Source of the DNA: an uncultured bacterium
Lineage (GTDB): Bacteria > Patescibacteriota > Minisyncoccia > UBA9983
Assembly (NCBI GenBank): GCA_913009575.1
Contig: CAJVWH010000005.1
Coordinates: 1 to 38,564 of the forward strand
DNA: 38,564 bases
Direction: 5' to 3'
Under the pieces are notes generated by a model. The model saw only the letters and a list, made by a program, of their open reading frames with translations. It did no database searches and was not told the DNA's origin. How positions within the stretch are numbered: position 1 is the stretch's first letter; each line of letters opens with the position of its first letter. Both the position numbers and the translations under genes were made by a program. This document shows positions 1 to 38,564 of this stretch, in pieces.

Positions 1-186
1 TGTGATGAGAAGAGGTAGGCATATGGGATATAGAAGTGGAAAGGGAGAGAAGAGGAGGGATGGAAGGAGTTAAGAGGGATAGAAGAGTTGAATTTGGATG
101 TAATATGTTTTTTTTTTTTTCAAGCAGAAGACGGCATACGAGATATATCAGTGTGACTGGAGTTCAGACGTGTGCTCTTCCGATCT
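1..186. other. Illumina P7/index adapter contamination plus junk and poly-T; not genomic
   Basis: 121-144 caagcagaagacggcatacgagat (P7), index-like atatcagt, then 153-186 gtgactggagttcagacgtgtgctcttccgatct; preceded by a T homopolymer and low-complexity sequence. Confidence 0.98.
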
Positions 187-854
187 CTCTTTATAATTCC
201 GTTGTCGCTGAAATAAAACCCGGTTCATATTTTATGAAAGTTTGTAAGCGTCTTGACGGACCAAAATATGTAGATTGTGATCAGTCCGACGCGCCGTTCA
301 GTATTGTGGCGGCAAAAACAACAACGACATTAAGCGCGATCTCGGGTGTTCAGCCGGCTTCATACATCGCTTTTAAGGGGCAAAAAAATATCCCTTTTAC
401 TGCCGTAAATCTTAGCGCATCAGGAGGTGATGCCGTTATTAGTTCCCTAACTGTTGAAAGAACGGGGTTCGCCAACGACGCCGCTTTCGCAAGGGTCGCG
501 GTTTTAGATGAGGGTGGCAATATATTAGGTTCCGGTTTGTTAGGCACAAACCATCAATCTGTGATTGTTTCTCCGCTATACATTGAAGATGGCCAGACAA
601 AGAAAATAACTATTGCCGCTGATAGATCAACGGTGAATGGTTATGGGGGTCAAGTTGCCTATTTTAGTCTTATGGGGATAAATTCAAGCGCCGATGTTAT
701 TAAGGGACTGCCTATCACCGGCGCGGGCCATACAATCAGTGATGCGGGTGTTGGTGAAGTTGGATATTTTTCTCGGATTGACCAAATGGCGAATGTTTTA
801 CAATCCGCGAAGGGGCTTCTTGAAAAAATGCTTGAGACCCTGAAGAATTGGTAA
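187..854 (+). CDS. C-terminal fragment of a probable extracellular/surface protein (5' end lost at adapter junction)
   Basis: Open frame continues from adapter to stop at 854; only ~222 C-terminal residues are genomic. Confidence 0.6.
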
Positions 855-927
855 AATTTTAAAGTCATAATCTCAAACCCAAAGGAATCCCTTGCGGTGT
901 GGAAGTAGGTTTGTCTTTTATTAAAAA

Positions 928-2046
928 ATGCGTTTCAAGAAAATATTTTTTGTACTTTTGATGGCGGGATTTTTGGCGGTTCCCGCTTTTGGTTTTGCCT
1001 CCGCGCCGCCGGCCATTACTTTATTCCACGGAGAAGAATGCCCGCACTGCCGCGCGGAGCGCGCCTTTTTGGGGGATTTGAAAAAAGAGATGCCAAACTT
1101 GAAGATCACGGAATATGAAGTTTGGCATAATGAAAAAAACAGAGAATTGTTTTTGAAAACGGCGAAAGAATTGGACATAAAAAGATTGGGCGTTCCGCTC
1201 ACGATAATCGGGGATAAATATTTAATCGGTTTTGACAAGCCGAAAAATTCAGGAAAAGAAATCCGCCAAATGCTCAAAAATTTGGAAGTCCAACCGTCAA
1301 ACGAAATTTCACATCCGCTTTTCGGAAAAATCAATATCAAAGATCTTTCGTTGCCGTTTTTGGCGGTTGTCTTGGGGACACTGGACGGTTTCAACCCCTG
1401 TTCAATGTGGGCGCTACTCGTCCTTTTGACTCTAGTAATCGCCACCGGTTCCCGCAAAAAAGTGTGGCTCGTGGGCGGCGTTTTCATACTCACTTCCGCG
1501 ATTTCCTATTTTCTTTTTATGGCTGCGTGGCTGAACGCTTTTATATTTATGGGTTATTTTTCTTTCGTCCAAATCGCGGTCGGCTTGGCGGCGATTATCG
1601 CCGGAATTTTTTCCATAAGGGAATTTTACAAGTTCAAGCCGAATGTTTGCGAAATTTCCACGCCGGAACAGCAGCAAAAATTAAGCGAGAGAATCAAAAA
1701 AGTTTTGCGTTCGGCCTCCTTGCCAATGATGCTGTTGGGCGTGGCGGCCATTGCCTTTTCCGTTAACCTTATTGAATTGCTTTGTTCCCTTGGAATCCCC
1801 GTCGTCTTCACGAAAACACTTGCCATGCATCATTTGGCGGTGTGGAAGTATTATGGATACATCGGATTTTATGATTTTTTCTACATGCTGGACGATATTA
1901 TTATCGTCGTGATAGCGGGTTTTTCAATGAAATTTTTTCATCTTAATTCCAAATATTCCCGCTGGTCCCGCCTCGTCGCCGGGATCTTGATGCTCATTCT
2001 CGGAGCCATTTTTCTCCTCAAGCCCGAGATTCTTATGTTTGGGTAA
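928..2046 (+). CDS. Thioredoxin-like domain (CPHC) fused to CcdA/DsbD-like transmembrane domain
   Basis: Signal/TM N-terminus, HGEECPHCRAE motif, then six or so TM segments with DGFNPC and ELLCSLGIPV cysteines typical of CcdA. Confidence 0.85.
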   Translation: MRFKKIFFVLLMAGFLAVPAFGFASAPPAITLFHGEECPHCRAERAFLGDLKKEMPNLKITEYEVWHNEKNRELFLKTAKELDIKRLGVPLTIIGDKYLIGFDKPKNSGKEIRQMLKNLEVQPSNEISHPLFGKINIKDLSLPFLAVVLGTLDGFNPCSMWALLVLLTLVIATGSRKKVWLVGGVFILTSAISYFLFMAAWLNAFIFMGYFSFVQIAVGLAAIIAGIFSIREFYKFKPNVCEISTPEQQQKLSERIKKVLRSASLPMMLLGVAAIAFSVNLIELLCSLGIPVVFTKTLAMHHLAVWKYYGYIGFYDFFYMLDDIIIVVIAGFSMKFFHLNSKYSRWSRLVAGILMLILGAIFLLKPEILMFG

Positions 2047-2090
2047 ATTTTCGGCTTTACATTTTTTTTAATTCAATTACAATAATTAGC

Positions 2091-2309
2091 ATGAAAAGAC
2101 AATTTACGGCAATTTATAAAAAAAGCGGAAGGTGGTATATTGGCTGGATAGAAGAAATCCCTGGCGTGAATACGCAGGGCAAGACCTTGAAAGAAGCAAA
2201 AGAAAATTTGAAAGAAGCGCTGTTTTTAATTCTTGAAACCAACCGCTTGATGAATAAACCGAGAGGCAGGCAAAGAATTATAAGGGAGCCATTAATCCTT
2301 GCCGTTTAA
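2091..2309 (+). CDS. hicB: HicB-family antitoxin
   Basis: FTAIYKKSGRWYIGWIEEIPGVNTQGKTLKEAKENLKEAL HicB-like fold signature; adjacent to HicA. Confidence 0.85.
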   Translation: MKRQFTAIYKKSGRWYIGWIEEIPGVNTQGKTLKEAKENLKEALFLILETNRLMNKPRGRQRIIREPLILAV

Positions 2310-2503
2310 TGAAAAGAGTTGATTTAATCAGGCATCTTGCAAAAGAGGGTTGTATCTTTGTTCGGGAAGGCGCCAATCACAGCGTCTTTTTTAATCCAAT
2401 AATGCGAAGGTCGTCAACAATTCCTCGGCATAATGAAATTGATAAGTTTTTGGCAAGAAAAATCTGCCGCGACCTCGGAATAGTAGAAATTAAAGGTTCT
2501 TAA
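2309..2503 (+). CDS. hicA: HicA-family mRNA interferase toxin
   Basis: MKRVDLIRHLAKEGC..REGANHSVFFNP..RRSSTIPRHNEI..ARKICRDLGI; catalytic His context present. Confidence 0.9.
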   Translation: MKRVDLIRHLAKEGCIFVREGANHSVFFNPIMRRSSTIPRHNEIDKFLARKICRDLGIVEIKGS

Positions 2504-2505
2504 TC

Positions 2506-2541
2506 TTCTTCCTCAAGCCCGAACTGCTGATGCTTGGGTAA
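2506..2541 (+). pseudogene. Remnant of 3' end of Trx-CcdA-like gene (tail copy B)
   Basis: ttc ttc ctc aag ccc gaa ctg ctg atg ctt ggg taa = FFLKPELLMLG*, matching the C-terminus of the 928-2046 gene (FLLKPEILMFG*). Confidence 0.7.
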
Positions 2542-2651
2542 AAATTTATTTTAATTCTAAAATTTTTCCAAAGTTAACATTAAACTTTTACTTATCCACA
2601 AATTTTAGTTTGCAGAAATAATTTTACCGGGGTAAAATTGATAATTGAAAC

Positions 2652-2711
2652 GCAAAATACTGAAAATTAAAAAAGGAGGTGATGAATTAAATATTTTAAA
2701 AAGTATTTTGC
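2652..2711 (+). promoter_or_regulatory. Stem-loop presenting a perfect anti-SD complement
   Basis: gcaaaatact (2652-2661) / agtattttgc (2702-2711) inverted repeat enclosing aaaaaaggaggtgatgaattaa. Confidence 0.45.
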
Positions 2712-2754
2712 AATTTTGTTCTTTGAGAAATAAAATAAAAAACTAGGAGGAAAA

Positions 2755-3753
2755 ATGAAACGTTCATCTAGAAAAACTTTATTTGCGCTCACTGTTATTA
2801 CTGTTATAGTTTTGCTATTGGTGATAACAAGTACAAGTTCATTGGCAACAAAATTGCCTTTTCTTGAGGATGGGAAGCTTTACAAATCTCGTGTGGGAGA
2901 CCCCACCAGCTTGTCAAGGGCAGAAATTGCTTCCAATGTATGGAAAGTGCTTGATTATGACCAAGAGATAAATATGCTCCTTTATATTACCAAACCGAAA
3001 GAATGGGGACGTGTTGATGGAAATCTTTGGTTGCTGGATACCACGAATTGGACAGACAAGGAAGTCGCGACCGGCGTGATCGGCGCTCAGTTGTCTCCAG
3101 GCGGAGATATGATTGTAATTTGGAACAAAGACCATGAAATATGGCTTATTTCTGCGGACGGAATACCCGAGGAGAAAATTGGCATTCATGGGGCGGCGCC
3201 AATTTTTTCTCATGACGGCAGATATATCGCTTACGAAAAACTGCCAGATTCTTCTTTTGACGGCGCAGAACAAAGTTTGTTTGAATTTGCTCAGGGAATA
3301 GCGATATATGATTTGATGACCGGGCAAGAGATGGTATTAACGCAAGCAGAGCATGGGGAAGATTTTGCGCCTGTTGGCTTTTCGCAAGGTATGAAAAGGA
3401 TTTACTTCAATTCCACAAGAGGAGGGATCGCATCTCTATGGTCTGTCAATCTAGATGGTTCGGATTTAAGACAAGAGACTAATAGCGGTTTTGGAGTGAA
3501 AGCAAAAGGCAGACCGATACCAGTGTTAAGTCAAAACGCGATTTGGTCATCTAACAAAAAAATAGCCGTCTCGTCTATCGGAACGGCAAAAGAAATATGG
3601 ATATTTCATTTTGGAGATAGCGGCGAGTTAAGGAATGCTAAACTTTTAACAGGCGGGGAATCTCCTGAATGGTTGATTAAAGACAAAAGGATTGCTTTCC
3701 GTGTAATTTATAACGGCAAAAGCAAGTGGCAAACGATGGATATTCAACAATAA
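2755..3753 (+). CDS. TolB/PD40-like beta-propeller secreted or membrane-anchored protein
   Basis: N-terminal TM/signal, repeated LSPGGDM / FSHDGRYIAYE / WSVNLDGSDLRQET blades; SD aggagg upstream. Confidence 0.7.
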   Translation: MKRSSRKTLFALTVITVIVLLLVITSTSSLATKLPFLEDGKLYKSRVGDPTSLSRAEIASNVWKVLDYDQEINMLLYITKPKEWGRVDGNLWLLDTTNWTDKEVATGVIGAQLSPGGDMIVIWNKDHEIWLISADGIPEEKIGIHGAAPIFSHDGRYIAYEKLPDSSFDGAEQSLFEFAQGIAIYDLMTGQEMVLTQAEHGEDFAPVGFSQGMKRIYFNSTRGGIASLWSVNLDGSDLRQETNSGFGVKAKGRPIPVLSQNAIWSSNKKIAVSSIGTAKEIWIFHFGDSGELRNAKLLTGGESPEWLIKDKRIAFRVIYNGKSKWQTMDIQQ

Positions 3754-3780
3754 GCCAAATAACAAAGAAGGAGGATGTAA

Positions 3781-4374
3781 ATGAAAAAGACAAAGATCTT
3801 TTTAGTTTTTGTTTTTCTGTTGATGATGCCGGTGCTTTCTCTAAATAATGCCAATGCCACTACACTATATCGCCTTCCGCTAGCCTCAAATCCTGGTTAC
3901 AATGCTTGGTTTGACCACAATGCATCCGTGGGTTCCGAGTTGCGCTATGATTGCGTAACAAATTTTAGTTACGACAATCATCATGGCACTGATTTTGCTG
4001 CAAGTTTTGGCACCTCTATTTATTCGGGTGCAGCAGGATCACTCTATTACAGAGTTGATAACTGCCCTGACGGTTCGCAACCATCATGCGGAAGTTATTA
4101 TGGCAACCATGTTCGTTTGTGGCATGCTGATGGTCGAGTAACTATCTACGCGCATATGAGGCAATGGACACCAATCTGGTATCAGAGTGTATTATGCGGC
4201 GTATACATTGGACAATCCGGAAATTCGGGGCAGTCATCAGGCCCCCATCTTCATTTTGAGTTATGGCAGAATACTGGAATAGGAACACGGCTAGATTTTT
4301 TTGGAGGGAATTGTAATTCTCCTAGTTATTGGGTTAATCAAAATGGTGGTTGGCCCACCACTCAATGTCAATAA
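3781..4374 (+). CDS. Secreted M23 (LytM) family peptidase
   Basis: Signal peptide, HHGTDFAA and SGPHLHFELW zinc-site motifs; SD aaggagg upstream. Confidence 0.92.
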   Translation: MKKTKIFLVFVFLLMMPVLSLNNANATTLYRLPLASNPGYNAWFDHNASVGSELRYDCVTNFSYDNHHGTDFAASFGTSIYSGAAGSLYYRVDNCPDGSQPSCGSYYGNHVRLWHADGRVTIYAHMRQWTPIWYQSVLCGVYIGQSGNSGQSSGPHLHFELWQNTGIGTRLDFFGGNCNSPSYWVNQNGGWPTTQCQ

Positions 4375-4400
4375 AGATTTTAAAAACAATTAAAATCTCA

Positions 4401-4434
4401 AAGGCGGGTTGAAATATATCAACTCGCCTTTTCT
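4401..4434 (+). terminator. Intrinsic terminator
   Basis: aaggcgggttga-aatata-tcaactcgcctt stem (one G-U pair) followed by ttctt. Confidence 0.8.
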
Positions 4435-4507
4435 TATCGCTGGCATCCTGATGCTCGTTCTCGGAGCCGTTTTTCTCCTTAAGCCGGAACTGCTGATGTT
4501 TGGGTAG
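4433..4507 (+). pseudogene. Remnant of 3' end of Trx-CcdA-like gene (tail copy C)
   Basis: Translates LIAGILMLVLGAVFLLKPELLMFG* versus LVAGILMLILGAIFLLKPEILMFG* at 1972-2046; roughly 80% nucleotide identity by eye over 75 nt. Confidence 0.85.
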
Positions 4508-4552
4508 GCTTGCCTTGACTCTTATTTTTTGAATTGATAAGATAAGAGCATT

Positions 4553-4798
4553 ATGAATGCCCTTACCATTCCCAAAAAATTAATAAAGAATGACGATTTA
4601 GTGATTATTCCTCGCAGAGAATACGAGAAGTTTTTGCGTATTTTTAAGATGATCCCAAAAAGCCAATGGTGGTTTTGGAGCAAGGAATGGCAGGCAAAAG
4701 AAATGGAGGCGGAAAAAGATATCAAATCAAAGAAATTAAGCGGACCCTACAAAGCAGCCAAAGATTTAAAAATGGCTTTGGATAATTTGAAAAGATAA
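4553..4798 (+). CDS. Putative antitoxin of type II TA pair
   Basis: Short ORF with VIIPRREYEKFLR N-terminus directly upstream of a RelE/ParE-like toxin. Confidence 0.6.
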   Translation: MNALTIPKKLIKNDDLVIIPRREYEKFLRIFKMIPKSQWWFWSKEWQAKEMEAEKDIKSKKLSGPYKAAKDLKMALDNLKR

Positions 4799-4804
4799 AT
4801 CAAT

Positions 4805-5062
4805 ATGCGGCTCTTTTTCACTAAGTCTTTTGAAAGAGATTATAAAAAACTCCCTACAAAAATCCAAAAGCAATTAGATAAACAACTTACTTTTCTCTTA
4901 ACAAACTCTAAATATCCATCATTGCGTATAAAAAAGATGGAGGGATATTTTGATATTTTAGAGGGTCGTATTAGCAAGAATTATCGGTTTACTTTTCAAA
5001 TTAAGAAAGAGGCATATTATATCCACCGCGCCGGCACTCATAAAATACTTAACAATCCTTGA
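4805..5062 (+). CDS. RelE/ParE-superfamily toxin
   Basis: FFTKSFERDYKKLPTKIQKQLDKQL...LRIKKMEGYFDILEGRISKNYRFTFQI. Confidence 0.8.
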   Translation: MRLFFTKSFERDYKKLPTKIQKQLDKQLTFLLTNSKYPSLRIKKMEGYFDILEGRISKNYRFTFQIKKEAYYIHRAGTHKILNNP

Positions 5063-5064
5063 GA

Positions 5065-5093
5065 TTGACATAAATCGGCTCATTTGTTAGGAT
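5065..5093 (+). promoter_or_regulatory. Candidate sigma70-type promoter of ribosomal protein cluster
   Basis: TTGACA (5065-5070), 17-nt spacer, TGt-TAGGAT (5088-5093). Confidence 0.6.
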
Positions 5094-5127
5094 ATTCAAT
5101 ATGCCCAAGAGGGTATTTTAATTTGTT

Positions 5128-5568
5128 ATGGCTTTATTTGACGTTTTTAAAAAGAAAAAAGAGACGGCCCGTTTTGAAAGAAAACAGAAAGAAAAAGTTG
5201 AATCAAAAAAAGGACCGCAAGAAGAAGAAAAAAAAACAAAGGACTTGAAAGAGGCCGCTGATTTCGTGGCGCCGGTGAAAAAATCAAAACCCGAAGGGTA
5301 TGCCGCCAAGGTTTTAATCGGTCCCCACATCACCGAAAAATCAACTGATTTGGGCAAGCAAGGCACATATGTTTTCAAGATTAAGTCCTTGGCTAATAAA
5401 GTGATGGTAAAACAGGCGATTAAGGAGGCATATGGAGTGAGGCCAAAAAAGGTTAACATTAGTTTTTCTCCCGCAAAAACAAGGTTTATCCGCGGAAAAC
5501 ACGGAACAAAATCAGGGTTCAAAAAAGCCATGGTTTATTTGAAAAAAGGAGACAAAATAGAGATATAA
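5128..5568 (+). CDS. rplW: 50S ribosomal protein L23 with charged N-terminal extension
   Basis: LIGPHITEKSTDLGKQGTYVFKI...KQAIKEAYGVRPKKVN; about 50-aa Lys/Glu-rich N-terminal region. Confidence 0.92.
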   Translation: MALFDVFKKKKETARFERKQKEKVESKKGPQEEEKKTKDLKEAADFVAPVKKSKPEGYAAKVLIGPHITEKSTDLGKQGTYVFKIKSLANKVMVKQAIKEAYGVRPKKVNISFSPAKTRFIRGKHGTKSGFKKAMVYLKKGDKIEI

Positions 5569-5570
5569 TT

Positions 5571-6428
5571 ATGAAGCGCTACAAGCCGACAACTCCATCA
5601 AGAAGGCATATGACGGGCATAAACTATCGGGATGTTTTGACTTATCCCGCCGGGAGGTGTAAGTCAAAGCCGGAAAAATCTTTAACAAAGGGATTTAAGC
5701 GAGCGAAAGGAAGAAATTCTGCCGGCAGGATTACGGTTCGGCATAAAGGAGGGGGATCGAAAAGATTATACAGACAAATTAGTTTTAAATATGACAAGCG
5801 GGATGTTCCGGCAACCATTAAAACCATTGAGTATGATCCGAACAGAAGCGGATTTATTGCACTTGTTGTTTATGCCGACGGAGAAAAAAGGTATGTTCTC
5901 GCGCCGGGAAGAGTTAAGGTCGGCGATAAAATTATTTCTTCGGAAAAAGCGGAAGTGAAGGAAGGAAACAGTCTTCCGCTCAGTAAGATTCCCGTCGGGT
6001 CTTTTGTCTATAATATAGAGTTGAAGCCGGATGGAGGAGCAAAGATTGGAAGATCTGCGGGAAATTACGCGGAGATAATCGCCCATGACAAGAATTACGC
6101 ACTCCTTAAACTTCCTTCGGGTGAAACGAGAAAAGTTCTTGAAAAGGCGTGGGCAAGCATCGGACAGGTTTCAAACGAAGAATATCGCTTGATAACGATT
6201 GGCAAGGCGGGACGCTCAAGGTGGATGGGGAAAAGGCCGACAGTGCGCGGTTCGGCGATGAATCCCGTTGATCATCCTTTTGGGGGAGGTGAAGGAAAGG
6301 CCGGAGCCGGAATGAGAAGGCCGAAAAATAAATGGGGAAAAGGAGTGAGGGGCGTAAAAACGCGCAAGAAGAAAAAGTATTCAAATGTTTTTATTGTAAG
6401 CAGAAGGAAAAAGAAGAAGAAAAAATAA
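5571..6428 (+). CDS. rplB: 50S ribosomal protein L2
   Basis: [42 protein letters not shown]. Confidence 0.98.
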
Positions 6429-6429
6429 T

Positions 6430-6753
6430 ATGGCTAGAAGCATTAAAAAAGGTCCATATGTGGACGAAAAATTATTAAAGAAAATCAGCAAGATAAAAGC
6501 GGAAGACAATGCGGTTATTAAGACATGGGCGAGAGGTTCGCAAATATCGCCGGAAATGGTCGGATACACGTTTGGTGTGCATAACGGCAAAGATTTTATA
6601 CCGGTGAAAATTACCGAAGATATGGTCGGGCACCGCTTGGGTGAGTTCAGTTTCACCAGAAAATTTACGAGACACGGAGGGAAGATACAAAAAGAAATTG
6701 AACAAAAGAAAAAGGACACAGAGATAGCGGCCGCCAAGGCGGCAAAGAAGTAA
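6430..6753 (+). CDS. rpsS: 30S ribosomal protein S19
   Basis: [19 protein letters not shown]...[48 protein letters not shown]. Confidence 0.97.
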
Positions 6754-6794
6754 ATAAGCAAAACGAGTAACAAGTAATGGGATAAATTGGTAAT

Positions 6795-7142
6795 ATGGTG
6801 GAAATTAAGGCAAAATTGAGTTATTACAGAGTGGCGCCGCGCAAAGTTCGTCTTGTGGCTGATTTGATTCGCGGGAAAAAAGCCGATGAGGCTTTGGCGC
6901 AGTTATCTTTCATTGGCAAAAGGTCAGCTCCGGATATTGCCAAGCTGTTGAAGTCGGCGATTAGTAACGCTAAAAACAATTACAAGGTTGATACGGAAGC
7001 CGTTGATTTATATATTAAAGAAATTAAAGTTGATGGAGGTCCGTCGTATAAAAGATATAGGCCGGTATGGCGGGGGATGGCGCATCCTTTCAGAAGAAGA
7101 ACATCCCATATTTCCATTGTTTTAGGAGAAAAGAAAAAATAA
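6795..7142 (+). CDS. rplV: 50S ribosomal protein L22
   Basis: YYRVAPRKVRLVADLIRGKKADEAL...SHISIVL. Confidence 0.97.
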   Translation: MVEIKAKLSYYRVAPRKVRLVADLIRGKKADEALAQLSFIGKRSAPDIAKLLKSAISNAKNNYKVDTEAVDLYIKEIKVDGGPSYKRYRPVWRGMAHPFRRRTSHISIVLGEKKK

Positions 7143-7146
7143 TTTT

Positions 7147-7797
7147 ATGAGTAAGACAGTTCATCCATACGCATTTAGAATAGGAGTAATTCGGGGCTGG
7201 AAGTCACGCTGGTTTAATGTTAAAAAATACAGACACTTTTTAAAAACAGATGTTTTAATCAGAGAATGGCTTGAAAAGAAATTAAGAGGAATGTATATTG
7301 AATCAATTGATATGGAAAGATCGCCTAATATTTTCCATTTAATTATCAAAACATCAAGGCCGGGATTATTGATAGGACGTAAGGGTGAGGGCTCTGAAAA
7401 GTTAAAGTCTGAGATAAAAAAGAAACTTGAGAAAATCAAAGCGGAGATTCCAAGAGAAATAAAATTGACGGTTGAAGAGGTGCGCTCACCTGAGATGCGC
7501 GCTAAAATTGTTTCTCAAATGGTTGCCGAAAATCTTGAAAAAAGAATGCCTTTCAGACGTATTATGAAACAAATGATGGAAAAAGTTATGGCGAATAAAG
7601 AAGTTGAAGGCGCAAAAATAGCTTTGTCTGGCAGATTGGGGGGAACGGAAATGAGCAGAAGAGAATGGTTGAAAAAGGGTAGAATTCCCTTGCAGACATT
7701 GCGTGCAAATGTTGATTTTGCGCGTGAACGCGCTCATTTGCCGTATGGCGATATTGGAATAAAAGTTTGGATTTATAGGGGTGAATTATTAAAATAA
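7147..7797 (+). CDS. rpsC: 30S ribosomal protein S3
   Basis: [21 protein letters not shown] domain [26 protein letters not shown]. Confidence 0.97.
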
Positions 7798-7798
7798 A

Positions 7799-8218
7799 AT
7801 GGCATTATTTCCCAAAAAAGTAAAATTCAGAAAGTGGCAGAAAACAAGAAGAAACCCTAAAAAGAAACAAATTGCCACACGAGGAGCAACCCTTGCCTTT
7901 GGTTCTTTTGGGTTAAAATCCTGCGAACCGAAATGGATTAAGGCAAATCAAATTGAGGCGGCGCGGCGCGCAATGTCGCGCTTCGCGCAAAAGACGGGAA
8001 AAATATGGATACGTGTTTTTCCTGATAGGCCGATAACCGCCAAACCTGCGGAAGTTAAAATGGGAAAAGGTAAGGGTGATCCGGTTGGTTATGTCGCTCC
8101 GGTAAGGACGGGAACCATTATTTTTGAAGTTGACGGAATGGCTGAAGACGCGGCGCGTGAGGCATTGCGCAAAGCTGGTGCGAAATTGCCGTTAAAAACT
8201 AAGATTATAAGCCGATAA
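7799..8218 (+). CDS. rplP: 50S ribosomal protein L16
   Basis: [68 protein letters not shown]. Confidence 0.97.
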
Positions 8219-8223
8219 ATATT

Positions 8224-8457
8224 ATGCCAAAAAAGAAATTAAAAGGAGAAGTGGTTTCTGACGCGATGAACAAGACCGTCGTGGTTTTGGTTAATCGTTA
8301 TACTAAACATCCAAAATATAAAAAATATGTCCGCACCGGCAAAAAATATAAAGCACATGATGAAAAGAATGAATACAAGAAAGGGAACAAAGTCGTTATT
8401 GAAGAATGCAGGCCGATTTCAAAAGACAAACATTTCAGAATTATTAATGAATCCTGA
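8224..8457 (+). CDS. rpsQ: 30S ribosomal protein S17
   Basis: LKGEVVSDAMNKTVVVLVNRYTKHPKYKKYVRTGKKYKAHDEKNEYKKGNKVVIEECRPISKDKHFRI. Confidence 0.95.
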   Translation: MPKKKLKGEVVSDAMNKTVVVLVNRYTKHPKYKKYVRTGKKYKAHDEKNEYKKGNKVVIEECRPISKDKHFRIINES

Positions 8458-8526
8458 TTGATGTAATTGAAATTTATTTAGAATAATTGGAACAAGCGAA
8501 GCAATAGAACAAGCAGAATATTTACC

Positions 8527-8898
8527 ATGATTCAAACAGAAACAAAACTTAACGTGGCGGATAATAGCGGAGCGAAAATCGTTCAAGTTATTAAAGTATT
8601 GGGAGGGAGCCGGAGGCGCTATGCGCGCATCGGCGACCTTGTCGTTATTTCGGTAAAATCAGCCGAACCGAGAAAAATTGTGAAGAAGAAGGAGGTGCTC
8701 CATGCCCTGGTTGTGAGACAAAGGCAGCCTTTCAGGAGAAAAGACGGTTCCTATATCCGTTTTGACGAGAACGCCGCAGTCATTATTGAAAAAGGCAAAA
8801 AAGAACCCAAGGGCGGAAGAATTTTCGGACCCATCCCTCGCGAGATTCAAGAAAAAGGTTATAGTAAAATAATTTCGTTGGCGCCGGAGGTGGTTTAG
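8527..8898 (+). CDS. rplN: 50S ribosomal protein L14
   Basis: [37 protein letters not shown]. Confidence 0.98.
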
Positions 8899-8924
8899 AA
8901 AAATAAGGAGTAAGTAAAATTGGC

Positions 8925-9230
8925 ATGAATATAAAAATTAAAGATACGGTAAAAATAATTTCAGGCAAAGACAAGGGTAAAACCGGGAAGGTTACTCATG
9001 TTTTTCCCGATAAAAATAGAATTGTCGTTGATGGGGTGAACATCAATAAGAAGCATACGAAACCGAAAATGCAGGGGCAAAAAGGGCAGGTTGTCCAGAT
9101 GCCGATGCCTATTGCCGCCTCCAACGCGATGATTTTGTGTTCTTCCTGCAATAAGCCGACCAGAATCGGCAAAAAGCTCATCGGTTCAAAACGCGTCCGC
9201 GTCTGCAAAAAATGCGCCGGAGAACTCTAA
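8925..9230 (+). CDS. rplX: 50S ribosomal protein L24
   Basis: IKDTVKIISGKDKGKTGKVTHVFPDKNRIVVDGVNINKKHTKP (KOW). Confidence 0.96.
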   Translation: MNIKIKDTVKIISGKDKGKTGKVTHVFPDKNRIVVDGVNINKKHTKPKMQGQKGQVVQMPMPIAASNAMILCSSCNKPTRIGKKLIGSKRVRVCKKCAGEL

Positions 9231-9323
9231 ATAATATCTTGTTTGTCCATTGATACCTATTTCCGCCTATCGCTCCGGATGGATGATGGTTGGAAATAAT
9301 TTGTTTGTGTTATAATAATTACA

Positions 9324-11057
9324 ATGAGGCGCGGAGGTTTTTCTCTCATTGAAACTCTTATCGGAACCGCTTTGATGCTGGTTGTTTTTGTTTCCATTTT
9401 CGGAGTTTTTAATATGGGTATTAAGATTGTCGGCAAGTCCAAAGCGAAAGCCGGAGCGATTGCGCTTGCCACGGAAAGAATGGAGTTGATAAGAAATCTT
9501 CCCTATAAGGATGTCGGGACGGCCGGCGGATTGGTCCCGGGGAATATACCCCAAACAGAATCTATTGTTTTGAACGGAATTAATTATACCCGCTCGGTGT
9601 TTGTCCAGTATGTTGACGACCCGAAAGACGGCCTTGACGCGAATGATGAAAACGGCGTCACCGCCGACTATAAAATCGCAAGAGTGGAGGTAAATTGGCC
9701 GGGCGCCGCCAGCCCGGTCATTTTTGTTTCCAATATCATCCCCAAGGGCATTGAGACCGTTGCCGGAGGGGGAACGCTCAAACTTAATGTTTTTGACGCA
9801 AGCGCCCTCCCTGTGGCGTCGGCGCAAGTGCATATTGAAAATCCAAACACCGACCCGCCGGTTTCCACCGATGTTTTTACAAACTCGCAGGGTAAACTTA
9901 TTTTTCCGGGGGTCGCCACATCCTCCGGCTATGAAATTACCGTTACAAAAGACGGCTACAGCGCCGCGCAAACTTACGGCGCCGATTCTTACAACGTTAA
10001 TCCGGATCCCGGGCACCTTACGATTCTTGAGGGGAAAACAACGGAAGCGAGTTTTGTAATTGACAAATTGAGCGTGAAAACAATAAGAACGTGGAAACCC
10101 GTGGGCGGTTTTACTTGGTATGATTATTTTGACGACTGGAACAAAGTTTCAACTTCCTCAAACATTTCCATAAGCGGCGGACGCGCCGCGCTGGCGGAAC
10201 AGGCGACCTCTTCTTATTTCAGCAGCGGCTTTCTGATGTCATTGGACCTCGGCGGCATTTCCAATCTTGTCAATTGGGGAGAATTTTCATGGAATGACAA
10301 CGAGCCGGCAAGCACGACAATTAAATACCAAGTGATGCATTATCAGGGCTCCGGCTTAGAGCCTGTTCCCGACTCTGATTTGCCGGGGAATGAGGCCGGT
10401 TTTGAAAATTCTCCGATTGACCTCACCGGACTTTCAACAAGCACTTATCCGACATTGCGTTTGATGGCCGATTTCAGCACCGATAACACCAGTTCAACTC
10501 CCGCGCTATTGGACTGGAAAATAACATGGAACGCCGGTCCCGACCCCCTTCCGAACATTCCGTTTCATATGCGGGGAGAAAAAACAATCGGCACCGATGC
10601 GAGTGGCGATGCGATTTATAAATATTCAAAAGATCTCTCCACCGGCGCTGGAGGGCAATTGGGAATAAATAATTTGGAATTTGACGTGTATAATATAAGT
10701 ATTGATGGCATTTCAACCGGTTATGACATATCGGAATCCTGTCCTTTCCAGCCGGTTAACATTTTGCCGGACACGACGAACACCACTGACTTGTATTTGG
10801 TCCCCCACGCCGACAATACCCTTTTGGTCGGAGTTGAGACCGGGTCCGGCGGTATGCTTGAGGACGCGAATGTCCGCCTTTATAAGACGGGATATAACGA
10901 AAGCAAAACCGCTTCCGCTTGCGGCCAGGCCTTCTTCACTCCGCTTTCATCAGGTTCCTATTCAATGGAAGTTTCAAAGAATGGTTATGAGACATCCACT
11001 TCAACACTGAGTATCAGCGGCCAAAAAACATTAGAAGTAATTTTGAATGAATTATGA
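9324..11057 (+). CDS. Large prepilin-like protein with carboxypeptidase-regulatory-like domains
   Basis: MRRGGFSLIETLIGTALMLVVF N-methylation motif; two Ig-like regulatory domains (LKLNVFDASALPVASAQVHI..., TLLVGVETGSGGMLEDANVRLYKTGY...). Confidence 0.85.
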   Translation: MRRGGFSLIETLIGTALMLVVFVSIFGVFNMGIKIVGKSKAKAGAIALATERMELIRNLPYKDVGTAGGLVPGNIPQTESIVLNGINYTRSVFVQYVDDPKDGLDANDENGVTADYKIARVEVNWPGAASPVIFVSNIIPKGIETVAGGGTLKLNVFDASALPVASAQVHIENPNTDPPVSTDVFTNSQGKLIFPGVATSSGYEITVTKDGYSAAQTYGADSYNVNPDPGHLTILEGKTTEASFVIDKLSVKTIRTWKPVGGFTWYDYFDDWNKVSTSSNISISGGRAALAEQATSSYFSSGFLMSLDLGGISNLVNWGEFSWNDNEPASTTIKYQVMHYQGSGLEPVPDSDLPGNEAGFENSPIDLTGLSTSTYPTLRLMADFSTDNTSSTPALLDWKITWNAGPDPLPNIPFHMRGEKTIGTDASGDAIYKYSKDLSTGAGGQLGINNLEFDVYNISIDGISTGYDISESCPFQPVNILPDTTNTTDLYLVPHADNTLLVGVETGSGGMLEDANVRLYKTGYNESKTASACGQAFFTPLSSGSYSMEVSKNGYETSTSTLSISGQKTLEVILNEL

Positions 11058-11665
11058 GCCCCGTAAAAAAACAAACATCAAATACCGGGTTTACACTCGT
11101 TGAAACGCTTGCCGTTATAGCGATTACCGCTTTGGTTTTTGCCGCCGTTTCTTGGGCAATCACTTCTTTTTATCGCGTTAACAGTTATATCATTCAACAG
11201 TCACTGGCGGTTAACAGCGCGAGGAGTGGTGTTGAACGAATGGTGCGGGAAATAAGGGAAGCGGCATATTCCGATACGGGCGCTTATCCCATTGTGAGCG
11301 CCAGCAGCACGGAATTTATTTTTTACAGCGATATCAACCGCAACAACAACGTGGAAAAAGTGAGATATTCGCTGGAAGGTTCTGATTTTGAGAGGGGTGT
11401 GATTGAAGCGAGCGGAGACCCGCCGGTTTACAATCCCGCCGACGAAACGGCAAAAGTTCTGTCCGCGTACGTACGCAATTCCGAGAGCCAGCCGGTTTTT
11501 ACTTATTTTGATTCTTCCGGAAACCAGATTGCGGACTTGAGCAATGTGAGCGGCATCACGCTGGTAAAGGTGAGATTAATTGTTAATGCCGCGGAGAGCC
11601 GGACGCCCGACGAATTCACCCTCCGTTCAACCGCGCAAATAAGAAATCTGAAAACAAACTTATGA
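11054..11665 (+). CDS. Type IV prepilin-like (PilW/PulJ-type) protein
   Basis: NTGFTLVETLAVIAITALVFAAVSW motif; ATGA overlap with upstream gene. Confidence 0.85.
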   Translation: MSPVKKQTSNTGFTLVETLAVIAITALVFAAVSWAITSFYRVNSYIIQQSLAVNSARSGVERMVREIREAAYSDTGAYPIVSASSTEFIFYSDINRNNNVEKVRYSLEGSDFERGVIEASGDPPVYNPADETAKVLSAYVRNSESQPVFTYFDSSGNQIADLSNVSGITLVKVRLIVNAAESRTPDEFTLRSTAQIRNLKTNL

Positions 11666-13122
11666 GATATAAATTAAAAACCAAAAACCGTAAGATAAAC
11701 CACGGTTCAATCACATTGTTGGTGGTGATTTTTGCCGGAATATTTGTTTTGATTTTTGGGGGAACCGTTGGATTCATTTTTACTCAGCATCGTTTACAGA
11801 ACAAGAAAGCCGATTTGGGTTCGGCAATCCAAATAGCCGAGGCCGGCCTTGATTATTACAAATGGTTTCTGTCTCATTATCCCGATGACTTGAAGGACGG
11901 CACTGGAACGGCTGGACCTTATGAGCATGAATATTCCGACCCCGAGGGCGCTCCGATTGGAAAGTTTTCGCTTGCGATTTCAGGTAATTCCGTATGTAAT
12001 TCAGTTTCTTCAATTGACATCACGTCAACAGGTTGGACTTATTCCAGTCCGAACTTGAAACGGACAGTTAAGGCAAGATACTCCAAACCTTCGGTGGCGG
12101 AATATGCTTATATTATTGACGATAATGTTTGGGCGGGAGGCGACAGGGTGATAAAAGGCAGATACCATTCAAACGGCGGAATAAGAATGGACGGAGAAAA
12201 TGATTCTTTGGTGACAAGCGCGAAGGAAACTTGGAATTGCACACCTTCTTTTGACTGTAAGAGTCCTTACGAGGTAAAACCCGGAGTGTTCGGTGCGGGA
12301 AGCGGGTCTGAATTATGGCATTTCCCGTCAGAACTGATTGATTTCACAGGTCTTACTCTTGATCTCGCCCAGATGAAATACGCAGCCCAAAATTCGGGCG
12401 GTATTTATTTTCCCCCGCCAAGCGAAATAGGATATCCGAACGGACGGGGCTACCATGTGATATTCAAAAACGATGGAACTTTTAATGTTTATGTCATTAC
12501 CCGCCTCGGGCGCGTCTATAGTTACAGTAGCGATGAGGATTGGCATTGGAGTTATGAATCTATTTCCCGCGAAAGTTTTTATAATAATTATACTATTCCC
12601 TCTGGGTGCGGTCTGATTTTTGTTGAAGATGATTTATGGGTTGATGGCGAGGTTAAGGGCAAAGCGACTATCGCTTCAGCCGACCTTATTCATCCGAATG
12701 TTGACACAAATGTATGGCTGGACGGGAATATCACCTATACGACGCTTGACGGTTCAGACGGCTTGCTGATACTTGGAGAAAACAATGTCCGCATACCTCT
12801 TGTCTCGCCGGACCAAATGGAATTGCGGGGAATTTTTATGGCGCAAAAAGGGCATTTTGGCAGAAACTATTACACAGAGACAGGTTGGAATAGAGTCCCA
12901 TGGTCTCTCCGTTCTTATGTAAAAAGAGACACGCTTGAGATAACAGGTTCCATTGTAAGCAAGGGCAGGGTTGGAACTCAGTGGACTTGCGGTGGCTCAT
13001 ATTGTTCCGGATACGCAAACAGAGAAAATTCTTATGACCGAAAACTGATGTCCGCTCCGCCTCCAATGACTCCCTTCACCAGCGATGAATATAAATTTAT
13101 TGATTGGAACGAAAAGCAGTAA
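11662..13122 (+). CDS. PilX-like minor pilin with large C-terminal domain
   Basis: Hydrophobic N-terminus ITLLVVIFAGIFVLIFGGTVGF, IAEAGLDYYKWFL; ATGA overlap with upstream pilin. Confidence 0.75.
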   Translation: MRYKLKTKNRKINHGSITLLVVIFAGIFVLIFGGTVGFIFTQHRLQNKKADLGSAIQIAEAGLDYYKWFLSHYPDDLKDGTGTAGPYEHEYSDPEGAPIGKFSLAISGNSVCNSVSSIDITSTGWTYSSPNLKRTVKARYSKPSVAEYAYIIDDNVWAGGDRVIKGRYHSNGGIRMDGENDSLVTSAKETWNCTPSFDCKSPYEVKPGVFGAGSGSELWHFPSELIDFTGLTLDLAQMKYAAQNSGGIYFPPPSEIGYPNGRGYHVIFKNDGTFNVYVITRLGRVYSYSSDEDWHWSYESISRESFYNNYTIPSGCGLIFVEDDLWVDGEVKGKATIASADLIHPNVDTNVWLDGNITYTTLDGSDGLLILGENNVRIPLVSPDQMELRGIFMAQKGHFGRNYYTETGWNRVPWSLRSYVKRDTLEITGSIVSKGRVGTQWTCGGSYCSGYANRENSYDRKLMSAPPPMTPFTSDEYKFIDWNEKQ

Positions 13123-13140
13123 AATGTTATCATTTATTTT

Positions 13141-13941
13141 ATGAAAAGACTGATTGTCGCCAATTGGAAAATGAATCCGCAGTCGCCGAAAGATGCCGAG
13201 CGGATTTTTGGCGGGATAAGGCGAACGGCTGTCAAATTAAAAAAAATTGAAACCGTAATTTGCCCCCCTTTTGTTTACTTGTCACTTGTCGGAATTGTCG
13301 GAAACCGGGTTTCCGACAAGAGGCTGAGTTTCTCCTTGGGAGCGCAGGATTTGTTTTGGGAAAATCCACCGGCAGGCAAGGGTTCTTATACCGGCGAGAT
13401 TTCGGCTGAAATGTTGAAGAGATTCGCCGTGAAATATGTCATTGTAGGTCATTCCGAGAGGCGCAGGCATCTCGGAGAAACAAATGAAATAATAAACAGG
13501 AAAATTAAAACCGCCTTGAAAGCCGGGCTGAGAGTTATTTTTTGTGTCGGGGAAAAAGAAAGAAACCCAAATGAAGATTATTTAAGGTTTGTAAAAGAAG
13601 AAGTCATAGCGGGATTAAAAGGCATCCAAAGGAAATTTTTGGGGAAACTGATTGTCGCTTACGAGCCGATTTGGGCAATCGGCAAAAAGGGGAGCGCCGC
13701 GGACGCGCCCGAAGATATTTTACAGATGGTACTATATATAAGAAGAATACTTTTGCTTGTCACGGACAAAGACTCGGCGCGTGTGATGCCTATTCTTTAT
13801 GGCGGATCAGTGGTTCCCAAAAACGCCGAGAGTTTTTTACGGAATGCGGGCATTCAGGGGCTTCTTATCGGCCATGAAAGCCTAATTCCAAAGGATTTTA
13901 ATGAAATTTTAAGAATTGCCGAAAAAATAAAAACAAAATGA
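13141..13941 (+). CDS. tpiA: Triosephosphate isomerase
   Basis: VANWKMNPQSPKDA; VIVGHSERRRHLGETNE; VAYEPIWAIGKKGSA; ILYGGSVVPKNA. Confidence 0.97.
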   Translation: MKRLIVANWKMNPQSPKDAERIFGGIRRTAVKLKKIETVICPPFVYLSLVGIVGNRVSDKRLSFSLGAQDLFWENPPAGKGSYTGEISAEMLKRFAVKYVIVGHSERRRHLGETNEIINRKIKTALKAGLRVIFCVGEKERNPNEDYLRFVKEEVIAGLKGIQRKFLGKLIVAYEPIWAIGKKGSAADAPEDILQMVLYIRRILLLVTDKDSARVMPILYGGSVVPKNAESFLRNAGIQGLLIGHESLIPKDFNEILRIAEKIKTK

Positions 13942-15047
13942 AATTACCAAGCGTAAAAAATGTCCAATTGAAAGGCAAGAAAGTCCTCTTGCGCGTAGAT
14001 TTTAATGTGCCGATAAAGAGAGGAAAAATTACCGATGATTTTCGCATCAAAAGAACTTTACCCACAATAAATTTATTAAAAAAAGAGGGTGCCAAGATTA
14101 TTTTAATGAGCCATTTAACAAGTGGCAGAGCGAAAAGTTTGCGTCCAGTTGCCAAGTTTTTGTCCGCCAGCTGGCAGATAGATTTCATTTCGGAAGTGTT
14201 GGGTCCAAAAGTTGAGGGCAGGATTTCCAGAATGAAAAACGGTGATATTTTACTTCTTGGAAACTTGCGTTCAAACGATGGCGAAGAAAAAAACAGCCCT
14301 GTTTTCGCGAGAGAAATGGCGAAACTTGGCGATATTTATGTGAATGACGCTTTCAGTGTTTCTCACAGAAAACATGCTTCCATTGTAAGTCTTCCAAAAT
14401 ATCTTCATTCGTATACCGGTCTGCTTTTTGCTGAGGAATTAAAAAATTTGCGGAGCGCCTTCAATCCGAAGCGCCCGTTTTTACTGATTCTTGGAGGTGT
14501 TAAATTCGGGAGCAAATTGGGGGTGCTGAAAAAATTCATTAAAACAGCCGACAAAATTTTTATTGGCGGTGCTTTGGCGAATAATTTTTTCAAAGCTCAA
14601 GGATTAAATATCGGAAAATCGGTGTTTGACGGAGGTATTTCAGTGAGAAAATATTTTAAAAGCCCTAAAATTATTTTGCCGATAGACGTAAAAACAAAAA
14701 ATACTTCCATTTTGGATTGTGGACCAAATACCGTCAAACTAATTTCAGGCATAATCAGCAAATCAAAATTTATTTTATGGAACGGCCCGCTGGGAGATTT
14801 TGAAAAGGCAGGTTTTGAAAAAGGGACTTGGAAAGTTGCGAAATTAATTGCAGGATCGCGGGCAAAAACAATAATAGGAGGAGGCGACACAATTGCAGCG
14901 GTCCGGGAAATCAACAACGGGAAACTTCTGGAAAAATTTTCTTTCGTCTCCACCGGAGGGGGTGCAATGCTGGAATTTCTCGCCAAAGGCACCTTGCCGG
15001 GAATTGAGGTGTTGATACGAAAACCATCCGACAATGGAAATAAATAA
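13938..15047 (+). CDS. pgk: Phosphoglycerate kinase
   Basis: KKVLLRVDFNVPIKRGKITDDFRIKRTLPTI; VNDAFSVSHRKHASI; LILGGVKFGSKLGVL; FVSTGGGAMLEFLA. Confidence 0.97.
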   Translation: MKLPSVKNVQLKGKKVLLRVDFNVPIKRGKITDDFRIKRTLPTINLLKKEGAKIILMSHLTSGRAKSLRPVAKFLSASWQIDFISEVLGPKVEGRISRMKNGDILLLGNLRSNDGEEKNSPVFAREMAKLGDIYVNDAFSVSHRKHASIVSLPKYLHSYTGLLFAEELKNLRSAFNPKRPFLLILGGVKFGSKLGVLKKFIKTADKIFIGGALANNFFKAQGLNIGKSVFDGGISVRKYFKSPKIILPIDVKTKNTSILDCGPNTVKLISGIISKSKFILWNGPLGDFEKAGFEKGTWKVAKLIAGSRAKTIIGGGDTIAAVREINNGKLLEKFSFVSTGGGAMLEFLAKGTLPGIEVLIRKPSDNGNK

Positions 15048-15078
15048 GAAATGTGCCAAGGAAGGCGTTACGGAAAAA

Positions 15079-15110
15079 AGCGCCGGATGTAATTTCCGGC
15101 ACTTTTTATT
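15079..15110. terminator. Bidirectional intrinsic terminator between pgk and HIT gene
   Basis: aaaaaagcgccgga-tgtaatt-tccggcacttttt; one mismatch in stem, A- and T-tracts on both sides. Confidence 0.75.
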
Positions 15111-15557
15111 TCATAAATTTTTTTTGATTTTGTCGGCTGTTTTTTGAGATTCGCCCTTGGAATATGATTTGCCATGCCAGAGATGATAGCCATCATCCGC
15201 GAACCGCGGCATTATGTGAAAATGCGCGTGTGTGACAATCTGTCCGGCTGCGCTCTCGTTGTTCATTCCTATGTTTATTCCATCGGCATGGGTGCCCTTT
15301 TTTACGGCAATGGCGATTTTTTTGATGACGGGCGCCAGTTTGGCGAGCGTTTCATCCGGCAGGTCGTAGAGGTTTTCATAATGTTTTTTGGGGATAAGCA
15401 GAGTGTGACCGGGATTGATTGGTGTAATATCCAAAAAAGACAGGCAATTTTCATCCTCATAAATTTTATCCGCCGGAATTTCTCCTCTAACAATTTTGCA
15501 GAAAATACAGCTTGTTTTGTTAGATATTACTTTGGAATTTTTAGTGTGGCCACTCAC
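15111..15557 (-). CDS. HIT family hydrolase
   Basis: CIFCKIVRGEIPADKIYEDENCLSFLDITPINPGHTLLIPKKHYENL; HAHFHIMPR histidine triad. Confidence 0.95.
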   Translation of the reverse strand: MSGHTKNSKVISNKTSCIFCKIVRGEIPADKIYEDENCLSFLDITPINPGHTLLIPKKHYENLYDLPDETLAKLAPVIKKIAIAVKKGTHADGINIGMNNESAAGQIVTHAHFHIMPRFADDGYHLWHGKSYSKGESQKTADKIKKNL

Positions 15558-15583
15558 ATTTATATGATATAATAAACAACATA

Positions 15584-17263
15584 ATGAAACAATGGGTTGT
15601 AAGAAAAGAGGTGAGCAAAAATCTGCCGGAGCAGATTTTGTTTTATAGGGGGATAAAAACCACGGAGGAAGCGGAAAAATTTTTGAATCCCGATTATGAA
15701 GAGGAGTTGCACGACCCTTTTAAAATTTTAAATATGGACAAGGCGGTGAGTAGAATTTTACAAGCGATAAAAAAGAATGAGGCAATAATTATTTTTGGCG
15801 ACTATGATGCGGATGGCGTTTGTTCCAGCGTCATCTTCCATGATTTTTTCAAGAAAATCGGTTTTGAGAATTTTTACGTTCATATCCCAGACAGGAATTT
15901 GGATGGATACGGTTTGACATTTGAGGCGATTGATAAATTCATCAAACGAAAAGCCGGCCTTATAATTACCCTTGATTGCGGGATAACCGATTTTGCGGAA
16001 GTTGAGAGGGCGAATTCAGCCGGTCTTGATGTGGTTATTATTGACCATCATCTTGCCAACGCAAAATTGCCCGATGCCGCCGCTGTCGTGGATGCAAAAC
16101 AAAAAGACGACCCCTATCCTTTTAAATCTTTATGTGGAGCTGGGGTTGCCTTTAAGACTGTTCAAGCCATGATTTTTAACGGAGATTTTAATATTGTCCC
16201 AGGTTGGGAAAAATGGCTTTTGGATTTGGTTGCCATTGCCACAGTTGCCGATATGGTTCCTCTTGTTGGCGAAAACCGCGCACTTGTTTATTATGGTCTT
16301 CAAGTTTTGAGAAAGACTCGGCGAGCCGGCTTGCTTTCATTTTTGAGGAGATTGGATATTAATCTTTCAGGAGTCAATGAAGACGATATCGGTTTTATGA
16401 TTGCGCCGCGCATCAACATTGCCAGCAGGATGGAGCATGCCAATACCAGTTTTGCCCTTTTGACGACTGAATCGTCAGAGGAGTCAGATTGGATTGGCGG
16501 ACATTTGGAAGTGATGAATAATGACAGAAAGCGAATCGTTGAAAATATTTTAAGAAAAGCCAATAAAAGGATTGAAAAATCCGGTGAAATGCCGAAAGTG
16601 ATTGTTGAAGGCGATATGGGCTGGCATCCCGGCGTTTTGGGAATAGCCGCTAATCGTATGGTTGAAAAATACGGCATACCCGTTTTTTTGTGGGGAGAAG
16701 CGAATGCAAAAAAAATTAGAGGTTCTTGCAGGAGTGACGGGACGGTGAATTTGGTTGAATTGATGAAGGTATTGCCGAAAGGTGTTTTAACGGAGTATGG
16801 CGGGCATGCCATGGCGGGAGGTTTTGGGGTAAAAGAAGAAAAAATCGCCGAGTTTAAAGATGAGATTGTGAAAGCTTACGAAAAGGTCCCAAAGCAAAAA
16901 ATAGAAAACGGGATTTTGAACATAGACAAAGAATTAAAAATCGGCGATGTAGATTGGAAAACTTGGGCATTAATAGAGAAATTACAGCCTTTTGGTATGG
17001 AAAATCCAAAACCGGTTTTTCTTTTTTCCGGTTTGGAGATTTTTAACGTAAAAAAATTCGGAAATGGCGGAATTCATCTCGGACTGGATTTCAAAAAATC
17101 AGACAATAAAATTGTTTCGGCAATAGGATTTTTTATCGCCAATGATAAAAAATTTGATTTGCGGGCGGGGCAGAAAATAGACCTAGTTGCCTCATTGGAA
17201 AAATCCACTTTTCGCAATTATCCAGAACTGCGCTTGAGAATAATTGATTTAAAGGTAAAATAA
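15584..17263 (+). CDS. recJ: Single-stranded-DNA-specific exonuclease RecJ
   Basis: IFGDYDADGVCSSVIF; VIIDHHLANAKLPDA; GGHAMAGGFGV (DHH/DHHA1). Confidence 0.95.
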   Translation: MKQWVVRKEVSKNLPEQILFYRGIKTTEEAEKFLNPDYEEELHDPFKILNMDKAVSRILQAIKKNEAIIIFGDYDADGVCSSVIFHDFFKKIGFENFYVHIPDRNLDGYGLTFEAIDKFIKRKAGLIITLDCGITDFAEVERANSAGLDVVIIDHHLANAKLPDAAAVVDAKQKDDPYPFKSLCGAGVAFKTVQAMIFNGDFNIVPGWEKWLLDLVAIATVADMVPLVGENRALVYYGLQVLRKTRRAGLLSFLRRLDINLSGVNEDDIGFMIAPRINIASRMEHANTSFALLTTESSEESDWIGGHLEVMNNDRKRIVENILRKANKRIEKSGEMPKVIVEGDMGWHPGVLGIAANRMVEKYGIPVFLWGEANAKKIRGSCRSDGTVNLVELMKVLPKGVLTEYGGHAMAGGFGVKEEKIAEFKDEIVKAYEKVPKQKIENGILNIDKELKIGDVDWKTWALIEKLQPFGMENPKPVFLFSGLEIFNVKKFGNGGIHLGLDFKKSDNKIVSAIGFFIANDKKFDLRAGQKIDLVASLEKSTFRNYPELRLRIIDLKVK

Positions 17264-17267
17264 AACG

Positions 17268-17711
17268 ATGGTAAGGGAGAAAATAATCACTTACACGGAT
17301 GGCGGGTCAAGGGGTAATCCCGGACCGGCGGGAATCGGTGTCGTTATTGCCGACAGAAAGAATTCTGTGATAAAAGAGTATTCTAAAGATATTGGAACGC
17401 GTACCAATAACGAGGCGGAATACGAAGCTGTTATTTTTGCTTTACAGAAAATCAAACAATTGTTCGGAAAAGAGAGAGCGAAAAAAATGGAGATAGAAAT
17501 GAAAATGGACAGCGAATTGGTGGCACGCCAACTTGGAGGAAAATACAAAATCCAAGAAGAGAAATTGTTTCCGTTGTTTATAAAAATATGGAATTTGCGG
17601 ATGGATTTCGGTAAAATTTCTTTTACGGAAATCCCGCGCGGAAAAAATAAAGAAGCCGACCGACTTGCCAACGAGGCGATGGACAAAAGAGAAACAAAAA
17701 AGATGTTTTGA
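17268..17711 (+). CDS. rnhA: Ribonuclease HI-like protein
   Basis: TYTDGGSRGNPGPAGIGVVI; TNNEAEYEAVIFAL; DSELVARQL; NKEADRLANEAM. Confidence 0.93.
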   Translation: MVREKIITYTDGGSRGNPGPAGIGVVIADRKNSVIKEYSKDIGTRTNNEAEYEAVIFALQKIKQLFGKERAKKMEIEMKMDSELVARQLGGKYKIQEEKLFPLFIKIWNLRMDFGKISFTEIPRGKNKEADRLANEAMDKRETKKMF

Positions 17712-17723
17712 TTTTTTGTTATT

Positions 17724-19202
17724 ATGAGTCAAAGATTGATGATGATTTTTTTGGCTGGTTTTATTGGCGGGGTAATGCTCCGTTCTTTTGTAAATTTCGG
17801 TCGGGCGTTTGCCGGGCTTTTTATTTTACTCGGCATAATTTTTATGCTTGTTAGACTTGTTAGACACTCGGTGTCTAACACTAAGATTTTTTTGTATATT
17901 GCGATTTTTTTGATTGCGGCCGGCTTTGGTATGGCGCGTTATGAAATTAAAGATACCTCTCCGGATTTGAGCCGGTTTGAATCAGTAATCGGTCGCGGCG
18001 GACAAGTTGAGTTAGACGGACTTGTCGTTGATGAGCCGGACGAGCGGGAAAATTACACTCGGCTTGTTGTTGAGTCCCCGCCTAGCGGGGCAGGCGGGGC
18101 GAAAATTCTTATTTACGCCCAACATTATCCGGAGTTTAAATATGGCAACGAGATAAAAGTGTCCGGCGTTCTTAGGAGACCGAAAAATATGGATGATTCG
18201 TTTGACTGGCGGGCGTATCTGGCGAAAGATGATATTTATTATGAAATGTTTTATCCGAAAATCGGATTGACTGCAGACGGAAAAGGAAATTGGATTAAGC
18301 GCCAATTATTCGCATTCAAGGAAAAATATCTTGGCGCTTTGGCAAAAGTTATTCCCGAGCCCGAATCCGCTTTTATGGGCGGACTCACGGTGGGCGCAAA
18401 GCGGGCGATAGGGAAGAGTTTGTTGGAGGATTTCAGAAAGACGGGCATTATCCATATCGTCGTGCTGTCCGGATACAACATTTCACTTGTGGCGGACAGT
18501 ATTATGCGCGGCTTGAGTTTTCTTCCAGGAGTTTTCGGAATAAGTTTGGGCGTCTTGGGAATTATTCTTTTCGCCGTAATGACAGGCGCTTCCGCTACCG
18601 TGGTGCGCGCTTCACTAATGGCGTTGTTGGTTATTTTGGCGCGGGCGACGGGCAGGATTTACGAAATAACCTGGGCACTTTTTCTCACGGGCTTTTTTAT
18701 GGTTTTGCATAATCCGAAAATCTTGCGTTTTGACACGGGATTTCAGCTTTCTTTTTTAGCGACTTTCGCCCTTATCTGGCTCGCTCCGCACATTGAGAAA
18801 AAATTGCATTTCGTTCCGAAAAAATTCAAGTTTCGCGAAATCGCGTCCGCCACAATCTCCGCCCAGATTTTCGTCTTGCCCTTGCTTCTCTATAAGATGG
18901 GGATGTTTTCCGTTGTGAGCATCCCCGTCAATCTTTTGGTTTTGCTTTTTGTGCCGGTGACAATGCTTTTTGGTTTTCTCACCGGAATAATCGGAATGTT
19001 TTCCGCAATTTTAAGCGTTCCCTTCGGTTGGATTAGTTTTGTTTTTTTGCAGTATGAACTATGGATAGTGGAAGGTTTCGCCAAACTTCCATTTGCTTCG
19101 TTTAATGTCCCGCGCTTTCCCCTCGCGGCGATGCTGATTATGTACGCGATTTATGGGATAATTATTTATAAATTGAATGGAAAAAATAAAAAAGCAATTT
19201 AA
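17724..19202 (+). CDS. comEC: ComEC/Rec2 competence membrane domain protein
   Basis: GLTVGAKRAIGKSLLEDFRKTGIIHIVVLSGYNISLVADSI; polytopic membrane protein. Confidence 0.92.
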   Translation: MSQRLMMIFLAGFIGGVMLRSFVNFGRAFAGLFILLGIIFMLVRLVRHSVSNTKIFLYIAIFLIAAGFGMARYEIKDTSPDLSRFESVIGRGGQVELDGLVVDEPDERENYTRLVVESPPSGAGGAKILIYAQHYPEFKYGNEIKVSGVLRRPKNMDDSFDWRAYLAKDDIYYEMFYPKIGLTADGKGNWIKRQLFAFKEKYLGALAKVIPEPESAFMGGLTVGAKRAIGKSLLEDFRKTGIIHIVVLSGYNISLVADSIMRGLSFLPGVFGISLGVLGIILFAVMTGASATVVRASLMALLVILARATGRIYEITWALFLTGFFMVLHNPKILRFDTGFQLSFLATFALIWLAPHIEKKLHFVPKKFKFREIASATISAQIFVLPLLLYKMGMFSVVSIPVNLLVLLFVPVTMLFGFLTGIIGMFSAILSVPFGWISFVFLQYELWIVEGFAKLPFASFNVPRFPLAAMLIMYAIYGIIIYKLNGKNKKAI

Positions 19203-20034
19203 ATATTATTTTGTCGGTTTATTGTTTTTAATCACTATTTTTGTTTGGTACGCTGTTTGCGCAGAAACGCGGAGCGGGCTGACGGTCGCTTTTTTGGATG
19301 TCGGGCAAGGAGACGCTATTTTTATTGAATCGCCGAACGGCAACCAGCTTTTGCTTGACGCCGGTCCGAACGATAAAGTTCTGCGCGAGCTTTCAAAAAT
19401 AATGCCCTTTTACGACCGCTCCATTGATATGATAATTGAATCGCATCCGGATAAGGACCATATCGGAGGATTTGTTGAAGTGTTGAGAAGATATAATGTG
19501 GACTTGGCGATGGAGCCCGGAGTTCACTCCAAGAGCGCCGTTTACAGAGAATTGAATAATCTTATCGCCGAAAAAGGCATTAAGAAAATTTTAGCGAGGA
19601 GAGGAATGAGGGTGGATTTCGGCGATGGAGTTTATTTGAATATATTGTTTCCCGACAGAGATGTTTCAAACGTGGACACTAACACCGCTTCCATTGTCGC
19701 GAAACTCGTTTACGGAAAAACTTCCTTTTTGCTCACCGGCGATTCGCCCAAAGCGATAGAAAATTATCTTGTTTCAGTTGACGGAGAGAGTTTGAAAAGT
19801 GATGTGCTCAAAGTTGGGCATCATGGTTCAAAGACTTCCGCCTCAGAACTTTTTTTCGGGTATGTTTCTCCGCGATACGCGATAATTTCCGCCGGCGCGG
19901 GCAATCGTTACGGCCATCCACACAAGGAAACAATTGATTTGCTGGACCAATTTGAGATTCCGATTCTAAGTACTATCAACCTCGGCACCATTAAAATAAA
20001 AAGCGACGGCAAAGGGATAATGATTGCAAATTAA
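19177..20034 (+). CDS. ComEC-type MBL-fold hydrolase (C-terminal ComEC domain as separate ORF)
   Basis: VAFLDVGQGDAIFIESPNG; ESHPDKDHIGG; LLTGDSPKAIE; LKVGHHGSKTS; 26-bp overlap with upstream ORF in another frame. Confidence 0.92.
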   Translation: MEKIKKQFKYYFVGLLFLITIFVWYAVCAETRSGLTVAFLDVGQGDAIFIESPNGNQLLLDAGPNDKVLRELSKIMPFYDRSIDMIIESHPDKDHIGGFVEVLRRYNVDLAMEPGVHSKSAVYRELNNLIAEKGIKKILARRGMRVDFGDGVYLNILFPDRDVSNVDTNTASIVAKLVYGKTSFLLTGDSPKAIENYLVSVDGESLKSDVLKVGHHGSKTSASELFFGYVSPRYAIISAGAGNRYGHPHKETIDLLDQFEIPILSTINLGTIKIKSDGKGIMIAN

Positions 20035-20050
20035 GAGAAAATTTTTTAAT

Positions 20051-20539
20051 ATGGATATTATGAAGAAAGAACAAACTTTAATCATAATCAAGCCGGACGC
20101 CCTGCAGAGAAGTTTGATGGGTGAAATTATCAACCGCTTTGAGAGAAAGGGTTTGAAAATTGTGGGAATGAAGATGGTGCAGTTGGAAGACGTCCTGCTG
20201 GATGAGCACTACTGCCACCACAAAGGCAAGCCATTTTTTGAATCTCTGAAAAAATTTATGAAATCCGCGCCGGTTGTCGTTTTGGTTCTTTCGGGCATTA
20301 ACGCCGTGAAGGCCACCCGCTTGATTGTCGGCGCTACAAAAGGCTATGAGGCAGATGCCGGAACTATCCGGGGCGACCTTTCCATCAGCGGACAGGCGAA
20401 CATTGTCCACGCCTCCGACTCGTCTGAAAACGCCGAAGGGGAGATAAAAAGATTTTTCAAGCTGGATGAATTGTTTGAATACAAAAAAATTGATTATGAA
20501 TTTGTTTACGGGGAGGAGGAACGAGAGGAAAATTTTTAA
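20051..20539 (+). CDS. ndk: Nucleoside diphosphate kinase
   Basis: EQTLIIIKPDALQRSLMGEIINRFERKGLKIVGMKM; IRGDLSISGQANIVHASDS. Confidence 0.95.
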   Translation: MDIMKKEQTLIIIKPDALQRSLMGEIINRFERKGLKIVGMKMVQLEDVLLDEHYCHHKGKPFFESLKKFMKSAPVVVLVLSGINAVKATRLIVGATKGYEADAGTIRGDLSISGQANIVHASDSSENAEGEIKRFFKLDELFEYKKIDYEFVYGEEEREENF

Positions 20540-20540
20540 C

Positions 20541-20568
20541 TTGAAATATTGTATTTTTGGAATACAAT
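20541..20568 (+). promoter_or_regulatory. Candidate promoter of 6S-like RNA, overlapped by an 11-bp inverted repeat
   Basis: TTGAAA (20541-20546), 16-nt spacer, TACAAT (20563-20568); aatattgtatt/aatacaatatt inverted repeat 20545-20571. Confidence 0.6.
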
Positions 20569-20576
20569 ATTAAATA

Positions 20577-20702
20577 GGTTATTGGGGTATAACTTCCTAG
20601 ACTAAGTTATAACTCATGGGAGCCTTATATCCTGTTTCGCCTTGGCGGAGCTATGCGGGCACCCACCTGGCGTAACGCTGGGAGAGTTTATCCCCAATAA
20701 CC
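20577..20702 (+). ncRNA. ssrS: Structured small RNA, candidate short 6S RNA
   Basis: Closing stem ggttattgggg/ccccaataacc; inner stem tgggagcc/ggcaccca; 3'-side hairpin cctggcg-taa-cgctggg; promoter upstream and terminator downstream; no ORF. Confidence 0.6.
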
Positions 20703-20710
20703 GAAAGAGT

Positions 20711-20737
20711 GTCCGCTGAAAGGCGGCTTTTCTTTTT
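20711..20737 (+). terminator. Intrinsic terminator of 6S-like RNA
   Basis: ccgct-gaaa-ggcgg hairpin followed by cttttcttttt. Confidence 0.7.
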
Positions 20738-20766
20738 GCACAAGCCGCGCTATAATATTGTATACA

Positions 20767-21210
20767 ATGCTTTCCAAACAAAAGTTCCTGCTGTTTACGG
20801 TTTTACTGCTTATCTTGATTATCATTTTACACTCGTTGGCGCTTTATTTTTTTCTTTATTGGAGAATTTGGTGGTTTGACAATGTTCTTCATTTTTTGGG
20901 AGGTGCGTGGCTGGCATCTTCGCTTTTCTATTGGGTGTATTTTTCAAAAAAGATAAAAGGAGATGCTTTTCCGTTATTTTTTGTTTTGATTATGCTTGTG
21001 GGATTTTCCGCAATTGGCGGAATTCTTTGGGAGATTTGCGAATTTTTTTACGATCACTTGCTCGGAAGGAATATTGGTATGGCGCTGCAATTCGGAGTGG
21101 CGGATACCGTGACGGATTTGTTTTTTGATTTGCTCGGCGGACTGGTGTCCGGATTAATATTTATCAAAATGTTAGGAAAACATGAAGAACAAAAACGAAA
21201 ACAAAATTAA
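20767..21210 (+). CDS. Small integral membrane protein (DUF2238/YjdF-like)
   Basis: WWFDNVLHFLGGAWLASSLFYW...GGILWEICEFFYDHLLG...DTVTDLFFDLLGGLVSGLIF; ATG at 20767 preferred over TTG at 20758. Confidence 0.7.
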   Translation: MLSKQKFLLFTVLLLILIIILHSLALYFFLYWRIWWFDNVLHFLGGAWLASSLFYWVYFSKKIKGDAFPLFFVLIMLVGFSAIGGILWEICEFFYDHLLGRNIGMALQFGVADTVTDLFFDLLGGLVSGLIFIKMLGKHEEQKRKQN

Positions 21211-22594
21211 TGGAACTAAACTCACATTTTACGGAGGTGCGCAGGAGGTAACAGGTTCCAATTATCTTTTGGAAACAAAATCAAACGGACAGAAGACTAA
21301 AATTTTGATTGACTGCGGTCTTGTTCAGGGAACGAAAATAAGCGAGGATAAAAACGATGACCCTTTTTTATACGACCCTTCTTCCGTCAGCGGTCTTTTT
21401 ATCACTCACGCCCATCTTGACCACATAGGCAAAGTTCCGAAACTGGTAAAAGATGGTTTTAGGGGAAAAATTTTTTCAACTCCTCCCACTCGGGATTTTG
21501 CCAAACTGATGCTCGTTGACAGCTTGGGAATAATGGAAAAAGAGGCGAGAAGAGACAAGAAAAAAAGGACTATTTATTCGGAAAGTGATGTTGAAAGAGC
21601 CATGAGCCAGTGGGAAGTCCTTGACTATCATCAAGAATTAAGCCTGCCTGCAGCCGGCGGAGGCTTTAAAATAAATTTCAGGGAAGCGGGGCATATTATG
21701 GGTTCGGCAATGGTTGAGATTGAGAATAAAGGGAAAAAGATTCTTTTCACCGGTGATTTGGGAAATCCTCCCAACCCTCTTTTAAGGGATATGGAGAAAG
21801 TTACGGACATTGATTTTCTTGTTATTGAGAGTACTTACGGAGACCGCGAGCATGAAAAGTTAAGCGGCGCCAAACTTAAACTTGAAAGGACGATTGAAAA
21901 TACCGTGCGTAAAGACGGAGTGTTGATGATTCCCGCCTTTTCACTTGAGCGCACGCAAAAACTCCTTTTTCAGATAGACGACCTTGTTGAACATGGCCGT
22001 ATTCCGCGAGTGCCCATTTTTCTTGACAGTCCCTTGGCGATTAAGGCGACAAAAATTTATAAAAAATATCAGAGATATTACAATGAAAACGCCAAGGATA
22101 TAATCCGTTCGGGCGACGAACTCTTCCAATTTCCGGGACTTAAAATGACAATTGCCACGGAGGAGTCAAAAGCCATTAATAATGTTCCACCGCCGAAAAT
22201 CATCATTGCCGGCTCAGGGATGTCTAATGGCGGGAGAATTATTCATCACGAGCTTCGTTACCTGCCGGACCGTAAAAACACATTGCTTTTAATCGGCTAT
22301 CAGGCGGCCGGTTCTTTGGGGAGGATGCTGCAGGAGAGGATGAAGTCAGTGAGGATTTTGGGCGAAACCGTTTCTGTGAGGGCGCGCGTGGAAAATATTC
22401 GCGGTTATTCCGCCCATCCCGATATGAACCAACTTTTTGATTTTGTCCACAACACAGCCGACACAGTGAAGAAAGTCTTTGTCGTACAGGGAGAACCGAA
22501 ATCATCTTTATTTTTCACACAGCGTTTGCGCGATTATCTGGGGGTTAACGCGATGGTACCCAAAATTGGAGATTCTTTTGAACTTAATGTATAA
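21182..22594 (+). CDS. MBL-fold beta-CASP ribonuclease (CPSF/YSH1-like)
   Basis: GGAQEVTGSNYLLET; FITHAHLDHIGKVPKL; FTGDLGNPPNPLL; ESTYGDREHE; GYSAHPD. Confidence 0.93.
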   Translation: MKNKNENKINGTKLTFYGGAQEVTGSNYLLETKSNGQKTKILIDCGLVQGTKISEDKNDDPFLYDPSSVSGLFITHAHLDHIGKVPKLVKDGFRGKIFSTPPTRDFAKLMLVDSLGIMEKEARRDKKKRTIYSESDVERAMSQWEVLDYHQELSLPAAGGGFKINFREAGHIMGSAMVEIENKGKKILFTGDLGNPPNPLLRDMEKVTDIDFLVIESTYGDREHEKLSGAKLKLERTIENTVRKDGVLMIPAFSLERTQKLLFQIDDLVEHGRIPRVPIFLDSPLAIKATKIYKKYQRYYNENAKDIIRSGDELFQFPGLKMTIATEESKAINNVPPPKIIIAGSGMSNGGRIIHHELRYLPDRKNTLLLIGYQAAGSLGRMLQERMKSVRILGETVSVRARVENIRGYSAHPDMNQLFDFVHNTADTVKKVFVVQGEPKSSLFFTQRLRDYLGVNAMVPKIGDSFELNV

Positions 22595-22601
22595 TTAAAC
22601 C

Positions 22602-23174
22602 ATGAATACCCAACGGCACCCTCATCTTAAAATAAAATTGTGTGTTTCCGGCGCGGCGGAAACCGGGCATTGCGGTCCGAATGCCCTTGAGAAAGCGAAA
22701 GAGTTGGGCAGAGAAATAATAAAGCATGGTTGCGTTCTTGTTACGGGCGCGACTACCGGCTTTCCCTTTTGGTCCGCCATGGGCGCTAAGGAAATTGACG
22801 GAATTTCCATTGGACTTTCTCCGGCTTCTTCTGAAATTGAACATGTTGAAAAATACAAACTCCCATTGGAATATCTAGACTTGATTATTTTCACGGGTTT
22901 TGGCTATTCCGGGAGAAACTTGCTCCTCACACGTTCGGCGGATGCTATTCTTGTCGGTTGCGGAAGAATGGGCACGCTTAATGAATTCACTATTGCTTTT
23001 GAGGACGATAAGCCGATAGGAGTTTTGGAGGGTGATTGGGAGATGGACGAAACCATAAAAGAAGTTATAAAGAGAGCTCATCGCGGTTTGGGGAAAGTCG
23101 TTTTTGACACCGATCCCAAACGCCTGGTTGAAAAAGTGATTGAACTTGTCAACAAAGATAAAATTTCTCGCTAA
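22602..23174 (+). CDS. LOG/SLOG-family nucleotide-binding protein
   Basis: VSGAAETGHCGPNALEKAKELGREIIKHGCVLVTGATTGFPFWSAMGAKE; SADAILVGCGRMGTLNEFTIAFED. Confidence 0.8.
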   Translation: MNTQRHPHLKIKLCVSGAAETGHCGPNALEKAKELGREIIKHGCVLVTGATTGFPFWSAMGAKEIDGISIGLSPASSEIEHVEKYKLPLEYLDLIIFTGFGYSGRNLLLTRSADAILVGCGRMGTLNEFTIAFEDDKPIGVLEGDWEMDETIKEVIKRAHRGLGKVVFDTDPKRLVEKVIELVNKDKISR

Positions 23175-23176
23175 CA

Positions 23177-24349
23177 ATGCCAAAAATGTATCTAAAGGGA
23201 ATTGGGATGATGGTGGGAATGATGTTTGGGGCTGGTATCTTCGCTTTGCCCTTCGCTTTTTCCAAGGCGGGAATTTTTTGGGGCCTGATTAATTTTGTCG
23301 TCGCTTTTTCCATTCTCCTTCTTTTGCATTTTTTCTATGCCGAAGTTGCTTACTTCACCAGAGGGAAACACCGCTTCACCGGTTATGTGGAAATTTTTCT
23401 TGGAAAAAAGGCGAAGCATCTCGCTTTTTTGACAACCATCGGCTCCTATTACGGTTCCCTGCTTGTTTACGGACTACTCGGAGGCCTTTTTCTTTCAAAT
23501 TTTTTCAATAATGGCTCCTATAAAATTGATTTGTCCATTTTGTTTTTCATTCTTGCCGGATTTTTGGTGTTTTTAAATCTCTCCAAAATCGCAGAGATAA
23601 ATTTTTATCTGACTATCCCGCTTTTCGGCTTCATTGTTTTTTTGCTTTTCATCGCGGCGCCGGCCATAAAAGCGGAAAATTTTCTTATGAATTTCAATAT
23701 CGGTTTTAGTGGAGAATGGTTTCTCCCCTACGGAATATGGCTGTTTTCCTTAGCGGGGTTCGCCACTTTGCCGGAGGCGCGGGACATATTCGCGAAGGCA
23801 TCCATTAAAAGTTTTAAAAGGATGATTTTGTTAAGTTTGATTTTGTCGGCGATATTTTATTTTTTGTTCGTGATGGCCGTTTGGGGGGCGAGTAACAGTA
23901 ATACTTCTCCTGATGCGCTTTCCGGTATTGCAAATGTTCTCGGACCCAAGGCTTTTTTGGCAGGTTCTTTTATAGGATTGCTTGCCGTTTTTACTTCTTT
24001 TCTCGCTATGGCCACGGATATGAGGAATATTTTCAAGTATGATTACAAAATCCCAAAGTTTTGGGCGGGAATTCTGACAGTTTTTCCTCCCATAGGGCTG
24101 TTCCTTTTGGGGGCGGTTGATTTTACGGCGATTTTGTCAATTGTCGGCGCCTTGGGGCTTGGCACTTTTGGAATTTTTATTATATTTATGGCAAGGAGTT
24201 TAAGAAAGAGGATTAAGTCCGGCGACCCGGGCGATTTGCTCAAGCCGGATAACGGCGAATATTCCAAACCGCCCCGCTTTGTTGAAATTGCCGTCTTGTC
24301 CGGCATTATCGCCGGTTCCATTTATGAACTTTGGCAGATTTTCGTGTAA
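23177..24349 (+). CDS. Amino acid permease-like transporter
   Basis: GIGMMVGMMFGAGIFALPFAFSKAGIFWGL; about 10-11 TM segments. Confidence 0.8.
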   Translation: MPKMYLKGIGMMVGMMFGAGIFALPFAFSKAGIFWGLINFVVAFSILLLLHFFYAEVAYFTRGKHRFTGYVEIFLGKKAKHLAFLTTIGSYYGSLLVYGLLGGLFLSNFFNNGSYKIDLSILFFILAGFLVFLNLSKIAEINFYLTIPLFGFIVFLLFIAAPAIKAENFLMNFNIGFSGEWFLPYGIWLFSLAGFATLPEARDIFAKASIKSFKRMILLSLILSAIFYFLFVMAVWGASNSNTSPDALSGIANVLGPKAFLAGSFIGLLAVFTSFLAMATDMRNIFKYDYKIPKFWAGILTVFPPIGLFLLGAVDFTAILSIVGALGLGTFGIFIIFMARSLRKRIKSGDPGDLLKPDNGEYSKPPRFVEIAVLSGIIAGSIYELWQIFV

Positions 24350-24561
24350 ACACCACCTCTTTTTTTGTTTTTTGCCCCAAATGTATCACATTGTTTTATT
24401 TTTTGCGATATACCCGCGAAGAACATATAATTGTCAATAATAATATAATAAATATTGATACATTTTAATCAAAAGCGCAATTAAATAAATACATTTCAAA
24501 AAAATCAACGACCATTTGCGGATTATTTTAATGGAAGCAAAATTATTTTAATTTTTATATT

Positions 24562-25095
24562 ATGCCTTGTATCATTTATCAGACAGAGGGGATTGTTTTG
24601 GAGAAAAAAAATTTTGGCGAGGCGGATATGTCCCTTGTTGTGTTCACCGAGGATTTTGGGAAAATACGAGTGTTTGCCCAAGGGCTTCGCCATCTTAAAT
24701 CAAAGCTCCGTTATAATCTTGACTTGTTTTCTTTTTCGCGTTTCGGCCTGATGGCTCTTAAGGACGGTTGGCGGCTTATTGATGCCGAAGAAATTACGGA
24801 TAATCACGGAATATCTTCCATTTCCGAAAAACTCGCCCTGTTTTCACGCCTTTCCGGATTTTTGAACCGAATGATTCAAGGCGAAGAAAAAAACACTTAT
24901 TTATGGAGCGAATTAAATAATATTTTTAATATTTTGAGAAAGAAAAATTTAGCAAGAGAGGAAATAAAAGATTTGGAAATTTCATTTTTACTGAATATTT
25001 TACGAAATCTCGGGTATATTGGGAGAAAAGAGTACAATTCAAAAAAAACCGCCATCTTCGCAATCAATAAGGCAATAAAAGAAAGTATGTTGTAG
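24562..25095 (+). CDS. recO: DNA repair protein RecO (short form)
   Basis: IIYQTEGIVLEKKNFGEADMSLVVFTEDFGKIRVFAQGLRHLKSKLRYNLDLFSFSRFGL; lacks usual C-terminal Cys cluster. Confidence 0.85.
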   Translation: MPCIIYQTEGIVLEKKNFGEADMSLVVFTEDFGKIRVFAQGLRHLKSKLRYNLDLFSFSRFGLMALKDGWRLIDAEEITDNHGISSISEKLALFSRLSGFLNRMIQGEEKNTYLWSELNNIFNILRKKNLAREEIKDLEISFLLNILRNLGYIGRKEYNSKKTAIFAINKAIKESML

Positions 25096-25121
25096 ATATG
25101 CTATAATAAAAACGTAATATT

Positions 25122-27008
25122 ATGGAAAAAGATAATCTTGAGGAACTTAAAAAAAGGCTTTATAAAAAGGGAGAATCTTTTGAAGAGAGAGATAAAAGAA
25201 CAAGAATTTACGGCAGAAGAGAAAAAAAGGTTTCCACTTATTGGCAGCTGCCCTTGAAAAAAAAGAAGACTGTTTTTGCTCCGCTAAAAATGATTTTTAT
25301 ATTTGCCACAATTTTTTTTCTGCTTTCTGTGGGGATATTTTTTTATCTTTGGGGGAGAGGGGGAAATATTGTTTCCTCGCGCAATATCGGAATGGAAATT
25401 AGAGGCCCCGTTTATATTCAAAGCGGAGACGTGACTAATATTAATATTTTTATTGAAAACAGGAATAACAGTAACCTTGAGTTGGCTGATTTAGTGGTTG
25501 ATTTTTCACAAGGTTCTTTTTCACCTGATGGGCGTAAAATGAGTCATGAACGCTATTCCTTGGGAATGATAAAATCAGGAGAGTCAGTCAAAAAACCGAT
25601 AAGAGTTGTTTTTTTGGGAGACAAAGATGAAGAAAAAACCGTAAAAGTGTCTCTTGAATACAGATTGGCTGAATCAAACGCTATTTTTGCGAAAAACGGA
25701 GAATATACGGCAAAAATTTCCCGTCCGCCAATCGGAGTGTCCTTGTCAGTTCCCAAGGAGGTAAACGCAAGACAAAAATTTGAGATAGATGTTGGTGTTG
25801 TTTCAAATTCTGAAACAATTATCAAGAATTTGGCTTTGAAAATTGAATATCCCGGCGGTTTTAAATTTGACAGTGCAGTTCCGGCTGTAAGTAATAATGA
25901 TAATATTTGGCTGCTGGGAGATTTTAAGCCGTCTGAAGAAAGAAAAATTACAATAAAAGGAATTATTGATGGACAGGACTTGGAGGAAAGGGCGTTTCGG
26001 GTTCAGGCGGGAATAATTAAAGAAAATAACGAATTTGTTTCTTACGGTGCCTCTGCCGAAACCATTACTCTTAAAAAGCCGTTTCTTGATTTATCTTTAT
26101 TTATCAATGGCAAAAATTCATTCAACGATATCTCTTTCGCTGGAAATTCTTTGCGCGGCGAATTGGTGTGGAGAAATAATCTTTCCGTTCCGGTGCACAA
26201 CGCGACATTAAGGGTAAAAATTAAAGGTAAGGCGTTGAATGAAAAATCCATTTCCATAAGTAACGGATTTTATAGAACTTTTGACAAGAGCATAATATGG
26301 AATTCTTCAAGCTTGCCGCAATTGGATTTGATAGGTCCCGGAGAAACGGGCCGCGCTCAATTTAGTTTTTCAATTCTTGACCCCTTGCCGGTAAACGGAG
26401 TTAACGATAAAAATTTTACTATTGCTCTTAGCGGCAATATTGATGCAAGCGCCGTTTCAGGAACATTAGGTAATAGAAAAATTCACAGCGACGTGAAGAA
26501 AGAGATAAAAATCGGGTCACGATTGCAACTCGCAAGCATGGCATTGCATTATTCCGGAGTTTTTCAAAATGGTGGACCTATGCCTCCAAAGGTTGGGCAG
26601 GAAACAGCTTATACTATTGTATGGTCCTTGGGCAACGCGTCAAATGATTCTTCCAATGTAAGCGTCAGAGCAGCCCTTCCTTCTTATGTTCGCTGGTTGG
26701 GAAATATTTTACCAAAAGATGCAAATGTGCGATTTGACGATACTGCCGGGGAGGTTGTTTGGGAAGTTGGCGACATACTCGCTGGGACGGGAATTATCCG
26801 TCCGGCCAAAGAAGTTTCTTTCCAAATTAGCATTGCTCCGAGCGTCAACCAAGTGGGTTCTTCCGCGGTTCTGATTGGCGAAACAATGCTGGAGGGTCAT
26901 GATGATTTTATTGATAAAATTTTTCAAGGTAAAAAGCGGCCTTTAACGACTTTCCTGTCCGGCGATTCCAAATTTGGTAAAGGAGAAGACAGAATCAGCG
27001 GGCAGTAA
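25122..27008 (+). CDS. Single-pass membrane protein with extracellular Ig/CARDB-like repeats
   Basis: Charged N-terminus, TM MIFIFATIFFLLSVGIFFYLW, then beta-rich repeats. Confidence 0.6.
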   Translation: MEKDNLEELKKRLYKKGESFEERDKRTRIYGRREKKVSTYWQLPLKKKKTVFAPLKMIFIFATIFFLLSVGIFFYLWGRGGNIVSSRNIGMEIRGPVYIQSGDVTNINIFIENRNNSNLELADLVVDFSQGSFSPDGRKMSHERYSLGMIKSGESVKKPIRVVFLGDKDEEKTVKVSLEYRLAESNAIFAKNGEYTAKISRPPIGVSLSVPKEVNARQKFEIDVGVVSNSETIIKNLALKIEYPGGFKFDSAVPAVSNNDNIWLLGDFKPSEERKITIKGIIDGQDLEERAFRVQAGIIKENNEFVSYGASAETITLKKPFLDLSLFINGKNSFNDISFAGNSLRGELVWRNNLSVPVHNATLRVKIKGKALNEKSISISNGFYRTFDKSIIWNSSSLPQLDLIGPGETGRAQFSFSILDPLPVNGVNDKNFTIALSGNIDASAVSGTLGNRKIHSDVKKEIKIGSRLQLASMALHYSGVFQNGGPMPPKVGQETAYTIVWSLGNASNDSSNVSVRAALPSYVRWLGNILPKDANVRFDDTAGEVVWEVGDILAGTGIIRPAKEVSFQISIAPSVNQVGSSAVLIGETMLEGHDDFIDKIFQGKKRPLTTFLSGDSKFGKGEDRISGQ

Positions 27009-27037
27009 AAGGACACTCCGCGCGGCATTAAATATTT

Positions 27038-28417
27038 ATGGGCGACAAAATAAATAATAAAATGGAAAAAATCGTGAGCTTGGCGAAAAGGAGGGGTTTT
27101 GTTTACCAGAGCTCGGAAATTTACGGCGGATTTGCCGGTGTTTATGATTTCGGTCCGATGGGAGTTGAGCTTGAAAGGAACCTAAAGGAACAATGGTGGA
27201 AAAAAATGGTGTATGAAAGGGACGATATTGTCGGGCTGGATTCGGCGATTTTTATGGATCCCAAAATTTGGGAAGCTAGCGGGCACACTAAGGGTTTTTC
27301 CGACCCGCTCGTTGAATGCAGGAAATGCCACAAAAGATTTCGCGCCGATAAAATTTTGGAAGAAATTGGCGTTCCCGCCGATGAGAAAATGAGCGAAGAT
27401 GAAATCAATAAAATTTTTGGAGAGAATAAAGATAAAATAAAATGTCCTGAATGCGGGAAGCAAAATTTCACCAAAGTGAGAAAGTTCAATCTTTTGGTAA
27501 AAAGTAATCTTGGAGATTTTACGAATGACAATTCAAAACCCGTTTATTTAAGGGGAGAAACTTGCCAAGGTATTTATGTGAATTTCAAGAACGTTCTTGA
27601 CTCCACGCGCCTGAAAATTCCTTTCGGTATTGCGCAGATTGGCAAGGCGTTCCGGAACGAGATATCGCCGCGGCAATTTCTTTTCAGAGGGCGGGAATTT
27701 GAGCAGATGGAAATGCAGTATTTTACGAGACCGGAAGATGAGATGAAAGAATTTGAAAAACTGAGAGAATATCGCTGGAGCGCGCTTTTAGAGTTGGGTA
27801 TCTCGGAAAAAAATCTGAGTTGGAAACGGCACGAAAATTTGGTTTTTTACGCCAAAGACGCCTATGACATAGAATATAATTTTCCTTGGGGTTTTGACGA
27901 ACTTGAAGGTGTTCACGCCCGCGGCGATTATGATCTTACTCAGCACTCAAAAGGGTGTGGCAAACAGCTGGATTACTATGACCAAGAGAAAAATGAAAAA
28001 TTTATTCCACACATTATTGAATCGTCTGGCGGTGTCGGGAGGTTGTTTTTTGCGATAATGTTGGACGCTTACACGGAAGATGAAATGTCCGGAGAAACAA
28101 GAGTGTTTTTGAAATTCAGGCCGGAGATTGCCCCGATTAAGGCTGCCGTTTTTCCGCTCCTTAAAAACAAGCCGGAATTGGTCGCGAAGGCGAAGGAAGT
28201 TTATGAAATGATAAAAAAAGAAATCCACCCCGTCGTTTTTGACGATAACGGCAACATCGGAAAGCGTTACCGCAGGCAGGACGAAGTGGGAACGCCGTAT
28301 TGCGTGACGATTGATTTTGACACCATGGAAGACGACACCGCCACTCTCCGCAACCGCGACACCGGCAAACAGGAAAGGGTGAATATTAAAGAAATAATCT
28401 CTCGTCTGAAAATTTAA
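27038..28417 (+). CDS. glyS: Glycyl-tRNA synthetase (dimeric type)
   Basis: KIVSLAKRRGFVYQSSEIYGGFAGVYDFGPMGVELERNLKEQWW; CRKCHKRF..CPECGKQNF; FRNEISPRQFLFRGREFEQMEMQYF. Confidence 0.97.
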   Translation: MGDKINNKMEKIVSLAKRRGFVYQSSEIYGGFAGVYDFGPMGVELERNLKEQWWKKMVYERDDIVGLDSAIFMDPKIWEASGHTKGFSDPLVECRKCHKRFRADKILEEIGVPADEKMSEDEINKIFGENKDKIKCPECGKQNFTKVRKFNLLVKSNLGDFTNDNSKPVYLRGETCQGIYVNFKNVLDSTRLKIPFGIAQIGKAFRNEISPRQFLFRGREFEQMEMQYFTRPEDEMKEFEKLREYRWSALLELGISEKNLSWKRHENLVFYAKDAYDIEYNFPWGFDELEGVHARGDYDLTQHSKGCGKQLDYYDQEKNEKFIPHIIESSGGVGRLFFAIMLDAYTEDEMSGETRVFLKFRPEIAPIKAAVFPLLKNKPELVAKAKEVYEMIKKEIHPVVFDDNGNIGKRYRRQDEVGTPYCVTIDFDTMEDDTATLRNRDTGKQERVNIKEIISRLKI

Positions 28418-28522
28418 AAACCCTGCATCTTCGGTAAAATGAATGGTTGACTGATTTACTAAAAGACGGCGGTTTTGTGGTTAGCGAAAGGAATAAATTT
28501 ATTTTTGTGCTATTATTATTAC

Positions 28523-29818
28523 ATGTTTAAATTTGAGAAAAAAGTTTTAAATAACGGATTACGCGTTATTTTGGCACCCATGGGAAACACTGAAGCGGTA
28601 ACACTTTTGGTTTTGGTTGGCGTCGGTTCAAGATACGAAATAAAAAAACTCAACGGCATCTCTCATTTTTTGGAGCATCTCTTTTTTAAGGGAACAAAAA
28701 GCCGTCCCAAGCCGGGGCAAGTTTCCCGAGAACTTGACGGCATTGGCGCGAACCACAACGCGTACACATCCAAAGAGAGGACGGCTTTTTGGGTCAAGTT
28801 GTCAAAAAATAATTTTGATGTCAGTTTGGATATTGTTTCCGATATTTTACTTGAACCGCTGTTTGATGCGGATGAAATAGAAAAAGAACGCGGAGTGATT
28901 TTGCAGGAAATAGACATGTACGAAGATAATCCGCAAAGAAGAGCTCTTGAAATTTTGGAAAATGTCGTTTACGGCGATCAGCCGATTGGCTGGGATGTTG
29001 CTGGAAACAAGAAAACGGTGACCGGCATAAAACGAAAAGACATCTTGAAATACAAAACAGACAATTATTTTTCAAAAAATATGGTAGTCGCGGTTGCCGG
29101 GAACATTGTCAAAGATGAAGTCTTTGAAAAAATCACCAAGACCTTCGGTAAGATTAAAAAAGGGAAGAATAATCCCCCGCGAAAAGCAAAAAATACGCAA
29201 AAATCTGCGTCCGTAAAAATTATTGACAAAAATTTGGATCAGACGCATTTAACCATGGCGTTTCGCGCCTATGATATGTTTGACAAAAAAAGATACGCGT
29301 TGAATCTGCTGTCAATTATATTGGGCGGCAAAAGCTCGTCAAAACTTTTTACGGAAATTAGGGAAAAACTTGGCCTTGCCTATTATATTTATTCTTGGGG
29401 AGATCAGTATTTGGACTGCGGTTATCTCGGGATGGCTGCTGGAATTCCCCACAACAAGCTTGAAACGGTTGTAAAGAAAATAATTGAAATTACGGGTAAA
29501 ATAAAAGAAAAAGGGGTGAGTAAAAGCGACTTGAAGCATGCTAAAAATTTTTTAAGGGGGAAGACGGCATTAAGCTTTGAAACCTCCGACGATATTGCTT
29601 CATTTGCGGCTGAGCAAGAGCTGTTCCGTGAAAAAATTCTTCAGCCGGATGATATTTTGAAAAAGATTGAAAAAGTTTCCCAAGATGATATTCTAAAGGT
29701 AGCCCGAGATATTTTCCGTCCGAATAAAATCAATATGGCGGTAATCGGCCGCCACGAAGACACAAAGAAAAAAGAAGATTATTATAAAAAGTTATTCGGC
29801 AAATATAATTTAATATGA
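28523..29818 (+). CDS. M16 family zinc peptidase
   Basis: GISHFLEHLFFKGTKSR (HxxEH); start at 28523 (MFKFEKKVLNNGLRVI) preferred over upstream 28475. Confidence 0.95.
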   Translation: MFKFEKKVLNNGLRVILAPMGNTEAVTLLVLVGVGSRYEIKKLNGISHFLEHLFFKGTKSRPKPGQVSRELDGIGANHNAYTSKERTAFWVKLSKNNFDVSLDIVSDILLEPLFDADEIEKERGVILQEIDMYEDNPQRRALEILENVVYGDQPIGWDVAGNKKTVTGIKRKDILKYKTDNYFSKNMVVAVAGNIVKDEVFEKITKTFGKIKKGKNNPPRKAKNTQKSASVKIIDKNLDQTHLTMAFRAYDMFDKKRYALNLLSIILGGKSSSKLFTEIREKLGLAYYIYSWGDQYLDCGYLGMAAGIPHNKLETVVKKIIEITGKIKEKGVSKSDLKHAKNFLRGKTALSFETSDDIASFAAEQELFREKILQPDDILKKIEKVSQDDILKVARDIFRPNKINMAVIGRHEDTKKKEDYYKKLFGKYNLI

Positions 29819-30858
29819 ATGGCGATAAAATTATAAACATTAACATTACGACCGGAACATTTTTCAGGGCGGTTCTTGTATTGCTTTTATTGTTGTTCCT
29901 TTACCTTGTTCGCGACATCGTGGCAGTGGTTCTTTTTTCTGTTGTGTTGGCTTCCGGAATAGAGCCGGCGGCCCGTTGGTTCCAGAAATATAAGATACCG
30001 AGAGTTCCCTCGGTGATTCTTGTGTACCTCATTACATTTTCAATAATGGGAATGATGTTTTATCTTGTCATACCTCCGATTTTTTCTGAACTTTCAAATC
30101 TGGCGACAAACATACCTTCCTACATAAATAAACCCATTGAAATCAGCGCCGTGCGTGAATTTTTACCCCAACTTCCCCAATCCATTTCCCATCTTTTGGT
30201 CGGTTTTGCCGAGAATGCGAGAGAATTTATAGGAAAATTGTCAATTGGATTTTTTCAGGCAACTGCCACAATATTTGGCGGAGCGCTGTCTTTTGTTCTT
30301 ATTGTCATACTTTCTTTTTATTTGGCGGTTCAAGAGAAAGGAATTGAAAATTTTTTGCGTACCATTACTCCCATTCAGCATGAAAAATATATTGCCGGAC
30401 TTTGGTTCAGGTCACGCGACAAAATAGGAGGATGGCTAAAAGGGCAAGTTCTGCTCGGTGTGCTGGTTGGCGTGCTTGTTTTTCTCGGACTGACTATTTT
30501 AAGGGTGCCATACGCTTTGACATTTGCCCTGCTTGCCGCGATTTTTGAATTGATACCGATTTTCGGACCCATTATGGCATCCATTCCCCCTATCGCAATC
30601 GCTTTTTTACAGAGCCCTTCTCTTGCCATGGAAGTCATAATTCTTTACGTGATTATCCAGCAATTTGAAAACCATCTTATTTATCCTTTGGTGATTAGAA
30701 AAACAGTTGGTGTTCCCCCTATCATTACCATTCTTGCGCTTATCATCGGAGCAAAATTAGGAGGTCTTTTCGGAGTCCTTTTGTCCGTTCCCATCAGCGC
30801 CGTGTTCTTTGAATTTTTAAGTGATATTGAAAAGAAAAAAAGAATTGAATCGCAATAA
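29815..30858 (+). CDS. AI-2E family transporter (PerM-like)
   Basis: LLFLYLVRDIVAVVLFSVVLASGIEPAARWF; LTFALLAAIFELIPIFGPIMASIPPIAIAFLQ. Confidence 0.9.
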   Translation: MNGDKIININITTGTFFRAVLVLLLLLFLYLVRDIVAVVLFSVVLASGIEPAARWFQKYKIPRVPSVILVYLITFSIMGMMFYLVIPPIFSELSNLATNIPSYINKPIEISAVREFLPQLPQSISHLLVGFAENAREFIGKLSIGFFQATATIFGGALSFVLIVILSFYLAVQEKGIENFLRTITPIQHEKYIAGLWFRSRDKIGGWLKGQVLLGVLVGVLVFLGLTILRVPYALTFALLAAIFELIPIFGPIMASIPPIAIAFLQSPSLAMEVIILYVIIQQFENHLIYPLVIRKTVGVPPIITILALIIGAKLGGLFGVLLSVPISAVFFEFLSDIEKKKRIESQ

Positions 30859-30864
30859 TTCGCA

Positions 30865-32304
30865 ATGGAAAAATTTTATATCACAACTGCCATTGATTAT
30901 GTTAACGCGGCTCCGCATTTGGGCCATGCATTGGAGAAGGTGCAGGCTGACGCGATTGCCCGATATCAAAGATCTCTTTCTCAAGAGGTTTATTTTTTAA
31001 CCGGCACCGACGAGCATGGTATAAAAATAGTGCGTTCGGCCGAGCAGACCAAAAAGAACACCCGTGAATTTGTTGATGAGAATGTTAAAAAATTTCAAAA
31101 TCTTGCTGAAAAATTAAACATATCAAATGACAATTTCATCCGCACCTCCGATAAAAGGCGGCATTGGCCGGGAGCACAGGCACTCTGGAAAAAACTTGAA
31201 GAAGCTGGAGATATTTATAAATCAAAATATAAAGGATATTATTGCGTTGGTTGTGAAGCGTATATTACTGAAAAAGATTTAGTGAATGAGAAGTGTCCCT
31301 ATCACGACAAGGAGCCGGAATTGATTGAAGAGGAAAATTATTTTTTTAAGCTTTCCCGTTATATTGACGAGATAAAAAAAAGAATTGAAAATGAAAAATT
31401 AAAAATTATTCCCCAAAGCAGAAAAAACGAAATTTTATCAATGATTAAAAGCGGTGTGAAAGATATCAGTTTTTCACGACCAGCAGAAAAACTGGGAGGA
31501 TGGGGCGTTCCCGTACCGGGAGATGAATCACAGTTGATGTATGTATGGTGTGACGCTCTTTCCAATTATATATCCGCCCTTGGTTACGGTTCAGATGACC
31601 AAAAAATTTTTGATAAATTTTGGCCGGCGGAGTTACATATAATCGGAAAAGATATTTTGCGTTTCCACGCCATTATCTGGCCGGCAATGCTTTTGTCCGC
31701 CGGCTTAAAACTGCCAAAGCAAATTTTTGTACACGGCTTTATCCTCTCAAAAGGCAGGCGGATGTCAAAAACACTCGGCAATGTTATTGACCCCTTTGAT
31801 TTAATTGGAAGATACGGTACGGACGCGGTGCGCTATTATCTTCTGCGAGAGATAACTCCCTTTGAAGACAGCGATATTACGGAAGAAAAATTCAAGGAAG
31901 TTTATAATGCCAATCTGGCGAACGGACTCGGTAATTTAACAGCGAGGATTATGAAGATGAGTGAACAATACTTGTCCCAATGCTCCCATCCCCGACATCC
32001 GATGTCGGGGATGGGAGTGCCGAAAGAATATCATGAATTTATGGATAATTATGAACTGAACAAAGCGATGGATTTTATTTGGGATAAAATTTCCGAATTG
32101 GATTTGCATATCCAAAAAACAGAACCCTTTAAGGTGGCTAAACAAGACAAAGAGAAGGCAAAAGAAATTTTACGGTATTTGATATCGGAACTCAGCCAAA
32201 TTGCGATAACACTCAGGCCGTTTTTACCGGAAACTTCCGAAAAAATTCTGGATGCCATTAAGCAAAACAAAATGCCAAAACCGTTGTTTTTAAGGAAAAA
32301 ATAA
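30865..32304 (+). CDS. metG: Methionyl-tRNA synthetase
   Basis: YITTAIDYVNAAPHLGHALEKVQADAIARY; LTGTDEHGIKI; KGRRMSKTLGNVIDP. Confidence 0.97.
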   Translation: MEKFYITTAIDYVNAAPHLGHALEKVQADAIARYQRSLSQEVYFLTGTDEHGIKIVRSAEQTKKNTREFVDENVKKFQNLAEKLNISNDNFIRTSDKRRHWPGAQALWKKLEEAGDIYKSKYKGYYCVGCEAYITEKDLVNEKCPYHDKEPELIEEENYFFKLSRYIDEIKKRIENEKLKIIPQSRKNEILSMIKSGVKDISFSRPAEKLGGWGVPVPGDESQLMYVWCDALSNYISALGYGSDDQKIFDKFWPAELHIIGKDILRFHAIIWPAMLLSAGLKLPKQIFVHGFILSKGRRMSKTLGNVIDPFDLIGRYGTDAVRYYLLREITPFEDSDITEEKFKEVYNANLANGLGNLTARIMKMSEQYLSQCSHPRHPMSGMGVPKEYHEFMDNYELNKAMDFIWDKISELDLHIQKTEPFKVAKQDKEKAKEILRYLISELSQIAITLRPFLPETSEKILDAIKQNKMPKPLFLRKK

Positions 32305-32359
32305 GGTACCCTTAAAAATAGAAACTAAAGATCTTTAAATAAGAAAGGAGGTGGTTCCG

Positions 32360-33457
32360 GTGTTTCCATCATTAATAATCAAGGATATAAAAATTGAAGT
32401 TCCTATTATTCAGGGAGGTATGGGAGTGGGAGTTTCCCTTTACCCACTGGCGCGTGCCGTTGCGACTGAAGGAGGCGTAGGTATCCTTTCCAGTGCGACT
32501 CTTGACAGATTACTGTCTAAGCGTTATCGGAAAAAAATCAATGCTTATGAATCTGCTTATAGAGAGGTTACTCTTGCAAAGAGCGGAGGTGGGGTTACCG
32601 GTATAAATATAATGGTGGCCCTTGTGCGTGATTTTGATGATTCGGTGAGGGGTGCGATTGACGCGGGTGTTGATATGATAATTTCCGGCGCGGGTTTGCC
32701 GATATCTCTGCCATCAATTGCACGGCCCAAACACACCGCCCTTATTCCCATAGTATCGTCGGTCAGAGCACTCACTATTATTTGTAAAAAGTGGGAACGG
32801 CAAGGGTATCTACCCGATGCTGCGGTATTGGAAGGACCGCTCGCAGGTGGTCATCTGGGTTTCCGAATGGATCATTTAAACCTTGAGGAGAATCTTTTGG
32901 AGAACCTGCTGTTACCGGTTAAGGATGTAGCCCGCAAATTTGGTGATTTTCCGATAATAGTGGCCGGAGGCATTTATACCCACGATGACATCTGTCAATT
33001 TTTGAAACTGGGCGCTGACGGGGTGCAAATGGGTACGCGGTTTCTGGGAACAAAAGAGAGTTCTGCCACATCCGAATACAAGAATGCGCTGTTACGAGTT
33101 AAGCGGGAGGATATAATCGTCGTTGATCCTAAAAAAAATCCTCCCGGTTCACCTTGTGGATTGCCTTTTAGAATAATAAGGCAATCGCCAATGTATCAAG
33201 AAACATTGCGCCGCAGACGTCCGCCAAAGTGCGACAAAGGTTTTGTCCTCTTGAAAGACGAGAAAGGCAATTTTACTCGTTGCCCGGCCAAGGAAAGCAA
33301 TGAAGCTCATTTTTGCATTTGTAACGGGCTTTTAAGCTCTGCAGGCTACAATCCCGGAAAAGAAAAACCTCTTTATACTGTTGGAATCAACGCGCATCGC
33401 GTAGACCGGATTGTTTCCGTGCGCGAACTGATGGATGAACTAAAAGGCAAAAGTTAA
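32360..33457 (+). CDS. Nitronate monooxygenase / FabK-like FMN-dependent oxidoreductase
   Basis: PIIQGGMGVGVSLYPLARAVATEGGVGILS; EGPLAGGHLG; IIVAGGIYTHDDICQFLKLGADGVQMGTRFLGT; GTG start 32360 with SD aaaggaggt at 32342-32350. Confidence 0.9.
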   Translation: MFPSLIIKDIKIEVPIIQGGMGVGVSLYPLARAVATEGGVGILSSATLDRLLSKRYRKKINAYESAYREVTLAKSGGGVTGINIMVALVRDFDDSVRGAIDAGVDMIISGAGLPISLPSIARPKHTALIPIVSSVRALTIICKKWERQGYLPDAAVLEGPLAGGHLGFRMDHLNLEENLLENLLLPVKDVARKFGDFPIIVAGGIYTHDDICQFLKLGADGVQMGTRFLGTKESSATSEYKNALLRVKREDIIVVDPKKNPPGSPCGLPFRIIRQSPMYQETLRRRRPPKCDKGFVLLKDEKGNFTRCPAKESNEAHFCICNGLLSSAGYNPGKEKPLYTVGINAHRVDRIVSVRELMDELKGKS

Positions 33458-33500
33458 AACATGGAAATTAAACCATGCGATAACTTTTGCCTTATTTATT
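33444..33500 (+). terminator. Long intrinsic terminator overlapping end of NMO gene
   Basis: aaggcaaaagtta (33444-33456) / taacttttgcctt (33481-33493), inner catgg/ccatg, followed by T-rich tract. Confidence 0.75.
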
Positions 33501-33524
33501 TTTTCATCATATACTGAAAATATT

Positions 33525-34322
33525 ATGGATAGTCCGAAACTTTTTGATATTCACTCACATTTGAATTTTTCCAGATTTGACGAGGATAGGGAGGAAGTAA
33601 TAAAAAGAATGCGGGATAATGGCATTTGGACCGTTTGCGTCGGGGTGGATAAAAAGACCTCGCGGGAGGCGATAAAATTGGCGGAAAAATATGATGAGAT
33701 TTTTGCGGCAGTTGGTTTGCATCCGACGGAGGATTTAACAACGGGATTTTCAAGTGATGAATTTGAAAAATTAGCCCGCCACCCGAAGGTGGTCGCGATA
33801 GGAGAATGCGGATTGGATTATTACAGAATTGAGAATCAACCCGCCGAGGCGGAGCAAATTCGGCAGAAAGAAGTTTTCGCACGGCAAATTGAACTGGCGA
33901 TAAAAATAAATAAGCCACTGATGGTTCATTGCAGAAGCGCACACGGTGAGACCCTGGAAATTCTTTCTTCTTATGAGGGAGCCAGGGGGGACATTCATTT
34001 TTTCTCCGGTGCGTGGGAGCAGGCGAGAAAATATTTTGATTTGGGCTTCAGTATTTCTTTCGCGGGCCCGATAACCTTTGCGGATGAATACGATGAAGTG
34101 ATAAAAAAATCCCCCTTGGACAAAATAATGGCGGAAACCGATTCTCCGTTTGCCTCTCCGGCGCCGCATCGCGGAAAAAGGGGCGAACCATTGTTTGTGA
34201 AGGAAGTTGTCAAAAAAATCGCCCAAGTTCGGGGGATTTCTTATGAAGAAGCCGCCGAGGCGGCCACCCGAAACGCCTTAAATTTTTTCAATTTGCGGAC
34301 AGCCCCAAAAACTACAAAATAA
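33525..34322 (+). CDS. tatD: TatD family metal-dependent hydrolase
   Basis: LFDIHSHLNFSRFDEDREEVI; AVGLHPTED; AIGECGLDYYR; MVHCRSAHGET; MAETDSPFASP. Confidence 0.96.
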   Translation: MDSPKLFDIHSHLNFSRFDEDREEVIKRMRDNGIWTVCVGVDKKTSREAIKLAEKYDEIFAAVGLHPTEDLTTGFSSDEFEKLARHPKVVAIGECGLDYYRIENQPAEAEQIRQKEVFARQIELAIKINKPLMVHCRSAHGETLEILSSYEGARGDIHFFSGAWEQARKYFDLGFSISFAGPITFADEYDEVIKKSPLDKIMAETDSPFASPAPHRGKRGEPLFVKEVVKKIAQVRGISYEEAAEAATRNALNFFNLRTAPKTTK

Positions 34323-34554
34323 CGGACACTTTATCGCCCTTAATGTAGCATTCCCCGCCGGGGATTTGCGCGGACTCTTTTTTGCCGTCCGCCTTTTGCA
34401 AAATAACTTCGCCCTTTCGCAAAAGGACGAAAGATTCGGCGTGTTCGGGCAACACCTGCATTTGCCCCGCAAAAGCCGGCAATGAAACACTCGCCAAGTT
34501 GTCATACGTGGCGGTTTTTTCCGGAGAAGTGATTGCGCAAGTTATCGTAGCCAT
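34312..34554 (-). CDS. atpC: ATP synthase epsilon subunit, N-terminal beta-sandwich only (80 aa)
   Basis: CAITSPEKTATYDNLASVSLPAFAGQMQVLPEHAESFVLLRKGEV...IPGGECYIKGDKVSVIL. Confidence 0.8.
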   Translation of the reverse strand: MATITCAITSPEKTATYDNLASVSLPAFAGQMQVLPEHAESFVLLRKGEVILQKADGKKESAQIPGGECYIKGDKVSVIL

Positions 34555-34556
34555 TT

Positions 34557-35936
<1,380 letters not shown>

Positions 35937-35963
35937 TTAGCACATCATTTAAAAACGATAATA

Positions 35964-36806
35964 TTATTTCAATTTCAATCTCTTTATATTTTTCACCTTT
36001 GGAAGATAATTTTTACTTGTTGAAACTTTTTTGCCGCTCCTTTTTTCCAAATCTTTTCGCGCTTTGCCCGCTATGCTTCCGCCATCCCGCGCGGCAATTT
36101 TATTTTTATTAAAACCCTGAGCGTTTTTATTTCGGGCAATTTCTGTTGTTGACGCTTCGCCAAGCATCGTAAAAATCAATTCTAAATCATTCATGTGGTC
36201 CCGTAAATTTTCTCTTTCCAATCCTTTGAATTTTTGGTATTCACTTGGTGTTATGCCAAAAGTCGCTTTGGAAATTTCCGCAGTTAAAATTACGTATTCT
36301 TGCCCCTCTTTTACTCCTCGAGTTTTCCATTCATCTGTTAAGGTTTCTCGAACTTCAATGCCTCGCATTCTCTTTTCAATCCACGCGTCGGGGTATCCTT
36401 TTGCTTTATATAACGCTCGCGCGCGTTTTGTTGCCAACTCGGGGTTTTCAATTTCTTGTACTCGTTCATAACCAACTTTTGCCAGCCAGCGTTTGAATGG
36501 CTCGGCTTTTGGCGAGGGAATTGATTGGATTATACGAAAAACACCCTCTGTATTGGCGCTTATTATCTCTCTCTTTTTACCGTCTTTGGCCAGCATTTCA
36601 AGGTGGGTACAAATTGTACCCCAGTAGGAATTAAGCTCCGGGTCGCGTTGCCTCATTCTTTTTATGTACTGTTTTACATCCGCGCTGTCCGTAAGCGTCT
36701 CAACAATATCCGCAACCGAAAACCACCACTCATTTTTATAAATAATTTTACGGATTTCTTTTTTTTGAAAAATCGCGATTTTTGTTGTTTGAATTTTCCC
36801 CTCCAT
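35964..36806 (-). CDS. Bro-N domain (phage antirepressor/DinD-like) protein
   Basis: WWFSVADIVETLTDSADVKQYIKRMRQRDPEL; ANTEGVFRIIQSIPSPKAEPFKRWLAKVGYERVQEIENPELA. Confidence 0.88.
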   Translation of the reverse strand: MEGKIQTTKIAIFQKKEIRKIIYKNEWWFSVADIVETLTDSADVKQYIKRMRQRDPELNSYWGTICTHLEMLAKDGKKREIISANTEGVFRIIQSIPSPKAEPFKRWLAKVGYERVQEIENPELATKRARALYKAKGYPDAWIEKRMRGIEVRETLTDEWKTRGVKEGQEYVILTAEISKATFGITPSEYQKFKGLERENLRDHMNDLELIFTMLGEASTTEIARNKNAQGFNKNKIAARDGGSIAGKARKDLEKRSGKKVSTSKNYLPKVKNIKRLKLK

Positions 36807-36810
36807 AAAT

Positions 36811-38412
36811 TTATTTTAGCATAATAATGTAAATTTTTCCGTCAGTGAAAAATTGGTCCCCGGAAAAGTTTTGCCCTATAGCCGGCTTAACGAATTGTAT
36901 CTTCCGGAATTCTCCAATCAATCCGGTTGAGCGCAAATCATTTAATAAAAATTCCCTTTCAGTGTCTATATCGGGATTGATTTTATGGGTAACTCCCCAC
37001 TTTATTCCAATATCAAGGCTTGCCGTTCCGACATAAATCCTTTCCCCGTTTTTCAGCCGGTATGGCGTCAGCCAAAACCGCGCGTGGTGGCGCTGGCGGA
37101 CATTTTGGATATCGGTAGGCTTTTCAAAGCCAAAATTATGAACCTGATTATTCCAAAAATCCGGCGTCATTGGCGCTTTAAGGTACTCTTTTTTCAAAAA
37201 TGCCGCCTTGGCGATTTTCATCAGCGAGAAAAAACTCACTTCATCCGCCAAATGCCATTCGGCGCTCCGAAAGGCGCCGATTAATTGGGTGTCATTCTGG
37301 GCGACAATGAGAAAACTGAGCGGCTCTTGATGCGCGCCCAAAATGGTTTCCGTATATTTTGGAAGGCGGACTTTTGAAAAAATATCCAGCGCCCCGCGCG
37401 CGGAAATTTCTTTTTGGGGAAACGGTCCGAGCTCAAGCGAGGGATGATATTGGTTCGCGAAACCGGCGTAAAAAAGAATTGCGCCAAAAATTAACGCCAA
37501 AGAGATAATTTTTTTTCTCTTTGGGGCGAAAAGTTTCGGCGGGCGCGCCGCTTTTATTTTTCTCGCTGTCATCCATTCACAAAGGCTGATGGCAAAAATC
37601 ATCCAGAGCAAACCGAGAAGATATCCCCCCCATATGTCGCTTAAATAATGCACTCCCAAATAAAGCCGGCTGAAGCCAATCGCCGAAATAATCAGCAAAG
37701 TAGTGAATAAAATGCCGATTTTATGTTTCCGCTTTTTTACCCTTCGTGTCAGGGCATAGGCGAGAAAACCATAGAAAGCGACTGCAATCGCGGCATGTCC
37801 GCTTGGGAAAGAAAAAGAATGTTCGGTGTAAACCGCCACCTCCGGACGCGGGCGATGAAAGAGAATCTTGGCGAAAAAAACGAATATTTGGCTGCTCGCG
37901 ATGGAAATCAAGAATGGCGCGATATACAATTTCTTTCCCCACATCCAAAAAAGCGCTACGGAAATCGCGGTAAAGGCAAAAATCACTTGCCATTTTCCGA
38001 ACAATGTTATCCAAAGAAAGATTTTTATCAAACCCGCGGAATGGAAAGCGGCGAGAAGATTTTCTACGCGAATATCGGTTGCGGCAACAAGGGGAGAATT
38101 AATAATGTCTTCGGTAATACCCAAAAAAAGAAAGAAAGCGTAAAGAAATGCCGTACCCAACAGGGTGAGGGGCAGGCCCGAAAATTTATTTTTATTGAAC
38201 CTCTTTTTTAAAAAACTGAAAAGCCGGGGATGTTTTCCAATAAAATTTTTAACATCCTTATTTTCAAGAATTGCCGTTTTTATTGACCGCCAAAGGGAGC
38301 CGATAAAACAGAAAAACCGCTTGCCTTTTTTTACAACCAAACGCTCCACGCCGTAAAAAACAATCAGGAAAATTATAATGCCCGCTATAAATAAAATATT
38401 TAAGAAATTCAT
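36811..38412 (-). CDS. PAP2 phosphatase membrane protein with LssY-like C-terminal domain
   Basis: FHRPRPEVAVYTEHSFSFPSGHAAIAVAFYGF; GFSRLYLGVHYLSDIWGGYLLG; start at Met of MNFLNILFIAG (38412); the ORF-track extension MIRRPPRSTLFPYTTLFRS is adapter. Confidence 0.85.
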   Translation of the reverse strand: MNFLNILFIAGIIIFLIVFYGVERLVVKKGKRFFCFIGSLWRSIKTAILENKDVKNFIGKHPRLFSFLKKRFNKNKFSGLPLTLLGTAFLYAFFLFLGITEDIINSPLVAATDIRVENLLAAFHSAGLIKIFLWITLFGKWQVIFAFTAISVALFWMWGKKLYIAPFLISIASSQIFVFFAKILFHRPRPEVAVYTEHSFSFPSGHAAIAVAFYGFLAYALTRRVKKRKHKIGILFTTLLIISAIGFSRLYLGVHYLSDIWGGYLLGLLWMIFAISLCEWMTARKIKAARPPKLFAPKRKKIISLALIFGAILFYAGFANQYHPSLELGPFPQKEISARGALDIFSKVRLPKYTETILGAHQEPLSFLIVAQNDTQLIGAFRSAEWHLADEVSFFSLMKIAKAAFLKKEYLKAPMTPDFWNNQVHNFGFEKPTDIQNVRQRHHARFWLTPYRLKNGERIYVGTASLDIGIKWGVTHKINPDIDTEREFLLNDLRSTGLIGEFRKIQFVKPAIGQNFSGDQFFTDGKIYIIMLK

Positions 38413-38448
38413 ATTATTTTGTGCACCGCGAAGCTTTCCAGTTGTTTC

Positions 38449-38564
38449 AGATCGGAAGAGCGTCGTGTAGGGAAAGAGTGTAGATCTCGGTGGTCGCCGT
38501 ATCATTAAAAAAAAAAAAAGAGAACAACTATAAAGACCGCATACTAAATATAAAATCTATACCC
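38449..38564. other. Illumina P5 adapter read-through plus poly-A and junk; not genomic
   Basis: agatcggaagagcgtcgtgtagggaaagagtgtagatctcggtggtcgccgtatcatt at 38449-38506, then A-run and low-complexity tail. Confidence 0.98.

Follow-up and report, generated by a model that had tools for sequence, protein, structure and literature searches.

Headless 3' tails of conserved genes next to small cargo segments in genomes of Patescibacteria

Trx-CcdA locus and its three gene tails

The window, i.e., the whole stretch of 38,564 nucleotides that was analysed, contains a Trx-CcdA-like gene with cargo genes and gene remnants on either side. The features are listed below.

187–854, + strand: cargo gene 'pre', of which the contig start leaves the C-terminal part
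865–908, + strand: rplD (L4) remnant, a 3' tail without gene head, IISNPKESLAVWK*; the native rplD-Trx spacer comes next
928–2046, + strand: Trx-CcdA-like gene, 372 aa, located between rplD and rplW in relatives
1972–2046, + strand: tail A, the intact 3' end of Trx-CcdA
2091–2309, + strand: cargo 1, HicB-like antitoxin (UPF0150, E=2.8e-7, above cut-off)
2309–2503, + strand: cargo 1, HicA toxin (HicA_toxin, E=3.2e-11, passes the Pfam cut-off)
2503–2541, + strand: tail B, headless Trx-CcdA remnant (80% over 40 nt versus A)
2755–3753, + strand: cargo 2, TolB-like beta-propeller protein, 332 aa (weak PD40 match, below cut-off)
3781–4374, + strand: cargo 2, M23 peptidase, 197 aa (Peptidase_M23, E=1.8e-18, above cut-off)
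4412–4507, + strand: tail C, headless Trx-CcdA remnant (76% over 95 nt versus A)
4553–4798, + strand: cargo 3, antitoxin-like gene (58% identity to the gene that immediately follows secY in genome G002)
4805–5062, + strand: cargo 3, ParE/RelE-like toxin (sub-threshold ParE match; 66% identity to the toxin behind secY in G002)
5128–5568, + strand: rplW (L23), which in relatives is the native neighbour on the right of Trx-CcdA
18384–19172, + strand: ComEC/competence domain for DNA uptake (PF03772), outside the cassettes

A sequence-only reading had proposed that the 3' end of the Trx-CcdA gene recurs without the gene head at B and C, which was confirmed; both tails are present, with boundaries further upstream than first read (B starts at about 2503, the similarity of C at about 4412). 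In the direct-repeat comparison, tail A (1951–2045) and tail C (4412–4506) are 76% alike over 95 nt, and the 14 differences counted in the final 75 nt were found again (61 nt in common), distributed over codon positions 1/2/3 as 5/0/9. Over the 40 nt in which A and B are compared, A and C are 78% alike, and 24 of the 29 nt up to the stop codon are identical between B and A without gaps. A tblastn search of the whole MAG with the Trx tail found C at E=2e-9 and no match besides A and C, by which a chance or widespread repeat was rejected. Tail C has its best protein match in the Trx tail of the genus g3 (91.7%), and the interpretation of B and C as diverged alleles and not as random repeats is supported. 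A second Trx allele, truncated by the contig (residues 1-138), is located on contig C28 of the MAG. The three tails did not prove to be the full inventory, as the rplD remnant at 865–908 is a further one.

The position of HicBA between tails A and B holds, with both genes matching their families above the cut-offs. Within the second segment this is true for the M23 peptidase, whereas the match of the TolB-like gene is below the cut-off; the latter gene was not found in the other 10 genomes of the family and a search for its donor gave none. The RelE/ParE assignment of the pair following C is based on a sub-threshold match and on the homologous pair behind secY in G002, and no tail remnant is present 3' of this toxin. 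The stop codon of hicA directly adjoins tail B, and tail C follows immediately after a hairpin 3' of the M23 gene. The 'pre' fragment is a homologue of the end of a 758-aa cargo protein encoded behind rplD in G005 (66% identity, 202 aa).

Recurrence of headless tails in the class

Ten headless tails were detected in four genomes, frequencies being based on two whole genomes plus parts of others. Five belong to this MAG (Trx tails B and C, rplD, fusA and a P-type ATPase gene), and the order of gene, cargo and headless tail was found elsewhere in it at fusA and at the P-type ATPase gene. A second genus (G005) carries a headless rplD tail and a third one (G002) a headless secY tail; the complete genome G023, which belongs to a different family within the class, contributes tails of a comF-like gene, of ftsK and of an MBL-fold RNase gene. 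With the same threshold none was found in 65 loci (1.03 Mb) of non-Patescibacteria. A hotspot specific for Trx-CcdA, as had been suggested, was rejected on the basis of the rplD, fusA, ATPase and secY cases, with three more genes showing the same layout. An inherited duplication of fusA was likewise rejected, since the other family genomes listed have one full-length copy.

Wherever the gene is fully assembled it is intact and its remnant is headless; the rplD copy directly upstream of the cargo in the window and the left fusA copy are not fully assembled. Copy lengths range from 27 to about 312 nt, the fusA remnant being a long one with 104 codons, and the cargos measure about 0.1 to 2.5 kb. 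They comprise HicBA, the ParE/RelE-like pair, TolB-like plus M23 and others, and are not restriction-modification genes. No cargo gene is common to the cassettes, no core sequence is common to tails of different genes, and the cargo junctions are gene-specific and not one common site. The earlier statement that no integrase is visible is correct for the locus itself, and in the ORF lists of all cassettes no recombinase was recognised in or adjoining any of them; the MAG does have two tyrosine recombinase genes (PF00589 matches) on other contigs.

In an unbiased survey of direct repeats, the overshoot of similarity past the stop codon was, for those at a gene 3' end, either about 0 or above 50 nt, and hardly any matching cases at 5' ends were found. 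Overshoots of -2 to +3 were obtained for Trx, fusA, ATPase, rplD, MBL, ftsK, comF and NUDIX. The class above 50 nt consists mostly of non-coding repeats and includes secY, where an aligned leader follows. General genome noise was rejected from this pattern. Repeats at G000:C24, G000:C3 (G000 being this MAG) and L111 were left out as non-coding or intron/terminator-like, and two repeats of G023, at 558218 and 296025, are duplicates with internal deletions, which were counted for the decay of full copies discussed below.

Empty sites and divergence of the copies

Uninserted sites were found in relatives at three of the landing genes. rplD adjoins Trx on contig C28 and in G008 and G002; Trx adjoins rplW in G010, G005, G004 and in one allele of G006; and secY adjoins adk in G000, G001, G003, G004 and G006. 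Two alleles of the Trx 3' end, one filled and one empty, occur in G006; their outer flanks are identical and their inner flanks diverged. The Trx tail of the filled allele deviates within the 22 nt that precede the stop codon, and the L23 start is also diverged. The cargo of G006 arrived with this diverged Trx tail and L23 start. No tail remnant is present at the filled site, hence some insertions leave none.

Nine pairs could be compared copy against copy, and in each of them the last sense codon is where similarity ends; five pairs differ in the stop codon. Both features are expected if the coding end is common and the DNA beyond it foreign. Differences between copies are distributed over the codon positions as 8/1/23, and this prevalence of third positions indicates that paired tails are diverged functional alleles. 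Some copies are diverged (Trx, 76-84% alike) and others homogenised (rplD).

The MAG has a single rplD. Its remnant in the window runs on into the native spacer and the start of Trx, so that the far copy is contiguous with native downstream DNA, and remnant, spacer and Trx start are identical to those on contig C28. The rplD cassette has an identical, gap-free junction in this MAG and in G005, and its rplD copies show 0-1 differences within each genome and 10/42 between the genera. Copies that are alike within a genome and unlike between genera at a common junction show that the repeats still recombine. Behind Trx tail C and behind secY of G002, the toxin-antitoxin leaders are similar and begin at the stop codons of the two genes.

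Possible origin of the tails and their meaning

We favour, with some reservation, the interpretation of the tails as target duplications which originate from foreign DNA integrating behind conserved genes by homologous recombination and bringing the donor's gene end and neighbours. A donor fragment would comprise the 3' part of a common gene and the donor's own downstream genes as cargo, would enter the cell, probably by natural transformation, and would recombine with the resident gene via the common 3' segment, either as a circle, in one exchange, or through one homologous and one non-homologous end. The resident gene would afterwards end in donor codons, the donor stop codon and donor neighbours, and its own headless tail would be left beyond the cargo, still connected to the native downstream gene. 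Repeated events at one gene would stack cargos with the newest next to the gene; at Trx-CcdA this would mean that C came first, followed by B and finally A. Superfluous DNA separating a cargo from its tail may have been trimmed later. The layout, the empty sites, the coding-type divergence, the recurrence and the common junction with matching copies within each genome are direct observations, and with the empty sites and the two alleles of G006 the first model of the sequence-only reading, incoming DNA with its own gene end, is the best fit. The proposed uptake route concerns the ComEC domain (PF03772), which is present in 11 of 11 family genomes. In laboratory experiments with E. coli, single crossovers of circularised fragments yielded gene-end duplications of 109-950 bp (PMC3240628).

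Some points count against such an import. The layout fits one homologous exchange plus one non-homologous joint, but donor sequences were found for none of the cassettes. Tails of 27-45 nt are short for RecA-type recombination, and the Trx tails were not homogenised although those of rplD were. A simple donor-neighbour model does not predict that similar toxin-antitoxin leaders start at the stop codons of both Trx tail C and secY.

A decay of tandem copies, already considered in the sequence-only reading, would mean that whole units of gene and cargo were inserted beside the resident gene and that deletion reduced the redundant resident copy to its tail, which persists because it borders the leader of the next gene and had no role in the insertion itself. 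In G023 a NUDIX gene and a HAD gene are followed by a 48-codon remnant with head and tail of the NUDIX gene, and another gene of this genome has an upstream remnant of the same kind. Trimming of a full second allele thus does happen and some tails may remain from one; the length of the fusA remnant and two cargo stop codons directly adjoining tails point the same way. Nevertheless, the Trx-CcdA, rplD and fusA remnants have no body or head fragment before them, an intact tandem pair (including one of Trx-CcdA) is present in no relative, and a simple tandem duplication of gene plus cargo would place cargo on either side of the remnant, an arrangement that was not seen. We consider decay less likely than import. 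The exact stop of similarity at the last sense codon in all nine pairs, the leaders starting at stop codons of two unrelated genes and the two tyrosine recombinases of the MAG could also be explained by a dedicated mobile cassette system, in which an unrecognised trans-acting recombinase targets gene ends and the cassette carries a restoring tail, analogous to islands integrating in gene 3' ends. Yet no cassette contains or adjoins a recombinase, the cargos have no gene and the tails no core sequence in common, and Trx tails of only 76-84% similarity are unlike att cores; we consider such a system improbable. There is a small chance that the class has a dedicated family of small cassettes which insert where conserved genes have their stop codons, restore the gene ends with tails of their own and move by recombination between tail copies or a trans recombinase, and if so, 3' ends of ribosomal-operon genes would serve as permanent platforms on which toxin-antitoxin and surface genes are exchanged. 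Chimeric contigs, a strain mixture or untrimmed adapters are highly improbable as the source of the pattern: although Illumina adapter is present at many contig ends of the MAG and two Trx alleles occur in it, the same layout was obtained in three independent assemblies, one of them a complete single contig, adapter matches in the window (e.g., bases 108-186) are confined to its two ends, and the reading frames of all cargos are open.

A wholly undescribed insertion mode, as had been envisaged, is not supported, as the layout resembles the "insertion with long target duplication" which Nobusato et al. (2000) and Furuta et al. (2010) reported for Helicobacter pylori and its restriction-modification genes. 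Such insertions are described (PMC1643837, PMC3154945, PMC3031569, PMC3874152) as gene blocks without a known mobile element and with direct target copies of variable length, recognised by comparison with an uninserted strain in a naturally competent host. Uninserted sites in relatives and long, variable direct copies are also present in our genomes. Unlike in those cases, the copies here are 3' ends of conserved genes stopping at the last sense codon, either diverged or homogenised, the cargo consists of toxin-antitoxin, peptidase and other genes, and the hosts are Patescibacteria. In e14 and similar 3'-end elements the incoming DNA supplies the gene end and the displaced native tail lies on the far side; in the E. 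coli record, e14 starts at 1196209 inside icd (1195123-1196373). Likewise, our genes, where fully assembled, are intact, with an end probably supplied by incoming DNA, and have a headless remnant, but the prophage e14 measures 15 kb and encodes the integrase IntE, whereas the cargos here comprise about 0.1 to 2.5 kb without a recognised integrase. In contrast to integrase islands there is no identical att core, and the copies (76-84% alike for Trx) vary from gene to gene. True homology-facilitated illegitimate recombination (HFIR) leads to deletions, not duplications. HFIR/single-crossover insertion-duplication shares with our cases the one common homologous segment, the foreign DNA beside it and the partial duplication of a gene end (PMC3240628), but is a laboratory process with constructed substrates, while the events here are natural, recurrent and located at gene ends. 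Our literature search gave nothing closer than these three.

Patescibacteria take up DNA (PMC10633639) and hold many imported genes (PMC12455944), and in the literature we found no description of an integrase-free entry of small blocks into them. In this very small bacterium the foreign blocks lie right after essential genes, and the scar most likely records DNA from relatives that entered by integrase-free recombination. Even ribosomal operons, S10 and spc, tolerate cargo in genomes this reduced, the landing genes being rplD, Trx-CcdA and secY. Each remnant would mark one insertion and name the landing gene, and a diverged tail would be a sample of another allele. The tails thereby provide a trace from which foreign-gene import can be read in bacteria which are mostly beyond culture, and one that can be counted in any genome by a simple scan.

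Gene-end remnants in the window

Four gene ends carry the argument, three of the Trx-CcdA gene and one of rplD (L4), all of which lie in the window, contig C5 of the MAG G000 (652 kb, 39 contigs):

865-908: remnant of the rplD 3' end, following a cargo gene and continuing into the native rplD-Trx spacer and the Trx start
1972-2046: tail A, the Trx-CcdA gene end
about 2503-2541: tail B, 80% identical to A over 40 nt
4412/4433-4507: tail C, 76% identical to A over 95 nt

The sequence-only reading had recognized the three Trx-CcdA tails, and the alignments bear this out: no gene body precedes B and C, and the order along the window is tail A, HicBA, tail B, a TolB-like gene with an M23 peptidase, tail C and an antitoxin/ParE-like pair. 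A tail search across the whole MAG yielded no match besides these three, which speaks against a widespread unrelated repeat as their source.

In relatives the Trx-CcdA gene is located within the S10 operon, with rplD on one side and rplW (L23) on the other, and this order enabled the recognition of the rplD remnant. From the remnant through the spacer to the Trx start the window exactly matches another contig of the MAG, C28, which carries the only, intact rplD. Directly 3' of it (L033, 5677-6120) a second Trx-CcdA allele with 88% DNA identity to that of the window runs to residue 138, where the contig ends in adapter. Both contigs may derive from the same chromosome or from two strains.

The C28 locus also contains cargo between rplC and rplD (L033, 1509-4851), encoding a 903-aa protein (beta-helix plus NlpC/P60-like, judged by eye) and a 234-aa protein; no rplC tail remnant is present there, and a second copy of part of it lies at the C6 contig end (99.5% across 195 nt). 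In the relative G002 rplE lies directly 3' of Trx (L040, 9284-9311) in a stretch without rplW through rplX, and rplB is found on a small contig. Untrimmed Illumina adapter occurs at both ends of the window (108-186 and 38449-38527) and on most other G000 contigs, and ORFs at contig ends, such as 36-270, are partly adapter sequence.

Recurrence and empty sites

When gene 3' ends were screened for second copies, the order gene, cargo, headless tail (a spare copy of the last codons without the gene body) emerged also for fusA and the gene of a P-type ATPase in G000, for rplD of G005 and for secY of G002. Headless tails of a comF-like gene, ftsK (insert of only about 130 nt, no ORF) and an MBL-fold RNase gene were found in G023, a complete single-contig genome from another family of the class. 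A hotspot confined to Trx-CcdA, as initially considered, does not agree with this distribution, and the G023 cases exclude an assembly artefact for the pattern as a whole. The same scan, run on 1.03 Mb (65 loci) of other bacterial DNA, yielded no headless tail; since these are short stretches and not a phylogenetic sample, they indicate rarity outside rather than absence. The frequencies draw on two genomes in full, one half genome and the S10 loci of eleven.

Empty sites, which the sequence-only reading had proposed to look for, are present in relatives and on C28: rplD adjoins Trx in C28, G008 and G002, Trx adjoins rplW in G010, G005 and G004, and secY adjoins adk in G000, G001, G003, G004 and G006. 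The MAG G006 has the Trx 3' end in an empty and a filled form, Trx-leader-L23 on its contig C13 and Trx-cargo-leader-L23 on C2. Their outer flanks are identical, whereas the final 22 nt ahead of the Trx stop contain five differences and the L23 leader and N-terminus also differ, about 35 residues of charged linker being absent from one allele (L035, L034). The pair matches the prediction of homologous-recombination import from a diverged donor and shows that the incoming DNA supplied its own Trx end, as had been proposed. The filled site carries no remnant, so remnants record only part of the insertions.

Further repeats were also seen. On contig C24 of G000 (L068, 3106-3311 and 5387-5590) a non-coding repeat of about 200 nt, a hairpin plus leader (95%), lies before radical-SAM genes, with related copies on C26. 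Inserted into a cluster of signalling genes in G004 (L100, 7471-7753 and 10631-10913) are two 86-aa GIY-YIG-like genes, 81% alike and flanked by matching inverted ends CCCGTTAGAG / CTCTAACGGG. G000 contig C3 (L048, L089; reverse strand, about 7700-11500) holds a 23S rRNA-looking region, in which an ORF for a LAGLIDADG-type homing endonuclease occurs along with short repeats in intron-like sequence. On a Patescibacteria contig (L111, 88-1628) three copies of a short repeat are present, and two of them flank an MNT/HEPN-like fusion gene that lies on the other strand.

Divergence between the copies

Similarity ends at the last sense codon in all nine pairs. Because the scan accepted only copies whose stop codons coincide in position, it would have passed over those ending before the stop, though not those running past it. 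The following 30 nt appear unrelated, and the stop codons differ in five of the nine. The 32 differences fall 8/1/23 on codon positions 1/2/3 (chi-square p about 7e-6; few pairs, Trx giving two comparisons that both use copy A), so divergence happened while both copies were functional gene ends. Tails B and C are thus no decaying duplicates of A; of the earlier proposals, that of diverged alleles is retained.

At rplD, homologous cargo of G000 and G005, members of different genera, runs without a gap into the remnant (105 of 152 nt identical ahead of the junction), so that the junction is common to both. Remnant and intact end within a genome differ at 0 and 1 of 42 positions (for G000 against the copy on C28), compared with 10 of 42 between the genomes. 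Either gene conversion kept the copies alike or the cassette came in again via its tail; by these counts the repeat copies still recombine.

Origin of the remnants

We favour the import of a fragment comprising the end of a donor gene and the genes downstream of it in the donor, which would integrate by recombination through the gene end common to donor and resident. Such integration would leave a headless 3' end joined to the native downstream gene, with similarity stopping at the coding end; the exact type of exchange at these sites we infer. In Escherichia coli, one-crossover integration of circularised fragments duplicated 109-950 bp of gene end (PMC3240628). Donor genomes of the cassettes were sought, and none was found.

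Alternatively, a full second allele may have been trimmed down to its tail. G023 offers at least one real instance of such trimming, where a NUDIX gene and then a HAD cargo gene precede a NUDIX remnant of 48 codons that retains head and tail. At 294668-296025 and 558184-558863 of this genome the second copies of duplicated genes consist of head and tail codons only, in frame, which is direct evidence for internal deletion of a redundant allele. Import and trimming are compatible, and the usual sequence of events may be import with later trimming. A dedicated element landing at gene ends is also conceivable, as the toxin-antitoxin block behind Trx tail C and the one behind G002 secY have leaders that resemble each other, each beginning at the stop codon of a different gene (score reached in 1 of 2000 shuffles), but this likeness may simply reflect homologous promoters. 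Elements such as e14 in icd have the same effect on the gene but carry an integrase. Insertion with long target duplication is a known kind, reported for restriction-modification genes of Helicobacter pylori; the present cases depart from it, as far as the accounts in PMC1643837, PMC3154945, PMC3031569 and PMC3874152 go, in host, in cargo and in being placed strictly at gene ends.

For the favoured import of donor gene ends, DNA uptake by these bacteria is plausible, since ComEC is encoded in all 11 family genomes (in the window at 18384-19172) and comEC-dependent natural transformation is proven for cultured Saccharibacteria (PMC10633639).
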